DNA from: Stenotrophomonas raiganjensis (SeqCode)
GTDB lineage: Bacteria > Pseudomonadota > Gammaproteobacteria > Xanthomonadales > Xanthomonadaceae
Reading direction: 5' to 3'
DNA length: 64,000 nucleotides
Assembly (NCBI RefSeq): GCF_030658505.1
Contig: NZ_JAUTXR010000192.1
Span: 1-64,000, forward strand
The notes under the pieces were generated by a model. That model was not told the origin of the DNA. It saw nothing but the letters and a program-made list of their open reading frames with translations, and searched no databases. Made by a program: the position numbers and the translations under genes. This document shows positions 1 to 64,000 of the stretch, in pieces (position 1 is the first letter of the stretch; each line of letters opens with the position of its first letter).

Positions 1-1170
1 GGCAGTGCCTACACCTATAGCTACAGCGCGCTGGGCGAGGTGTTCGCCTGGGTGGTGGGCTGGAGCCTGATCCTGGAGTACTCGCTGGTGGTGAGTACGG
101 TGGCGGTCGGCTGGTCCGGCTACTTCGTCGGCTTCCTCGAATGGATCCATACCCAGTTCGGCTGGAACGTGCACCTGCCTGCCTGGTTGGCTGCCGGCCC
201 ACACGTGGAAGGCGGCATGATCAACCTGCCGGCCATCGTGATCACCTGGCTGGTGGCCGGCATGCTGATGGCCGGCACCAAGGAAAGTGCCACGCTCAAC
301 GCCATCCTGGTGGTGTTCAAGCTGATCGCGCTGGCGATCTTCGTGGCTGTCGCGCTGCCCGCATTCGACAGCAACAACCTGCAGCCGTTCATGCCCTATG
401 GCTTTGCCAAGTCGATGGGCCCCGATGGCGTCGAGCACGGCGTGATGGCGGCGGCGGCGATCATCTTCTTCGCCTTCTACGGCTTCGATGCGATCTCCAC
501 CGCGGCCGAGGAAACCAAGAACCCGGGCCGCGACCTGTCGATCGGCATCATCGGTTCGATGATCGGTTGCACCATCGTCTACGTTCTGGTGGCGCTGGCC
601 GCCGTGGGTGCGATGAGCTACGCGGTGTTCGGCCACAGTGCCGAGCCGCTGGCCCTGATCATGCGCCAGCTCGGCCATCCGACCGCGGCGATGGTGATCG
701 GCGTGATCGCGATCATCGCCCTGCCGACCGTGCTGCTGGCCTTCCTGTACGGCCAGAGCCGCATCTTCTTCGTGATGAGCCGCGATGGCCTGCTGCCGCG
801 CAGCCTGTCCAAGGTCAACGCACGTACCGGCACGCCGGTGGCGACCACGCTGTTCACCGCGGTGGTGGTGTCGGCGCTGGCCGGCGTGGCCCGCCTGGAC
901 GAGATCGCCGCCCTGGCCAATGCCGGCACCCTGGCCGCGTTCACCGCCGTGGGCATCTGCCTGGTGGTGCTGCGCCTGCGCGAGCCGAACCGCGAACGTA
1001 CCTTCCGTACGCCGCTGGCCTTCGTGGTCGGCCCGCTGGCCGCGCTGGGCTGCATCTATCTGTTCATCAGCCTGCCGCACACCACCCAGCTGTATTTCCT
1101 GTTGTGGAACGTGGCCGGCCTGGTGCTGTACTTCCTGTACAGCCGTCGCCACGCGCTTATCGCGAAATAG
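1..1170 (+). CDS. APC-family amino acid permease (5' truncated)
   Basis: This is an inner-membrane amino acid transporter of the APC superfamily. The reading frame is already open at base 1, reading GSAYTYSYSALGEVFAW, the conserved region of cationic amino acid/APC permeases after the second helix, so the true start lies upstream of the window. About 389 residues are visible, with roughly ten hydrophobic segments and the loop FYGFDAISTAAEETKNPGRD, typical of the CAT/YfnA-like branch. A GTG at base 40 is internal and should not be taken as the start. The substrate cannot be read from the sequence; a cationic or small neutral amino acid is an inference. Confidence 0.85.
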   Translation, partial: GSAYTYSYSALGEVFAWVVGWSLILEYSLVVSTVAVGWSGYFVGFLEWIHTQFGWNVHLPAWLAAGPHVEGGMINLPAIVITWLVAGMLMAGTKESATLNAILVVFKLIALAIFVAVALPAFDSNNLQPFMPYGFAKSMGPDGVEHGVMAAAAIIFFAFYGFDAISTAAEETKNPGRDLSIGIIGSMIGCTIVYVLVALAAVGAMSYAVFGHSAEPLALIMRQLGHPTAAMVIGVIAIIALPTVLLAFLYGQSRIFFVMSRDGLLPRSLSKVNARTGTPVATTLFTAVVVSALAGVARLDEIAALANAGTLAAFTAVGICLVVLRLREPNRERTFRTPLAFVVGPLAALGCIYLFISLPHTTQLYFLLWNVAGLVLYFLYSRRHALIAK

Positions 1171-1180
1171 CCGGTTCACC

Positions 1181-1228
1181 GGTGGTGCCGCTGCTGGCCG
1201 GCACCACCGCAGGGCGGTCAACCGCCCT
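1181..1228. terminator. Hairpins between convergent genes
   Basis: Two stem-loops lie between the convergent permease and dipeptidase genes: a 9-bp stem GGTGGTGCC/GGCACCACC (1181-1189 with 1200-1208), and AGGGCGGT/ACCGCCCT (1211-1228) covering the dipeptidase stop codon. There is no clear T-tract, so a terminator role is inferred from position and symmetry. Confidence 0.35.
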
Positions 1229-2459
1229 GCTTTGCGGCGTAGTCCTGCGCCTGGCGCATCACCCGCAGCAGGTTGCCGCCCCAGATGCCGGCAATCTGCT
1301 TCTCGGTGTATCCCTTGCGCAGCAGCCACGCGGTGATCTTCGGCAGCTGGCTGACATCGGGCAGATCGCTCAGGCCACCACCACCATCCCAATCCAGGCC
1401 GATGCCCACATGTTCCGGGCCGACCACCTTGAGGATGTGCTCGAAGTGGGCGAAGAAGTCGTCCAGGCTGGCGTGCCGAACCGGGTGTTCATGGTCCAGC
1501 GCCTGCTCGGCCTTCAGCAGGGCGACACCCTGCTCGATGCCCATCCCTTCCCAGCCCCCCAACTGCTTGCTCAGCGCTTCTTCGGCCTGCTTGCGCTCGG
1601 GCGTCTTCGCCGTGTCGATCAGGTAACCGCCATAGGCGTTCACCTGGATCACGCCACCGGCACTGGCCAGCTTGCGCAGGCGCGCATCGTCGAGGTTGCG
1701 CGGGTGGTCGTACACGGCCTTGGCCGAGCTGTGCGAGAGGACGAACGGCACCGGCATCATCGCCACCAGGTCATCGAATACCGCGTCCGACGCATGTGAC
1801 TGGTCGATCACGATGCCCAGTTTCACCGCCGCGCGTACCAGGTCCTTGCCGGACGGGCTCAGTCCCTTCCACTCCGCGCCCTTCGGATCGGTGGCCGAAT
1901 CGGCGAACTCGTTGTTGGCGAAGTGCACGGTGCTGAGCAGGCGCAGGCCGGCGCTGTGGTAGAACGAGAGCAGGCTGGGGTCTTCCACCAGCGGGCTGGC
2001 ATTTTCCATGCTGATGTAGACCACGCGCTTGCCGGCGGCCTTGATCCGCGCGGCATCATCGGCGGTCAGCGCCAGCGCGAAACGTTCGGGATTGGCGGCG
2101 AGCATTTCACGGATTTCCAGCAACCGCTGCAGGCCGTGGTCACGTTCGGACAGGTGCGCGCGTGCGCTGCGGTCGCCCTGGTCGGTGTAGATCGCCCAGA
2201 AACCGCCATCCAGCGCGCCCTCGACCATGCGCGGGTAGTCCACCTGCGAAAGCGCGTTGCGGTCGTGGCGCTGTTCGATGTCGAAACCGGTGCGGCCGAA
2301 ATTGGCCGGTGTATCCAGATGGCTGTCGAGCGTGACCAGGCGCTGCTGCAGGGCCTTGGCGCGGGCCAGCTCCTGCGTGCTGAACTCGATGGCGTGGGCG
2401 GACAGCGGCGCGCACAGCGCCAGGGCGAGCACGACGGACAAGCGACGCAACGAGGGCAT
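1218..2459 (-). CDS. Exported membrane dipeptidase (peptidase family M19)
   Basis: A zinc-dependent dipeptidase of the renal dipeptidase (M19) family, probably cleaving dipeptides in the periplasm. The N-terminus MPSLRRLSVVLALALC is a signal peptide ending near AHA. Family features are LVTLDSHLDTP (zinc-binding H-x-D), VVYISMENASPL, VIDQSHASD, VPFVLSHSSAKAV and EHVGIGLDWDGGGG near the C-terminus. The chosen ATG at 2459 has GGTGG six bases upstream; an ATG at 2465 in the same frame is an alternative. The length, about 413 residues, is normal. It converges on the permease gene. The family call is secure; the natural substrate is not. Confidence 0.88.
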   Translation of the reverse strand: MPSLRRLSVVLALALCAPLSAHAIEFSTQELARAKALQQRLVTLDSHLDTPANFGRTGFDIEQRHDRNALSQVDYPRMVEGALDGGFWAIYTDQGDRSARAHLSERDHGLQRLLEIREMLAANPERFALALTADDAARIKAAGKRVVYISMENASPLVEDPSLLSFYHSAGLRLLSTVHFANNEFADSATDPKGAEWKGLSPSGKDLVRAAVKLGIVIDQSHASDAVFDDLVAMMPVPFVLSHSSAKAVYDHPRNLDDARLRKLASAGGVIQVNAYGGYLIDTAKTPERKQAEEALSKQLGGWEGMGIEQGVALLKAEQALDHEHPVRHASLDDFFAHFEHILKVVGPEHVGIGLDWDGGGGLSDLPDVSQLPKITAWLLRKGYTEKQIAGIWGGNLLRVMRQAQDYAAKQGG

Positions 2460-2613
2460 GGGCATCCACCGATGTTGAGAGACGCCGACCATAGCGCCGT
2501 GAGGGTGACCCGGGTAGTGCCGGACGACAGCGCGCGTGCTCCATTACACTCGTCGGCAGCCGCTGACAGCCTTGGCAGCCCCGCGCTGCGTTGCCCCCTG
2601 AAACGGAACCTCG

Positions 2614-3405
2614 ATGCCGCATCCTGTTCCTCCACCACTTCCCGGCGCGCCGAGCGTCGAACAGCTCAAGCGCGATGTACTGCCGGTCCTGTTCGCCGGG
2701 CGCATCGACATCGGCCGCTATGGCCCGGCCGAACTGGCCAGCGCCAGTGCGGAGCCGGCCTGGCAGGACGGCAGCGCCAACGCGTTGGCCAAGGCGCTGG
2801 CTGAACTGGTCAGCCGTCTCTCCGAGCATGACCCCAATGCACTGCTGGAACGCGCTGGCTGGTGGGACCGGTTCACCGGTGCCGATATCGAGCGGCGCCT
2901 GCGCCGGCGCATTGCGCTGGGAGGCAACGGTGACGTGCTGGCCGAGATCGAGCGCCAGGCGGTTGCGGTTCGCGGCAGCGTTGATCGGTTGAACGCTCAG
3001 CTGGAGCTGCATGACGTGCAGGGTGCACACCTGCAGATCTACATTGATGCGGGCGTGCAGTTCCTGCAGGAGCTGCCTCCGGGAAGTGCTGCCAGCGACG
3101 ACCCGATGGTACTGGATCGCCCTGTGGAGCGCCTGCAGCGCCGCATCGCCAACCTGACCGCGCTGCTGGCCAGCCATTCGATGAGCCGCATCCAGGTGCA
3201 GCTGGCACGCAACCACGCCATCGAACTGCTGGACCGCTACAGCGAGACGGTGCAGATCCTGCTGCCGATCTGGCGCCAGACCATCCTCGCCCTGCACAAC
3301 AACGACAACGCCAGCCCGCAGATGGTCGCCCGCGCCTCGCAGGCACAGGACCAGCTGAAACAGGCCCTGCAGCAGCTGCTGCGCACTTCCGGAGAACCGG
3401 CATGA
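2614..3405 (+). CDS. Helical cytoplasmic protein, weakly TelA-like
   Basis: A 263-residue protein with no signal peptide or membrane segment. It is mostly alpha-helical with heptad-like stretches (roughly residues 105-125 and 165-225). The segment RNHAIELLDRYSETVQILLPIWRQTI resembles the end of the toxic-anion-resistance (TelA/KlaA) helical domain, but the resemblance is by eye and weak. Its stop overlaps the start of the next gene (ATGA), so the two are probably translated together. The ATG at 2614 follows a modest GGAAC. Function is unknown; a role in envelope or anion stress is only a guess from the possible TelA relation. Confidence 0.6.
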   Translation: MPHPVPPPLPGAPSVEQLKRDVLPVLFAGRIDIGRYGPAELASASAEPAWQDGSANALAKALAELVSRLSEHDPNALLERAGWWDRFTGADIERRLRRRIALGGNGDVLAEIERQAVAVRGSVDRLNAQLELHDVQGAHLQIYIDAGVQFLQELPPGSAASDDPMVLDRPVERLQRRIANLTALLASHSMSRIQVQLARNHAIELLDRYSETVQILLPIWRQTILALHNNDNASPQMVARASQAQDQLKQALQQLLRTSGEPA

Positions 3406-4280
3406 TCACGTCCGGGCCCGACCCACTGAAGGTACCGGCGGAACTGCAGCTGCGGGTCGAAGCGGTTCCCGGACTGCGCGCGCTGTATCGCCGGGGTTCG
3501 TTCGCACGCACCCTGGGTCTGGCGTGTCTGGCGGTGCTGCCGGCCACTGCGCTGCTGTCCATGATCTTCCTGCAGGGACTGACCGGCAGTCCGCCCTCGG
3601 CACACGTGCCGGCCGGCTACGGCACTGATCCCGGCACGTCGGCCCTGCTGCTGCTGGCCAGCCTGATCCTCTTTGGCGGGTTGCTGTTCTGGATGGGATT
3701 CGGCCTGCGCAGGGTGCTGCTCAACCGCGGCGTACGCCACTTCACCTTCTCGTTCGTGATTGGTGGCTCGTTGCTGGTCGGCTTGCTGTTCGGCAACGCA
3801 ATCGTCAGTCCCGACTTCAGCCGGGCTGACGCCGGCGATGGCACGAAGCTCGACAGCAGCCAGCTCAGCAAGCTCATCGACAGCCCGGGATTCACCACGC
3901 TGAGTCCGCAATGGCAGGGCTACCTGCAGGCGCAGCGCGCGCTGGGAAGACCCAGCATCCCTTTGAACGACATCGGCCAGGCCATCAGCCGCGGCGAGGA
4001 CATCGGTATCGCGGTGCCCGACGTCATCCGTGCGCGTTTTGAGGCCAGAGCCAAGGTCCCCTATTCGGTGCGCAGCCAAGCGTGGCTGCGTGACCATTGG
4101 CTGCGCATGGGCGCGCTGCACTTCATCGGCACAGCGATCGCTTGGTCACTGCTGCTGCTGGTCATCGCTGGCATCGGCCTGACTACCCTGGGCTACCACG
4201 TGCGCGGCCGGGCCCGGGTGATCAACAGCCTGCTGCAGCAATTGCAGGCGTCACCGGCACAGGCGGGCGCGCAACCCTGA
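3402..4280 (+). CDS. Four-helix inner-membrane protein, function unknown
   Basis: I do not recognise a named family. The 292-residue product has predicted membrane helices at about residues 38-60, 82-103, 115-135 and 236-262, with a soluble loop of about 100 residues between the third and fourth that is rich in Ser/Asp/Gln. It overlaps the preceding TelA-like gene by four bases, which suggests a two-gene operon and perhaps a physical pair, the helical protein being the cytoplasmic partner. No catalytic motif is visible. Confidence 0.65.
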   Translation: MITSGPDPLKVPAELQLRVEAVPGLRALYRRGSFARTLGLACLAVLPATALLSMIFLQGLTGSPPSAHVPAGYGTDPGTSALLLLASLILFGGLLFWMGFGLRRVLLNRGVRHFTFSFVIGGSLLVGLLFGNAIVSPDFSRADAGDGTKLDSSQLSKLIDSPGFTTLSPQWQGYLQAQRALGRPSIPLNDIGQAISRGEDIGIAVPDVIRARFEARAKVPYSVRSQAWLRDHWLRMGALHFIGTAIAWSLLLLVIAGIGLTTLGYHVRGRARVINSLLQQLQASPAQAGAQP

Positions 4281-4298
4281 GGCGCGCACCGCCGGTGA

Positions 4299-4601
4299 TC
4301 AACCGGGCTGGAAATGCTGCATCAGCTGCAGCTCATCAATGGCAGCCATGTACGGTGCAAAACGCGCATCACCACCGGCGAAGGCCTGTGCCACTGCCTG
4401 TGCGCTGGCCAGGTCCTGCCAGTGGGCGATGTCGACGAAGCGGTCGTCGCCGTCCATCGGCGAGAACGGCTGGTAGTCGATCAGGCCGGGAAACTGCGCA
4501 ATGGCCCTGCGCAACTGCGCGCGCAGCATCGGCATGTCGGCGCGCGCGTGCGGTTTGACGGTGAACACGGCCAGTTCGAGGACGGAAGAAGCAGGGTGCA
4601 T
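4299..4601 (-). CDS. Small ABM/EthD-like dimeric alpha-beta barrel protein
   Basis: A 100-residue protein beginning MHPASSVLELAVFTVKPHA, with the strand-helix-strand pattern, the central phrase FVDIAHWQDLASAQAVAQAF and the terminal MQHF seen in antibiotic-biosynthesis-monooxygenase-like (ABM) ferredoxin-fold proteins. These small proteins usually dimerise, and many are monooxygenases or stress proteins of unknown substrate. It lies 59 bp downstream of the WYL regulator on the same strand, so it may be co-transcribed with it or controlled by it. The fold assignment is moderate; no function is claimed. Confidence 0.65.
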   Translation of the reverse strand: MHPASSVLELAVFTVKPHARADMPMLRAQLRRAIAQFPGLIDYQPFSPMDGDDRFVDIAHWQDLASAQAVAQAFAGGDARFAPYMAAIDELQLMQHFQPG

Positions 4602-4660
4602 GGTGTAGCCCGTTGGTGGAGGAGCGCGCAGTCTGTGCTCCCCCTGCTGCCAGCGGGGTG

Positions 4661-5341
4661 TCAGTGGCGGTGCAGCGTCCAGGCCTGCCGCTGGTGGCGC
4701 AGATAGGCTTCCAGCCCCACCGGCGCAGGCAGGGCCAGGCCGTCCGCTTCGGCCAGGACTTCGATCTGGTCCAGGCGGAAATCACGGTACGCCTGGCGAA
4801 GCCCGCACCAGCTGCCCAGCGTCCAGTGCTGGCCCCAATGGAACAGGCCCAGCGGGTACACGGTGCGATCGCTCAATGCGCCGTGCAGCGTGCGATAGCG
4901 CAGGTGCACGCTGCGGCCGGCAGCGATGGCGGCGTGCAAGGGCTGCCAGTACGGCAGCGAAACGGGCACCGCACGCAGCGCGCGGGCGGTGCGTGGGCTG
5001 GCAGCACGCGCAGGCATCGCCGCCTGCAGCTTGTGCAGCAGCGAGCGCGCTGCAGGTTGCAGGTGGCCAGCGCCACTGCAGGCCAGCATTTCCACGGCCA
5101 GCTGCAGTGCTTCGGCTTCGGCCACATCCAGGCTCAGCGGGGGCAGTTCGAATCCCGGGTCGAGCCGGTAGCCGATGCCCGCCTCGCCGTAGACCGGAAT
5201 ACCGGCCACGGACAGGTCATCGATGTAGCGGTAGATGCTGCGCACCGACAGGCCCAGTTCCACCGCCAGCACGGCGGCGGTTACCGGCTGGCGCACGCGG
5301 ATCAGGTTGACCAGCTGGAACAGGCGGTCGGCTTTGCGCAT
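4661..5341 (-). CDS. YafY-type HTH/WYL transcriptional regulator
   Basis: A DNA-binding regulator of the DeoR-like HTH plus WYL class. The N-terminus MRKADRLFQLVNLIRVR and the helix-turn-helix TAAVLAVELGLSVRSIYRYI (about residues 20-42) are diagnostic. A second region (about 130-210, HLRYRT..YPLGLFHWGQHWTLGSWC..YRDFRLDQI) is a WYL ligand-sensing domain, here with the variant HWG. The ATG at 5341 is preferred: upstream in-frame codons run into an intergenic SMAG repeat. It probably controls itself and the downstream ABM-like gene. Length is about 226 residues. Confidence 0.85.
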   Translation of the reverse strand: MRKADRLFQLVNLIRVRQPVTAAVLAVELGLSVRSIYRYIDDLSVAGIPVYGEAGIGYRLDPGFELPPLSLDVAEAEALQLAVEMLACSGAGHLQPAARSLLHKLQAAMPARAASPRTARALRAVPVSLPYWQPLHAAIAAGRSVHLRYRTLHGALSDRTVYPLGLFHWGQHWTLGSWCGLRQAYRDFRLDQIEVLAEADGLALPAPVGLEAYLRHQRQAWTLHRH

Positions 5342-5382
5342 GGGCCATTCCCTGGCGTTGCAGGCACGGCGGCCCCGGTCTT

Positions 5383-5442
5383 GTAGAGCCGAGCCCATGC
5401 TCGGCTGCTACGTAGATCAGCCGAGCATGGGCTCGGCTCTAC
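5383..5442. repeat. SMAG repeat pair (inverted dimer)
   Basis: Two GTAG-type palindromes face each other: GTAGAGCCGAGCCCATGC... at 5383-5406 and its inverse copy ending GCTCTAC at 5419-5442. Each is itself a stem-loop. This matches the S. maltophilia GTAG (SMAG) REP family. It lies between the divergent end of the WYL gene's upstream region and the 3' end of the rRNA methyltransferase gene. Confidence 0.9.
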
Positions 5443-5454
5443 AGGTTCTGGCGC

Positions 5455-6624
5455 TCAGTCCACCACGCGGCAGAACACGGCCTTGAGGTAACGCGATTCC
5501 TGCACGTGGGCCATGAACGGATGGTCCGGGCCCGCGCCAGCGACCTTCAGGATCTGGATCGTGCGGCCGGAGAAGTACGCCGCACGGCGCAGCATGTCGA
5601 GGAACTGGTCCTCGGCCACCAGGCCGGTGCAGGAGAACGTGGCGAACAGGCCACCGGGCTTGACCACGCCCAGCGCCAGCTTGTTCATGTCCAGGTACTT
5701 CTTCAGCGCGGTGATGACCTGGTCGCGGTCGCGGGTCATCTTCGCCGGGTCCAGGATCACCACGTCGTACTGCTCGCCGCGGTTGGCGGCGTCGCGCAGC
5801 CACGGGAAGATGTCGGACTGGATGAACTTCGGGCGCACATTGTTCAGGCGCGAATTGCCCTTGGCGATCTGGATGACGTCCTCATCGATGTCGATGCCGA
5901 CCACTTCCGAAGCACCACGCGCCGCCGCATACACGGCGAAACCACCGGTGTTGCAGCACAGGTCCAGCACGCTCTTGCCTTCCACCTGCTGGCTCAGCCA
6001 CTCGCGGTTCTCGCGCTGGTCGGCGAAGAAGCCGGTCTTGTGCGCACCGGCCGGATCGGCGCGGAACTTGATGCCGTATTCGGTGATCACCGACGCTTCG
6101 GTGGTGGTATTGCCGTGGAAGTCGAAGCTCTCCTGCTTCTGCACGTGCTCGTCGGCGAAGCTGTGGAAGCGGCAGCCCGGGAACTGCTCGCGCAGGGCGT
6201 CGTAGATCCACTCGCGATGGCGGAACATGCCGGCGGCGAAGAACTCGACCACCACCAGGTCGCCGTAGCGGTCCACCACCAGGCCGGACAGGCCGTCACC
6301 TTCACTGTGCACCACGCGCCAGGCGTCGGACACCGCGTCGAGCTTGAGCACCTCACGGCGCAGCGACACCGCCTGGGCGATCTTGCGCGAGAACCAGCCG
6401 GCATCGACCGGGACGTTCTGGTCGGTTTCGAGGATGCGCACGGCAATGCGCGAGTGCCCGTTGTAGAACCCGCGGCCAATGAACTCGCCATCGATGCCGA
6501 CGACGTCGACGATGGAACCGGGCTTGGGCCGGACGGTCGGCTTCTCGACCAGTTTCTGGAAGATCCACGGGTGGCTGGAACGCCACGCATTCTTGAGGCG
6601 GACAATCGGAAGGGGGGTATTCAT
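5455..6624 (-). CDS. rlmI: RlmI-type 23S rRNA (cytosine-C5) methyltransferase
   Basis: A class I SAM-dependent rRNA methyltransferase; the E. coli RlmI family methylates C1962 of 23S rRNA. An N-terminal PUA-like domain (about residues 5-80, VRLKNAWRSSHPWIFQKLVE) precedes the Rossmann domain: SAM motif VLDLCCNTGGFAVYAA, then VVILDPAKMTRDRD, then GGLFATFSCTGLV, whose Cys is the expected catalytic residue. Length 389 residues fits. The ATG at 6624 has AGGTGG directly against it, unusually close spacing, so the start is not certain. The gene symbol is by family; exact site specificity is inferred. Confidence 0.85.
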   Translation of the reverse strand: MNTPLPIVRLKNAWRSSHPWIFQKLVEKPTVRPKPGSIVDVVGIDGEFIGRGFYNGHSRIAVRILETDQNVPVDAGWFSRKIAQAVSLRREVLKLDAVSDAWRVVHSEGDGLSGLVVDRYGDLVVVEFFAAGMFRHREWIYDALREQFPGCRFHSFADEHVQKQESFDFHGNTTTEASVITEYGIKFRADPAGAHKTGFFADQRENREWLSQQVEGKSVLDLCCNTGGFAVYAAARGASEVVGIDIDEDVIQIAKGNSRLNNVRPKFIQSDIFPWLRDAANRGEQYDVVILDPAKMTRDRDQVITALKKYLDMNKLALGVVKPGGLFATFSCTGLVAEDQFLDMLRRAAYFSGRTIQILKVAGAGPDHPFMAHVQESRYLKAVFCRVVD

Positions 6625-6644
6625 CCACCTATTGTAAACCGGGC

Positions 6645-6681
6645 GCCGGGGTCAGATTCCCGTAGGGGCTCTGACCCCGGC
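6645..6681. repeat. GGTCAGA palindromic repeat
   Basis: A perfect 12-bp stem GCCGGGGTCAGA/TCTGACCCCGGC closes a 13-base loop containing CCCGTAGGGG. The same sequence family recurs at 10159-10185 and 11983-12011, so it is a dispersed repeat rather than a one-off terminator. Confidence 0.75.
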
Positions 6682-6685
6682 CGGT

Positions 6686-6705
6686 ATGCCAACCAAGGTT
6701 GGCAT
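6686..6705. repeat. Short SMAG-like palindrome
   Basis: A 9-bp stem ATGCCAACC/GGTTGGCAT with a two-base loop. It is close to the stem at 8894-8913 (GTGCCAACC/GGTTGGCAC) and part of the repeat-rich gap between rlmI and the TerC gene. Confidence 0.6.
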
Positions 6706-6796
6706 CGACCAGAGCGGGGCGCGGAGCCCGGTTGGGAATCCGACCCCGGTGCAGGGGCATTTGACGGCGGCCCGGCCAGGCCGCAGAATCGGCGCC

Positions 6797-6921
6797 AGAA
6801 GGGGAGTAGCTCCCAGACGTTGTCGCCGTCATTTCGAGCCCGCAGGCTCCGGTGCAACGGCAGTTCCAGCCGACTGGGACTGCGAGCGAGACCTTCGCCG
6901 TACTGGCGAAGCTCTGTCCCT
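6797..6921 (+). ncRNA. yybP-ykoY (manganese) riboswitch
   Basis: The leader of the TerC/Alx gene contains the conserved 5' strand AAGGGGAGTAGCTCC (6799-6813) and, about 75 bases later, GCGAGCGAGACCTTCGCC (6883-6900) followed by GGCGAAGCTCTGTCCC (6905-6920). These are the signature elements of the yybP-ykoY motif, known to bind Mn2+ and to control alx/terC and mntP genes. The stem ACCTTCGCC/GGCGAAGCT pairs across TACT. About 75 bases separate the aptamer from the ATG, room for an expression platform. Boundaries are approximate. Confidence 0.85.
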
Positions 6922-6995
6922 GGATCCCCTCCCGATCCTCCGTTGCAGATCCTCGCCGTCCGGCTTGGCATTCATCTTTCCAACGGACATTCCCA

Positions 6996-7958
6996 ATGCA
7001 GACGATCGGTAACGTGTGGTTGTGGGGCGGCTTCGCAGCGGTGGTGGTCATCGCCCTGCTGGTCGACCTCGTGTTGATGCGCCATGGTGGACCGCACAAG
7101 GTCACCTTCAAGGAGGCCCTGTGGTGGTCCATCGGCTGGGTCGCGCTGGCCCTGCTGTTCAACGCCGGCCTCTGGTACTACCTGAATGAAACCGCCGGCC
7201 AGGTCGTCGCCAACAAGGTCGGCCTCGAATTCCTGACCGGTTACCTGGTGGAGAAGGCGCTGGCGGTCGACAACATCTTCGTCTTCCTGATGATCATGAG
7301 CTACTTCGCGGTGCCGGAGGAGCAGCGCCAGAAGGTGCTGATCATCGGCATCCTGGGCGCGATCGTGCTGCGTACGATCATGATCTTTGCCGGCAGCGTG
7401 CTGATCAGCCAGTTCCATTGGCTGCTTTACGTGTTCGGTGCCTTCCTGCTGTTCACCGGCTGGAAGATGTGGTTTGCCGCCGGGCAGGAGCCTGATCTGG
7501 AAACCAATCCGGCGCTGCGCTGGATGCGCAAGCACCTGCGCCTGCTGCCGGACTACGCCGGCAACGCGCTGAGCGTGAAGCGCGACGGCGTGCGCTGGTT
7601 CACCCCGCTGTTCGCGGTGCTGATCCTGATCGCGGTCACCGACGTGATCTTCGCCGTGGACAGCATCCCGGCGATTTTCGCGATCACCACCGACCCGTTC
7701 ATCGTGCTCACCTCCAACGTGTTCGCGGTGCTGGGCCTGCGTGCGATGTTCTTCCTGCTGGCCGGCATGGCCGACCGCTTCCACCTGCTGCCGTATGGCC
7801 TGGCGCTGGTGCTGGGCTTCATCGGCATCAAGATGATGATCATCGACCTGTTCAAGATCCCGACCCCGGTCTCGCTGGGCGTGGTGGCGGTGATCATCGC
7901 CGCCACCGTGGTACTGAGCCTGAAGTACCCGCCGAAGGAAGGCTCCGGCCACACCTGA
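6996..7958 (+). CDS. alx: TerC/Alx-family membrane protein (metal efflux/homeostasis)
   Basis: A polytopic inner-membrane protein of the TerC family. E. coli Alx is implicated in manganese export and is controlled by the same riboswitch class. About nine hydrophobic segments are visible, with the two conserved acidic signatures AVDNIFVFLMI and AVDSIPAIFAI and the phrase RWFTPLFAVLI. The ATG at 6996 (MQTIGNVWLWGGF) is chosen because the open frame farther upstream translates the riboswitch. Length is about 320 residues. The Mn role is inferred from family and riboswitch. Confidence 0.9.
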   Translation: MQTIGNVWLWGGFAAVVVIALLVDLVLMRHGGPHKVTFKEALWWSIGWVALALLFNAGLWYYLNETAGQVVANKVGLEFLTGYLVEKALAVDNIFVFLMIMSYFAVPEEQRQKVLIIGILGAIVLRTIMIFAGSVLISQFHWLLYVFGAFLLFTGWKMWFAAGQEPDLETNPALRWMRKHLRLLPDYAGNALSVKRDGVRWFTPLFAVLILIAVTDVIFAVDSIPAIFAITTDPFIVLTSNVFAVLGLRAMFFLLAGMADRFHLLPYGLALVLGFIGIKMMIIDLFKIPTPVSLGVVAVIIAATVVLSLKYPPKEGSGHT

Positions 7959-7966
7959 TCATGGCC

Positions 7967-7991
7967 GGCCGGCGGGATTGTCCCGCCGGCC
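7967..7991 (+). terminator. Hairpin after alx
   Basis: A perfect 11-bp stem GGCCGGCGGGA/TCCCGCCGGCC with loop TTG lies 9 bases after the alx stop. There is no good T-tract, so it may be a weak or Rho-assisted terminator. Confidence 0.5.
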
Positions 7992-8051
7992 GTATCCACT
8001 CTCCCGCCGCGGTGGCCTTGGTTTCGCGCCAGTCACCGCCATTGCTGAGGT

Positions 8052-8822
8052 ATGGACAACAACGCGCCCCTGCCTGCCGGCGACGTACCGGCCCCCCGCA
8101 ATGACCGCTCGCGCATCCTGCGGGCGTTCAATGTCAGCCTGGCCGCCGTGCTGGTGCTGGTGGCCGTGTTCGCCCTGCAGGGCACCTTCGACTGGCGGCC
8201 CTGGGCCGTGGCGCCACTGGAAGCGAAGGGACTGCTCGGCCTGATCGGCGGCCCGATGCTGCATGCCTCGGTCGAGCACATCGTCGCCAACAGCATCGCC
8301 ATCCTGATCCTCGGCACCCTGGCTGGCAGCGTCTATCCGAAGGCCACCGTGCGCGCCCTGCCCCTGCTGTGGCTGGGTTCGGGCCTCGGTGCATGGATGC
8401 TGGGCAACCCCGGCAGCGTGCACCTGGGCGCCAGTGGCGTGACCCACGGCCTGATGTTCCTGCTGGCCAGCCTCGGCCTGCTGCGGCGCGACCGTGCGGC
8501 AATCGCCACCGGCCTGATCGGCATGCTGTTCTACGGCGGCATGCTGATGACCATCCTGCCACACGCCGATGGCGTGTCCTGGCAGTCGCACATGGGCGGT
8601 GCCTTCGCCGGCATCATCGCCGCGCTGCTGTTCCGCAACGCCGACCCGCTGCCACCTCGCCAGCGCTACAGCTGGGAAGACGAAGAGGACGAGATCGAGC
8701 CGCTGGCCGACGACGAACTGGAACCGCCGGCGCCAAAGCGCGTGCCGGTGCTGTGGCAGCCCCGCGAAGGCCAGGACTACGTGGTGATCCCGTTCCGCCG
8801 CCCGGACGAGCCGCGCGGTTGA
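8052..8822 (+). CDS. Rhomboid-family intramembrane serine protease
   Basis: A six-helix rhomboid protease that cuts membrane proteins within the bilayer. Visible signatures are the HASVEHIVANS motif (residues 71-81, H-x4-H-x3-N type), the serine nucleophile in GASG (Ser128), and the catalytic His180 in SWQSHMGGAFAG, giving the Ser-His dyad. A charged acidic C-terminal tail (about residues 206-256, EDEEDEIEPLADDELE) is extra to the core fold and faces the cytoplasm by prediction. It follows alx but is separated by a hairpin. The substrate is unknown. Confidence 0.92.
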   Translation: MDNNAPLPAGDVPAPRNDRSRILRAFNVSLAAVLVLVAVFALQGTFDWRPWAVAPLEAKGLLGLIGGPMLHASVEHIVANSIAILILGTLAGSVYPKATVRALPLLWLGSGLGAWMLGNPGSVHLGASGVTHGLMFLLASLGLLRRDRAAIATGLIGMLFYGGMLMTILPHADGVSWQSHMGGAFAGIIAALLFRNADPLPPRQRYSWEDEEDEIEPLADDELEPPAPKRVPVLWQPREGQDYVVIPFRRPDEPRG

Positions 8823-8840
8823 AGGAGCTGCAATGGGTGG

Positions 8841-8861
8841 GTGCCGACCTTTGGTCGGCAC
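8841..8861. repeat. Short SMAG-like palindrome
   Basis: Stem GTGCCGACC/GGTCGGCAC with loop TTT in the gap after the rhomboid gene. The same stem occurs at 52969-52990. Confidence 0.65.
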
Positions 8862-8893
8862 GATCGCTCAGCGTTCATGACCTCTACCGTCGT

Positions 8894-8913
8894 GTGCCAA
8901 CCAGGGTTGGCAC
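8894..8913. repeat. Short SMAG-like palindrome
   Basis: Stem GTGCCAACC/GGTTGGCAC with a two-base loop; second of three tandem palindromes between the rhomboid and glpQ genes. Confidence 0.65.
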
Positions 8914-8938
8914 CTGCCAGAGCACGCCGTTACCTCTG

Positions 8939-8961
8939 GTAGCGCCGGGCCATGCCCGGCG
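8939..8961. repeat. SMAG repeat (GTAG-CGCCGGGC type)
   Basis: GTAG followed by stem CGCCGGGC/GCCCGGCG with loop CAT. The same subfamily is present as an inverted pair at 62376-62438. It sits 12 bases from the 3' end of glpQ and could serve as its terminator. Confidence 0.85.
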
Positions 8962-8972
8962 GCATTGGCCGA

Positions 8973-10088
8973 TCAGTCCGCCGCATTCCCCGCCGCGCCC
9001 ATGCCATCCACCGCCTGCCGGCCCAGTGCCGGGTCATCGGTGAAGAAGGCATCGATGCCGGTGGCCAGGTAGGCACGCATTTCGGCGATCGATCCCTCCG
9101 CATTGCGCGCGTTGTCGGCGCCCTTGCGCAGATTGCTGGCCTGGAAGTGGTTTTCCGGGCGGAAGGTGTACGGGATCACCATCAGGCCCACCGCATGTGC
9201 ATCGCGCACCAGCGAGGTCGGCGTACCCAGGGCCCCCTTGTCATCCAGCGGAATGATCGAGCGCAGCTCCGGGCCGATGCTGTCGGCATAGGTGGCGATG
9301 TCCTTCAGCCCGGCCGGGGTCATCATCTGCGCGTAGGTCAGCGTGCCACCGGCCTTGGCGATGTCGGCCGGCTGGGTGTCGCCCTTCCACAGCAGCTGCA
9401 GCAGGCGGATGTTGCTGCCACGCGGGATCCTGCCGCGCAGGTAACGCAGGTTGGCGGTCTCGAACGACTGGATGGTGACCGGGCCGACGTTGGTATAGGC
9501 ATTGCCACGCAGCGCGGCCAGCAGCTTGTCTTCCATCGGCAGGCCGATCGACTGGAAGTAGGTCGGGTGCTTGATCTCCGGCACCAGGCCGATGCCGCGG
9601 TTGGCGCGGCCGGCCTGCTGCACCAGGAACGCGAGGATCTCGTCCAGGCTGGCGATGCGGAACTGGCCGTCATACGCGGTGCTGCGCAGTTCCGGCAGGC
9701 GCTCCCGCGCGTACAGGGTCTTCAGCTCGGCCAGGGTGAAGTCTTCGGTGAACCAGCCGTCGACCTTCTGCCCGTCGATGACCTTGCTGGTGCGGCGGCT
9801 GGCAAACTCCGGATGCGAAGCGACGTCGGTGGTGCCACCGATCTCGTTCTCGTGGCGGGCCACCATCACCCCGTCCTTGGTCATCACCAGGTCCGGTTCG
9901 ATGTAGTCGGCGCCATCGGCGATCGCCTGGGCGTAGGCCGCCAGGGTGTGCTCCGGCAACAGCGCGCTTGCGCCGCGATGGCCGTAGACCGACACCTTGT
10001 GCGCGGCCGGGGTAGAGGATTCAGCACTCATGGCCACCGATGGTGCCACGGCCAGCGACAACAGCAACGCACAACCCCACAACTTCAC
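8973..10088 (-). CDS. glpQ: Periplasmic glycerophosphodiester phosphodiesterase
   Basis: It hydrolyses glycerophosphodiesters to glycerol-3-phosphate and alcohols in the periplasm. The N-terminus MKLWGCALLLSLAVAPSVAMSA is a signal peptide. The catalytic set is present: HRGA (His37-Arg38), the metal ligands in IEPDL (Glu64, Asp66) and ARHE (His79); LVPEIKHP and FTDDPA follow as in other GDPD proteins. The GTG at 10088, preceded by GGGGAAGTC, is chosen because sequence farther upstream is a palindromic repeat. Length is about 371 residues, normal for GlpQ. Confidence 0.9.
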   Translation of the reverse strand: MKLWGCALLLSLAVAPSVAMSAESSTPAAHKVSVYGHRGASALLPEHTLAAYAQAIADGADYIEPDLVMTKDGVMVARHENEIGGTTDVASHPEFASRRTSKVIDGQKVDGWFTEDFTLAELKTLYARERLPELRSTAYDGQFRIASLDEILAFLVQQAGRANRGIGLVPEIKHPTYFQSIGLPMEDKLLAALRGNAYTNVGPVTIQSFETANLRYLRGRIPRGSNIRLLQLLWKGDTQPADIAKAGGTLTYAQMMTPAGLKDIATYADSIGPELRSIIPLDDKGALGTPTSLVRDAHAVGLMVIPYTFRPENHFQASNLRKGADNARNAEGSIAEMRAYLATGIDAFFTDDPALGRQAVDGMGAAGNAAD

Positions 10089-10158
10089 TGCGACTTCCCC
10101 AAGCGGTATGTGATGGGCGTCAGTATGCGGCGGCAATGTGACAGGTGGGGGACCTGAG

Positions 10159-10185
10159 GGTCGGCCCCCCGAAGGGGCTCCGACC
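10159..10185. repeat. GGTCAGA-family palindrome, left flank of accessory cassette
   Basis: Stem GGTCGG/CCGACC with an inner CCCC-GAA-GGGG hairpin. It shares CCCGAAGGGGCTC.GACC with the reverse complement of the palindrome at 11983-12011. The two bracket the Beta/sce7726 genes in inverted orientation. Confidence 0.6.
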
Positions 10186-10281
10186 TGACCGCCCCCCATT
10201 CTTCAAACAATTCTGATTGAAGCGCTGCACGGCCCGCGGCTAGCCTCGAATGACCAACAGCGAAGTTGTCAGGGGCAGATC

Positions 10282-11376
10282 GTGGAACAACCAATGTACA
10301 TGCCGATTCTCAAATGGCGGCAGGGGGAGTATCTCGCGGTGGGTCGTACCAGCGAAGGAGTCAAGGATGGGATCTATCCCCTGTTCGAGATCCCGATCGA
10401 GCAGTGGGACTTCGAGAACGATGCACCGGCCAAGTCACTCGATGACCACCTGAAGAAGGTAGGCAGACGTCTGAGCAGCAACTGGAAGGCGCGGCGCTGC
10501 CTGTTCGATTCGCCCTATCTTGCCGGGGACGACACCATGGCGGACGGCCAGCACCATCTGGAGCGGATCTTCGACCTCACTCGGACCGCGGGATGCCAGG
10601 CCATTCCCGTGACCGGCATTGACCGGCATGTCGACTACCAGCAGGCGGTGGCACGCATCGTCGCCCGCGATGATCGTGGCTGCGGACTACGGCTGGTGCC
10701 GGATGATCTTGAAGGAGGGCGCCTGGCCCGGATCTCGGGGTTGCTGAAACTGTTGGGCGTGGTACCGGGTCAGGTGGACCTGATCCTCGACAGCTCGGCC
10801 GATGTCGCCGACTCGCCCACGCTGCAGGCATCGACCTGGCAGGCATGGATTGCGGCGGTTCCGGATCTGGCCGACTGGAGATCGATCACCCTCGTCGGGG
10901 GTAGTTTCCCTGCCAGTCTGAGTCCCTCTTCGAGCTATCGCCCACATGGCGATGTGAACCGCCGGGAATGGCGCGCGTACTGGCGGCTAGCCCGCATGCA
11001 CTCTGGACGAATGCCGTGGTTTGGTGACTATGGCTGCGCTTCTCCGCAGACGGAATTGATGGATCCGCGCCTGTTCGACCCCAACGCCAAGATCAAGTAC
11101 ACGATCGATGATCAGTGGCGGATCGTTGTAGGTACCCAGATCAAGCGCAACGGCCGCGACCAGTACCGCGATCTGTGCCGGCACGTGGTCTCCGATCTAC
11201 CGGTGGTCTTCATGGGGCGCGGCTACAGCTGGGGCGATGCCTACATCGAGGACTGCGCAAACAGTGTCACCAGTACCGGGGGAAGCTCGACCTGGCCAAC
11301 GGTAGCGACCAACCACCATATGACTAAGGTTGTTCGCGACCTCGCCAGTCTGTCCGGCGCTTCAACTGTTCCCTGA
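10282..11376 (+). CDS. Beta family protein (uncharacterised; pairs with sce7726)
   Basis: A 364-residue protein of the Beta family. Diagnostic phrases are MPILKWRQGEYLAV (residues 7-20), IYPLFEIP (31-38), and the conserved C-terminal GYSWGDAYI (314-322) and STWPTVATNHH (336-346). Strand-like segments ending in acidic residues (VDLILDSSAD, SITLVGG, IVVGTQ) suggest a barrel-like fold, which is inference. There is no signal peptide. The GTG start at 10282 has AGGGG with a six-base spacer. It converges on and overlaps by 53 bp the sce7726-type gene. Proteins of this type usually travel with sce7726 proteins; the biochemical role is unknown. Confidence 0.8.
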   Translation: MEQPMYMPILKWRQGEYLAVGRTSEGVKDGIYPLFEIPIEQWDFENDAPAKSLDDHLKKVGRRLSSNWKARRCLFDSPYLAGDDTMADGQHHLERIFDLTRTAGCQAIPVTGIDRHVDYQQAVARIVARDDRGCGLRLVPDDLEGGRLARISGLLKLLGVVPGQVDLILDSSADVADSPTLQASTWQAWIAAVPDLADWRSITLVGGSFPASLSPSSSYRPHGDVNRREWRAYWRLARMHSGRMPWFGDYGCASPQTELMDPRLFDPNAKIKYTIDDQWRIVVGTQIKRNGRDQYRDLCRHVVSDLPVVFMGRGYSWGDAYIEDCANSVTSTGGSSTWPTVATNHHMTKVVRDLASLSGASTVP

Positions 11377-11911
11377 CCAACGTACGGATTTCCGCAAGAC
11401 TGTAGAGCTCCGACAGGCGTTCACATAGCGCTGCGCGGTTGCCGCGCAGCGCTGATTTTTCAGGTGTCCGCCCGCCGATCAGAGCAGAAATTTCATCGCG
11501 CCAGAGGAGTGCTGCGACGGCCGTCGCGCTCACTGATGGATTGAGTTTTGCAGGCCGCACCAGTTCCAGCCTCACTGCGTTGCGCGCTCCACGTGATGCC
11601 AGCCTCACCCCCCACCATGCAGGCAACGTCTCTAGGGCATGGTCCAGATGGCGCTGGCCCACTACGATCGTCGCCTTGTCGAGGACATCGGAGTAGAACT
11701 GCTGCTGCAATGGGAGTCTCCGCAGCGTGTCGACATCACTCTTGATCTCGTAGCCGTGCAGATGGCCATTGATGACACATACATCGACCCGGCAGGCGCC
11801 GCGCGCAAGCCCCATCTCCTCCACGACAAGCGTGTTCGGATTTGCGACATGCTCAGCAATGACCTTGCCCAGCAGAGCTGATCGCACGTCACTGTCGGTT
11901 ATCGGGTTCAT
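11324..11911 (-). CDS. sce7726 family protein, PD-(D/E)XK nuclease-like
   Basis: A 195-residue protein matching the sce7726 family pattern: VVEEMGL (29-35), RVDVCVINGHLHGYEIKSD (41-59), then DTLRRLPLQQQFYSDVLD. Asp43 ... Glu55-x-Lys57 followed by the Gln/Tyr helix (69-73) is the arrangement of a PD-(D/E)XK nuclease core, with TIVVGQRH as the next strand and PAWWGV typical of the family. Nuclease activity is inferred from motif only. The 3' end overlaps the Beta gene tail-to-tail. The ATG at 11911 lacks a clear ribosome binding site. Confidence 0.8.
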   Translation of the reverse strand: MNPITDSDVRSALLGKVIAEHVANPNTLVVEEMGLARGACRVDVCVINGHLHGYEIKSDVDTLRRLPLQQQFYSDVLDKATIVVGQRHLDHALETLPAWWGVRLASRGARNAVRLELVRPAKLNPSVSATAVAALLWRDEISALIGGRTPEKSALRGNRAALCERLSELYSLAEIRTLVREQLKRRTDWRGREQP

Positions 11912-11982
11912 GGCGGGATGATATCAAGGAGGTGTCGCGCATAGGGTTGAAACCCCGTGCCGTCAGTCATGAGTAAACGAGA

Positions 11983-12011
11983 CGGTCAGAGCCCCTTCGG
12001 GAATCTGACCG
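11983..12011. repeat. GGTCAGA-family palindrome, right flank of accessory cassette
   Basis: Stem CGGTCAGA/TCTGACCG around GCCCCTTCGGGAA, six bases before the mnmE stop codon. Inverse relative of 10159-10185 and 6645-6681. It may also end mnmE transcription. Confidence 0.7.
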
Positions 12012-12016
12012 CGGTC

Positions 12017-13366
12017 TTACTTGCCGATGCAGAAGCTGGAGAAGATCCTGCCCAGAAGGTCGTCGGCACTCATCTGCCCGGTGATCTCGCCCAGCGCATC
12101 ATGCGCCAGCCGTAGTTCCTCTGCCGCCAGCTCCAGGTGTTCATGCGCCAGCTCGCCATCAGCGCGCTGCGCATGTTCCTGTGCACGTTCGATTGCATCC
12201 ACATGCCGCGTGCGCGCGGAGAACTCGCCGTCCACCTGCTCGCCTGCCCCGGCCGAGGCAATCGAACGCAGGCGCGCATGCAGATCGTCCAGCCCGGCGC
12301 CGGTGGCGGCCGAAACGAACAAGCGATCCGGATCGTCCAGCGTCGGCAGCGCCGTCAGAAGATCCGACTTGTTGTGGATGTAGACCTTGTGCGGCACCGC
12401 CGCCACGGCATCGCCCAGCGCCGCTTCACCCGCAGCCGGATCGCACGCATCCAGCACGATCAGCGCCAGGTCGGTGCGCTCGATTTCCACGTGCGCGCGG
12501 CGCATGCCCTCACGTTCGATGGCGTCGCCGCCGTCGCGCAGTCCGGCGGTGTCGACCAGGGTCAGTTCCAGGCCATCCAGGCGGATGGTCTCGCGCAGGG
12601 TGTCGCGGGTGGTGCCGGCGATGTCGGTGACGATGGCGCGTTCGCTGCCGGCCAGCGCATTGAGCAGTGAGCTCTTGCCTGCATTCGGCGGGCCGATCAG
12701 CACCGCATGCAGCCCGTCACGCAGGCGACGACCGCGTTCGGCGTCGCGACGCAGCAGGGCCAGATCACTGCGCGCCTGCTCCAGCCCACGCCGCACCTGC
12801 GCACCGCCAAGGGTATCCAGCGGTTCGTCGGCGAAGTCGATGGCCGCTTCCACGTGGATGCGCAGCAGCACCAGCTGCTCGACCACGGCGTCGATGCGCC
12901 GCGAGAACACACCATCCAGCGAACGTCGCGCGGCGCGTGCGGCGCGGTTGTCGCCGGCCGCGATCAGGTCGGCGATGGCCTCGGCCTGGGCCAGGTCCAG
13001 CTTGCCGTTGAGGAAGGCGCGTTCGCTGAACTCACCGGGCCGCGCCTGGCGCGCACCGAGCGCGATGCAGCGCGCGACCAGTTGCTGCAGCAGTACCGGA
13101 CTGCCGTGGCCCTGCAGTTCCACCACTTCTTCGCCGGTGAAGCTGTTCGGTGCCGGGAACCACAGCACGATGCCATCGTCGATGACCTCGCCGTCGGCGT
13201 CGCGCAGCCGCGCATAGTGCGCGTGGCGCGGCCGCAGCACGGGCGCGCCCAGCGTGTTGGCGATCACCGCAGCGCGCGGGCCGGACAGGCGCAGCAGGCC
13301 GACACCGCCGGCGCCCGGCGCACTGGCAATCGCCACGATGGTGTCGGTGCGGATCGCGTCATTCAT
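12017..13366 (-). CDS. mnmE: tRNA modification GTPase MnmE
   Basis: With MnmG, MnmE installs (carboxymethyl)aminomethyl groups on U34 of certain tRNAs. The 449-residue product starts [20 protein letters not shown] (formyl-THF-binding N-domain), has a GTPase domain inside the helical domain with GPPNAGKSS (G1), IAGTTRD (G2), DTAGLRD (G3) and NKSD (G4), and ends with the essential CIGK. It lies three bases downstream of the deacetylase-metacaspase gene on the same strand, so co-transcription is likely. Length and motifs are canonical. Confidence 0.97.
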
Positions 13367-13369
13367 GGC

Positions 13370-16042
13370 TCAGAGCTTCTCCAGCTGCGCGCGCGCCTGC
13401 GCCGCGCCGCTGCCCTGCGGCTGCAGCGCCAGGTAAGTGGTGTAGGCCTGCTTCGCCTTGGGCTTGTCGCCCGCGTTGAAGTAGGCGTCGCCCAGATTCA
13501 GATAGGCCACGGCACGCGAGGGGTCGATCTTCAGCGTGTTCTCCAGCCAGCGCGCGGCTTCGGCATAGCGCTGCTGGCGGTAGTAGACGAAGCCGAGGTT
13601 GTTGGCGGCCTGGGCGAAGTCGGGGCGCAGCTTCAGCGCCTCGGTGAACTGCGCCGCCGCCTCGTCGTACTGCTTCTCGCGGTACAGCTGCAGGCCACGG
13701 TCGTTGGCCTGCTGCGCGCGCTGGCGGTCCGACGCCGGGCCGGCGGTGGGCACCACCAGCTTGGCCTTGCCGCCCTGCAGGTCGGCCACCGTCACCGGTG
13801 CCTGGCTGCCCTTGGCGTCGCTGGCGGCCTCGACCTTGTTGTTCAGTGCGATCGCATCGGCGGTCAGCTGGCGCGTATCGGCGTTGAGGAACTCCTGGCT
13901 GTCCGGCACCTGGAACACGAACTCGCCGCCCTGCGAACCGGGGAGGCTGCCGAAGGCCGGGGTCTGGTGCGAGACCGCCGACACCGCCGGCGCGACGTAG
14001 GCGGCCAGCTCGGTACCGGTGATCAGGCCGTCGCCGTTGAGGTCACCCTTGCCGGCCAGCGCCTGCAGCAGCACCCAGGTGAACACCGAATGGCCGTTCG
14101 GGCCGGCATCGGCCACCTGCTGGTCGGCGCCACCGGCGGTCAGCATCTGCCGCGCGATGCGCCGCGCGTTCTCGCGCAGAAACGACGACGACGACGGGCC
14201 GCCACGGGTCAGGCCAAGCCCGCTGTAGCAGGCATCCATCACGAACATCACGTGCTTGGCCTGCATGCTTTCGGCGATGTTCTGGATGTCGGTCATCGCA
14301 ATCGCATCGGTGGCGAATTCCTTGGGATCCGAATCCACCGGGATGATGTAGCCCAGATCGCGCCCGGAGGCGAGCTGGCGGGTGGCACCGTGACCGGCGA
14401 AGAACACGAACACGCGGTCGTTCTTTCCAGTACGGTCGTCGGCCAGGCGATCGTGGAAGGCCGCGAGGATGTTGTTGCGCGTGGCCTGCTCGTTCTTCAG
14501 CACGATCACCTGCGAGGACGGGAAGCCGAACTGCCCGGTCAGGGTGTCGGCCACCGCCTGTGCGTCGTGGCTGGCGTACTCCAGCTTCGGCCACTTGGCG
14601 TAATTGTCGATGCCGACCACGATCGCCCACGACTTCTCGTAGCCGGTGGTGACGGTGGCGGCACCGGTGTCGCCCTTGCGCGCGCGCGCAACGGTGAAGT
14701 CGCGGCCGTTCCAGCCGGCGAACTGGTAGCCATCGGCAATCAGGCGGTCGAGGATCTGCGGCAGCGCTTTCACCGCACGATCGTGGATATCGTGGAACAG
14801 GATGATGCCGCGCTGTTCCTTGTTCACCTGGTCGAGCACGCGCTGCACGATCGACTCCGGTACCGGATCGGCCCAGTCCATCGAGTCGATGTTCCACATG
14901 ATCGACTTCAGCCCGGCCTCGTTGAGCAGCTGCAGGCCTTCGGCATTGCGCGCGCCGTACGGGAAGCGGAACAGCGGCGCGCGCTTGCTGTCGACATCCT
15001 TCAGCAGCGTGTCGGTGTCGAGTACCTGCTGGCGCAGCGCGTCGCCGGTGGTGCGCGACAGCTGAGCGTGGGTCAGGCTGTGGTTGCCGACCGCATAGCC
15101 TTCTTCCATCAGGTTGCGGCTGATCTTCGCCATCGGGCCGAGGCTGACCTTGCCGTCGGCCTCGACCTTGCCCAGGTTGCGGCCCACTTCGAAGAATACG
15201 CCCGGCACGTCGTAGCGCTTGAGGATGGCCACCACTTCATCGGTATAGGCCTTGTGCGGGCCATCGTCGAAGGTCAGCACCACGGTCTTGGCCGGCAGGT
15301 CGCGGCCGAAGATCTCGCGGTCGCTGTCCTTCATCGACATCGGGTACGGCTCGATCACGCCATAGTCGCGCAGGATCGCTTCGCGGCTGTAGTCCTTGTG
15401 CAGGTGGGCGATGTAGTCGCCCCACTTCTCGCGCTTCAGTTCGATGGCGCGGGTGCGTTCGAAGCGGCTGAAGATGCGGGTCAGTTCCTGGTTGTAGTTG
15501 CGCTCGATCTCGTCGAGCGCCTCCAGGTCTTCACCGATACGCTGGTGCAGTTTCACCGCCGGCAGTGAGGAATCGGTGCCGACCCGCTCATGCAGATCAC
15601 GCAGCACTTCGCGGAAGGCCAGGCGATCGGCGTCGAACAGTTCCGGCGCCGACTCGACGTAATCCAGCACGGTGCCGAGGGTGGCGAAGCGCTGCGGACT
15701 GGAACCGCGCAGCAGAGTGTCGAACTGCGCGGCGATGGCCGTGCGCTGTTCCAGGCCATCGTGGAACAGCTGCTGGCCCACACGCGTGGAGGTGCCGCGG
15801 TCGGCGGCCGACTGCTGCTCCTCGTCGGCCAGCAGCACGATGATCCGGCGGTAGCCATCAAGCTGCTTCTGCAGTGCTGCCAGCAACGGCGCAGCGGCGG
15901 GATCGGCGGCGGCGGCGGCCTGCGCGCTGGGCTGGGTGACGGTGGTCGCCGGTGCCTTCGCATCCTTGTCGCCACAGCCGGCAACGACCAGGGTCAACAA
16001 CAGCGAGGGCAGGAACAGGCGGAACGACGACGCACGCGGCAT
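13370..16042 (-). CDS. Lipoprotein fusing polysaccharide deacetylase, metacaspase (C14) and TPR domains
   Basis: An 890-residue predicted lipoprotein (lipobox ending at Cys23, LVVAGC). Residues 50-225 are helical. A NodB-type deacetylase follows (about 250-445), with TFDDGPH (257-263, Asp259/Asp260), HSLTH (321-325), RFPYGARN (359-366) and LFHDIH (415-420). A caspase/metacaspase domain (about 468-710) has VGIDNY, the catalytic His551 in AGHG and Cys605 in DACYSG. It contains a full EF-hand loop, Asp667-x-Asn-x-Asp671-Gly-x-Ile-x3-Glu678. Three TPRs close the protein (about 775-885). It sits between yidC and mnmE and probably has its own promoter, since a terminator separates it from yidC. The joint role is unknown. 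Confidence 0.9.
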   Translation of the reverse strand: MPRASSFRLFLPSLLLTLVVAGCGDKDAKAPATTVTQPSAQAAAAADPAAAPLLAALQKQLDGYRRIIVLLADEEQQSAADRGTSTRVGQQLFHDGLEQRTAIAAQFDTLLRGSSPQRFATLGTVLDYVESAPELFDADRLAFREVLRDLHERVGTDSSLPAVKLHQRIGEDLEALDEIERNYNQELTRIFSRFERTRAIELKREKWGDYIAHLHKDYSREAILRDYGVIEPYPMSMKDSDREIFGRDLPAKTVVLTFDDGPHKAYTDEVVAILKRYDVPGVFFEVGRNLGKVEADGKVSLGPMAKISRNLMEEGYAVGNHSLTHAQLSRTTGDALRQQVLDTDTLLKDVDSKRAPLFRFPYGARNAEGLQLLNEAGLKSIMWNIDSMDWADPVPESIVQRVLDQVNKEQRGIILFHDIHDRAVKALPQILDRLIADGYQFAGWNGRDFTVARARKGDTGAATVTTGYEKSWAIVVGIDNYAKWPKLEYASHDAQAVADTLTGQFGFPSSQVIVLKNEQATRNNILAAFHDRLADDRTGKNDRVFVFFAGHGATRQLASGRDLGYIIPVDSDPKEFATDAIAMTDIQNIAESMQAKHVMFVMDACYSGLGLTRGGPSSSSFLRENARRIARQMLTAGGADQQVADAGPNGHSVFTWVLLQALAGKGDLNGDGLITGTELAAYVAPAVSAVSHQTPAFGSLPGSQGGEFVFQVPDSQEFLNADTRQLTADAIALNNKVEAASDAKGSQAPVTVADLQGGKAKLVVPTAGPASDRQRAQQANDRGLQLYREKQYDEAAAQFTEALKLRPDFAQAANNLGFVYYRQQRYAEAARWLENTLKIDPSRAVAYLNLGDAYFNAGDKPKAKQAYTTYLALQPQGSGAAQARAQLEKL

Positions 16043-16096
16043 GGCGGACTCGAAGGTGGGAGGAACGGTGTGCAGGCAATTCTAACGCCGCATGCG

Positions 16097-16122
16097 AAAA
16101 GCCCGCCTTGCGGCGGGCTTTT
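16097..16122. terminator. Bidirectional terminator after yidC
   Basis: AAAAGCCCGCC/GGCGGGCTTTT with loop TTGC; the A and T runs serve either strand. It separates yidC from the metacaspase lipoprotein gene. Confidence 0.85.
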
Positions 16123-16131
16123 GCTGCGATC

Positions 16132-16154
16132 AGCCGGCCAGCGGCCAGCTCTAC
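16132..16154. repeat. SMAG-like palindrome
   Basis: AGCCGGCCAGCGGCCAGCTCTAC: imperfect stem ending CTAC, three bases before the yidC stop codon. Confidence 0.6.
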
Positions 16155-16157
16155 CGA

Positions 16158-17873
16158 TTACTTCTTCTTGACCGGGACCGGCGCGGTGGTGGCCGGGACC
16201 GGCTCGCCGCCATGGCGCTTGGTCATCCACCACTGCTGCAGCAGGCCCAGGCCGCCGTTGACCACCCAGTACAGCACCAGGCCGGACGGCATGAAGGCCA
16301 TCATGACGCCGAACACCAGCGGCATGAACTGCATCATCTTCTGCTGCATCGGGTCCATGCCCGGTGCCGGCGTCAGCTTCTGGGTGAACCACATCACCGC
16401 CACGTTGATCACCGGCAGGATGAAGTACGGGTCGCGTGCGGTCAGGTCCTGGATCCAGCCGAACCAGGGCGCCTGGCGCAGTTCGACCGATTCCACCAGC
16501 ACCCAGTACAGGGCGAAGAAGATCGGCATCTGGATGAGGATCGGCAGGCAGCCACCCATCGGATTGATCTTTTCCTTCTTGTACAGCTCCATCATCGCGG
16601 TCTGGAACTTCTGGCGGTCATCGCCATAGCGCTCCTTCAGCTGCGCGATGCGCGGCTGGAAGCGACGCATCTTGGCACCGCTCTTGTACTGGGTCGCCGA
16701 CAGCGGGTACAGCACCAGCTTCAGCAGCACCACCAGGCCGACGATCGCCCAGCCCCAGTTGCCGACCAGCTTGTGCACCTGGTTCAGCACCCAGAACAGG
16801 CCCTGGCCGATCACCGCCATCATCGAGAAGCGGCTGTAGTCGACCACGCGGTCCAGGCCCGGCACGTCTTCCTTGGCGATCAGGTTGACCAGCTTCGGGC
16901 CAACCCACAGGCGGGCTTCGGTGCTGGTGGACTGGCCCGGGGCCACGGTGAAGGCCGGGCCACGCGCTTCGATCAGGTCACGACCGGCCACCTGCGACAG
17001 CACGTAGTGCGCGGTCTGGTCCTTCTGCGGGATCCAGGCGGTGAAGAAGTGGTGCTGCAGCATCGCCAGCCAGCCGCCGGTGATGTTCTGGTTCAGCGTG
17101 CCATCGTCCAGGTAGTCCTTGAACGCACGACGCTGGTACTTCTTGTCGTTGTCGTACCAGGTGGCACCGTTGAAGCTGAACGAATCCGGGTTGGTCATGC
17201 TCCGCGACAGGATGGTCGGGGTGCGATCCAGGGTGCGGTAGACGTAGCCGTTCCACGGCGCGGCGCCCGCGTTGCTGACCTCATCCTTGAAGCGCACGGC
17301 GTACTCGTTGCGCGAGACGGTCAGGGTGCGCTTGATGGTCACCCCGTTGTCGGCGGTCCACACGAACGGGATCTGCAGCTCGTTCTGGCCCTTGGCCAGC
17401 ACGAAGTCGGTGGTGTCACCGACCAGCTTGAAGCCGTCTGCACCCGGCACCGGCATGGTCTTGTCTTCGCTGGCCCAGCCGCTGATCGCGCTGTACGGAT
17501 GCGCGGGATCTTCGGTCAGCAGGCGGACCGGCGGGCTGCCTTCGTCCTTGGTCTGCGGGAAGTGCAGCAGCTCGGCGTCGAGCACGCGGCCGCCATCGAG
17601 CACCAGGCGCAGCACGTCGGTGGTGACGGTCACGCGCTGGCTGGCCGGGGTGGCACTGGCCTGGGCCTGCACGGCCGCCTGGCCGGGGGCGCCCGGCACC
17701 TGGGCGCTGGGGATGGCGCCGGGGGTCGCACCCGGAACACTCTGTGCGGCAGCCGGGGCCGACGTGGTCGTCGGTGCCGGAGTCGGAGCAGCCTTTTCAC
17801 GGCTCCACTCCATCCACAGCAGCACGGCCACCATCAGCCAGGCAAAAATGAGGAATACGCGGGTCTGGTTCAT
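16158..17873 (-). CDS. yidC: Membrane protein insertase YidC
   Basis: Inserts and folds inner-membrane proteins alone or with Sec. The 571-residue product begins [20 protein letters not shown] (first membrane helix), carries the large periplasmic domain typical of Gram-negative YidC (about 60-345) after an Ala/Pro-rich linker, and ends with the conserved insertase core ([18 protein letters not shown]..., [44 protein letters not shown]). Its ATG overlaps the rnpA stop (TGATG), giving translational coupling. A bidirectional hairpin follows the gene. Confidence 0.97.
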
Positions 17874-18367
17874 CAGCGGACAGGCTCGGCGGGGCCGGGA
17901 CGCGATGCCGGCTCGGTCAAAGAAGGAGTTGCGATGCCATCAGGCGGCGGCATTGTGCCGTCCACGCCCGGCGTGGGCAATGCACGCAGGCGACGCAGCA
18001 GGCGCAGGAAGGCCTGGCGGATCTCGTCGTTGCTGGCGGAACGCGCAGCACTACGAGCCACGACGACGAAGTCGCCTGGCTGAATGTCGGTACGTGTCTG
18101 ACGCAGGATGTCGCGCAGGACGCGCTTGATCCGGTTACGCCCGACGGCGTTCGGATCAACCTTGCGGGAAACCGCCAGACCCAGCCTGGCCGGCCGGTCA
18201 GCCGGCAGCCAGTGCAGGGTCATCAGCGGATCGGACACACGGCGGGCGCCGTTGAAGACCGTTGAATATTCGGCACGCGTGCGAACCCGCGCAGAGCGAG
18301 GGAATCGCTTGCGCGGGTCTGCAGTATTCACTGTCGAAGGGATTGCGTCTGCCGCGAGGTGCGGCAT
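17873..18367 (-). CDS. rnpA: Ribonuclease P protein component
   Basis: The protein subunit of RNase P, which matures tRNA 5' ends. The signature [15 protein letters not shown] and the early [13 protein letters not shown] are clear. The product is about 164 residues, longer than most RnpA proteins, because of a Pro-rich tail after about residue 130 ([14 protein letters not shown]...). The ATG at 18367 lies five bases after rpmH; a GTG at 18331 ([12 protein letters not shown]) is a plausible alternative. The stop overlaps the yidC start, so the usual intervening yidD gene is absent here. Confidence 0.93.
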
Positions 18368-18372
18368 GGCAA

Positions 18373-18513
18373 TCAGGCGCTCAGGACTTTGCGGCCCTTG
18401 GCGCGGCGACGCGACAGGATCTTGCGGCCGTCAGCGGTCTTCATACGGGCACGGAAGCCGTGGTCGCGCTTACGCTTGAGGTTGCTGGGCTGGTAGGTGC
18501 GCTTCGTGGCCAT
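18373..18513 (-). CDS. rpmH: 50S ribosomal protein L34
   Basis: A 46-residue basic protein reading [19 protein letters not shown] and ending KGRKVLSA, the invariant L34 sequence. The ATG at 18513 is preceded by AGAGG with a six-base spacer. It heads the rpmH-rnpA-yidC operon, divergent from dnaA, as in most gammaproteobacteria. Confidence 0.98.
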
Positions 18514-18622
18514 TGGGGGCCTCTCGTATGAATGGGACGGAAAGAACCGGAAATTCTAGAGAGGTCTCCCCCCTCACGTCAACCCCTGGGAGCTACGCGA
18601 ATTCACCGGGCTGTGCAATAGC

Positions 18623-18643
18623 TGTGGATGTTTTTGTGAATAA
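18623..18643. promoter_or_regulatory. DnaA boxes upstream of dnaA
   Basis: TGTGAATAA (18635-18643, the inverse of TTATTCACA, a full DnaA-box match) and TGTGGATGT (18623-18631, 7 of 9). They lie in the 255-bp rpmH-dnaA gap and probably take part in dnaA autoregulation or origin function. Confidence 0.6.
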
Positions 18644-18768
18644 GTAGGGGACAAGCATTCCGAAGGCGGGCGCTCGGTGGTAGTCTGAGCCATCCATTTC
18701 CCCCCTTTCCGGCCTGTGTTTGGGCGCCTTGTCGCGTCCATGCCCCGGCCACCGGACGATTATTGCTG

Positions 18769-20100
18769 ATGGATGCTTGGTCCCGTAGTCTCGAGCGCCT
18801 CGAAGCGGAGTTCCCGCCGGAAGACGTTCATACCTGGTTGAAGCCGCTGCAGGCCGATCTGCGCGTGGACAGCCTGGTGCTGTATGCACCGAATGCCTTC
18901 ATCGTCGACCAGGTCCGCGAGCTGTACCTGGCCCGGATCCGCGAACTGCTGGCGCACTTCGCCGGTTTCAGCGACGTTTTTCTTGAAATCGGCTCGCGCC
19001 CGCGCCCAGTGGAGGCGCAGAACGCGCCGGTTTCCACGCCCTCGGCGCATGTGTCCAGCGAACCGCAGGTGCCGTTCGCCGGCAATCTGGACAACCACTA
19101 CACCTTTGCCAACTTCGTCGAAGGCCGCAGCAACCAGCTGGGCCTGGCCGCCGCGTTCCAGGCCGCGCAGAAGCCGGGCGACCGTGCGCACAACCCGCTG
19201 CTGCTGTACGGAGGCACCGGCCTGGGCAAGACCCACCTGATGTTCGCCGCCGGCAACGCCATGCGCCAGGCCAATCCGGGTGCGAAGGTGCTGTACCTGC
19301 GTTCGGAACAGTTCTTCAGCGCGATGATCCGGGCCCTGCAGGAAAAGACCATGGATCAGTTCAAGCGCCAGTTCCAGCAGGTGGACGCGCTGCTGATCGA
19401 CGACATCCAGTTCTTCGCCGGCAAGGACCGCACCCAGGAAGAGTTCTTCCACACCTTCAACGCGTTGTTCGATGGCAAGCAGCAGATCATCCTGACCTGC
19501 GACCGCTATCCGCGCGAAGTCGAGGGCCTGGAAGCGCGCCTGAAGTCGCGGCTTGCCTGGGGCCTGTCGGTCGCGATCGAACCGCCGGACTTTGAGACCC
19601 GCGCCGCGATCGTGCTGGCCAAGGCACGCGAGCGTGGTGCCGAGATTCCCGATGATGTTGCGTTCCTGATCGCCAAGAAAATGCGCTCCAACGTGCGCGA
19701 CCTCGAAGGTGCGCTCAATACCCTGACCGCCCGCGCCAATTTCACCGGCCGTGCGATCACCACCGAGTTCGCGCAGGAAACCCTGCGCGACCTGCTGCGC
19801 GCCCAGCAGCAGGCGATCAGCATTCCCAACATCCAGAAAACCGTTGCCGACTACTACGGCCTGCAGATCAAGGATCTGCTGTCGAAGCGTCGGACCCGCT
19901 CGCTGGCCCGCCCCCGCCAGGTCGCCATGGCCCTGACCAAGGAACTGACCGAGCACAGCCTGCCCGAGATCGGCGATGCCTTTGCCGGTCGCGATCACAC
20001 CACGGTGCTGCATGCCTGCCGCCAGATCCGGACCCTGATGGAAACCGACGGCAAGCTCCGCGAGGACTGGGACAAGCTGATCCGGAAGCTGAGCGAATGA
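18769..20100 (+). CDS. dnaA: Chromosomal replication initiator DnaA
   Basis: The AAA+ initiator that binds DnaA boxes and melts oriC. The 443-residue product begins [20 protein letters not shown]. It has Walker [11 protein letters not shown], Walker [10 protein letters not shown], the sensor region [15 protein letters not shown] and the DNA-binding signature [15 protein letters not shown] near the C-terminus. The linker between domain I and the AAA+ core is short, as in Xanthomonadaceae. The ATG at 18769 is chosen over in-frame TTG/CTG codons just upstream. Confidence 0.98.
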
Positions 20101-20375
20101 TGCACGGCTGCCGATGAGGCGTCATCGCACAAAACGGTGCAGAATCCGGTAGCAAGCGCGGGACACGTTGTGGATAAAAATGGCGTTTGAAAACGCAGCT
20201 GATTTATCCACAGCTTTCCCCACCCTCTGGGGGTCGGTAATACAGAGGGTTTCGATGCATGAAACTCTTTTATTTACAAAGACTTAGCGTTGTTTTCCAG
20301 CGATTCTGTCTCTACCAGCACCACCAAGCTTTTGATTTATTCCACATTTTTTAAAGCATAGGGGCACGGAACCAC
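20101..20375. other. Candidate oriC: dnaA-dnaN intergenic region
   Basis: This 275-bp gap holds two perfect DnaA boxes in inverted orientation, TGTGGATAA (20169-20177) and TTATCCACA (20204-20212). They are followed by AT-rich stretches at 20261-20285 and 20331-20355. In related Xanthomonas the origin has been placed beside dnaA, so this gap is the conventional oriC candidate. Confidence 0.65.
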
Positions 20376-21476
20376 ATGCGTTTCACACTGCAGCGCGAAG
20401 CCTTTCTCAAGCCGTTGGCACAGGTCGTCAACGTGGTCGAACGCCGCCAGACCCTTCCGGTTCTGGCCAATTTCCTGGTCCAGGTGCAGAACGGCCAGCT
20501 GTCGCTGACCGGCACCGACCTGGAAGTGGAGATGGTGTCGCGGATCGCGGTTGAAGATGCCCAGGACGGCGAAACCACCATTCCCGCCCGCAAGCTGTTC
20601 GAGATCATCCGCGCCCTGCCCGACGGCAGCCGGATCACCGTCTCGCAGACCGGTGACAAGATCACCGTGCAGGCCGGCCGCAGCCGTTTCACCCTGGCCA
20701 CCCTGCCTTCCAACGACTTCCCGTCGGTGGACGAAGTGGAAGCCACCGAGCGCGTGGCCATCGGCGAAGCGACCCTGAAGGAACTGATCGAGCGCACCGC
20801 GTTCGCGATGGCCCAGCAGGACGTGCGCTACTACCTCAATGGCCTGCTGTTTGATCTGCGCGGTGATGCACTGCGTACCGTCGCCACCGACGGCCACCGC
20901 CTGGCGCTGTGTGAAACCGACCTGGCCAAGCCGAGCGGTTCCAAGCGCCAGATCATCGTGCCGCGCAAGGGCGTGACCGAACTGCAGCGCCTGCTGGAGA
21001 GCGGTGATCGCGAGATCGAGCTGGAAGTCGGCCGCAGCCACGTCCGCGTCAAGCGCGACGATGTGACCTTCACCTCCAAGCTGATCGATGGCCGCTTCCC
21101 GGATTACGAAGCGGTGATTCCGATTGGCGCCGACCGCGAAGTGAAGGTTGATCGCGAAGCGCTGCGTGCCTCGCTGCAGCGTGCTGCGATCCTGTCCAAC
21201 GAGAAGTACCGCGGCATCCGCGTGGAAGTCTCGCCGGGCAACTTGAAGATCAGCGCGCACAACCCGGAACAGGAAGAAGCCCAGGAAGAGATCGAAGCCG
21301 ACACCACGGTCAGCGATCTGGCCATTGGCTTCAACGTGAACTACCTACTGGATGCCCTCTCCGCCCTGCGCGATGAGGAAGTCATCATCCAGCTGCGCGA
21401 TTCCAACTCTTCGGCACTGGTGCGTGAATCCAGCAGCGAGAAGTCGCGTCACGTGGTCATGCCGCTGCGTCTCTGA
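20376..21476 (+). CDS. dnaN: DNA polymerase III beta subunit (sliding clamp)
   Basis: The ring-shaped processivity clamp. The 366-residue product starts MRFTLQREAFLKPLAQVV, contains YLNGLLFDLRGDALRTVATDGHRLA in the middle domain, and ends SRHVVMPLRL, the conserved C-terminal clamp signature (VMPxRL). Length is canonical. A strong terminator follows 30 bases after the stop, flanked on both sides by parS-like sites, so dnaN is probably not read through into recF. Confidence 0.98.
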   Translation: MRFTLQREAFLKPLAQVVNVVERRQTLPVLANFLVQVQNGQLSLTGTDLEVEMVSRIAVEDAQDGETTIPARKLFEIIRALPDGSRITVSQTGDKITVQAGRSRFTLATLPSNDFPSVDEVEATERVAIGEATLKELIERTAFAMAQQDVRYYLNGLLFDLRGDALRTVATDGHRLALCETDLAKPSGSKRQIIVPRKGVTELQRLLESGDREIELEVGRSHVRVKRDDVTFTSKLIDGRFPDYEAVIPIGADREVKVDREALRASLQRAAILSNEKYRGIRVEVSPGNLKISAHNPEQEEAQEEIEADTTVSDLAIGFNVNYLLDALSALRDEEVIIQLRDSNSSALVRESSSEKSRHVVMPLRL

Positions 21477-21485
21477 CACGAGCGC

Positions 21486-21501
21486 TGTTCCACGTGGAAC
21501 C
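21486..21501. promoter_or_regulatory. parS-like site 1
   Basis: TGTTCCACGTGGAACC matches the pseudomonad/xanthomonad ParB-binding palindrome TGTTCCACGTGGAACA at 15 of 16 positions. It lies just after dnaN. Confidence 0.8.
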
Positions 21502-21506
21502 GAACG

Positions 21507-21536
21507 ACGCCCGGGATCTTCCCGGGCGTTTTTTTT
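21507..21536 (+). terminator. Rho-independent terminator of dnaN
   Basis: Perfect 10-bp stem ACGCCCGGGA/TCCCGGGCGT with a three-base loop and a run of eight T. Confidence 0.95.
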
Positions 21537-21551
21537 GTTCCACGTGGAGCA
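21536..21551. promoter_or_regulatory. parS-like site 2
   Basis: TGTTCCACGTGGAGCA, 15 of 16 match to the parS palindrome, starting at the last T of the dnaN terminator. Confidence 0.75.
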
Positions 21552-22469
21552 CGTGTTCGGGCGTCGAGCAGTATCAGCAGAGATGGATGTCCTCCTCCTC
21601 GCTGGGTCCGATTGCCTTCGCTCTGCCTTCAGCGGCACTGACGCCGTTGGTTTGGACCAGCGATTGCTTGCCAACAGAGACCGACGATTCACGTTCGATC
21701 GGAAGTACCTGTGCCTGGACCTTCAACGAGCATGCATCCGCCCTGATCTGACTGGAGGTTTGAAGCGAAGCGCTTCCGACACAGGAATGCTCGTTGCTTG
21801 CGCAAACGCTTCTGTCCACAGGACCGATTCGGGACAGATCGGGCCAAGCCTAGCTTCTAAATCTGGGTATAAATCTAAAGCATGGTGGTGATGGTAGGGC
21901 CAGATTTCGTGGAAAAACTGGTTATCTCTATGATTTAAAAAGGATTTATGTGCCCGAAACCCCCTGTATAGAGGCCCCCCAGGCTGGGGGGGAACCTGTG
22001 GATAGTTTCCAAGCCCAGGCAAAAGGGCTTTTTTATCCACAGATTGCCCATACCTTGTGTATAAGTCATACAGGCCCGCTGTGGACAGCGTGAAACGAGG
22101 GGGCTGAATTCTTTGAAATCTGTGGAACCTCCCAGGGCATCGGATCGCAGATTTGAAGGAATTCGAGCGTTCGTCCGCCCACCCGGCTTGCCAAGCGCGC
22201 ACTGGCATCTGCGCAGTGGTCCTGAAATCGTTGAAATCTGAGGGTTCTTGCCCTGCAACCTTGTGCAGAACTGAAGTAATTTCAGCTGCGCCCGATGCTG
22301 GAAGCGACCAAGCGGGGCAAGTGGCGCCACGTGGAACCCCCGATTGATGGGTGCGCAGAAGCGCCTGCCCCGCATCGACGCGGGTGCAGCGCGTCCGGCT
22401 TGACCGATGCAGTAAGCTGATGGATTCCCTGCCCCTCTACCGCCCTGTGCGGATGGTCTTTCGTGCCCC
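21552..22469. other. Long AT-richer noncoding gap dnaN-recF with DnaA boxes (second oriC candidate)
   Basis: No convincing gene lies here. Open frames have no family resemblance and no ribosome binding site. The gap holds a 50-bp segment at 21901-21950 with 15 G/C bases (30% GC), then three DnaA-box matches: TGTGGATAG (21997-22005, 8 of 9), TTATCCACA (22033-22041, perfect) and TGTGTATAA (22056-22064, perfect for TTATNCACA). AAATCTG or its inverse CAGATTT recurs five times (21859, 21901, 22116, 22148, 22234). A degenerate parS half-site (GCCACGTGGAAC) lies at 22327-22338. Confidence 0.7.
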
Positions 22470-23564
22470 ATGCAGATCCGCCGCCTCGCCCTGCACCAAC
22501 TGCGTCGCTTCAGTGCGGTGGACCTGTCGCCCCAGCCGGGATTGAACCTGCTGACCGGTGACAACGGGGCCGGCAAGACCAGCGTGCTGGAAGCACTGCA
22601 CTTGATGGCCTATGGCCGCAGCTTCCGTGGCCGGGTCCGCGATGGCTTGGTGCGCCAGGGCCAGGACGCGCTGGAAATCTTCGTGGAATGGGATGAACAG
22701 CGTGCCGATCATCCACCACACCGTCGAAAGGCAGGCCTGCGTCATAGCGGGCAGGAGTGGAAGGGACGATTGGACGGCGAAGACGTGGCCCAACTGGGCA
22801 ATCTCTGCGCTGCGCTGGCGGTAGTGACCTTCGAGCCCGGCAGCCATGCGCTGGTCAGCGGTGGTGGCGAACCTCGCCGTCGCTTCCTCGATTGGGGTTT
22901 GTTCCACGTGGAACCGGACTTTCTGTCCCTATGGCGTCGCTATTCCCGGGCGTTGAAGCAACGCAACGCGCTGCTCAAGCAGGGCGGCCCTTCGCGGATG
23001 CTCGATACCTGGGATCACGAGCTCGCAGAAGCCGGAGAACCGTTGACCAGCCGCCGCCAGCACTACCTGGAGCGTCTGCAACAGCGCACCGTGGCCTTGG
23101 CTGCCAGCCTGGCCCCACAACTGGGCATCCAGGGGTTGGAACTGAGTCCCGGTTGGCGTCGCCATGAGCTTCCGTTGGCCGATGCCCTGCTTCTGGCCCG
23201 GGAACGCGACCGGCAGGCCGGTTACACCTCGATCGGCCCGCACCGGGCTGACTGGAGCGTGGATTTCCATAGCATTCCTGGTCGCGATGCTCTGTCCCGG
23301 GGCCAGGCCAAGCTGACGGCGTTGGCCTGCCTGCTCGCGCAGGCTGAAGACTATGCCGAACAGCGCGGCGAATGGCCGGTCATCGCCCTGGATGATCTGG
23401 CCTCGGAGCTGGATCGCACCCATCAGGCGCGGGTTCTGGAGCGCCTGCTCAACGGGCCGGCGCAGATCTTCATCACGGCTACCGAAACACCGGCGGCGCT
23501 GCAGGAACTGACGCACATCGCCCGGTTCCACGTGGAACATGCACAGATCGTGGCTGTGCCATAG
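22470..23564 (+). CDS. recF: DNA replication and repair protein RecF
   Basis: An SMC-like ATPase that helps load RecA at gaps with RecO/RecR. The 364-residue product starts [14 protein letters not shown] and has Walker [16 protein letters not shown] (about residue 28), signature ALSRGQAKL and Walker [13 protein letters not shown]. Two parS-like palindromes are embedded in the coding sequence, one encoding part of GLFHVEPD and one near the end encoding RFHVEHA. Length and motifs are canonical. Confidence 0.97.
22900..22915. promoter_or_regulatory. parS-like site 3 (inside recF)
   Basis: TGTTCCACGTGGAACC, 15 of 16 match, in the recF coding sequence. Confidence 0.75.
23524..23539. promoter_or_regulatory. 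parS-like site 4 (3' end of recF)
   Basis: GGTTCCACGTGGAACA, 15 of 16 match, with a 14-bp perfect palindrome core, within the last 41 bases of recF. Confidence 0.75.
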
Positions 23565-23593
23565 TGGGCGCACCAGGGCCGCTCGACCCCGGC

Positions 23594-26136
<2,543 letters not shown>

Positions 26137-26202
26137 CACAATCGGGACATGGCCGGTGCGCGGGAGGTGCATCGGCTTTCGACCCTCGAACGCAGGTACC
26201 TG

Positions 26203-27051
26203 ATGTCCGCATCCGTCCCGGTCTCCGCCGCCCCGCCTCCGGTTCCGCCGGCGTCTACCCCGCCGCGCGCCGTGGCACCGTTGGCAGGGTTTTTCATCGA
26301 CCTGGGCATCGCTGCCGTCACCCTGGTCGGCCTGAGCATGGTCACTGGCCTGTTCTGGGGCTTCTACCGTGCGATCGTGGTCAGCCGCGCCAACGCCGCG
26401 GCCAATGGCGGCGCACTGACACCCGATGCCGTCGGCACGGCAGTGGGCCAACCCGGTGCCCTGGCGCAGATCCTGATGGCCCTGATCGCCACCGGTGGCG
26501 CCGCACTGCTGCTGTACTTCTGGCGACGTCCCGCCAACGCGGGCGAACGCCGCGCCTCCCGCCAGGCACTGCGGCGTCCTTCGACCTGGGGCTGGACCCT
26601 GCTGGTGGCCACGCTGATCGTGCTCGGCAGCAACGGCATCGCCTTCCTGGCCAAGCAGTTCGGCATCGAGCCGGTGCCGACCAACGTGGAGCTGATGCAG
26701 AACGCGATCGCGCGTTTCCCGCTGTTCCTGGTCCTGTTTGCCGTGGTGCTTGCACCGGCTTACGAAGAACTGCTGTTCCGCCGCGTGCTGTTCGGGCGGC
26801 TGTGGCAGGCGGGCCGGCCCTGGCTGGGCATCATCCTCAGCAGCCTGGCCTTCGCTCTGGTCCATGAGGTGCCGGGGCTGAGCAGGAACTCGTTGCTGGG
26901 CATGGCCCAGCTGTGGCTGGTCTATGGCGGCATGGGGGCTGCGTTCTGCTGGCTCTACCGGCGCACCGGCACGTTGTGGGCCGCGATCACCGCGCATGCG
27001 CTGAACAACGCGGTTGCACTTGCCGCGATGGTGTTCCTGGGATCAACGTAA
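26203..27051 (+). CDS. CPBP-family intramembrane metalloprotease
   Basis: A membrane protein of the CPBP (CAAX protease and bacteriocin-processing, ABI) family. Signatures are EELLFRRVLF (EExxxR), AFALVHEV and the terminal HALNNAVAL (H-x3-N). About seven hydrophobic helices are visible after a Pro-rich N-terminus (VSAAPPPVPPASTPP). The ATG at 26203, with AGG seven bases upstream, is favoured; an in-frame ATG at 26149 would add 18 residues. The gene lies between gyrB and an M48 protease lipoprotein gene. The substrate is unknown. Confidence 0.85.
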   Translation: MSASVPVSAAPPPVPPASTPPRAVAPLAGFFIDLGIAAVTLVGLSMVTGLFWGFYRAIVVSRANAAANGGALTPDAVGTAVGQPGALAQILMALIATGGAALLLYFWRRPANAGERRASRQALRRPSTWGWTLLVATLIVLGSNGIAFLAKQFGIEPVPTNVELMQNAIARFPLFLVLFAVVLAPAYEELLFRRVLFGRLWQAGRPWLGIILSSLAFALVHEVPGLSRNSLLGMAQLWLVYGGMGAAFCWLYRRTGTLWAAITAHALNNAVALAAMVFLGST

Positions 27052-27122
27052 CGCCGTGTCCGCTTGACGAAAGATTAAGCCGCTACGCTACACACTGCGC
27101 ACATGAACACGGGGGAGTTTCC

Positions 27123-27929
27123 ATGAAACGACTGCTGCTGGCCCTTGTCATCACCACCCTGGTCAGCGCCTGCGCGACCACCACCTCCCCTACCGGACGC
27201 CGGCAGATGGTGGGCGGCGTCTCGCAGGCCCAGCTGGACCAGCTGGGCGCGCAGGCGTTCGCCGAAACCAAGCAGAAGGAAAAGATCAGCACCGACGGGC
27301 GCCAGAACGGCTACGTGCAGTGCGTGGTCAACGCCCTGGTCGCGCAGCTGCCGCCACAATACCGTGGCGTACGGTGGGAAACCGCCGTGTTCGTGGACAA
27401 GGAACCGAACGCCTTCGCCCTGCCCGGCGGCAAGGTCGGTGTGAACACCGGCATCTTCACCGTCGCCAAGAACCAGGACCAGCTGGCTGCCGTGATCGGC
27501 CATGAAATCGGCCACGTCATCGCCCGCCACCACGAGGAGCGCATCACCCGCCAGATGGGCGCGCAGACCGGCTTGGCCGTGCTCGGGGCGCTGGCCGGTG
27601 CCGCTTACGGTGAAGGTGCCGCCAGCACGGTGAACCAGCTTGGCGGCATGGGCGCGCAGACGGCCTTCCTGCTGCCCGGCTCGCGCACCCAGGAGAGCGA
27701 GGCCGACGTGATCGGCCAGCGATTGATGGCCCAGGCCGGTTTCAATCCCGCGCAGGCGGTCGATCTGTGGCAGAACATGATGGCGGCCAGCGGTGGTCGC
27801 AGCCCACAATGGCTGTCCACCCACCCCGACCCGGCCAACCGGATCCAGGAACTGCGACGCGATGCCCCGGCCCTGACGCCGGTCTATCAGCAGGCGCAGG
27901 CGGCCGGACTGCGGCCAAAGTGCGGATGA
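27123..27929 (+). CDS. M48-family metalloprotease lipoprotein
   Basis: A zinc protease resembling the E. coli outer-membrane lipoprotein LoiP (YggG), which takes part in envelope quality control. It starts MKRLLLALVITTLVSACATT with a lipobox ending in Cys17. The zinc site is HEIGHVIARHHEER, with the downstream acidic ligand in SRTQESEADVIGQRLM; STHPDPANRIQEL is typical of the family. The ATG at 27123 follows GGGGGAG with good spacing. Length is 268 residues. Confidence 0.92.
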   Translation: MKRLLLALVITTLVSACATTTSPTGRRQMVGGVSQAQLDQLGAQAFAETKQKEKISTDGRQNGYVQCVVNALVAQLPPQYRGVRWETAVFVDKEPNAFALPGGKVGVNTGIFTVAKNQDQLAAVIGHEIGHVIARHHEERITRQMGAQTGLAVLGALAGAAYGEGAASTVNQLGGMGAQTAFLLPGSRTQESEADVIGQRLMAQAGFNPAQAVDLWQNMMAASGGRSPQWLSTHPDPANRIQELRRDAPALTPVYQQAQAAGLRPKCG

Positions 27930-28061
27930 GTGCGCAGTTCTATGCTGTATTGCAGCACATAAAACGATTTCTCACGCCATCTGTTTCTGATACGTTTGGC
28001 GGCTCAGATTTTTCTGACAGTCCGACTTTGCCGCTAACCGGCGGTTCGATCGAGGTGAACG

Positions 28062-29249
28062 ATGATTTTCCGTAACCACAAAGCTGTGCTTTCCGTCCTC
28101 GTCGCGACCGCCCTGACCGGCGCCGTGGTCACCGATGCCTTCGCGCAGTCCTCGCGTTCTTCCGAGCGTGGCAACCGCGGTGGCAAGCAGGCCAAGGCCG
28201 AGGTGCTGTACCCGAATGCGACCCGCCAGGAGCCGACGGTCAAGGCTTCGGCCAAGATGGGCAGCAAGCTGCAGAAAATGATCGACAGCTACAACAAGGA
28301 AAAGTTCCCGGAGACCCGCACCCAGGCCGACGCGATCCTGGCTGACAGCGCCGCGAACGAGTACGACAAGTCGCTGGCCGCGCAGCTGGCCTCGCAGGCC
28401 GCCTACCAGACCGACGACACCCCGGCCGCCGTCGCTTACCTGAAGCAGGTCCTGCAGTTCAACGGCCTGGACAACAACGGCCACTTCCAGTCGATGCTGA
28501 TGCTGGGCCAGCTGGAGCTGCAGGAAGACAAGACCGCCGAAGGCCTGGCGACCCTCGACAAGTACTTCGCCGAGAGCAAGTCGACCAAGCCGGAAGAACT
28601 GATCGCCAAGGGCCAGGCGCTGTACCAGCTGGAGCGCTACCAGGAAGCGATCCCGGTGCTGAAGCAGGCCATCGCCGGCGCCGCCGAACCGAAGGACAAC
28701 TGGAACCAGCTGCTGATGGCGGCCCTGTCCGAAGCCGGCCAGTCCGGTGAAGCGGTCAAGGAAGCCGAGGCTCTGGCCGCCAAGAATCCGAACGACAAGA
28801 AGGCCCAGCTGAACCTGGCCAGCATGTACATGCAGGCCGACCAGATGGAAAAGGCTGCCGCGGTGATGGACAAGCTGCGCAGCAGCGGCCAGCTCACCGA
28901 AGAGCGCGAGTACAAGCAGCTGTACTCGATCTATGCCAACACCGAACACAAGGAAAAGGACGTCATCGCGGTCATCAACGAAGGGTTGCAGAAGGGCATC
29001 CTGAAGCCGGATTACCAGGTCTACCTGGCGCTGGCCCAGTCCTACTACTACTCCGACCAGGTGCCGCAGGCGATCGATGCGTGGCAGAAGGCTGCCCCGC
29101 TGTCCAAGGACGGTGAGACCTACCTGAACCTGGCACGCGTCCTGCATGCCGAAGGTCGCATCCCGGAGGCCAAGCAGGCCGCCCAGCAGGCGCTGGCGAA
29201 GGGTGTGAAGAACCAGGCTGATGCCAAGAAAATCATCAACCTGAAGTAA
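28062..29249 (+). CDS. Exported TPR protein upstream of tonB
   Basis: A 395-residue periplasmic protein with signal peptide MIFRNHKAVLSVLVATALTG...AFA and about seven TPR-like helix pairs (for example EELIAKGQALYQLERYQEAI and SSGQ...YKQLYSIYANTEHKEKD). It is almost entirely charged and helical. The ribosome site AGGTGA lies close before the ATG at 28062. It sits directly upstream of tonB-exbB-exbD1-exbD2 but is separated by about 140 bp with a promoter, so it may be regulated separately. A scaffold role in TonB or envelope function is inferred from position only. Confidence 0.8.
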   Translation: MIFRNHKAVLSVLVATALTGAVVTDAFAQSSRSSERGNRGGKQAKAEVLYPNATRQEPTVKASAKMGSKLQKMIDSYNKEKFPETRTQADAILADSAANEYDKSLAAQLASQAAYQTDDTPAAVAYLKQVLQFNGLDNNGHFQSMLMLGQLELQEDKTAEGLATLDKYFAESKSTKPEELIAKGQALYQLERYQEAIPVLKQAIAGAAEPKDNWNQLLMAALSEAGQSGEAVKEAEALAAKNPNDKKAQLNLASMYMQADQMEKAAAVMDKLRSSGQLTEEREYKQLYSIYANTEHKEKDVIAVINEGLQKGILKPDYQVYLALAQSYYYSDQVPQAIDAWQKAAPLSKDGETYLNLARVLHAEGRIPEAKQAAQQALAKGVKNQADAKKIINLK

Positions 29250-29278
29250 GTAGGAATAACGCCTGAATGCCTGCTCAG

Positions 29279-29309
29279 TTGATGCGCAGGCGCTCAGGAT
29301 TGGTATAAG
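29279..29309 (+). promoter_or_regulatory. Candidate tonB promoter
   Basis: TTGATG (29279-29284) and an extended -10, TGGTATAAG (29301-29309), with a 19-base spacer, about 84 bases before the tonB ATG. The spacer is long, so the -35 is uncertain. Confidence 0.45.
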
Positions 29310-29392
29310 CTTGGAGGTTCCTGCGGTGTCATGCACCGCTGATCAGGGATTCCGCCCCCGGCATCCCGGCCCCACTATTGAGCTCTTGGCGC

Positions 29393-30061
29393 ATGACGGA
29401 ACAACTAGTCGTTCACCGGTACGAACAACCCGATGACAAGGGGCTGAGCTGGCCTCGCATCGTCGGCATCGCGTTTGTAATTGCCCTGCATCTGGCCGCC
29501 TTCATGATGCTCCTCATTCCCGCCGTGGCTCCCAAGGCCGTTGCGGAGAAGGAGCGTAATGTGATGGTGACCATCGTCGACGCACCGCCGCCGCCGCCCC
29601 CGCCGCCGCCGCCGCCGCCGCCGACCGATACTCCGCCGCCGCCGGTGAAGAATCTGTCGCCGCCGAAGCCGTCGCCGGTCCCGCCGCCGCCGCAGGCGCC
29701 GGTCGTGGACGTGCCGGAACCGCGCCCGAACGACATCGTCACCCCGCCGTCGCCTCCGTCGCCGCCGGCACCGCCGACCTCGATCGAGGCCAGCGTCGAC
29801 ATCTCGTCGAAGGCCATGAATCCGCCGCGCTATCCGCCGGCAGCCTTCCGCGCGGGTATCCAGGGCGAAGTGATCCTGATCATTGATGTCGATGCCAGCG
29901 GCAACGTCACCAATGTCACGGTGGAAAAGTCCAGCCGTAACCGCGACCTGGACCGTGCTGCGATGGAAGCGGCTCGCAAGTGGCGCTTCAACGCCGCTGA
30001 AGCAGGCGGTAAGAAGACGGCAGGTCGCGTTCGCGTTCCGGTCAACTTTGCGCTGAACTGA
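29393..30061 (+). CDS. tonB: Energy transducer TonB
   Basis: It couples the inner-membrane proton-motive force to outer-membrane receptors. The 222-residue product has one N-terminal helix (PRIVGIAFVIALHLAAFMMLLI), a long Pro-rich spacer with a run of 13 prolines, and the TonB C-terminal domain (PPRYPPAAFRAGIQGEVILI ... AARKWRF). The ATG at 29393 is preferred to a TTG 15 bases upstream. Two TonB-dependent receptors in this window (39288 and 54181) are potential clients. It heads the exbB-exbD1-exbD2 cluster, as in Xanthomonas campestris. Confidence 0.95.
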   Translation: MTEQLVVHRYEQPDDKGLSWPRIVGIAFVIALHLAAFMMLLIPAVAPKAVAEKERNVMVTIVDAPPPPPPPPPPPPPTDTPPPPVKNLSPPKPSPVPPPPQAPVVDVPEPRPNDIVTPPSPPSPPAPPTSIEASVDISSKAMNPPRYPPAAFRAGIQGEVILIIDVDASGNVTNVTVEKSSRNRDLDRAAMEAARKWRFNAAEAGGKKTAGRVRVPVNFALN

Positions 30062-30154
30062 TGCGTCCGGGTGGCCGCCGGCCACCCCCGCTCCCGGTTC
30101 GATTGTTTAGCTTAGCTACACCCTTTATCACCACACACAACAAAGGTAAGCGTC

Positions 30155-30916
30155 ATGCTGCAGGAAATTTTCATCGCCGCTGCTGCCGGGGGCAATCCGT
30201 CCAACGCCCTGTCGCAGATGGGCTTCGAGCACCTGATCCACGAAATGACCACCAAGCCGGGTGATTTCGCGGTTTCCTGGGTCGTGCTGCTGACCCTGAT
30301 CGCCATGTCGGCCATGTCCTGGTACTGGACCGTCATCAACATCTTCCGTGCTACCCGCCTGAAGAGCGCCGCTGATCGCGTCGTCAGCCTGTTCTGGGAC
30401 ACCCCGAACGCGCAGGACGCCATCCGTGCGATGGAAGAGCAGCCGGCTTCCGAGCCGTTCTCGAAGATCGCCCTGGACGCTGCCCAGGCAGCTGCCCACC
30501 ACCAGCGCGCTGAAGGCGGTGCTACCGGCGGCGTCGGTGAGAACCTGAGCCGTTCGGAGTTCGTCGACCGCGCTCTGCGCCAGGCCGTGACCCGCGAAAG
30601 CAACAAGCTGCAGTCGGGCATGACCCTGCTGGCCACCGTCGGCGCGACCGCTCCGTTCGTCGGTCTGCTGGGTACCGTGTGGGGCATCTACGGCGCGCTG
30701 ATCAAGATCGGTGCCACCGGCTCCGCTTCGATCGACGCCGTTGCCGGCCCGGTGGGTGAAGCGCTGATCATGACCGCGATCGGTCTGTTCGTCGCGATCC
30801 CGGCCGTGTTCGCCTTCAACTTCTTCAGCAAGATCAACAGCGCGACCATCAGCAAGTTCGATACCTTCGCGCACGACCTGCACGACTTCTTCGCCACCGG
30901 CTCGCGCGTCCGCTAA
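30155..30916 (+). CDS. exbB: TonB-system proton channel subunit ExbB
   Basis: An inner-membrane MotA/TolQ/ExbB-family protein that forms the pentameric channel with ExbD. The 253-residue product has three membrane helices (about 40-65, 155-180, 195-225) and the family region LATVGATAPFVGLLGTVWGIYGAL and GPVGEALIMTAIGLFVAIPAV. AAGG-type Shine-Dalgarno sequence AAAGGTAAG precedes the ATG. It lies 93 bp after tonB and 62 bp before exbD1. Confidence 0.95.
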   Translation: MLQEIFIAAAAGGNPSNALSQMGFEHLIHEMTTKPGDFAVSWVVLLTLIAMSAMSWYWTVINIFRATRLKSAADRVVSLFWDTPNAQDAIRAMEEQPASEPFSKIALDAAQAAAHHQRAEGGATGGVGENLSRSEFVDRALRQAVTRESNKLQSGMTLLATVGATAPFVGLLGTVWGIYGALIKIGATGSASIDAVAGPVGEALIMTAIGLFVAIPAVFAFNFFSKINSATISKFDTFAHDLHDFFATGSRVR

Positions 30917-30978
30917 TTGCGGCGCGCGTCACCCAGCGACGAACGTAAGTAGTCACCAAGATCTAGACGGAGCCCGTT

Positions 30979-31404
30979 ATGGCTTTCAGTAGTGGTAACA
31001 GCGGCGGCCCCATGGCCGACATCAACGTTACGCCCCTCGTGGACGTGATGCTGGTGCTGCTGATCATCTTCATCATCACGGCGCCCCTGATGTCCCACAA
31101 GGTCAAGGTGGATCTGCCGGAAGCCAACCTGATCCAGAAGCCGGAAGACGCTGAAAAGCGTTCCGGACCGATCACCCTGGCAGTCAAGGAAGACGGCTCG
31201 ATCTACTGGAACGACGAAGAAATCAACAAGCAGACTCTCGAGTCGCGCTTGGCGACCGCCGCCCAGCAGACCCCGCAGCCGCCGCTGAACCTGCGTGGTG
31301 ACCGCACCACCAAGATGCGTGTCATCAACGACCTGACCAAGGTCGCGCAGGAGCAGGGCATGCTGGACGTCGGCTTCGTCGCGACCAAAGAAAAGGGGCA
31401 ATAA
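30979..31404 (+). CDS. exbD1: Biopolymer transport protein ExbD (first copy)
   Basis: A single-span protein with the family N-terminus [19 protein letters not shown], including the functional Asp (VDVMLVL) in the membrane helix, and a periplasmic domain ending KKE..K-rich. The 141-residue product differs from the next gene mainly in the periplasmic half. It is one of two adjacent exbD genes. Confidence 0.95.
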   Translation: MAFSSGNSGGPMADINVTPLVDVMLVLLIIFIITAPLMSHKVKVDLPEANLIQKPEDAEKRSGPITLAVKEDGSIYWNDEEINKQTLESRLATAAQQTPQPPLNLRGDRTTKMRVINDLTKVAQEQGMLDVGFVATKEKGQ

Positions 31405-31407
31405 GCC

Positions 31408-31821
31408 ATGGCATTCAGTAGTGGTGGTGGCAAGGGCCCCATGGCAGACATCAACGTCACGCCCCTCGTGGACGTGATGCTGGTTCTGCTGATCATCTTC
31501 ATCGTGACCGCGCCGATCATGACGTACCCGATCGCCGTGGACCTGCCGCAGCGCGTGCTCAACCCACCGCCGCAGCTGGTCGAACCGCCGCCGCCGATCG
31601 AACTGAAGATCGACGCCAGCAACCAGGTCTCGTGGAACAACAGCCCGATCAATACCAGCGAGCTGCAGCAGCGGATGGAGCAGGAGGTCCAGCGTGACCC
31701 GACCAACCAGCCGGAACTGCGCATCGACGCCAGCCCGGATTCCGAGTACGACGTGATGGCCAAGGTTCTGGCCGCCGCGAAGAACGCTCAGATGAAGAAG
31801 ATCGGTTTTGTGCAGCAGTAA
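31408..31821 (+). CDS. exbD2: Biopolymer transport protein ExbD (second copy)
   Basis: A paralogue of the preceding gene, starting three bases after its stop. It has the same N-terminal helix motif ([15 protein letters not shown]) but a distinct periplasmic domain with a Pro-rich stretch ([16 protein letters not shown]). The tandem arrangement is the known Xanthomonas exbD1-exbD2 pair, in which exbD2 is not needed for iron uptake but affects other traits; the same division of labour here is inference. A strong terminator follows. Confidence 0.95.
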
Positions 31822-31859
31822 TCGCTACACCGCAACACAACAGTCATGACGCGACTGCA

Positions 31860-31889
31860 GACGCCCCTGGAGACAGGGGCGTCTTTTTT
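31860..31889 (+). terminator. Terminator of the tonB-exb operon
   Basis: Nine-base stem GACGCCCCT/AGGGGCGTC with loop GGAGAC and six T. Its T-run ends right at an in-frame ATG (31890) of the next gene, which argues for the later start at 31923. Confidence 0.93.
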
Positions 31890-31922
31890 ATGCCTGACGC
31901 CCTGGACCGTTATGATCGGCGG

Positions 31923-33383
31923 ATGCTCGCCCTCTTCGACTCCCTGCGCCACTGGCTCGACGGCATTGCCCACCTTGGCACGATCCTGGCGGTGGCCTAT
32001 CTGCTGTACCTGTTCGCGCTGGCGGGCTGGATCATGCTGCAGAAGCGCGAGCCGGTGGCAACGTTGAGCTGGATCCTGTCGCTGGCGCTGCTGCCGTATC
32101 TGGGCCTCTTCATCTACTACCTGCTGGGACCGCAGAAGGTGAAGCGCCAGCGCCTGCGACGTGGCCGCGCACGCTCGGGCATGGAGCACTACAGCGACGT
32201 CTGCCCGCCCGACACCGACTGCACCGAGCTGGCCAAGATCGCCCAGGCCACCACCGGGCTGGCCCCGAGCAGCGCGACCGAAGTGACCTGGCTGGTGGAC
32301 GGTGCGGCGACCTATGCGGCCTTGCTGGAAGCCGTTGCACAGGCGCGCGACCACATCCATCTGGAGTACTACATCTTCAATCCGGATCACGCAGGCACCG
32401 CCCTGCGCGATGCCCTGGTCGAACGCGCACGTGCCGGTGTGCAGGTGCGCCTGCTGCTGGATGCGGTGGGCTCATCCGCCCTGCCCCGCCGCTTCCTGCA
32501 GCCCCTGCTGGAGGCCGGCGGTGAAGCGATCTGGTTCCACCCCCGGCAGCTGCTGAAACCGTTCAAGCGTCCGTGGCTGAACCTGCGCACGCACCGCAAG
32601 CTGGTGATCGTCGATGGCCGCCTGGCCTTCACCGGCGGCATCAACATCACCGACGACGAAGACGAAAGCCGCAGGCCCGATGCCTACCGCGACCTGCACA
32701 TGCGCATCCGCGGCCACGTGGTGCGCAGCCTGCAGCTGGTGTTCGCCGAGGACTGGCTCTACGCCAGCGGACAGGACCACTCGCGTTTCGACATCGCCCG
32801 CCTCTGGCCGGCCGACATGCCACTGCGCGCGGACGGTCCGATCAACGCCCAGGTGCTGGTATCCGGACCGGACTCGGGCTGGGAAACCATCCACCGCCTG
32901 CATGTGGCGGCCATCCAGGAAGCGCACGAGCGGGTCTGGCTTGTGACGCCCTATTTCGTACCGGGCGAAGCAGCCCGGATGGCGCTGACGTCGGCCGCGC
33001 TGGGCGGCCTGGACGTGCGCCTGCTGGTGCCGAAGATGAGCGATTCCTGGTTCGTCACCCAGGCCGCACGCTCCTACTTCGACGAGCTGCTGCATGCCGG
33101 GGTGAAGATCTACGAGTACGGCCCTCGCATGCTGCATACCAAGGCCTTCATCGCCGACGACGATGTCTGCATCGTCGGCAGCGCCAACTTCGACCACCGC
33201 AGCTTCCGGCTGAACTTCGAGCTGTCGATGATGATCAGCGACCGTGACCGTGTCGCCGCCCTGGCCGCGTTGCTGCAGGGCGAATTCGACCGCGCCAGCC
33301 GGGTGCATGACCAGGCCGGCCGCTCGCTGTGGCTGCACCGCCTGCCGGAGGCATTCGCCCGGCTGGCCTCGCCGCTGCTCTGA
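31923..33383 (+). CDS. cls: Cardiolipin synthase (phospholipase D family)
   Basis: It condenses phosphatidylglycerol to cardiolipin at the inner membrane. Two N-terminal membrane helices (about residues 12-35 and 42-70) precede two PLD domains with HKD motifs HRKLVIVDGRLAFTGG and HTKAFIADDDVCIVGS. The ATG at 31923 gives 486 residues, typical of ClsA. The earlier in-frame ATG at 31890 abuts the upstream terminator and is less likely. Confidence 0.93.
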   Translation: MLALFDSLRHWLDGIAHLGTILAVAYLLYLFALAGWIMLQKREPVATLSWILSLALLPYLGLFIYYLLGPQKVKRQRLRRGRARSGMEHYSDVCPPDTDCTELAKIAQATTGLAPSSATEVTWLVDGAATYAALLEAVAQARDHIHLEYYIFNPDHAGTALRDALVERARAGVQVRLLLDAVGSSALPRRFLQPLLEAGGEAIWFHPRQLLKPFKRPWLNLRTHRKLVIVDGRLAFTGGINITDDEDESRRPDAYRDLHMRIRGHVVRSLQLVFAEDWLYASGQDHSRFDIARLWPADMPLRADGPINAQVLVSGPDSGWETIHRLHVAAIQEAHERVWLVTPYFVPGEAARMALTSAALGGLDVRLLVPKMSDSWFVTQAARSYFDELLHAGVKIYEYGPRMLHTKAFIADDDVCIVGSANFDHRSFRLNFELSMMISDRDRVAALAALLQGEFDRASRVHDQAGRSLWLHRLPEAFARLASPLL

Positions 33384-33423
33384 CGCGGCGCTACACTGCG
33401 GCGATCATCCGGGGAGCCCGACT

Positions 33424-33693
33424 ATGTACTGGTTGTACCTGCTGCTGGCGCTGGGCTGTTTCGCCTTCGCCCTGAAGACACCCAGCGCCGGGCTGATGAG
33501 CCTGTGCCTGCTGGCCGCCCTCGCCTTCCTGCTGGCCTGGGTACGCGGCCGCTACGTGGCCCGCTTCGGTGACCTGCAACGCGACCCCGCCACCCTGGTC
33601 GATGCCGAGGAACTGCGTCGCCTGCGCGAGCAGGCCCAGGCGCGCCGCAACGATGACGCCAACGACCACGATCCGTCCCCTCTTTCCAAGTAG
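33424..33693 (+). CDS. Small membrane protein, function unknown
   Basis: An 89-residue protein with two hydrophobic helices (about 3-17 and 20-40, MYWLYLLLALGCFAFALK, LLAALAFLLAW) and a charged tail RRLREQAQARRNDD. The Shine-Dalgarno sequence GGGGAG lies just upstream of the ATG at 33424. It sits between cls and pdxJ on the same strand with short gaps, so it is probably co-transcribed. No family was recognised. Confidence 0.75.
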   Translation: MYWLYLLLALGCFAFALKTPSAGLMSLCLLAALAFLLAWVRGRYVARFGDLQRDPATLVDAEELRRLREQAQARRNDDANDHDPSPLSK

Positions 33694-33702
33694 TTCCGTT
33701 CC

Positions 33703-34446
33703 ATGACCCAGCTCAGCGTCAACGTCAACAAGATCGCCGTCCTGCGCAATTCGCGCGGCGGCGCCGAACCGGACGTGGTGCGTGCCGCCCAGGCCTGCCT
33801 GGATGCCGGTGCGCATGGCATCACCGTGCACCCGCGGCCGGACCGTCGCCACATCACCGCCGAGGACGTGCTGGCGCTGTCGACGCTGACCCGCGCGCGT
33901 GGCGTCGAATTCAACATCGAAGGCAATCCGTTCGCGCCGCCGCGTGAGGGCTATCCGGGGCTGCTGCCGCTGTGCGAACAGACCCGTCCGGCGCAGGCCA
34001 CCCTGGTCCCCGATGGTGATGGCCAGATCACCTCCGACCACGGTTTCGACTTCGAACGCGATGCCGAGCGCCTGCGTCCGCTGGTGGCTGCGCTGAAGGC
34101 AATGGGTTGCCGGGTCAGCCTGTTCGTTGATGCCGGCAACCCGTTGCTGGAGCAGGCCGCCGAGGTCGGTGCCGACCGCATCGAGTTGTACACCGGCCCG
34201 TACGCGGAAGCGCACGCGGCCGGCGATGCCGACGCGATGCTCGCGCTGTTCGCCACTGCCGCACGCCGAGCACAGGCCGTTGGCCTGGGCGTGAACGCCG
34301 GCCACGACCTGTCGCAGGACAACCTTCGCGACTTCCTGGCCAACGTGCCGGACGTGCTGGAAGTGTCGATCGGCCACGCACTGATCGGTGAGGCGCTGTA
34401 TGACGGGCTGGATGCCACGGTGCGGGGCTATCTGGCCCTGCTGTGA
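33703..34446 (+). CDS. pdxJ: Pyridoxine 5'-phosphate synthase
   Basis: PdxJ condenses 1-deoxyxylulose-5-phosphate with aminoacetone-3-phosphate to make pyridoxine 5'-phosphate. It begins [20 protein letters not shown] and contains [42 protein letters not shown] and [15 protein letters not shown], ending [12 protein letters not shown]. The 247-residue length is canonical. Nine bases separate it from the small membrane protein gene. Confidence 0.97.
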
Positions 34447-34457
34447 CCTATGGAGGC

Positions 34458-34522
34458 AGCCGAGCATGGGCTCGGCTCTACGGTGATACGGGTGCCTTGT
34501 AGAGCCGAGCCCATGCTCGGCT
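34458..34522. repeat. SMAG repeat pair (inverted dimer)
   Basis: Copies at 34458-34481 (ending GCTCTAC) and 34499-34522 (starting GTAGAGCC), head to head. It lies between pdxJ and the radical SAM gene. Confidence 0.9.
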
Positions 34523-34590
34523 CAGCCCCGCCCTGAACCCTTCAGGCGACCGTCGCAGCCATTGAGACGGCCGCGCCGTACGATTCCGCA

Positions 34591-35682
34591 ATGGGTATTG
34601 CGATCAAGGGCCGAGGTTCCACGTCCCACCTTGCCGGGCGCTTTGAAAGCACCGTCAGCGAGGCGGTGGATGACGGCTGGGCGGTTGACGAGAGCGAAGA
34701 ATTCCTCGCTCCGCGCCTGCGCACCGAGGTGCGTGCCGAAACCGCGCGCAGCATCATCACCCGCAACAATTCGCCCGACGTCGGCTTCAGCCAATCGGTG
34801 AATCCGTATCGCGGTTGCGAGCATGGGTGCTCGTACTGCTTCGCGCGCCCTTCGCATGCCTATCTGAACCTGTCGCCTGGCCTGGACTTCGAGACCAAGC
34901 TGTTCGCCAAGACCAACGCGCCACAGTTGCTGCGCAAGGAGTTGTCGAAGCCGGGTTACGTGCCGCAGCCGATCGCGCTGGGCATCAACACCGATGCTTA
35001 CCAGCCGATCGAACGCAAGTTCAAGCTGACCCGCCAGCTGATCGAAGTGATGCTGGAGACCAAGCATCCGTTTTCGCTGATCACCAAGAACGCACTGGTC
35101 GAGCGCGACATTGATCTGCTTGCGCCGCTGGCCGCGGAGAACCTGGTCAGCGTGCATTTCTCGGTGACCTCGCTGGACCCGCATCTCTCCGCGAAGCTGG
35201 AACCGCGCGCATCAGCGCCACATGCACGGCTGCGCGCGATGAAGCGCCTGCATGACGCCGGCATTCCGGTGGGTGTGATGGTGGCGCCTGTGATTCCGTG
35301 GATCAACGACAGCGAGCTGGAAGCCGTGCTGGAGGCCGCACATGACGCCGGCGCCAGCACTGCCGGCTACGTGCTTCTGCGCCTGCCACTGGAAGTGGCG
35401 CCGCTGTTCCGCGACTGGCTGGATACGCACCAGCCCGATCGCGCCGCGCATGTGATGAGCACCATCCAGCAGCTGCGTGGCGGCAAGGACTACGACAGCC
35501 AGTTTGGCACCCGAATGCGGGGCCAGGGCGTGTATGCCGATCTGTTGAACAACCGCTTCAAGTTGGCGCGCAAGCGCCTCGGCTTCAACGCGCAGAACAG
35601 TCATTGGCCGAAGCTGGATTGCAGCCGGTTCCTGAGGCCGTTGCCGCCTAAGAAGGAATCGCCGCAGGGCAGCTTGTTCTGA
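34591..35682 (+). CDS. PA0069-family radical SAM protein
   Basis: A 363-residue radical SAM enzyme of the PA0069/SplB-like class. The iron-sulphur motif CEHGCSYC (C-x3-C-x2-C) lies within NPYRGCEHGCSYCFARPSH. Other family features are IALGINTDAYQP, SLITKNALVERD and SVTSLDPHLSAKLEPRA. The start MGIAIKGRGSTS is conserved. No substrate is known for the family; DNA or tRNA repair-related roles have been suggested but cannot be read here. Confidence 0.9.
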   Translation: MGIAIKGRGSTSHLAGRFESTVSEAVDDGWAVDESEEFLAPRLRTEVRAETARSIITRNNSPDVGFSQSVNPYRGCEHGCSYCFARPSHAYLNLSPGLDFETKLFAKTNAPQLLRKELSKPGYVPQPIALGINTDAYQPIERKFKLTRQLIEVMLETKHPFSLITKNALVERDIDLLAPLAAENLVSVHFSVTSLDPHLSAKLEPRASAPHARLRAMKRLHDAGIPVGVMVAPVIPWINDSELEAVLEAAHDAGASTAGYVLLRLPLEVAPLFRDWLDTHQPDRAAHVMSTIQQLRGGKDYDSQFGTRMRGQGVYADLLNNRFKLARKRLGFNAQNSHWPKLDCSRFLRPLPPKKESPQGSLF

Positions 35683-35689
35683 GTCCATC

Positions 35690-35712
35690 AGTCGAGCATC
35701 GCTCGACTCTAC
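35690..35712. repeat. SMAG repeat
   Basis: AGTCGAGCATCGCTCGACTCTAC, seven bases after the radical SAM stop; stem AGTCGAGC/GCTCGACT. Confidence 0.8.
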
Positions 35713-35738
35713 AACCGGGGCCGTTGAGCAGCCCGGCC

Positions 35739-36446
35739 TCATCCCCCAAACAACTTCTGCGCACTCTGGAACAGGATCCAGCTGGTGGCGATGAACTTGT
35801 CGCCACCCTGCGGCCGGTTGCCACGATGGGTGTGGGTGAACGCCGTCGGCGCGATCAGCAGGCTGCCGGTGCGCGGCGCAATCTTGCGGCCCTGGAACAG
35901 GAACTCGGTTTCGCCCTCTTCGAATTCGTCGTTGAGGTACAGCGTCCACAGCACATGCCGGTGCAGGGTCTCGGCCTGGGCATCCTTCGGGTACAGCTCG
36001 CAGTGCCAGTACGGGTAGCCGCCCTCGCCCGCCGCATACCACTGCAGGTTGATCGCGCCCGGACGCAGGCAGGTGCGGGCCAGATCGGCCAGCTGCTGCG
36101 GCGGCATGTCGGGGAAGTCCTCGGCAGACAGGCGTCGCGGTTGGCCGTTGCTGTCCTGGATCTGCAGCATCAGCGGCGCGATCAATGCCTGTGGATAACG
36201 GCGTAGATAAGTCAGCAGGCCGTTGAACACCGCACTCTGCAGCTGCTGGTCGACATCCTGCCAGCCGTCCAGGCCACTGATGCGCAGATCCTTGCTGTGC
36301 TTGAGTTCCGGGAACACGCCACTGCCCACTGCACCCGGCTGCAGGCCACGCGTAGCGCGCAGGCGTTCAACGATCGCCACGCAAACCTCGCTGGGGACGG
36401 CGTTGTGGATGACTTCGATGAAATCGACCGGGCCCTGCTCGTGCAT
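35739..36446 (-). CDS. 2-oxoglutarate/Fe(II)-dependent oxygenase
   Basis: A 235-residue protein with the double-stranded beta-helix signature of prolyl-hydroxylase-like oxygenases. PYWHCELYPKDA supplies the first His with an unusual Glu in place of Asp (H-x-E), and FTHTHRGNRPQGGDKFIATSW supplies the distal His and the 2OG-binding basic residue. It starts MHEQGPVDFIEVIHNAVP. The substrate is unknown. The gene lies between a radical SAM gene and fbp on opposite strands. Confidence 0.78.
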   Translation of the reverse strand: MHEQGPVDFIEVIHNAVPSEVCVAIVERLRATRGLQPGAVGSGVFPELKHSKDLRISGLDGWQDVDQQLQSAVFNGLLTYLRRYPQALIAPLMLQIQDSNGQPRRLSAEDFPDMPPQQLADLARTCLRPGAINLQWYAAGEGGYPYWHCELYPKDAQAETLHRHVLWTLYLNDEFEEGETEFLFQGRKIAPRTGSLLIAPTAFTHTHRGNRPQGGDKFIATSWILFQSAQKLFGG

Positions 36447-36554
36447 GCGTGCATTCCTTAGGCGGCAACGCCTTGATGGTGCCGTTTGCCGCCCTCGGTG
36501 TCACCCCACGGTCATGTCATCGTTCTGCCATGACCGCTGTCAGGCGATAGGCCG

Positions 36555-37571
36555 TCAGCCCTGTGCGTCGTCGTGCGCGTGGTGGTAGCGCACGGCCTCG
36601 GCCACTTCCTCGCGCGAACCGAGGAACACCGGCACGCGCTGGTGCAGCTGGTCGGGCTGGATGTCGAGGATGCGCTCGCGGCCGGTCCAGGCAGCGCCGC
36701 CGGCCTGTTCGACCAGCAGTCCCATCGGGTTGGCTTCGTACATCAGGCGCAGCTTGCCGGCCTTGGACGGATCCTTCTTGTCCCACGGGTAGATGAAGAT
36801 GCCGCCACGGGTCAGGATGCGATGCACGTCGGCGACCATGCTGGCGATCCAGCGCATGTTGAAGTTCTTGCCGCGCGTGCCTTCCTTGCCGGCCAGCAGG
36901 TCGCCGACGTAGGCCTGCATCGGCGCTTCCCAGTGGCGCTGGTTGGACATGTTGATGGCGAATTCCTGGGTGGCTGCCGGAATCTGCATGTTCTCGGTGG
37001 TCAGTACGAACTCGCCCTTCTCGCGGTCCAGGGTGAAGGCGTGGGTGCCGTGGCCGACGGTCAGCACCAGCTGGGTGCTGGGCCCATAGATGCAGTAGCC
37101 GGCGGCAATCTGCTTGCTGCCCGGCTGCAGGAACGCGTCATCGCCCGGCAGCTCGACGTTGGTCGGGCAGCGCAGCACCGAGAAGATGGTGCCGACGGAG
37201 ACGTTGACGTCGATGTTGGAGCTGCCATCGAGGGGGTCGAACAGCAGCAGGAAATCGCCGCGCGGGTAGATGTCCGGCACCGGCTGGCTGTGGTCCATTT
37301 CCTCCGACGCGCAGGCGGCGAGGTGGCCGCCCCAGGCGTTGGCTTCAAGCAGGATCTCGTTGCTGATGACGTCCAGCTTCTTCTGCGCTTCGCCCTGCAC
37401 GTTGCCGGTACCGGCATCGCCGAGCACGCCACCGAGGGCGCCCTTGCTGACGGCGATGGAGATGCTGGTGCAGGCGCGGGCCACGACCGCGATCAGCTGG
37501 CGCAGGTCGGCATTGATGCGGCCGGCGTGCTGTTCCTGGATCAGGAAGCGGGTCAACGAAGTACGGGACAT
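36555..37571 (-). CDS. fbp: Fructose-1,6-bisphosphatase class I
   Basis: The gluconeogenic phosphatase. The metal site is [20 protein letters not shown], preceded by [12 protein letters not shown]. The C-terminal part has [12 protein letters not shown] and [20 protein letters not shown] with the AMP-independent active-site region. The 338-residue length is canonical. Upstream lies a large palindrome (37697-37808) rather than another gene. Confidence 0.96.
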
Positions 37572-37696
37572 GGTCGGGCAGGTCTCGGCAGCGGGAAAAC
37601 GCCTATTGTCGCCCGTCCGGCCAGCGCGTGCGTGAGCGCGGGGAGTCGTAATCGTTTCCAGATGCGTTGCGCTCGTGGCGCCCTCTCTTCATGTAG

Positions 37697-37808
37697 GCGC
37701 AGCGAGAGGGGCACCGTGGCCAGGACACGCCGTAAACCCATCCCTGGGGGCTCGATCGGCGCATCCATGCGCCTCACGGTCCTGGCCACGGTGCCCCTCT
37801 CACTGCGC
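37697..37808. repeat. Large palindrome (30-bp arms, 52-bp loop)
   Basis: Left arm 37697-37726 and right arm 37779-37808 are inverted copies differing at one position in 30. The arms contain GAGAGGGGCACCGTGGCC and its complement. GTAG at 37694 precedes the left arm, as in SMAG elements, but the size is larger. It occupies most of the 342-bp fbp-aminotransferase gap. It may be a dispersed MITE- or REP-like element; only one copy is visible in this window. Confidence 0.75.
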
Positions 37809-37861
37809 TTCCTGGTTCGCCGCGAGCGCGGTGGGAATGGCAAAGACAAGAGCAAGAGCAA

Positions 37862-37893
37862 AAAACAAAGGCGCCTTTCGGCGCCTTTGTTTT
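37862..37893. terminator. Terminator after the aminotransferase gene
   Basis: Stem AAAACAAAGGCGCC/GGCGCCTTTGTTTT with loop TTTC, with T-rich ends on both strands. It serves the minus-strand aminotransferase gene. Confidence 0.92.
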
Positions 37894-37913
37894 CAAGCGT
37901 GTGCCGCGTTGCT

Positions 37914-39116
37914 TCAGCCCTTGGCGACGGTGGCCACGGCCTTGGCGACGTATTCCAGGTTGTTCTGGTTCAGCGCGGCCACGCAGATGCGGCCGGTGCC
38001 GACGGCGTAGATGCCGAACTCGTCGCGCAGGCGCTCGACCTGCTCACGGCTCAGGCCGGAGTAGGAGAACATGCCGGCCTGTTCGTTGATGAAGCCGAAC
38101 TGCGGCGCACCGGCCGCGGCCAGCTTCTCGACCAGGCCCTGGCGCAGGGCGTGGATGCGCTCGCGCATCTCGGTCAGCTCCTGCTCCCACATCGCGCGCA
38201 GTTCCGGATTGGTCAGCACGCCGGCCACCAGCGCGGCACCGTGGGTGGACGGGCTGGAGTAGATGGTGCGGATCACGCGCTTGACCTGCGACTGCACGGC
38301 CTTGGCGTCAGCGGCGGTCGGCGCCACCATCGACAGCGCACCCACGCGCTCGCCATACAGCGAGAACGACTTGGAGTACGAGTTGGCGACGATGAAGCTG
38401 TCGATGCCGGCTTCGGCGATGATGCGTACGGCGGCGCCGTCCTGCTCGATGCCCTTGTCGAAGCCCTGGTAGGCCATGTCGATGAAGGGGAACAGCTGCT
38501 TCTCCTTCAGCAGCTGCGCGACCTGCTTCCACTGGGTGACCGTGAGGTCGGCACCGGTGGGATTGTGGCAGCAGGCATGCAGCAGCACCACGGTGCCGGC
38601 CTCCAGCTTGCCCAGGTCGGCCAGCAGACCGTCGAAATTGACGCCGTGGGTGGTCGGGTCGAAGTAGGTGTAGTCCACCACCTCGAAGCCGGCTGCACTG
38701 AACACCGCGCGGTGGTTCTCCCAGCTCGGGTTGCTCAGCGCAACAGTGGCGTGCGGCAGCAGCTTCTTCAACACGTCGGCGCCGACACGCAGCGCACCGC
38801 TGCCACCGACGGTCTGTGCGGTGGTGACGCGGCCGGCGGCCAGCAGCGGCGAATCCTTGCCGAACACCAGCTCACGCGTCGCCTGCGTGTACGCCGGCAG
38901 GCCATCGATCGGCAGGTAGCCGCGCGGTTTGGCTTCAGCGGCAAGCTGCTGCTCGATCTGCTTGACGGCGCGCAGCAGCGGAATGCGGCCGCTCTCGTCG
39001 TAGTAGATGCCCACACCCAGGTTGACCTTGGTCGGGCGGCTGTCGGCGTTGTACGCCTCGGTCAGGCCCAGGATCGGGTCGCCTGGGACCAGTTCCACGT
39101 TTGCAAAGAAGGACAC
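37914..39116 (-). CDS. tyrB: Aromatic/aspartate aminotransferase (class I PLP)
   Basis: A class I aminotransferase of the AspC/TyrB branch, transferring amino groups between aromatic or acidic amino acids and 2-oxoglutarate. It begins (V)SFFANVELVPGDPILGLTEA and contains LHACCHNPTGADLT, DMAYQGF and the PLP lysine in NSYSKSFSLYGERVG. The GTG at 39116 gives 400 residues, matching the family; no Shine-Dalgarno sequence is obvious. Whether it prefers tyrosine or aspartate cannot be decided by sight. Confidence 0.85.
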   Translation of the reverse strand: MSFFANVELVPGDPILGLTEAYNADSRPTKVNLGVGIYYDESGRIPLLRAVKQIEQQLAAEAKPRGYLPIDGLPAYTQATRELVFGKDSPLLAAGRVTTAQTVGGSGALRVGADVLKKLLPHATVALSNPSWENHRAVFSAAGFEVVDYTYFDPTTHGVNFDGLLADLGKLEAGTVVLLHACCHNPTGADLTVTQWKQVAQLLKEKQLFPFIDMAYQGFDKGIEQDGAAVRIIAEAGIDSFIVANSYSKSFSLYGERVGALSMVAPTAADAKAVQSQVKRVIRTIYSSPSTHGAALVAGVLTNPELRAMWEQELTEMRERIHALRQGLVEKLAAAGAPQFGFINEQAGMFSYSGLSREQVERLRDEFGIYAVGTGRICVAALNQNNLEYVAKAVATVAKG

Positions 39117-39287
39117 GGCGGTACTCGTTCGGTAGACGGAAAGGGGGAGGAATTGCGCGACGCAGCTTGCGGCGTTTCGGCCGGAAACAGCCCATCGTAA
39201 CAAAGCCTGCCGGGGCTGGCCGCCGCCATCGTCATCCTCCGGCCCGTACCATGGCGTGCGTTGCCGCCCGATCCATCATCCTGAATC

Positions 39288-41378
39288 ATGAATCCTGCCG
39301 CGCGCCGCCGTTGCCTGCCGTTGTCCGCCCTGCTGCTGTCGCCGTGGACCGCGCTGGCCGAGCCTGCCCCCAGCGCCCTGCCCGCGGTGCAGGTGCAGGC
39401 CGCCCGGGTGCCCGGCATCGACCCGTTCGCGCTGCCAGCCAGCCAGGACACCGTCTGGATCGACGCCAGCCGCGCCGGAACCGGCGCGCAGTTGTCCGAG
39501 GCGCTGGCTGGCGTGCCGGGGTTGCTGGCGCGCGACCGGCAGAACTTCGCCCAGGATACCCAGCTGTCGATCCGTGGCTTCGGCGCGCGCTCGACCTTCG
39601 GGGTGCGCGGGGTGCGGGTGCTGATCGATGGGGTGCCGGCCACCATGCCCGATGGCCAGGGCCAGCTGTCGCACGCCAGCCTGCTTGGGGCCGAACGCAT
39701 CGAGGTGCTGCGTGGGCCGTTTTCCGCGCTGTACGGCAATTCGTCCGGTGGCGTGCTGCAGGTCTGGAGCGCACTGGGCCAGGCCGGCGACCCGTGGCGG
39801 CTGCGGCTCAATGCCGGTGCCGACAACACGCTCAGCGTCGGCGCGCAATTGAAGGGTGCCGGCCACGGGCTGGACTACAACATCGCCGCCAGCCACTTCC
39901 GTACCGATGGCTGGCGTGACCACAGCCGTGCACGCCGCGAATCGCTCAACGCGCGCATCGGTGGTGATCTGGGCGGCGGCCGGCTGGAGCTGCTGCTCAA
40001 CGTACTGGATGCCCCTGACGCGCAGGACCCGCTGGGCCTGACCCGTGCGCAGGTCGCAGCCGACCCACGCCAGGCCACCGCCGTGGCGCACCAGTACAAC
40101 ACCCGCAAGTCGGCGCGCCAGCAGCAGCTGGGCCTGCGCTGGACGCGTAAGACCGGGGCCCAGCGCTGGCAGCTGATGGGCTATGCCGGCCAGCGCGCGG
40201 TACGCCAGTACCTGCCGATTCCGCCGACCGCCCAGGCCAATCCCCTGCATGCCGGTGGGGTGATCGATCTGGAAGGCGGCTATGGCGGCCTGGACGCGCG
40301 CTGGGGCTGGCATGGTGACCTCGCCGGCCGACCGCTGGACCTGGTGGCCGGGCTCAGCGCCGACCGCCAGCGCCAGCACCGCACCGGCTACGAGAACTTC
40401 ATCGGCAACAGCCTTGGCGTGCGCGGCCGCTTGCGCCGCGACCAGATCGACATCGTGCAGAACGTGGATCAGTTCGCCCAGGCGTGGTGGCAGTGGAGCC
40501 CGCGCTGGTCGCTGCTGGCCGGCGTGCGGCACAGCACCGTGCGCTTTGAATCGGATGATCGCTACATCGCCGACCGCAACCCGGACGACAGCGGGCGCCG
40601 CCGCTACCAGGCGACCACGCCGGTGGCCGGGATCAGCTTCGAGGCCAGCCCGCAGTGGCGCCTGCATGCCGCCGTGGGCCGCGGCTTCGAGACGCCCACC
40701 TTCAACGAGCTGGCCTATCGCGCCGATGGCCAGGCGGGTTTGGCGCTGGATCTGGCGGCAGCGAGCAGCCGCAGCCTGGAGGTCGGCAGCAAATGGCATT
40801 CGCAGGACGGAACCGAGCTCGATATCAGCCTGTTCCGTGCAGATACCGACGATGAGCTGGCCGTTGCCAGCAATACCGGCGGCCGCAGCACCTACCGAAA
40901 TATTGGCCGCACCCGCCGCCAGGGCGTGGAACTGCAGTATCGCCAGCCACTGGCCGAGCAGCTGGAGCTGCAGCTGGCCTGGACCTGGCTGCAGGCGCAG
41001 GTGCGCTCGCCCTACCTGACCTCGAACAACACGGTCGCCGCAGGCAGCCGCCTGCCGGGCGTACCTCGCCAGCAGGCGTTCGCACGCCTGCAGTGGAGCC
41101 CGGACGACTGGCAATGGGCGCTGGAGGCCACGGCCAGCAGCGATACCGTGGTCAACGATCTAGCCACCGAGCGCGCGCCGGGCTATGCCCTGCTGCATCT
41201 GGAAGGTGGACGCCGCTGGACCCTGCCCGGTGGTGAGCTGCGCGCCTTCGCGCGGCTGGAGAACCTGCTGGACCAGGCCTATATCGGCTCAGTGATCGTC
41301 AACGATGGCAATGGGCGCTACTACGAGCCCGGGCCGGGGCGGCGGGCCAGCGTGGGTCTGCAGTGGTCGTGGCGCTAG
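39288..41378 (+). CDS. TonB-dependent outer-membrane receptor
   Basis: A 696-residue outer-membrane receptor with a signal peptide (MNPAARRRCLPLSALLL...ALA), a plug domain (about 50-160; LSIRGFGARSTFGVRGVRVLIDG, IEVLRGPFSALYGN) and a 22-strand barrel ending with aromatic WSWR. It transports a ligand, possibly a siderophore or a vitamin, using TonB-ExbBD. Position beside an aminotransferase, divergently transcribed, gives no clear substrate. Confidence 0.9.
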   Translation: MNPAARRRCLPLSALLLSPWTALAEPAPSALPAVQVQAARVPGIDPFALPASQDTVWIDASRAGTGAQLSEALAGVPGLLARDRQNFAQDTQLSIRGFGARSTFGVRGVRVLIDGVPATMPDGQGQLSHASLLGAERIEVLRGPFSALYGNSSGGVLQVWSALGQAGDPWRLRLNAGADNTLSVGAQLKGAGHGLDYNIAASHFRTDGWRDHSRARRESLNARIGGDLGGGRLELLLNVLDAPDAQDPLGLTRAQVAADPRQATAVAHQYNTRKSARQQQLGLRWTRKTGAQRWQLMGYAGQRAVRQYLPIPPTAQANPLHAGGVIDLEGGYGGLDARWGWHGDLAGRPLDLVAGLSADRQRQHRTGYENFIGNSLGVRGRLRRDQIDIVQNVDQFAQAWWQWSPRWSLLAGVRHSTVRFESDDRYIADRNPDDSGRRRYQATTPVAGISFEASPQWRLHAAVGRGFETPTFNELAYRADGQAGLALDLAAASSRSLEVGSKWHSQDGTELDISLFRADTDDELAVASNTGGRSTYRNIGRTRRQGVELQYRQPLAEQLELQLAWTWLQAQVRSPYLTSNNTVAAGSRLPGVPRQQAFARLQWSPDDWQWALEATASSDTVVNDLATERAPGYALLHLEGGRRWTLPGGELRAFARLENLLDQAYIGSVIVNDGNGRYYEPGPGRRASVGLQWSWR

Positions 41379-41420
41379 CGCGGGACCGCTGCGCTCGCCG
41401 GGCATGGCCCGCCGCCACCG

Positions 41421-42310
<890 letters not shown>

Positions 42311-42327
42311 CGCTGGGCACCTGAAGC

Positions 42328-42351
42328 AGCCGAGCGTGGACTCGGCTCTAC
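42328..42351. repeat. SMAG repeat
   Basis: AGCCGAGCGTGGACTCGGCTCTAC, upstream of the ku gene. Confidence 0.85.
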
Positions 42352-42449
42352 ATCAACGCGGCGGCGCCACCTGGCGTGCACGGTACCGACACGGGTGATT
42401 TACACCCACGGGCCCACGCTGAGCACCCTGCCCCGCCAAAGGTGCGCCC

Positions 42450-43370
42450 ATGGCCCGCCCGATCTGGACCGGCACGCTGTCGTTTGGCCTGCTCAATGTG
42501 CCGGTGTCGCTGATGTCCGGCGAACGCAAGGTCGATCTGCAGTTCCGCATGCTCGACTCCCGCGACCGCAAGCCGATCCGTTTCGAACGGGTCAACGCCG
42601 ACACCGGCGAAGAAGTGCCCTGGAAGGACATCGTCAAAGCCTATGAGTACGACAAGGGCAGCTATGTCGTGCTGGAGGAAGGTGATATCCGCTCGGCCGC
42701 GCCGGAAAGCCACGAAACGGTGGAGGTGGAATCGTTCGTGGATGCGGCGCAGATTGACCCGCGCTATTACGAGAAGCCGTATCTGCTGGTGCCCGGCAAG
42801 AAGGCTGAGAAGGGCTATGTGCTGCTGCGCGAAACGCTGCGCAGTACCGGCAAGGTGGGCATCGCGCGGGTGGTGGTGCGCACGCGCGAATACCTGTGTG
42901 CGGTGATGCCGCATGAGAACGCGCTGGTGTTGATGATCCTGCGCTATCCACAGGAACTGGTGGATCCCGAGGATTACAAGCTGCCCACCGGAAAACTGTC
43001 CGACTACCGCATCACCAGCAAGGAAACGGCGATGGCCGAGCAGTTGATCGAGTCGATGGCCGGCGACTGGGATCCGTCGCACTACCACGATGAATTCCGC
43101 GAGCGCCTGCAGCAGGTGTTGAACAAGCGCATCAAATCCAAGGGCGGCACCACGCGGGTGGACGATGAGCCGGCACCGCGCGAGGACGCCAGTACCAATG
43201 TGGTCGACTTCATGGCGCTGCTGCAGAAGAGCCTGGATGCGAACAAGCGCACGCCAGCGAAGAAGGCCGCAACGCGCAAAGCAGCCGCCAAGTCGCCAGT
43301 GAAGAAGGCCGCAAAGAAGACAACGAAGAAGGCTGCAAAGAAGACCGCACCCCGACGCAAGGCGGGGTGA
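42450..43370 (+). CDS. ku: Ku protein (non-homologous end joining)
   Basis: The bacterial Ku homodimer binds double-strand ends and recruits LigD. It starts MARPIWTGTLSFGLLNVPV and has the Ku core (KPIRFERVNADTGEEV, PRYYEKPYLLVPGKKAEKGY, DYRITSKETAMAEQLI). A Lys/Ala-rich tail (residues about 270-306, repeated KKA) follows, as in Pseudomonas and Stenotrophomonas Ku. The ATG at 42450 is preceded by AAAGG. Its stop lies three bases before ligD. Confidence 0.96.
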   Translation: MARPIWTGTLSFGLLNVPVSLMSGERKVDLQFRMLDSRDRKPIRFERVNADTGEEVPWKDIVKAYEYDKGSYVVLEEGDIRSAAPESHETVEVESFVDAAQIDPRYYEKPYLLVPGKKAEKGYVLLRETLRSTGKVGIARVVVRTREYLCAVMPHENALVLMILRYPQELVDPEDYKLPTGKLSDYRITSKETAMAEQLIESMAGDWDPSHYHDEFRERLQQVLNKRIKSKGGTTRVDDEPAPREDASTNVVDFMALLQKSLDANKRTPAKKAATRKAAAKSPVKKAAKKTTKKAAKKTAPRRKAG

Positions 43371-43373
43371 GCC

Positions 43374-45860
43374 ATGTCGTTGCACCAGTACCGGCGCAAA
43401 CGCCGGCTTGGCGGTGGCGCCGGGCAAACACCGGAGCCTGACGACACGCGCGCCCAGGGTGATCCCAAGCGGCGGCCGGTCTTCGTCATCCAGCTGCACC
43501 ATGCCAGCTCGCGTCACTACGACTTCCGCCTGGAAATGGACGGCGTGCTGAAGAGCTGGGCGGTGCCCAAGGGGCCTTCGCTGCGCGTCGGTGAAAAGCG
43601 GCTGGCCGTGGAAGTGGAAGACCATCCGCTGTCCTACGCCGGTTTCGAGGGAGACATTCCTGAAGGTCACTATGGTGCGGGCCACGTGGAAGTCTTCGAT
43701 CACGGCACCTGGGCCTGTGAAGGCGATCCACTGCAGGCACTGGCGGCGGGCAAGATCGACTTCGTACTGCACGGGCAACGCCTGGCCGGTGGCTGGAAGC
43801 TGGTGCGGACCGCGATGAAAGGCCGCCAGACGCAGTGGCTGCTGATCAAGCGCGGCGACGGGGAAGCGCGCGACGCGGAGGCGGATGACCTGCTGACGGC
43901 ACCGATGCCGAAACGAGCACATGCGGCGAAGAAGCGTTCCGCAGGGAAAGCGCGGCGCGCTGCACCCGTCGCACGCACGACCAAACGCAAGGCCGATGCG
44001 CGCTGGCATGCACGCGCGCTGAAACTGCACGGCGCACGTGACGCACCCTACCCACGCGCCTTCAAGCCGCAGTTGACCGATCATCGCGACCGTGCCCCGG
44101 ATGGCGAGCGCTGGCTGCATGAAATCAAATGGGATGGCTATCGCCTGCTGGCTGATCTGCACAATGGCGAGGTCAAGCTGCGCTCCCGCAATGGTCTGGA
44201 TTGGACCGATGATTTTCCCGAAGTGGTGCAGGCCGTGCAGGGGCTGCCGGTGCGCGATGCGCGCCTGGATGGCGAACTGGTTGTGCTGGACAAGGAAGGA
44301 CGCAGTGACTTCGCGGCGTTGCAGCGGGTGATCGACGGCAGTTCGAAGCAACCGCTGCGCTACATCGTGTTCGATCTTCCGGGCGTGGCTGGGGCGGATA
44401 TCAGTCGTGCGCCGTTGCTGGACCGCAAAGCACTCCTGAAAGAGCTCATTGGGTCCGCGCCTGGCACCCTGGCCTTCAGCGAGCACGTGATCGACCATGG
44501 GCCGCAGGTGTTCGACGCCAGTGGCAAGGCCGGATTCGAAGGCATCGTCAGCAAGCAGGTGGATGCCCCGTACGTGAATACCCGCGCGCGCAGCTGGGTG
44601 AAGGTGAAGCACGAAGACACCGACGAGTTCGTGATTGTCGGCTACACGGCGCCGAAGGGTTCACGGGTGGGCTTCGGTTCGCTGCTGCTGGCGACGCCGG
44701 ACAAGGGCGGATTGCGCTATGTGGGCCGCGTTGGCACCGGCTTCGACGACGAAAGCCTGCGCGCGCTGCCCGAGGCACTGCAGCCGTTGGCAGTGAAGAC
44801 GCCCGTGCTGCAGCTGCCGGCGCATGTGCCGTTCCGCGCCGCCAGCGTACGCTGGGTGAAGCCGGTGGCGGTTGCCGAGGTGGTGTTCCGTGGCTGGGGC
44901 AAGGAGGGCCTGCTGCGCCAGGCCAGTTTCAAGCGGCTGCGCAGCGACAAGCAGAAGGAGGACCTGGGAATGAGCACCGCGGATGCCGAAACCGGAAGCG
45001 AGGTCCAGATCACTCATCCAGAGCGCGTGGTGTTCCCAAGGCAGAAGCTCAGCAAGGGCGACGTGGCGGACTACTACCAGCGCATGGCACGCTGGATCCT
45101 GCCCGAGATTGCCGGACGTCCGCTGTCACTGCTGCGCTGCCCGGACGGCGTGGGCAAGGCCTGCTTCTTCCAGAAGCACCATGGCCCCGGCCTGGGGGAC
45201 GCGGTACATGCGGTACCCCTGCAGCAGAAGAGCGGCCGCGAGGATTACGTCTACGTCGACGATGCGCGGGGCCTGCTGCAGCTGGTGCAGATGAACACGC
45301 TGGAGCTGCATCCGTGGGGCGCGACCGTGGCTGATCCCGAGCATCCGGATCGCTTGGTGTTCGATCTCGATCCCGGTGAAGGGGTCGGCTGGGCAGAGGT
45401 GAAAGCCGCTGCGCGTGATGTCCGTGACCGCCTGCAGGACGTCGGCCTGAAGAGTTTCGTGCGGCTGTCCGGTGGCAAGGGCGTGCACGTGGTGGTGCCG
45501 CTGCGGCCCAAGGCCGGCTGGGAACAGGCCAAGGCCTTCTGCGAGGCGTTCGCCCGGGCGATGGCGGAGCGGGCGCCGGACCGCTACGTGGCAACAATGA
45601 GCAAGGCCAAGCGTGGTGGCGTCATTTTCATCGACTGGCTACGCAACACCCGAGGGGCTACCAGCGTGTGTTCCTGGTCGCTGCGCGCGCGCGATTCCGC
45701 CGGTGTCGCAGTGCCGCTGCGCTGGGAAGAACTTGCCCGGGCCAGTGCGGCCGACGCGTTTCCGATGGCCAAGGCATTGGCACGTGCGGAGCGGTTGAAA
45801 CGTGACCCGTGGCAGGGCAGCGACACAGTGAAGCAGACGCTGCCGCGCATGGACCTGTAG
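43374..45860 (+). CDS. ligD: Multifunctional DNA ligase D (phosphoesterase-ligase-polymerase)
   Basis: An 828-residue end-joining enzyme with three domains in order: 3'-phosphoesterase (about 40-145, LHHASSRHYDFRLEMDGVLKSW), ATP-dependent ligase (about 215-520, active Lys in HEIKWDGYRLL, then DGELVVLD) and a primase-like polymerase (about 545-820, THPERVVFPRQKLSKGD, DLDPGEGV). The domain order is that of P. aeruginosa LigD. The TAG stop is the TAG of a GTAG repeat end, so a SMAG element forms the gene's last bases. Confidence 0.95.
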   Translation: MSLHQYRRKRRLGGGAGQTPEPDDTRAQGDPKRRPVFVIQLHHASSRHYDFRLEMDGVLKSWAVPKGPSLRVGEKRLAVEVEDHPLSYAGFEGDIPEGHYGAGHVEVFDHGTWACEGDPLQALAAGKIDFVLHGQRLAGGWKLVRTAMKGRQTQWLLIKRGDGEARDAEADDLLTAPMPKRAHAAKKRSAGKARRAAPVARTTKRKADARWHARALKLHGARDAPYPRAFKPQLTDHRDRAPDGERWLHEIKWDGYRLLADLHNGEVKLRSRNGLDWTDDFPEVVQAVQGLPVRDARLDGELVVLDKEGRSDFAALQRVIDGSSKQPLRYIVFDLPGVAGADISRAPLLDRKALLKELIGSAPGTLAFSEHVIDHGPQVFDASGKAGFEGIVSKQVDAPYVNTRARSWVKVKHEDTDEFVIVGYTAPKGSRVGFGSLLLATPDKGGLRYVGRVGTGFDDESLRALPEALQPLAVKTPVLQLPAHVPFRAASVRWVKPVAVAEVVFRGWGKEGLLRQASFKRLRSDKQKEDLGMSTADAETGSEVQITHPERVVFPRQKLSKGDVADYYQRMARWILPEIAGRPLSLLRCPDGVGKACFFQKHHGPGLGDAVHAVPLQQKSGREDYVYVDDARGLLQLVQMNTLELHPWGATVADPEHPDRLVFDLDPGEGVGWAEVKAAARDVRDRLQDVGLKSFVRLSGGKGVHVVVPLRPKAGWEQAKAFCEAFARAMAERAPDRYVATMSKAKRGGVIFIDWLRNTRGATSVCSWSLRARDSAGVAVPLRWEELARASAADAFPMAKALARAERLKRDPWQGSDTVKQTLPRMDL

Positions 45861-45925
45861 AGCCTAGCCCCTGCTCGGCTTTCATGCACATCGATACAGG
45901 CAGCCGAGCATGGGCTCGGCTCTAC
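45857..45925. repeat. SMAG repeat pair overlapping the ligD stop
   Basis: Copies at 45857-45880 (GTAGAGCCTAGCCCC...) and 45902-45925 (AGCCGAGCATGGG...CTAC). The first copy has two changes from the consensus, and its GTAG supplies the ligD stop codon. Confidence 0.88.
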
Positions 45926-45935
45926 AGGGGCGGTG

Positions 45936-46328
45936 TCACCCTGCGTCGCGCGACGCGCGGCGGCCGAACCACCACCCCGCCAGCAGCTGCAAGGGCAACG
46001 ACGCCAGCAGTGAAATGACGAACCAGAACGGGAAATCCGCACCGGCCGTCCACATGGCGTAGCCACAGCCGAGCGCGATCAGGGACCAGATCGAGAACCC
46101 ATGCGAACGTGGCCAGCACGGCGCGTAGTAGGTGGCGAAGGAAATGCCGGCGATGCCGCCAAGCACGCTGAAGGCCAGGTCCCACCCCAGCTGCACGCTG
46201 TTGTCGCCCGGCGCCAGGCCCAGCAACGGCGGCAGCCAGCCGGCGACGCTGCTGACCAGCGCAAGCGACAACACGCCGCCGATGAGGGCGACGATGGACA
46301 GGAAAAGGGTCTTGAGCGGGCCGGGCAT
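45936..46328 (-). CDS. Small polytopic membrane protein
   Basis: A 130-residue protein beginning MPGPLKTLFLSIVALIGG, with four hydrophobic segments (about 6-30, 48-68, 74-95, 100-122) and a short basic end RRASRDAG. No family was recognised. The ATG at 46328 is chosen as the first after a non-coding, repeat-containing stretch. It converges with ligD across a SMAG pair. Confidence 0.7.
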   Translation of the reverse strand: MPGPLKTLFLSIVALIGGVLSLALVSSVAGWLPPLLGLAPGDNSVQLGWDLAFSVLGGIAGISFATYYAPCWPRSHGFSIWSLIALGCGYAMWTAGADFPFWFVISLLASLPLQLLAGWWFGRRASRDAG

Positions 46329-46362
46329 GCACGCATTGTACGGCCCGTGATGTATCCACGGT

Positions 46363-46381
46363 TGCCGGCCCGCGGCCGGCA
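46363..46381. repeat. Short palindrome (TGCCGGCC family)
   Basis: TGCCGGCC/GGCCGGCA with loop CGC; same stem as the GTAG-bearing repeat at 56521-56543. Confidence 0.6.
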
Positions 46382-46453
46382 CGACCGATGATCGGCATGG
46401 CCGCCGTGCCCGTGGGAGAGGGGTACGGAACAGCGGCGGCCATGCACAGGCGG

Positions 46454-47482
46454 TCAGGCGGCGAAGTCGAGCACTACGCGGCCTTCGATGGTGCCGGCGT
46501 GCATGCGCGCGAACACGTCGTTGATGTTTTCCAGGCGATCGGTGCTGACCGTGGCCGCGACCTTGCCCTCGGCAGCGAACTGCAGTGACTCCTGCAGGTC
46601 CAGCCGGGTGCCGACGATCGAGCCGCGAACGGTGATGCCGTTGAGCACCATGCCGAAGATATCCAGCGGGAAGTTGCCGGGCGGCAGGCCATTGAGCGAG
46701 ACAGTGCCGCCACGGCGCACCATGCCCAGTGCCTGCTCGAACGCCTTCGGCGACACCGCGGTGACCAGTGCACCGTGCGCGCCACCGATTTCCTTCTTCA
46801 GGAAGGCGGCCGGGTCGGTGGTGCGCGCGTTGACGGTGACCTGCGCGCCCAGCTGGCGCGCCAGTGCCAGCTTGGTGTCGTCCACGTCCACCGCGGCCAC
46901 GTTCAGGCCCATCGCACGGGCGTACTGCACGGCCATGTGGCCGAGGCCACCGATGCCGGAAATCGCCACCCAGTCACCGGGTCTGGTGTCGGTGACCTTC
47001 AGGCCCTTGTAGACGGTCACGCCGGCGCACAGCACCGGCGCGATCTCGACGAAGCCTACTTCCTTCGGAAGCAGGCCGACATAGTTGGCATCGGCCAGTG
47101 CGTACTCGGCGAAGCCGCCGTTGACCGAGTACCCGGTGTTGCGCTGTGTCTCGCACAGCGTTTCCCAGCCACCCAGGCAGTGTTCGCAATGGCCACACGC
47201 CGAGTACAACCAGGGGATGCCGACCCTGTCGCCTTCCTTGACGTGCCCGACCCCGCCACCCACGGCCACGACGTGCCCCACGCCCTCGTGGCCGGGGATG
47301 AACGGCGGGTTCGGTTTCACCGGCCAGTCGCCCTCGGCGGCGTGCAGGTCGGTGTGGCAGACGCCACAGGCCTCGATCTTGACCAGTACCTCGCCCGCCC
47401 CCGGACGCGGTACCGAGACTTCCTCGATCACCAGTGGCTTGCCGAACTCACGCACGACAGCGGCCTTCATGGTGGAATTCAT
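46454..47482 (-). CDS. adhP: Zinc-dependent alcohol dehydrogenase (AdhP-like)
   Basis: An NAD-dependent medium-chain dehydrogenase. The catalytic zinc ligands lie in [16 protein letters not shown] and GHEGVGHVV, the structural zinc cysteines in [15 protein letters not shown], and the Rossmann motif is [13 protein letters not shown]. The 342-residue product ends EGRVVLDFA. The ATG at 47482 is preceded by GGAG with an eight-base spacer. The symbol is by similarity to AdhP; the substrate range is not shown. Confidence 0.88.
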
Positions 47483-47578
47483 GTTCGGATCTCCGTAGTG
47501 CGCTTGGCCACAGAATGACGCCGGCACGAGGCCGGCGCTTTGATCACGATCAAACCTTTGAAGATCCGCGAAGCAGGT

Positions 47579-48217
47579 TCAGCTGGCCAGCACCGATGCC
47601 TCGCGGGCCAGGCGCTCGATGGCTTCCCAGTCGCGGGTCTGCAGCAGCGCGGGGGTGGTCAGCCACGAGCCGCCTACGCACAGCACGTTGGGCAGATGCA
47701 GGAACTGCGGCGCAGTCTGGGCGCTGATGCCGCCGGTCGGGCAGAAGCGCACGTCGGCGAACGGGCCGTGCCAGGCCGCCAGCAGCGCGGCACCACCGGC
47801 CTGCACGGCCGGGAAGAACTTGAAGGTGTCGTGGCCATGCTCCAGGCCCAGGATCAGGTCCGAGGCGGTGGCGGCACCGGGCAGGTACGGCAGGTCGGAA
47901 TCGCGCGCGGCCGCATACAGCGCGGGGGTTGCACCCGGGGACACGGCGAAACGTGCGCCGGCCTGCTTCGCCGCCTGCATCTGTGCGGCAGTGAGTACGG
48001 TGCCAGCACCGATCACCGCCTCCGGCACGGCTTCGACCATGGCCTTGATTGCATCCAGCGCCTGCGGTGTGCGCAGCGTCACTTCGATCACCGGCAGCCC
48101 GCCACGGAACAGCGCCTGGGCCACTTCGACCGCTTCATTCACATCTTCGGGGGTGTACACCGGGATCACCGGTGCCAGCTTCAACAGCGCGCGCAGGCGC
48201 GGATCAGCGCTGGACAT
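47579..48217 (-). CDS. eda: KDPG aldolase (2-keto-3-deoxy-6-phosphogluconate aldolase)
   Basis: The Entner-Doudoroff enzyme cleaving KDPG to pyruvate and glyceraldehyde-3-phosphate. The 212-residue product has VIEVTLRTP (active Glu), IGAGTVLT and the Schiff-base Lys in TFKFFPA, then GGISAQTAPQFL. The ATG at 48217 has AAGGAG seven bases upstream. It stands alone rather than in an edd-eda operon in this window. Confidence 0.93.
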   Translation of the reverse strand: MSSADPRLRALLKLAPVIPVYTPEDVNEAVEVAQALFRGGLPVIEVTLRTPQALDAIKAMVEAVPEAVIGAGTVLTAAQMQAAKQAGARFAVSPGATPALYAAARDSDLPYLPGAATASDLILGLEHGHDTFKFFPAVQAGGAALLAAWHGPFADVRFCPTGGISAQTAPQFLHLPNVLCVGGSWLTTPALLQTRDWEAIERLAREASVLAS

Positions 48218-48332
48218 CGTCTTGCTCCTTGCCCGGCCGGGCATCGCGGTTCGCCGCCGGGTCCGGCAGCGCAGCGGCGCATGATGCCACGCGGACGGCG
48301 AAGGTGCTGGAAGCGCCCTGCCCCGTGCCTGT

Positions 48333-48923
48333 TCAGGCCGGGTCGGCCTGCAACGCCTGGATGCGACGCTGGTACCAGTCACCACCCAGCGGATCGAAGA
48401 CGGCCGAGCGTTCCATCGGTGCTTCGTATACGTGTACCGAAATGGCCAGCGCTTCATCGCTGGCATTGCGCAGGGTGTGGTACTCGTGTGGCGGGATCAG
48501 GCTGCCGGCACTGCCGCAGCCCCCGCGCAACACCGCATGGCGGCGGAAGCGCCAGCGTTCGCCGGCACATTCCAGCAGCTCATAGCGGGTGACCTCCAGC
48601 TCGCCCGACCACACTCCCTCCACACACCACATGGCATCGTGGTCGTGCAGCGGCGTGCCCTGCCCTGGGCCCCAGCTCATGGCAATCACGCTGTAGCCGT
48701 GTTCGCGGCTGTGGTACAGCGGGCGTCGCGCGTAATGATCACTGACCGGACGGTGCACGCACTCGGGCAATTCGATGCGGCTGTCCGCGATGGCTTCCTG
48801 CAGCGCCAGCTGCAGGTCGGCGGTGATGCGTTCGGCATCACCGGAGGTCATCGCCGCGTCGACTGCGGCGATCAACCGGTCGCGGCCGCGGAACGCCGGA
48901 AACGGAGAAGTCTGCAGGTCCAT
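48333..48923 (-). CDS. Cysteine dioxygenase-family protein
   Basis: A 196-residue cupin of the cysteine (thiol) dioxygenase family, oxidising cysteine or a related thiol to the sulphinate. The iron ligands are in LHDHDAMWCVEGVWSG (H-x-H) and PPHEYHTLRN (distal His). GSAGSL precedes, as usual. The ATG at 48923 is chosen from the conserved start MDLQTSPFP; a longer frame upstream has no support. The substrate (cysteine versus mercaptopropionate) is not resolved. Confidence 0.85.
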   Translation of the reverse strand: MDLQTSPFPAFRGRDRLIAAVDAAMTSGDAERITADLQLALQEAIADSRIELPECVHRPVSDHYARRPLYHSREHGYSVIAMSWGPGQGTPLHDHDAMWCVEGVWSGELEVTRYELLECAGERWRFRRHAVLRGGCGSAGSLIPPHEYHTLRNASDEALAISVHVYEAPMERSAVFDPLGGDWYQRRIQALQADPA

Positions 48924-49161
48924 GCCCCGACTGTAGCGGAGCATGGTTAAAGGAATGTTGGCGTTCGCGCGCGTCGCGCCCGCATTCATGACGAGCACGC
49001 GTGAAAGATGGTTCAGATGCGAATGCAGTAGAGCGATCACAATGGAACCCCGCGTGGCAGAAGTGGTCGAACACGACGTGTTCCACTTCAGCTGCGACAC
49101 TCCGCAACTTCGTGCCCGACGGGCACAAGGCTAGACTTCTCCGACTTACCTGGTTCTATAC

Positions 49162-50217
49162 ATGTCAGTGCGAATTATTAGCGATGCCGCGTTGCCGGCA
49201 TCGAAGGGCAAGGCTGCCACGATCAACGACATCGCACGACTGTCGGGAGTATCCAAGAAAACGGTTTCAAGAATCATCAACAACTCGCCGCTGGTGCGCA
49301 AGGACACCCGCGACAAGGTCGAGGCGTTGATGCGCGAGGTCGGTTACGTGCCCGATCCTCTCGCGCGCGGGCTGGCATTCCGCCGCTCCTTCCTGATCGG
49401 CCTGGTGTATGACGATCCGGGTGCCCAATGCATCGTCGACCTGCAGCACGGCGCGCTGGAAGCGCTGCGCGGCACCGGCTATGAGCTGGTGGTGCACCCA
49501 TGCGACAGCGAGGACCCCGCGTGCGCACAGGGGGTGCGCCGCTTCGTGCAGCAGCAGAAGCTGCATGGCGTGATCCTCGGTCCGCGCGCGTCGGAATCGG
49601 TGGCGTTGGCGCAGATGCTGGACGAGATCGACTGCCGCTACATCCGCATCGATGCGCATGCTTCGGAGGATGAAACCCAGGCCGTGGTCACCCATGACCG
49701 CGATGGTGCTGCCGCTGCAGCGGGCTACCTGCTTTCGCTCGGCCACCGTGACATCGCGGTGATCGCCGGACCGGGTGACCGGCGTGCCGCACGCGAACGT
49801 ACGCATGGTTTCCTTGATCGGCTGGCACAGGTGGGCCTGACCCTGCCGGGTGAGCGCGTACTGGAAGCGGGCGACACCTTCGAATCCGGCGTGCATGCCG
49901 CCGAACGGCTGCTGCTGGGTGAAGGCCGCCCCAGTGCGATCTTCGCCGGCAACGACGAGATGGCGGCGGGTGTGTACCAGGTGGCATTGCGTGCGGGCAT
50001 CGCGGTGCCGCAGCAGTTGTCGATCATCAGCTACGACGACAGCCCGCTGGCCTCGCGGCTGTGGCCGCCGCTGACGTCGGTGCGCCGCCATGTGTCCGAC
50101 ATCGGCCGCATGGCGGCGGCGATGCTGGTGCAGGCCGAGGTACCTGAGGCCCCGACTGCGGCCAGCGTGCATCCACAGCTGATGGTGCGCGGTTCCTGCC
50201 GGGCCGTGGACGCCTGA
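49162..50217 (+). CDS. LacI-family transcriptional regulator
   Basis: A 351-residue repressor-type regulator. The HTH is ATINDIARLSGVSKKTVSRIINN (about 19-41), followed by the hinge VGYVPDPLARGLA and the periplasmic-binding-like sensor domain (HRDIAVIAGP, SAIFAGNDEMAAGVYQVAL, SIISYDDSPLASRLWPPLTSV). It faces the cysteine dioxygenase gene divergently across a 238-bp gap; whether it controls that gene or a sugar system is unknown. Confidence 0.88.
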   Translation: MSVRIISDAALPASKGKAATINDIARLSGVSKKTVSRIINNSPLVRKDTRDKVEALMREVGYVPDPLARGLAFRRSFLIGLVYDDPGAQCIVDLQHGALEALRGTGYELVVHPCDSEDPACAQGVRRFVQQQKLHGVILGPRASESVALAQMLDEIDCRYIRIDAHASEDETQAVVTHDRDGAAAAAGYLLSLGHRDIAVIAGPGDRRAARERTHGFLDRLAQVGLTLPGERVLEAGDTFESGVHAAERLLLGEGRPSAIFAGNDEMAAGVYQVALRAGIAVPQQLSIISYDDSPLASRLWPPLTSVRRHVSDIGRMAAAMLVQAEVPEAPTAASVHPQLMVRGSCRAVDA

Positions 50218-50266
50218 GTGCCCTGCCCTCGCCTGTGCCGCTGCAGTGGCGCAGGCAGGCAACAAC

Positions 50267-50296
50267 GAAAACGGCGCACCCATGTGCGCCGTTTTC
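50267..50296. terminator. Bidirectional terminator between the LacI gene and phhA
   Basis: Stem GAAAACGGCGCAC/GTGCGCCGTTTTC with a four-base loop and A/T runs on both ends. Confidence 0.93.
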
Positions 50297-50322
50297 AGGG
50301 CAAAGCCGTGCGTGTTGTGTGC

Positions 50323-51216
50323 TTACACGTCGCCGCCGTCGGCCCAGCCTTCACCGGTGCCCGCCTGGAACACGCGGTCATCGCTCTGCACGTCACCGGC
50401 GGGCAGATGCGCCTGGTCGGCCAGTGCCGCGTAGATCGGGGTGAAGTCCGGCGACGTCGCCTGCATCAGCTGCTCGAAGCTGTCGATGACGAAGTAGGTC
50501 TTCTGGAAGGTGTCGATGCGGTACTTGGTGCGCATGATGCGCTGCAGGTCGAAGCCGATGCGGTTGGGCGCGGCCGATTCCAGCGAGTACAGCGACTCGC
50601 CCTTCGACGACACGATGCCGGCGCCGTAGATGCGCAGGCCGTCGGGCGTGTCGATCAGGCCGAATTCCACCGTGTACCAGTACAGGCGGGTCAGGTTCTG
50701 CAGTGCATCCGGGCCGATCGCGTGCGCTTTGACGCCGCCACGGCCGTACGCCTCCATGTAATCGGCGAACACCGGGTTCATCAGCAGCGGCACGTGGCCG
50801 AACAGATCGTGGAACAGGTCCGGTTCGGCGATGTAGTCGATCTGGTCCGGGCGACGGATCCACCAGGTCACCGGGAAACGGCGGTTGGCCAGGTGGTCGA
50901 AGAAATCCAGTTCCGGCAGCAGGCCTTCGACGCCGACCAGGGTCCAGCCGGTGGCGGCGCCCAGTACTTCATTGAGCTGGTCGAAGCGCGGAATCATGTG
51001 CGCGCTCATGCCCATCTCGTCCTGCGCATCCAGGAATTCCTGGCAGGCACGGCCGACCAGCAGCTCGCGCTGGCGCTGGTACAGCGTGCTCCACGTGGCG
51101 TGGTCGTCGGCGCTGTAGGTGTCCCACGGCTGCTCGACGAGCGCGGTGGTATACACCGGCACGTAGCCCTTGTCGGTCTGCTGGTGTTCGACGCGGCGGG
51201 GCTGGGCGAGGTCCAT
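50323..51216 (-). CDS. phhA: Phenylalanine 4-monooxygenase
   Basis: A monomeric, iron- and pterin-dependent bacterial phenylalanine hydroxylase that makes tyrosine. The 297-residue product contains the Fe ligands in PDLFHDLFGHVPLL (H-x4-H) and the Glu in LYWYTVEFGLI. It starts MDLAQPRRVEHQQ with AGGAG seven bases before the ATG. It is divergent from an Lrp/AsnC regulator, the arrangement seen for amino acid catabolic genes; regulation by that protein is inferred. Confidence 0.96.
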   Translation of the reverse strand: MDLAQPRRVEHQQTDKGYVPVYTTALVEQPWDTYSADDHATWSTLYQRQRELLVGRACQEFLDAQDEMGMSAHMIPRFDQLNEVLGAATGWTLVGVEGLLPELDFFDHLANRRFPVTWWIRRPDQIDYIAEPDLFHDLFGHVPLLMNPVFADYMEAYGRGGVKAHAIGPDALQNLTRLYWYTVEFGLIDTPDGLRIYGAGIVSSKGESLYSLESAAPNRIGFDLQRIMRTKYRIDTFQKTYFVIDSFEQLMQATSPDFTPIYAALADQAHLPAGDVQSDDRVFQAGTGEGWADGGDV

Positions 51217-51262
51217 GCGGCACTCCTGGATGGGATACCCACGATGCTAGGGCAGGGGGCGC

Positions 51263-51340
51263 GCAACAGGGTTGCAAAAGTTGCGTCGATTGGCCCTGTT
51301 GGCGCAATATCCTTGCGTACTCACCATGTTGCGGGGCAAC
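51263..51340. promoter_or_regulatory. Candidate Lrp/AsnC operators (GCAAC palindromes)
   Basis: Two palindromes GCAAC-AGG-GTTGC (51263-51275) and GTTGC-GGG-GCAAC (51328-51340), with another GTTGC half-site at 51280-51284, occupy the 125-bp phhA/regulator gap. The second ends one base before the regulator ATG, so it could act on autoregulation. Confidence 0.5.
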
Positions 51341-51341
51341 A

Positions 51342-51827
51342 ATGGCCGGAGAAGTCCAGTTCGATCGCACGGATATACGCCTGCTGGCCGAAATCCAGCG
51401 GGATGGGCGCGCCACCAACGCCGAGCTGGCGGCGCGGGTGAATCTTTCGCCTTCGGCCTGCCTGCGTCGGTTGCAGCGGCTGGAAAGCGAGGGCGTGATC
51501 GTCGGCTATGGCGCGCGGCTGGAACCGCGGCAGCTGCGCCTGGGCCTGCAGGCCTTCGTGCGGGTGCAGCTGGAAAAGCATGACCAGGCCGCCATCGGCC
51601 ACTTCGTGGACAGCGTGCAGGCGTGGGACGAGGTGGTGGCCTGCCACGCGCTGACGGGCGACATGGACTATCTGCTGCACGTCTACGTGCGCGACCTGGA
51701 GCACTTCTCGCGCTTCCTGCTGGACCGGCTGCTCAACGCCGGTGGCGTGGCCGATGCCAATTCCAGCTTCGTGCTGCGCACGGTGAAGGGCTTCCAGGCG
51801 TTGCCGCTGTCGCAGCTGGAGCCCTGA
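51342..51827 (+). CDS. Lrp/AsnC-family transcriptional regulator
   Basis: A 161-residue regulator with the classic HTH (FDRTDIRLLAEIQRDGRATNAELAARVNLSPSACLRRLQRLE) and a RAM-type ligand/oligomerisation domain (GDMDYLLHVYVRDLEHFSRFL). It is divergent from phhA, suggesting that it senses phenylalanine or a related amino acid and controls the hydroxylase gene; that ligand is inferred from position. Confidence 0.92.
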   Translation: MAGEVQFDRTDIRLLAEIQRDGRATNAELAARVNLSPSACLRRLQRLESEGVIVGYGARLEPRQLRLGLQAFVRVQLEKHDQAAIGHFVDSVQAWDEVVACHALTGDMDYLLHVYVRDLEHFSRFLLDRLLNAGGVADANSSFVLRTVKGFQALPLSQLEP

Positions 51828-51866
51828 GCGGCCACCAGGCGTGCCCGGTGGCCAGGCATCAATGGA

Positions 51867-52859
51867 TCAGCACTTGTCCTTGCGGCCCATCAGCTTGCCC
51901 AGGCGCGAGGCTTCCTCGCACTTCGGCGCGGCCACCGGTGCCGGTGCGGCCGCTGCGGCGCGCGCGCGCTGCAGCTGCTGGATCCTGGCGCGGATCTGCG
52001 GCATCGCTGCCATCGCGGCCTTTTCGCCTTCCAGGATCGCGGTGCCACGCTGGCTGAAATCGGCGGCACCGATGTCCAGTACCTTCGGGCGGATGACGAT
52101 GTCGGCGCGCGCCAGTTCCTGCTCGCCCAGGCGCTGGCCCATGATCGAGATGGACTGGTTGACGATGCCCAGCATGTCGGTCGGCGCCTTGCCGCTGGCC
52201 TTGCTGGAGATGTCCACGGCGATCACGAAGTCGGCGCCGAGCTGGCGTGCGGCATCCACCGGCACCGGGCTGACCACGCCACCATCGATGTAGTTGCGGC
52301 CGCCGATCTTCACCGGCTCGAACACACCGGGAATGCTGCTCGACGCGCGCACCGCCTGGCCGACGTTGCCGCGCACGAAGATTGCGCGCTCGCCGGTTTC
52401 GAGCTGGGTGGCGACGGCGGCGAACGGCTTCTTCAGGCGCTCGGCGGGACGGTTGGCGACCTGCTCGTTGACGTAGTCCTGCAGCTTCTGGCCCTGCACC
52501 AGGCCACCGGAGAACAGGCGCACATCGCGGATGCTGGCTTCGTCCAGCGCGACGGCCTTGCTCTGCATCTGGAACGCGTCCATGCCGCTGGCATACAGCG
52601 CGCCGACCACGCTGCCGGCGCTGGTGCCGGACACCACCGCCGGCTCGAAGCCGTTGGCCTCCAGCATCTTGATCACGCCGATGTGGGCGAAGCCCTTGGC
52701 CGCGCCACCACCGAGGGCGATGCCGATCTTGATGGGCTTGGCCTGCGGCACCACGGTCGGTGCCGGCGGCGGGGTCGGGCGGACCGGATCGCCACCGCAG
52801 CCGGCCAACAGGCTGATCAGGGCGACGGACAGCAGCATGCGGGGGCGGAACAGGCTCAT
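51867..52859 (-). CDS. Patatin-like phospholipase lipoprotein
   Basis: A 330-residue lipoprotein (SLLAGC lipobox, Cys21) with a patatin domain: oxyanion loop LGGGAAKGFAHIG, nucleophile GTSAG and the catalytic Asp in YIDGGVVSPVP, a Ser-Asp dyad. It resembles RssA/YchK-type proteins with an added lipid anchor. The Ala-rich C-terminal tail (APAPVAAPKC) is probably disordered. The ATG at 52859 is preferred over an upstream in-frame ATG at 52904. Confidence 0.9.
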   Translation of the reverse strand: MSLFRPRMLLSVALISLLAGCGGDPVRPTPPPAPTVVPQAKPIKIGIALGGGAAKGFAHIGVIKMLEANGFEPAVVSGTSAGSVVGALYASGMDAFQMQSKAVALDEASIRDVRLFSGGLVQGQKLQDYVNEQVANRPAERLKKPFAAVATQLETGERAIFVRGNVGQAVRASSSIPGVFEPVKIGGRNYIDGGVVSPVPVDAARQLGADFVIAVDISSKASGKAPTDMLGIVNQSISIMGQRLGEQELARADIVIRPKVLDIGAADFSQRGTAILEGEKAAMAAMPQIRARIQQLQRARAAAAAPAPVAAPKCEEASRLGKLMGRKDKC

Positions 52860-52964
52860 CGGCAGTGCGCTCGCGGCGCCGGATTCAGGAAAGGGCGCCA
52901 GCATACCGAAGCCGTGGCGGGGCGGGCAGGGTGGGGGAGTTGCCTATTCAGCAAAAACGACCCC

Positions 52965-52998
52965 GTTGGGTGCCGACCAAGGTCGGCACCTGCCCAAC
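52965..52998. repeat. Nested palindrome (SMAG-like)
   Basis: Inner GGTGCCGACC/GGTCGGCACC with loop AA, and outer GTTGGG/CCCAAC arms. Confidence 0.65.
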
Positions 52999-53005
52999 GC
53001 GTGGG

Positions 53006-54022
53006 TCAGAACCGGTTGTCACCGTCCAGCATCCGGCCCAGCCCTCCCAGAACCGAGCCTTCGCCGCGGCTCTGGCCACCGCCCTGCGGCGCAGCCATCC
53101 ACATGCGGCCGGCCAGGCGCGAGAACGGCAGCGACTGCAGCCAGACCTTGCCGGGGCCGGTCAGCGTGGCCAGAAAGACGCCCTCGCCACCGAACAGCAT
53201 GCTCTTGATGCCGGTCACCCGGCGTACGTCCATGTCCACGGTCGGGTGGTAGGCCACCACGCAACCGGTGTCCACGTCCAGGCGCTCGCCGGCGGCCAGC
53301 TCGCGCTCGATCACGCAGCCACCGGCGTGGATGAACACCCAGCCGTCGCCCTCCAGCTTCTGCATGATGAAACCCTCGCCGCCGAACAGGCCGGTCATGA
53401 TCTTGCGCTGGAACTGCACGCCGATCTGCACGCCGCGCGCGCCGGCCAGGAAGCTGTCCTTCTGGCAGATCAGGCGGCCGCCGTGCTGGTCCAGTTTCAT
53501 CGCCAGAACGGTGCCGGGGTAGGGTGCGGCGAAGGCGACCTTGCCCTTGCCGTGGCCGCTCTGGGTGTAGACGGTGGCGAACAGGCTTTCGCCGGTCAGC
53601 ACGCGCTTGCCGGCGGCCATCACCTTGCCCATGAAGCCGCCGCCCTGGTCGCCGTTGGCAGCGCCGAACACGGTGTCCATCTGCACCGTGGCGTCCTTGA
53701 ACATCAGTGCGCCGGCCTCGGCGATGGCGCTCTCGCCGGGGTCGAGCTCGATCTCCACGAACTGCATTTCATGGCCGACGATGCGGAATTCGATGTCGTC
53801 GGCGCGGCCACCGGCGCCGGCGGGAACCGGCGGTGGGGAGTGCGGCATGCCCGCAGGCGGCGACTGCAGTTCGGGTACCTCGGCAATCGATGTCCAGCCG
53901 CTCATGCCCTGGCACCAGGCCAGCGCACGCGGGTTGGCCTGTGCATAACGGCGCGCGGCCTCGTCATCAAGCGGGGCGATACGCTCGGCCTGGGCGGAGG
54001 CATGGAAGTACCACTGGGTCAT
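53006..54022 (-). CDS. GYF-like plus AIM24/TIGR00266-family protein
   Basis: A 338-residue protein. Residues 1-50 (MTQWYFHASAQAERIAPLDD...WTSIAEVPEL) look like a GYF_2-type domain, followed by a Pro-rich linker (PPAGMPHSPPPVPAG). The rest is an AIM24 (TIGR00266) double beta-helix domain: EIELDPGESAIAEAGALMFKD, GESLFATVYT and GGEGFIMQKLEG. The ATG at 54022 is chosen because it opens the GYF-like segment. Molecular function is unknown for both domains. Confidence 0.82.
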   Translation of the reverse strand: MTQWYFHASAQAERIAPLDDEAARRYAQANPRALAWCQGMSGWTSIAEVPELQSPPAGMPHSPPPVPAGAGGRADDIEFRIVGHEMQFVEIELDPGESAIAEAGALMFKDATVQMDTVFGAANGDQGGGFMGKVMAAGKRVLTGESLFATVYTQSGHGKGKVAFAAPYPGTVLAMKLDQHGGRLICQKDSFLAGARGVQIGVQFQRKIMTGLFGGEGFIMQKLEGDGWVFIHAGGCVIERELAAGERLDVDTGCVVAYHPTVDMDVRRVTGIKSMLFGGEGVFLATLTGPGKVWLQSLPFSRLAGRMWMAAPQGGGQSRGEGSVLGGLGRMLDGDNRF

Positions 54023-54180
54023 GGCGGCGGCTCTGCGCGGCTGGAAAAGCCCGAGTCTAGCGAGCGCGCCGGGGGAGGGCGACGTGGCCATGAACGGCGC
54101 GCATTTGCGGGGTGGGTGCTGTATTGCAACAATTATCTGGTAGCGCCGTTTTACCACCCCTCCAAACACAGCCTACCGCC

Positions 54181-56451
54181 ATGTCCCCGACCCGTACTTC
54201 CCGTGGCCGCCTTCCGGTCGCGCGCCCCCTCGTTGCCGCTCTTTCCACCCTGCTGCCGCTGGTTGCAGCCGCCCAGGAAACCCCCGCTGCCAAGGATCCG
54301 GTTGCCCTCGATGCCCTGCAGGTGACCGCGCAGCGCCGCGTCGAGAACGCCAAGGACGTACCGGTCGCGCTGAGCGCGATCCAGGGCGAGAAGCTGGATG
54401 TGCTCGGCTCGGCCGGCGATGACATCCGCTTCCTGGCCGCGCGCGTGCCCAGCCTCAACATCGAGTCGTCCTACGGCCGTGCCTTCCCGCGCTTCTACAT
54501 CCGCGGCCTGGGCAACACCGACTTCGACCTCAATGCCTCGCAGCCGGTGTCGCTGGTGTATGACGACGTGGTGCAGGAAAGCCCGTTGCTGAAGGGCTTC
54601 CCGCTGTTCGACCTGGCCAACGTGGAAGTGCTGCGTGGCCCGCAGGGCACCTTGTTCGGCCGCAACACTCCGGCCGGCGTGGTCAAGTTCGATTCGGCGC
54701 GCCCGTCGCAGGATGCCGATGGCTACATCCGCGTCGGCTATGGCAGCTACAACAGCTGGAACGTGCAGGGGGCCTACGGTGGCCCGCTCACCGACCGCTG
54801 GTCGGCACGCGTCTCGGCCATCTACCAGCGCCGCGATGACTGGGTCGACAACACCCGCGCCGGTGCCCCCAACAGTGGTTTCGAAGGCTATGACGAAGCC
54901 GCCGGCCGCGTGCAGTTCCTGTACGAAGGCGACGACTTCGAAGCGCTGTTCAACCTGCACAAGCGCAAGCTCAACGGCACCGCGCGCCTGTTCCGCGCCA
55001 ACATCATCCAGAAGGGCGGCAATTCGCTGGTCGAGAACTTCGACCGCGACAAGGTGGCCAACGACGGCGTCAACTTCTCCGACCTGGAAACCTGGGGCGG
55101 CAGCGCGCGCCTGCAGTGGAACCTCGGCTCGGTGACGTTGCATTCGATCACCGGCTACGAGACCGCCGAATCGCTCAACCGTGGCGACATCGACGGCGGC
55201 TACGGTGCGGCCTTCCTCGGTGCCGGCAACTACGGCCCGGGCCTGATTCCATTCTCTTCGGAGTCGGCCGACGGCCTGCCGCACCACCGCCAGTGGACGC
55301 AGGAAGTGCGGATCGAGTCCAACGAGTGGGGCCGCTTCGACTGGCAGGCCGGCGTCTTCTACTTCGATGAAGACGTGACCATCAACAACTTCAACTACGA
55401 CTCGCTGACCCCGGGCAATCCACAGACCGGCCACGTGGTGCAGAACCAGCGCAACAAGGCGTGGGCGGTGTTCGCTTCGGGCGACTTCGATGTCACCGAT
55501 CGCTTCAAGCTGCGCGCCGGCGTGCGCTACACCCAGGACAAGAAGGACTTCAGCGCCAGCGTGCTGCAGGCCGTTCCGTTCGGCACCCCGGTCAGCGGCC
55601 CGTACCTGGCCAACACCGACGTCAACGACGTCAGCTGGGATGTCAGCGGCGTCTACAAGCTGACCGACGACATCAACGCCTACGCCCGCGTGGCCAAGGG
55701 CTTCCGCGCGCCGTCGATCCAGGGCCGCCTGGCCTTCGCGCCGGGCCTGTCGCAGGCCGATTCGGAGAAGGTCATCTCGTATGAAGCCGGCATCAAGGCC
55801 GACCTGTTCGAGCGCCGCGCGCGCCTGGGCCTGAGCGTGTTCCGCTACAACGTCGACGGCCAGCAGCTGATCGCCGTGGGCGGCACCAACAACACCGCCA
55901 CCCTGCTTAACGCCGACAAGACCATCGGCCAGGGCGTCGAGCTGGACCTGGAAGCCTACCTGGCCGACAACGTCCTGCTGACCTTCGGCAGCAGCTACAA
56001 CGACACCGAGATCAAGGACAAGGATCTGGCGGTGGCGATCTGCGGCGGTGGCTGCACCATCAACGACCCGACCACGGTGATCAACGGCCAGACCTATGCG
56101 CTGGTGAACGGCAACCCGCTGCCGCAGGCGCCGAAGTGGATCCACAACGCGACCCTGCGCGTGGGCTTCCCGCTCAGCGATGGCAGCGAGCTGTACGCCT
56201 ACACCGACTGGGCCTACCGCAGCGCAGTGAACTTCTTCATCTACGAGTCGCCGGAATTCCGCGGCCGTAGTTCGCTGGAAGGCGGCCTGCGCCTGGGCTA
56301 CAACTGGGATTACGGCCAGTACGACGTGGCCGTGTTCGGCCGCAACCTGACCAACCAGACCCGCGTGGTCGGTGCGATCGACTTCAACAACCTGACCGGC
56401 TTCCTCAACGAGCCGCGTACCTGGGGCGTGGAGTTCACCGCGAAGTTCTGA
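54181..56451 (+). CDS. TonB-dependent outer-membrane receptor
   Basis: A 756-residue receptor with signal peptide (PLVAALSTLLPLVAAAQ) and a TonB box-like VALDALQVTAQRR. Plug domain motifs are FYIRGLGNTDFDLNASQPVS and VEVLRGPQGTLFGRNTPAG. The barrel ends RTWGVEFTAKF, a Phe-terminal C-terminus typical of TBDRs. Its layout resembles the iron-complex and carbohydrate-type receptors of Xanthomonadaceae; no ligand can be named. It is followed by a strong hairpin. Confidence 0.9.
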   Translation: MSPTRTSRGRLPVARPLVAALSTLLPLVAAAQETPAAKDPVALDALQVTAQRRVENAKDVPVALSAIQGEKLDVLGSAGDDIRFLAARVPSLNIESSYGRAFPRFYIRGLGNTDFDLNASQPVSLVYDDVVQESPLLKGFPLFDLANVEVLRGPQGTLFGRNTPAGVVKFDSARPSQDADGYIRVGYGSYNSWNVQGAYGGPLTDRWSARVSAIYQRRDDWVDNTRAGAPNSGFEGYDEAAGRVQFLYEGDDFEALFNLHKRKLNGTARLFRANIIQKGGNSLVENFDRDKVANDGVNFSDLETWGGSARLQWNLGSVTLHSITGYETAESLNRGDIDGGYGAAFLGAGNYGPGLIPFSSESADGLPHHRQWTQEVRIESNEWGRFDWQAGVFYFDEDVTINNFNYDSLTPGNPQTGHVVQNQRNKAWAVFASGDFDVTDRFKLRAGVRYTQDKKDFSASVLQAVPFGTPVSGPYLANTDVNDVSWDVSGVYKLTDDINAYARVAKGFRAPSIQGRLAFAPGLSQADSEKVISYEAGIKADLFERRARLGLSVFRYNVDGQQLIAVGGTNNTATLLNADKTIGQGVELDLEAYLADNVLLTFGSSYNDTEIKDKDLAVAICGGGCTINDPTTVINGQTYALVNGNPLPQAPKWIHNATLRVGFPLSDGSELYAYTDWAYRSAVNFFIYESPEFRGRSSLEGGLRLGYNWDYGQYDVAVFGRNLTNQTRVVGAIDFNNLTGFLNEPRTWGVEFTAKF

Positions 56452-56475
56452 TGCGGTGGCTGCGTTGATGCAATG

Positions 56476-56506
56476 AAGAAGGGCCGGCGCAATGCCGGCC
56501 CTTCTT
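56476..56506 (+). terminator. Terminator after the TonB receptor gene
   Basis: AAGAAGGGCCGGC/GCCGGCCCTTCTT with loop GCAAT; a 13-bp perfect stem, with a modest T-rich end. Confidence 0.85.
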
Positions 56507-56520
56507 CCTTACGCCCATTG

Positions 56521-56543
56521 GTAGTGCCGGCCGCTGGCCGGCA
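56521..56543. repeat. SMAG repeat (GTAG-TGCCGGCC type)
   Basis: GTAG followed by stem TGCCGGCC/GGCCGGCA, between the receptor terminator and the acid phosphatase gene. Confidence 0.8.
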
Positions 56544-56563
56544 ACGAGTGATCCGGCGCGCGC

Positions 56564-57403
56564 TTACAGCGCGCTCTGCGGGCGCACCTTCAGCACCGCA
56601 TTCTCGGTCGCGCAGTCGCGGCTCGAATGCAGGCCGGCCCTGCGCGCGGCAGCGATCTCCTTGCGCGCGGCCAGCAGGTCCTTGTTGAACGCAGCGTTGT
56701 CGTGCAGGCGGGCCACGGCGGTGGCGCCCATGAAGCGGCCTTCGAGGATGTCGCTCTGCCAGTGCACGTTGCAGACCAGGCGGCTCTCGCCGTAGTTGCG
56801 GCCACGGGCCTGGATGGCATCGGCGCGGTCCGGGGCGATCTCGGACAGGATCAGTGCCCAGGCCCAACCGATCGAGGTGTGGCCGGACGGGTAGGAACCG
56901 TTCTTGCGCAGGCCTTCCTCGTCCTTCGGCGAGCAGGTCGGTTCACCGTTGACCATGAACGGGCGCGGGCGCTGGTAGTGGTTCTTGGCCGCCTTGGTCG
57001 CCGCACTGGCGTCGATCCGGCTGCGCTCCAGCAGGCGATACAGCGCCGGGGTCTTCACCGCATCGACGTCGATGTCGGCGGCGCAGGAGAAGTGGTTGGC
57101 GCCTTCGGGGAAACCGAGTTCCGCATCGACACCGGCCTGGGCGAAGCGCGGGCTGCCACGCAGCGCGCGGGCTTCACGGCTGACCTGCTCGTCCAGGGCG
57201 AACGCGGCCGAACCGGCCACCGGTGGTGCCGGTACCAGGTCGAGGCTGGCCGGAACCGCGCTCTTGTCCAGATAGCCCACCGCCTTGGTGGTGATGTTGG
57301 CTTCGACGGCGGTCGGCTTGGTGGCGGTGGCGGCACAACCGGCCAGGGCCGCGACGACGGCAAGGCCGAGCAGCGGGCGGGCAGGGTGGGAAATCAGCGA
57401 CAT
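56564..57403 (-). CDS. Class A acid phosphatase lipoprotein (PAP2 family)
   Basis: A 279-residue periplasmic/lipid-anchored non-specific acid phosphatase (PhoN-like). Lipobox LAGC (Cys23). The three PAP2 phosphatase motifs are intact: KNHYQRPRP (K-x6-RP), SYPSGHTS, and SRLVCNVHWQSD (SR-x5-H-x3-D). The ATG at 57403 has GGAG eight bases upstream. The genes on both sides face away, so it is probably a single-gene unit. Confidence 0.92.
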   Translation of the reverse strand: MSLISHPARPLLGLAVVAALAGCAATATKPTAVEANITTKAVGYLDKSAVPASLDLVPAPPVAGSAAFALDEQVSREARALRGSPRFAQAGVDAELGFPEGANHFSCAADIDVDAVKTPALYRLLERSRIDASAATKAAKNHYQRPRPFMVNGEPTCSPKDEEGLRKNGSYPSGHTSIGWAWALILSEIAPDRADAIQARGRNYGESRLVCNVHWQSDILEGRFMGATAVARLHDNAAFNKDLLAARKEIAAARRAGLHSSRDCATENAVLKVRPQSAL

Positions 57404-57638
57404 GGACAGGCTCCGGGAGAGAAAACAACGCGCCATGATCGCAGCCCCCATACGACACTGCAGTGGCCATCGGTCATACGGCCAGACCCGGCATGGTCAT
57501 TGTCGCGATATGAAAAGCGTCATCGTTTGACGTCAGTCTCCTGATTCCGGGCGCAGCGCACGGACTTTCACGCGCCTGCACGCAGACGATCAGCCTTCAG
57601 CCGGGCCGGGGGGATCCGCTGACAGAGGGAGAGAAGCG

Positions 57639-58517
57639 ATGCGCAGCACCGCAACAGGAAGTACCGTCCTGGCCCTGCTCCTCGGGCTTGCAGCAACGCC
57701 GGCGCAGGCCGCCGACGTGGTCGGCGTGGCCTTCGTGCATGGCACCGGCGCGCAGACCAATGCCACCCAGGACTACTGGCAGCCGGCAATCATCGACACC
57801 GTGCGCCAGGGCCTGACAAATAGCAGCAACTACGTGGTCATCAACTGCGACTTCACCCAGTACATGTGGAAGCCGGAGGCTGCCGGCTGCCTGGCCAACC
57901 AGCTGACCGGTTTCATCGACAGCCGTGGCATCACCCAGCTGGTGGTGATCACCCATTCCAACGGCGGCAATGTGATGCGCTGGATCCTGTCCAACCCGAC
58001 CTACGACAGCCGCTATCCGAAGATCATCCGCACGGTGCGCAAGGTCACCGCGCTGGCACCGTCCTCGGCGGGCACGCCATTGGCCGATGCGGTGCTCAAC
58101 GGCAATACCTTCGAAACCTCGCTGGGCTGGCTGCTGGGCTACAAGAACGATGCCGTGCGCCAGCAGCAGGTGGCCAGCATGGCCACCTACAACGCGCAGA
58201 ACCTGTATGGCACCGCAGGCCGCCCGGCGTTGCCCAAGCCGTTCCGCGCGGTGGTTGGCAGCGATGTCGAATCGGCGGTGTGGGACAGCAACAGCTACTG
58301 CGGTGGCTATGCCGCCAATGTCGGCCTGGAGTTCACCCAGAACTGGCTGTCGTCCTGCTCCGATGGCTTTCTGGAGTGCAGCAGCCAGAAGGCTGCTGGC
58401 ACCACCTGGTTCACTGACACGCAGCGCACCCAGGGGGCAGAGCCGCTCAGCCACAACCAGAGCCGCCGCGAGTGCTTCGGCCTCGGCACGATCCTGCGCA
58501 ACGACCTGGCCCAGTGA
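57639..58517 (+). CDS. Secreted alpha/beta hydrolase, lipase-like
   Basis: A 292-residue exported protein (signal MRSTATGSTVLALLLGLAATPAQA). The nucleophile-like elbow reads VVITHSNGGNVMRW (H-S-N-G-G, a variant of G-x-S-x-G), after GVAFVHGTGAQ (oxyanion region). Four Cys in the C-terminal part suggest disulphides. AGGGAGAGAAGCG precedes the ATG. It is 11 bp from the DUF4785 gene and was likely transferred and expressed as a pair with it. Lipase activity is inferred, not shown. Confidence 0.8.
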   Translation: MRSTATGSTVLALLLGLAATPAQAADVVGVAFVHGTGAQTNATQDYWQPAIIDTVRQGLTNSSNYVVINCDFTQYMWKPEAAGCLANQLTGFIDSRGITQLVVITHSNGGNVMRWILSNPTYDSRYPKIIRTVRKVTALAPSSAGTPLADAVLNGNTFETSLGWLLGYKNDAVRQQQVASMATYNAQNLYGTAGRPALPKPFRAVVGSDVESAVWDSNSYCGGYAANVGLEFTQNWLSSCSDGFLECSSQKAAGTTWFTDTQRTQGAEPLSHNQSRRECFGLGTILRNDLAQ

Positions 58518-58528
58518 GGGAGACGACC

Positions 58529-59731
58529 ATGACGATCCATACCACCCTGTTGGCCGGCGCCGTGCTGGCGGTGCTGTCCCTTTCCACCGTACAGGCCGCG
58601 CAGCCGTTGAATGCCGCCCGCGTGGGCGATCAGGTGCCTGCTGCCCTGGTGGCAGCGCCGCTGCCCGCCGACGAAAGCGAACACGCGCCGTTGTCCTTCG
58701 CCTGGGCGCTGGACCCGGCACAGCCGCTGCAGGCGGCCACGCCGTATGCCTCGGTCAGCCGCAGCTACTGGCAGCAGGTCGATGGCACGCAGCTGCAACG
58801 CGGCCTGGACCTGCCGCTGACGGCGCCCGATGCGGTGATCCAGCTGAGTCCGGCCGCAGGAGCCCGCGCGCTGCCGGCCAACACCCTGCAGGTGCGCGAC
58901 CCGGCAGGCCGCAGCAGCGTGGCCCGCAGTGTCGATGCACGCGCGCTGCAGCAGGCCGGCATGCCGGTGGGTGACGGCAGCAGCATGCTGCGCACCGGTG
59001 CGACCAGTGTGGCCGGTGCGTACACCCTGCAGAGCGCGCAGGCACAGGGCCGCTACGTGGTGCAGGTGCTGGAGCCGAACAGCCCGCTGCGGCTGGAAGT
59101 GCAGGCCAACCAAGGGCAGGTGCTGGCCGGTGGCAACCTGCAGCTGCAGGCGCGCCTGCTGGAAGACGGTGCCACCACCGCGCAGCTGGCATCGCGTCGT
59201 GGCAGCCTGGGCGGTGAAGCGTTGCTGGTTGCGCCGGACGGCCGCAGCTGGCCGCAGCGCCTGCTGCGCACCACCGATGGGGCCCTGCGTGCGCAGGTGC
59301 GGATTCCGGCTGATGTCGGCAACGTGCAGGGGCTGTGGGAGCTGCAGGTGTTCGCCCAGGCCGCGGGTGTGCTGCGCGATGGCAAGGTCGCCTTCGCGGT
59401 GGCGCGGCCGACCGCGCGCTTCAGCGGGCAGGCGGCACCGGACCCGGCCAGCCGCCAGGTGGCGCTGCCGCTGCAGGTGGCCGCCGCCGGCCGCTACGAG
59501 GCGCGCGGTACGCTGTATGCCAGCGGCCGCGATGGCCAGTTGAAGCCGGTGGCGCAGGCACATGCGGCGGCGTGGTTCGATGGTCCTGGCGCCGGTCAAC
59601 TGGTGCTGCCGTTCGATCAGGCCGCGCTGCCGGCCGGCTTCGGTGCGCCGTACGAACTGCGCGACCTGCAGCTGCAGGACCAGAGCCGGATGGCGCCGAT
59701 CGAGTCGCGCGCGCTGGCGCTGCGGTTCTGA
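58529..59731 (+). CDS. DUF4785-type exported protein
   Basis: A 400-residue secreted protein (signal MTIHTTLLAGAVLAVLSLSTVQA) rich in beta structure: HAPLSFAWALDP, GAYTLQSAQAQGRYVVQVLEP and RLEVQANQGQVLAGGNLQL read like two Ig-like sandwich domains after an N-terminal domain. I place it with DUF4785 proteins, which occur beside secreted hydrolases. It starts 11 bases after the lipase-like gene, with GAGGGAG upstream. It may aid folding or surface presentation of that partner; this is inference. Confidence 0.7.
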   Translation: MTIHTTLLAGAVLAVLSLSTVQAAQPLNAARVGDQVPAALVAAPLPADESEHAPLSFAWALDPAQPLQAATPYASVSRSYWQQVDGTQLQRGLDLPLTAPDAVIQLSPAAGARALPANTLQVRDPAGRSSVARSVDARALQQAGMPVGDGSSMLRTGATSVAGAYTLQSAQAQGRYVVQVLEPNSPLRLEVQANQGQVLAGGNLQLQARLLEDGATTAQLASRRGSLGGEALLVAPDGRSWPQRLLRTTDGALRAQVRIPADVGNVQGLWELQVFAQAAGVLRDGKVAFAVARPTARFSGQAAPDPASRQVALPLQVAAAGRYEARGTLYASGRDGQLKPVAQAHAAAWFDGPGAGQLVLPFDQAALPAGFGAPYELRDLQLQDQSRMAPIESRALALRF

Positions 59732-59776
59732 GGTTGCATGCAGCGGGCCGGGATCCGGCCCGCTGTACCTTCTTGT

Positions 59777-59846
59777 GTGGAGCCGAGCCCATGCTCGGCT
59801 GCCGTTTGCCGTGATCAGGAGCAGCCGAGCGTGGGCTCGGCTCTAC
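59777..59846. repeat. SMAG repeat pair
   Basis: Copies at 59777-59800 (GTGG variant instead of GTAG) and 59823-59846, inverted. Lies between the convergent DUF4785 and ABC genes. Confidence 0.87.
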
Positions 59847-59859
59847 AAAGGCATGCCGA

Positions 59860-60681
59860 CTACCCCGCGTACGCGGTCAGCCGGCCTTCCTGCTCGCATA
59901 CGGTGATTGCGCCACCGAACACCGCCGACAACGGTTCGTTGCGCAGCAGTTCGGCACGTGTGCCGTCGGCCAGTACGCGGCCGTCGCGCAGCAGCACCAC
60001 CCGCTCGATCTCGGGAATGATCTCTTCGATGTGGTGGGTCACCAGCACCAGGGTGATGCCTTGCTGCGCCAGCACCCGCATGGTTGCCACCAGCTGCTCG
60101 CGGGCGACCAGGTCCAGCCCGGTCGAAGGCTCGTCCAGCAGCAGCGCCTGCGGCCGGTTGACCAGCGCGCGGGCGATCAGCACACGACGCGTCTCGCCGG
60201 CCGACAGCTCGGCATAGGCACGCTCGCGCAGGGCCAGCGCGCCGGTCATTGCCAGTGTCTCGCCGACGCGCGCGCGCATCTCGGCGGTCACTTCGCGGAA
60301 GGCCGGTACCACGTAGCTGGCGAAGAAGCCGGACAGCACCGCCTGTTCCACGGTCAGCCCCGGCATGTCGGCCAGGTTGCTGCTGAGATCGCCGGTGACG
60401 ATGCCCAGCTGCGAACGCAGCCGGTCCACCTGCCAGCGGTTCTGGCCCAGCACCTTCACCGCCACCGTGCCGTCGCTTTGCGCCAGCGGGTACAGCTCGC
60501 GGGTGATCAGCTTGATGAAGGTTGATTTGCCGCAACCGTTGGGGCCGAGCAGGGCGGTGTGCTGGCCCTGCGCGATGCGCAGGCTGAGCCCGTGCAGCAC
60601 CTTCACCTGGCCGCGCACCACGGTGGCGCGGTCCAGTTCGATCAACGGGGGCAGCCCGGCGACGGGCGGGGCGGCGGTCAT
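59860..60681 (-). CDS. ABC transporter ATP-binding protein
   Basis: A 273-residue ATPase with Walker A GPNGCGKST, signature LSAGETRR, Walker B ALLLDEPST and switch His in LVTHHIEE. It belongs to the stand-alone, iron/molybdate- or ModF-like ATP-binding class by its short form, but no permease gene is adjacent. The ATG at 60681 opens MTAAPPVAGLPPLIELD. The substrate is unknown. It is divergent from the desaturase gene. Confidence 0.87.
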   Translation of the reverse strand: MTAAPPVAGLPPLIELDRATVVRGQVKVLHGLSLRIAQGQHTALLGPNGCGKSTFIKLITRELYPLAQSDGTVAVKVLGQNRWQVDRLRSQLGIVTGDLSSNLADMPGLTVEQAVLSGFFASYVVPAFREVTAEMRARVGETLAMTGALALRERAYAELSAGETRRVLIARALVNRPQALLLDEPSTGLDLVAREQLVATMRVLAQQGITLVLVTHHIEEIIPEIERVVLLRDGRVLADGTRAELLRNEPLSAVFGGAITVCEQEGRLTAYAG

Positions 60682-60832
60682 GGTGCTGGCGCGTGGATCA
60701 AGGCTCGACAACTCGGGTCCCCAACTGTGAACGGTGCCACGGATGGCGGTGGCAATCACCGCCGCAGGGATGCAGTTTGCAACGTAAGCGCCCATGATGT
60801 CTGCCATCCCCGCGTCGATCCGGAGAGCCGCC

Positions 60833-62035
60833 ATGCCCGATGCCCTGATGTCCCTGTTGACCGGTGGCGTGCTCGGCCTGGGCGGGTGGGCCATGCTGGC
60901 GGTGCTGCTGGTCTTCACCCAGATCACCATCTTCTCGGTGACCCTCTACCTGCACCGCAGCCAGGCCCATCGCGGGGTCGATTTCCACCCGGCGCTGGCC
61001 CACGTTTTCCGCTTCTGGCTGTGGCTGACCACCTCGATGATCACCCGCGAGTGGGTGGCCATCCATCGCAAGCACCACGCCAAGGTGGAGACCGAGGACG
61101 ACCCGCACAGCCCGGTCACCCGCGGCATCGGCAAGGTGTTCTGGCACGGCGTGGAGCTGTACCGGGAAGCGCGCGGCATGCGCGCTGACATCGAGCAGTA
61201 CGGGCGCGGCACCCCGGACGATGCGATCGAGCGCCACCTGTATACCCCGCACGCCACGCTCGGCCCGGTGCTGCTGCTGACGATCAACAGCGTGCTGTTC
61301 GGCCTGCCCGGCGTGGCCCTGTGGGCGATCCAGATGGCATGGATCCCGTTCTGGGCGGCCGGCGTGGTCAATGGCCTCGGCCACTGGTGGGGCTACCGCA
61401 ACTACGAGTCGGCCGATACCTCCACCAACCTCACGCCGTGGGGGTTCTGGATCGGCGGTGAGGAGCTGCACAACAACCACCACGCCTTCCCCAGTTCGGC
61501 GCGCTTCGCGATGCGGCGCTGGGAGTTCGACATCGGCTGGAGTGCGATCCGCCTGCTGCAGGCGCTGCGCCTGGCCAGGGTGCTGCGGGTGGCGCCGGCC
61601 GTGGACGTGCGCCCGAGCATCGCCGTACCCGATGCCGAGACCCTGAAGGCACTGCTGTCGCACCGCTTCCAGGCGATGACCGATTACCAGCGCAATGTGT
61701 TCATGCCGGCCCTGCGCGAGGAAGCCGTGCAGGCCGGGGCCAAGCTGCGTCGCCTGCTGCCACGCCGGCTGCGCCGCGGCCTGGTCAACGATGGCCGCTG
61801 GCTGAAGCCGGACAGCCGTGCCCAGCTCAGCGCATGGGTGGAACAACGGCCGCGCATCCGCACCCTGGTCGAGTACCGCGCGCGGCTGGCCGCGCTGCTG
61901 GAAGCCCGTGGCCACGACGCCGCCGAGCGCCTGCATCAGCTGCAGGCGTGGTGCCGCGAGGCCGAGGAAAGCGGTATCGCGGCGTTGCAGGCCTACGCCG
62001 CACGCTTGAAGGGCTACAGCCTGGTGGGCGCGTGA
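60833..62035 (+). CDS. Acyl-lipid/acyl-CoA fatty acid desaturase
   Basis: A 400-residue membrane desaturase introducing a double bond into fatty acyl chains. The three His boxes that bind di-iron are present: HRSQAHR, HRKHHAKVE and HNNHHAFPSS. Hydrophobic segments lie around 15-45 and 150-190. The C-terminal third is basic and helical (RRLLPRRLRRGL). The ATG at 60833, with GGAGAG seven bases upstream, is preferred over one at 60794. Its last bases overlap the start of an EF-hand gene. Confidence 0.92.
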   Translation: MPDALMSLLTGGVLGLGGWAMLAVLLVFTQITIFSVTLYLHRSQAHRGVDFHPALAHVFRFWLWLTTSMITREWVAIHRKHHAKVETEDDPHSPVTRGIGKVFWHGVELYREARGMRADIEQYGRGTPDDAIERHLYTPHATLGPVLLLTINSVLFGLPGVALWAIQMAWIPFWAAGVVNGLGHWWGYRNYESADTSTNLTPWGFWIGGEELHNNHHAFPSSARFAMRRWEFDIGWSAIRLLQALRLARVLRVAPAVDVRPSIAVPDAETLKALLSHRFQAMTDYQRNVFMPALREEAVQAGAKLRRLLPRRLRRGLVNDGRWLKPDSRAQLSAWVEQRPRIRTLVEYRARLAALLEARGHDAAERLHQLQAWCREAEESGIAALQAYAARLKGYSLVGA

Positions 62036-62364
62036 GGGCAGGGTACGGGCTTCTGCTGATGGCGATGTTGCCGGGCGCGGCGCTGGCCCAGGTCACCGAC
62101 ACCGCCAGCTATCTGCAGCGGATGGACAGCGATGGCGACGGCAGGGTCAGCGAGGCCGAGTACGTGCAGTGGATGCTGTATGCCTTCGACCACATGGACC
62201 GCAATGGCGATGGTGTGCTGACGGCCGAGGAGCTGCCCGGTGGCAAGGGCAGGGCGATCAGTCGCGAGCAGCAGCGGCAGGTGATCGTGCAGCGCTTCCA
62301 CAAGCAGGATGCCAACGGCGACGGCTTCCTGGATGCACGGGAGCTGGCGGCGCCGCCGCGCTGA
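62032..62364 (+). CDS. Secreted EF-hand protein, coupled to the desaturase
   Basis: A 110-residue protein with a signal peptide (RAGYGLLLMAMLPGAALA) and three EF-hand loops: DSDGDGRVSEAE (32-43), DRNGDGVLTAEE (56-67) and DANGDGFLDARE (93-104). The proposed GTG start at 62032 overlaps the desaturase TGA (GTGA), which indicates translational coupling; an ATG at 62059 would shorten the signal. It probably binds calcium in the periplasm. No target is known. Confidence 0.82.
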   Translation: MRAGYGLLLMAMLPGAALAQVTDTASYLQRMDSDGDGRVSEAEYVQWMLYAFDHMDRNGDGVLTAEELPGGKGRAISREQQRQVIVQRFHKQDANGDGFLDARELAAPPR

Positions 62365-62375
62365 CTCTGCATCGT

Positions 62376-62438
62376 CGCCGGGCATGGCCCGGCGCTACCA
62401 GGTGCACTGGTCCCGGTAGCGCCGGGCCATGCCCGGCG
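62376..62438. repeat. SMAG repeat pair (CGCCGGGC type)
   Basis: Two inverted elements, CGCCGGGC/GCCCGGCG with CTAC at 62376-62398 and GTAG with the same stem at 62416-62438. Ends 12 bases before the mutM ATG. Confidence 0.9.
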
Positions 62439-62450
62439 TAGAATCGCCCC

Positions 62451-63263
62451 ATGCCTGAACTGCCCGAAGTCGAAACCACCCGCCGCGGCCTGGCGCCGCA
62501 CCTGCAGGGCCGCCGCGTGCATGGCGTGATCCTTCGCCGCGCCGACCTGCGCTGGCCGATTCCGCCGGAAGTGGCCGAACTGCTGCCCGGGCAGCGCATC
62601 GACGATATCCGCCGGCGCGCCAAGTACCTGCTGCTGGACACCGCCATCGGCAGCGCGGTGCTGCATCTGGGCATGTCCGGCAGCCTGCGCGTGTTGCCCG
62701 GCGATACCCCGCTGCGCGCCCACGACCATGTGGACATCAGCCTGGACAACGGCCGCCTGCTGCGCTTCAACGACCCGCGCCGCTTCGGCAGCCTGCTCTG
62801 GCAGCCGGCCGGCGAGATCCATCCGCTGCTGCAGGGGCTGGGCCCGGAGCCGCTGGATGATGCCTTCGATGGGGACTACCTGTTCGCGCGCAGCCGGGGC
62901 CGCAGTGCGCCGGTGAAAACGTTCCTGATGGACCAGGCGGTCGTGGTGGGCGTGGGCAACATCTACGCCGCCGAAAGCCTGTTCAAGGCCGGCATCAGTC
63001 CGTTGCGCGAGGCGGGCAAGATCTCGCGCGAACGCTACCAGCGGCTGGCCGACGCGGTGAAGGAGATCCTCGGCTACGCCATCACCCGCGGCGGCACCAC
63101 CCTGCGCGACTTCATCAGCCCGGACGGCGCGCCGGGCTACTTCGAGCAGGAACTGCTGGTGTACGGCCGCGATGGGCTGCCGTGCCCGACCTGTGGCCGC
63201 GCGCTGAAGCACGCCACCATCGGCCAGCGCGCCAGCGTCTGGTGCAGCCACTGCCAGCGTTGA
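62451..63263 (+). CDS. mutM: Formamidopyrimidine-DNA glycosylase
   Basis: MutM excises oxidised purines such as 8-oxoguanine and nicks the strand. The N-terminal Pro2-Glu3 ([14 protein letters not shown]) is the active site. Further features are the helix-two-turn-helix [12 protein letters not shown] and the C-terminal zinc finger CPTC...CSHC (C-x2-C-x16-C-x2-C). The 270-residue length is canonical. SMAG repeats sit immediately upstream, so its promoter must lie close to or within them. Confidence 0.96.
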
Positions 63264-63285
63264 GCCGAGCGGCCAGCGGCAGCTG

Positions 63286-63315
63286 AACGGGCAGGGCGCG
63301 TCTCCGCTGCCCGTT
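63286..63315 (+). terminator. Hairpin after mutM
   Basis: Stem AACGGGCAG/CTGCCCGTT with a 12-base loop, 22 bases after the mutM stop. No T-tract, so a weak call. Confidence 0.45.
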
Positions 63316-63368
63316 AACGTTTGTCTGCCTATGATGGCCGACCTTCCCACTGTGCCTGACGCGCCTGC

Positions 63369-64000
63369 ATGCAACGACGCGACTTCATCCGCAATGCCTC
63401 CCTCGCCCTGGCTGCATTCGGCCTGCCGTCCCTGCCCGCGTGCGCGGCCAGCAAGAGCGGCCAGATGGGCCTGCGCCGCCTCGGCCAGCCGCAGCCGTTC
63501 GACTTCGCCACCCTGAAGGGCCAGGCGCGCGCGCTGGCGCAGGCGCCCTACAAGAGCCACAAGCGGGTGCTGCCGGGTCGACTGGAAGGCCTGGACTGGG
63601 ACCAGTACCAGTCGATCGGCTACCGCCAGGACCATGCCCTGTGGGCTGACCAGCCCGGCAAGTTCCAGGCCAAGTTCTTCCACCTCGGCCTGTACTTCCA
63701 TTCGCCGGTGCGCATGTTCGACGTGGTTGACGGCAAGGCGCAGGAGCTGGCCTATGACGGCGCAGCTTTCAACTACGGCAAGAGCGGCATCAAGGACGGC
63801 GAGCTGCCGGCCGATCTGGGCTTCGCCGGGTTCCGCCTGAACACCCGCAAGGACACCGACCGCGACTTCGCCGCCTTCCTTGGCGCCAGCTACTTCCGCG
63901 CCGTCGGCAAGGAAGGCCAGTACGGCCAGTCGGCGCGTGGCCTGGCGATCGATACCGGCATGGGCAAGCCGGAGGAATTCCCCGATTTCATCGCCTACTA
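63369..64000 (+). CDS. opgD: Glucan biosynthesis protein OpgD (3' truncated)
   Basis: A periplasmic protein shaping osmoregulated periplasmic glucans. The visible 210 residues begin with a Tat-type signal MQRRDFIRNASLALAAFGLP (RRDF). They then match the OpgD/OpgG N-terminal domain: FDFATLKGQARALAQAPY, LDWDQYQSIGYRQDHALW, FQAKFFHLGLYF, LGFAGFRLNTRKDTDRDFAAFLGASYFRAV and GQSARGLAIDTG. The window ends inside the gene (frame still open at 64000). The Tat signal favours OpgD over OpgG. Confidence 0.9.
   Translation, partial: MQRRDFIRNASLALAAFGLPSLPACAASKSGQMGLRRLGQPQPFDFATLKGQARALAQAPYKSHKRVLPGRLEGLDWDQYQSIGYRQDHALWADQPGKFQAKFFHLGLYFHSPVRMFDVVDGKAQELAYDGAAFNYGKSGIKDGELPADLGFAGFRLNTRKDTDRDFAAFLGASYFRAVGKEGQYGQSARGLAIDTGMGKPEEFPDFIAY

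Follow-up and report, generated by a model that had tools for sequence, protein, structure and literature searches.

The two convergent, overlapping genes described here, located in a 64,000-nucleotide stretch of Stenotrophomonas raiganjensis DNA (the window), have about an even chance of being a mobile two-gene anti-phage cassette of the Beta/cII kind, in which a predicted nuclease (gene B) would act as the effector and a Beta-family protein (gene A) as its regulator or sensor (Table 1). The families, the catalytic motif, the predicted folds, the pairing, the convergence, the overlap and the accessory, horizontal distribution come from sequence; from these, and by analogy with known relatives, we infer defence by the window pair, nuclease activity, the division of roles and the role of the overlap. 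A first-pass annotation had read the locus as a candidate uncharacterised pair of partner genes, one with an apparent PD-(D/E)XK core, where an accessory insertion was plausible. The partnership, the fold and the insertion stand, while the word "uncharacterised" does not.

Table 1. Features of the Beta-sce7726 locus and its neighbours (positions in the window).
Feature	Position	Strand	Basis or remark
Left neighbour, glpQ-like	8973..10199	-	87/91 genus genomes; true start may be downstream of 10199
Left 27-bp palindrome	10159..10185	.	similar ones at many empty sites
Probable Beta-gene promoter: TTGAAG, 18-bp spacer, TAGCCT	10217..10246	+	inferred by eye; alignment of 7 upstream regions
Dyad CCAACA...GTTG, putative operator or leader hairpin	10254..10268	+	inferred; between promoter and start codon
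Beta-family protein gene (gene A), 364 aa, GTG start	10282..11376	+	PF14350; predicted TIM-like barrel
53-nt convergent coding overlap	11324..11376	.	codes conserved C-terminal residues of both proteins
sce7726/cII-family PD-(D/E)XK nuclease-like protein gene (gene B), 195 aa, ATG start	11324..11911	-	NF033832, PADLOC 'cll', AlphaFold2
Motif codons D43 (11783-11785), E55 (11747-11749), K57 (11741-11743)	11741..11785	-	read from sequence
Right 27-bp palindrome	11984..12010	.	similar ones at many empty sites
Right neighbour mnmE (trmE)	12017..13366	-	90/91 genus genomes

Gene A matched the Pfam model PF14350 (Beta_protein) over its full length (270.9 bits, 2.7e-80; cut-off 27), and gene B matched NF033832 (sce7726) at 165.5 bits, for an NCBI cut-off of 70. 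These scores bear out the family calls of the first-pass annotation, just as our ORF calls bear out its reading frames, strands, convergence and 53-bp 3' overlap. In PADLOC, the model closest to gene A was PD-Lambda-2_C (4.8e-52), P4 'beta' being matched weakly (7.5e-6), and gene B matched the 'cll' model (3.4e-28). The GTG start of the Beta gene is supported by its relatives: at this position of the alignment, the six other copies from Stenotrophomonas have ATG or GTG. Ahead of this start, TTGA and TAGCCT of the putative promoter are conserved in 7/7 copies of the upstream alignment. RNA hairpins were rejected for the symmetric elements nearby: the promoter-leader stretch with the dyad folds no better than shuffles (z -0.51), and z was -0.80 for the left palindrome and -2.45 for the right one. 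These two 27-bp palindromes bracket the cassette, and a third related one lies at 6650-6676 of the window. Transposition of a dispersed repeat was rejected as well, the flanking palindromes having one and two matches (three mismatches at most) in the draft genome; the label of "abundant REP element" was dropped for the same reason.

Asp43 and Glu55-x-Lys57, proposed from the start as a PD-(D/E)XK core, do occupy these positions in gene B. These residues show no variation in two alignments, a first one of 28 sequences (with the window and P4 cII) and a second one of 42 (with the window). The AlphaFold2 model of gene B (pLDDT 93.1, pTM 0.88) has the core alpha-beta fold of the PD-(D/E)XK superfamily, as first proposed. 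Restriction-endonuclease-like folds rank top in its structure comparison, the best neighbour being 3dnx, which we take to be MmcB-like. Foldseek alone gave no match at E <= 0.001 for this model, and profile searches of solved structures (PDB) gave none at this threshold for gene B or Beta. Gene B has the predicted core fold and the D...ExK motif in common with small PD-(D/E)XK nucleases (3dnx, VRR_NUC and the nuclease domains of Can2/Card1), but it differs from them by its low identity (4-21% among the matches listed) and by the lack of a supported PDB sequence-profile match. On motif and model, gene B is likely a PD-(D/E)XK nuclease, and P4 cII gains with it a likely enzymatic identity. That this protein would instead be an accessory of DNA repair or recombination, processing replication or phage DNA outside any defence, seems to us quite improbable. 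Its likeness to 3dnx would suit such a role, as would the several phage genomes where the gene is near lysis or integrase genes, but the patchy, horizontally exchanged distribution, the near-constant Beta partner and a site common with restriction systems argue against it.

The families themselves are known: NF033832 matches P4 cII (151.4 bits), which is annotated sce7726 in NC_001609 and matches PADLOC 'cll' at 3.2e-113, and two related systems appear as anti-phage in excerpts of two articles. According to excerpts of Rousset et al. 2022 (PMC9122126), which cites Ghisotti 1990, gop-beta-cII confers protection from lambda and P1; gop, encoding the named toxin, is toxic without beta in P4. Excerpts of Vassallo et al. 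2022 (PMC9519451) describe PD-lambda-2 as anti-phage, with B as its toxic component and with PD-lambda-2C required for defence and not for toxin neutralisation. In P4, beta (651-1718, +) faces cII (1746-2540, -) and gop stands in front of beta. The window pair resembles P4 in having Beta and cII side by side and convergent, with the same invariant cII motif. However, the P4 genes are separated by a 27-nt gap where the window genes overlap, P4 cII is longer (264 aa vs. 195 aa) and P4 Beta belongs to a separate clade. Moreover, gop is absent upstream of the window Beta, as the space from the glpQ start region to the start of Beta, under 200 bp, is too short for a 133-aa gene. The HigB-like A and XRE-ImmA B genes of PD-lambda-2 are absent before the window Beta for the same lack of room; thus, although this Beta is closest to the PD-lambda-2 component C, it has a cII nuclease in place of the A and B genes. 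The window pair is therefore a stand-alone two-gene variant of Beta/cII systems, devoid of gop and of ImmA peptidase.

We then surveyed the slot upstream of Beta wherever Beta exceeds 300 aa and is preceded by 700 bp or more, with phmmer comparison to seeds (E < 1e-4). A gene for an ImmA/IrrE-type peptidase, mostly XRE-ImmA like PD-lambda-2B, precedes Beta in 28 out of 131 loci (two of them weak), i.e. in 13 out of 42 clusters; no such peptidase gene was found upstream of Beta in the other 29, as in the window. On a Sinorhizobium plasmid, Beta and a convergent cII occur together with an XRE gene of PD-lambda-2B type. In another locus (L125, 6879-7277), the PD-lambda-2A slot holds a small protein with a GS...D.D stretch, presumably a nucleotidyltransferase-like motif; DUF6932 matches 4 of the 104 ORFs scanned around other loci. 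A PADLOC and Pfam scan of 104 of the 121 ORFs flanking 24 distant loci, with no control set, gave scattered defence matches: seven members were of the linked PD-Lambda-2_B type, and the other models, among the best 25 of 47, had one to four members each. The sce7725-sce7726 pair (L088, L090, L091, L084) has a sce7726 domain with the same motif as gene B, but it is co-directional and its sce7726 is longer (295-350 aa in four loci). The likeness between sce7725 and Beta is weak and N-terminal (hhalign probability 18.6, 60 columns).

In the reading that we prefer, the sce7726/cII protein would most likely be an effector cutting DNA, which the TIM-like barrel of Beta would bind and restrain until Beta senses infection or a phage-made ligand and releases it. 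We propose that cII cuts and Beta controls because Beta is common to these systems and the nuclease is the sole recognisable catalytic effector of the window pair. The window pair shows Beta and cII joined as a unit in the absence of Gop, the toxin after which the system is named. Antisense coding over 53 nt would lock both genes into one transferable unit, and the two mRNAs could damp each other until infection alters transcription. Several points speak against this reading. The toxin, in the same excerpts, is Gop in P4 and B in PD-lambda-2, and neither Beta nor cII; the P4 Beta stands apart; sce7726 also occurs with sce7725 in another layout; Foldseek alone and the PDB profile searches gave no match at the threshold above; the defence matches around distant loci are scattered; and two loci with room (L182 and L247) have no Beta.

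An unlikely alternative reverses the roles: Beta, as an enzyme or a ligand-binding TIM barrel, would be the effector or the trigger, and cII would be regulatory or act on the signal. It draws on PD-lambda-2C, which a system of three genes, described without cII in the excerpts of PMC9519451, requires for defence, and on the Betas that occur without sce7726, beside XRE-ImmA genes. In addition, D170, R227, D249, W338 and H346 of Beta are invariant in 40/40 sequences (window included), and D170 and D249 are at the ends of barrel strands in the Beta model, a TIM-like barrel. However, this barrel resembles many unrelated TIM enzymes about equally in structure comparison, and the full catalytic motif, kept throughout the first alignment of cII, would be needless for a purely regulatory protein. 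In a tree of 56 Betas, subject to long-branch warnings, the P4 Beta falls in its own starred clade apart from the window Beta, the closest relatives of which are pairs from Burkholderia and Variovorax that lack an upstream module; the upstream state, as labelled by hand on this tree, requires at least seven changes. Trees with named loci bear 11 phylum-level labels, some of them from metagenome bins.

Then, we investigated the distribution of the pair. Among 91 genomes of the genus, sce7726 was found in 10, Beta in 10 and both in 9, which sets aside a universal core gene and agrees with the accessory insertion first suggested. All nine pairs are adjacent and convergent; outside these nine, one genome has a long sce7726 followed by a co-directional sce7725-like gene (G002) and another a lone Beta (G035). 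Seven of the nine pairs lie between glpQ and mnmE, including one at a contig edge (G062) whose glpQ contig was matched by eye. From 398 genomes drawn evenly across the phylum, 14 sce7726 loci were over the cut-off (5 more genomes were below it), 11 with a convergent Beta and 3 with a co-directional sce7725-like gene (one checked against NF033831). The pairing of the two families, which the annotation had expected to recur, does so in the genus, the phylum sample and the genome and viral contigs, and genes that face each other in this way, often with an overlap, are seen again in bacteria and phages from many phyla. Between the seven copies at the site, cassette and mnmE distances correlate over 21 pairs (r 0.66), a value that falls to 0.14 without one genome (G020); for example, the cassette differs by 3.4% vs. 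8.7% for mnmE between G000 and G015, and by 20% vs. 6.4% between G039 and G090. The GC content is 0.60-0.63 for the cassette vs. 0.68-0.70 for mnmE. As cassette distances follow mnmE poorly and cassette GC is lower, these sequence measures point to horizontal exchange at one place: the pair is accessory and horizontally exchanged. This accessory status agrees with a list of strain-specific loci naming "sce7726" and "beta", in excerpts of a study including Stenotrophomonas (PMC13414232).

Beta/cII genes are also found on plasmids, prophages and satellites, as would be expected of a selfish, toxin-antitoxin-like module for addiction or competition, which would stabilise mobile DNA and act on phages as a by-product. 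The toxicity of gop without beta (excerpts of PMC9122126) points the same way. We nevertheless consider such a module improbable, and more so than a reversal of roles: in the window, the cassette is chromosomal and its two genes are the only ones between the neighbours, most close genomes have an empty site (see below), and relatives give phage protection in the excerpts of PMC9519451 and PMC9122126. A two-gene form from a prophage has close copies in 93 of 5426 E. coli genomes, which opens the anti-phage reading to a direct test in E. coli K-12.

The 53-nt overlap is kept in all seven Stenotrophomonas copies at the glpQ-mnmE site, where it is the least divergent part of the cassette (0.049, vs. 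0.077-0.296 across 31 consecutive 53-nt tiles), so that an overlap arising by chance or artefact was rejected. Most cluster representatives have much of the sce7726 end VRxxLKxRxxWR coded within the overlap, opposite the Beta end NHHxTxVxxxLAxL; the shortest overlaps cover just the last residues of the former. As similar HH motifs end 5 of the 6 lone Betas with their C-terminus in hand (fragment L118 excluded), this motif is Beta's own. Of 276 relatives on genome contigs, we retained 80, and 75 of these have at least 400 bp downstream: a convergent Beta is present in 74, with overlap by longest ORF in 68. Beta is split in three (L162, L180, L197; its tail overlaps by 44, 44 and 47 nt) and three pairs do not overlap (L172, L187, L202). 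Of 126 on viral contigs, we retained 80, and Beta was found in 76 of the 77 with room and overlap in 74, with one split Beta (L239, 11 nt) and one pair without overlap (L248). The two sets have some contigs in common and many near-copies, and the loci lacking Beta despite room, L182 (genome) and L247 (viral), look like one contig.

The overlap length is 2 modulo 3 in 144/144 longest-ORF overlaps (69 genome and 75 viral, including one locus per set with short downstream sequence), which are not independent events, as these loci were found with window-like patterns and are related by descent. At 60% identity the loci form 47 clusters; 42 have an overlap, and all 42 the same phase. A fixed phase was rejected as a universal rule: in the phylum sample, 9 of the 11 pairs overlap and 6 of these 9 have the common phase (exceptions of 4, 21 and 135 nt), and in the genus G004 has a 4-nt overlap in another phase. 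For comparison, none of the six convergent protein-gene pairs in one 50-kb stretch of E. coli K-12 overlaps (by eye; pseudogenes and ncRNA excluded). Among the papers listed in the literature searches (subscription journals mostly uncovered), we found none that describes the overlap or tests a Beta-cII pair without gop for defence; the convergence in 74/75 genome loci and the single antisense phase in 144/144 window-like overlaps are new. An antisense overlap has been long kept within a probable defence cassette. A broader proposal, rather unlikely, makes the toxin-less Beta-cII pair the basic immune module across many phyla, with Gop or ImmA modules added or lost. The overlap would then be functional, the opposed 3' ends coupling the two mRNAs so that nuclease and keeper stay balanced, until a phage disturbs transcription and the nuclease is released.

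Finally, we looked at the glpQ-mnmE junction. The neighbours are where the first-pass annotation placed them, and their names, which we presume, fit a conserved position in the genus. Of the 43 genomes whose mnmE has 93% identity or more to that of the window (window included), 34 have an empty junction (71-317 bp between anchors), 7 have the pair there and 2 a gene for a 314-aa BRCT/TerB-like protein (L049, 333-1277; L055, 202-1146), with a weak PADLOC PDC-S48 match for one. Forty-four further genomes have both neighbours. Their junctions contain RhuM (3 genomes), a YhcG PDDEXK nuclease (2), a type I RM island with SIR2 and Mrr-like genes (1), an HTH-methyltransferase gene with AzlC (1) and, in at least 6, an ABC ATPase gene (by a scan in one, by a shared N-terminus in five) that looks like the normal content of its clade; the remaining junctions are short or unclassified. 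The type I RM/SIR2/Mrr, YhcG and RhuM genes are in the Stenotrophomonas junctions L086, L063, L065, L080, L291 and L292. The glpQ-mnmE junction is therefore a candidate defence hotspot of the genus and a place for finding further defence genes. The 3' end of mnmE is a known site for SGI1-type islands (abstract of PMC8409611). An integrase-driven island was rejected here, as the 18 bp ending the gene are not repeated beyond the pair within 9501-13500 (the sole other match, at 13419, lies beyond mnmE with 5 mismatches) and there is no room for an integrase between the two neighbours. The nearest pair outside Stenotrophomonas on the Beta tree (L134, Burkholderia anthina, 4408-7980) is also on the 3' side of mnmE, in opposite orientation, which may be a coincidence or a common insertion preference. 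Directly beyond mnmE, the window encodes (13370-16042, -) an 890-aa protein with a polysaccharide deacetylase domain, a caspase (Peptidase_C14) domain and TPR repeats, which looks like an unusual fusion.
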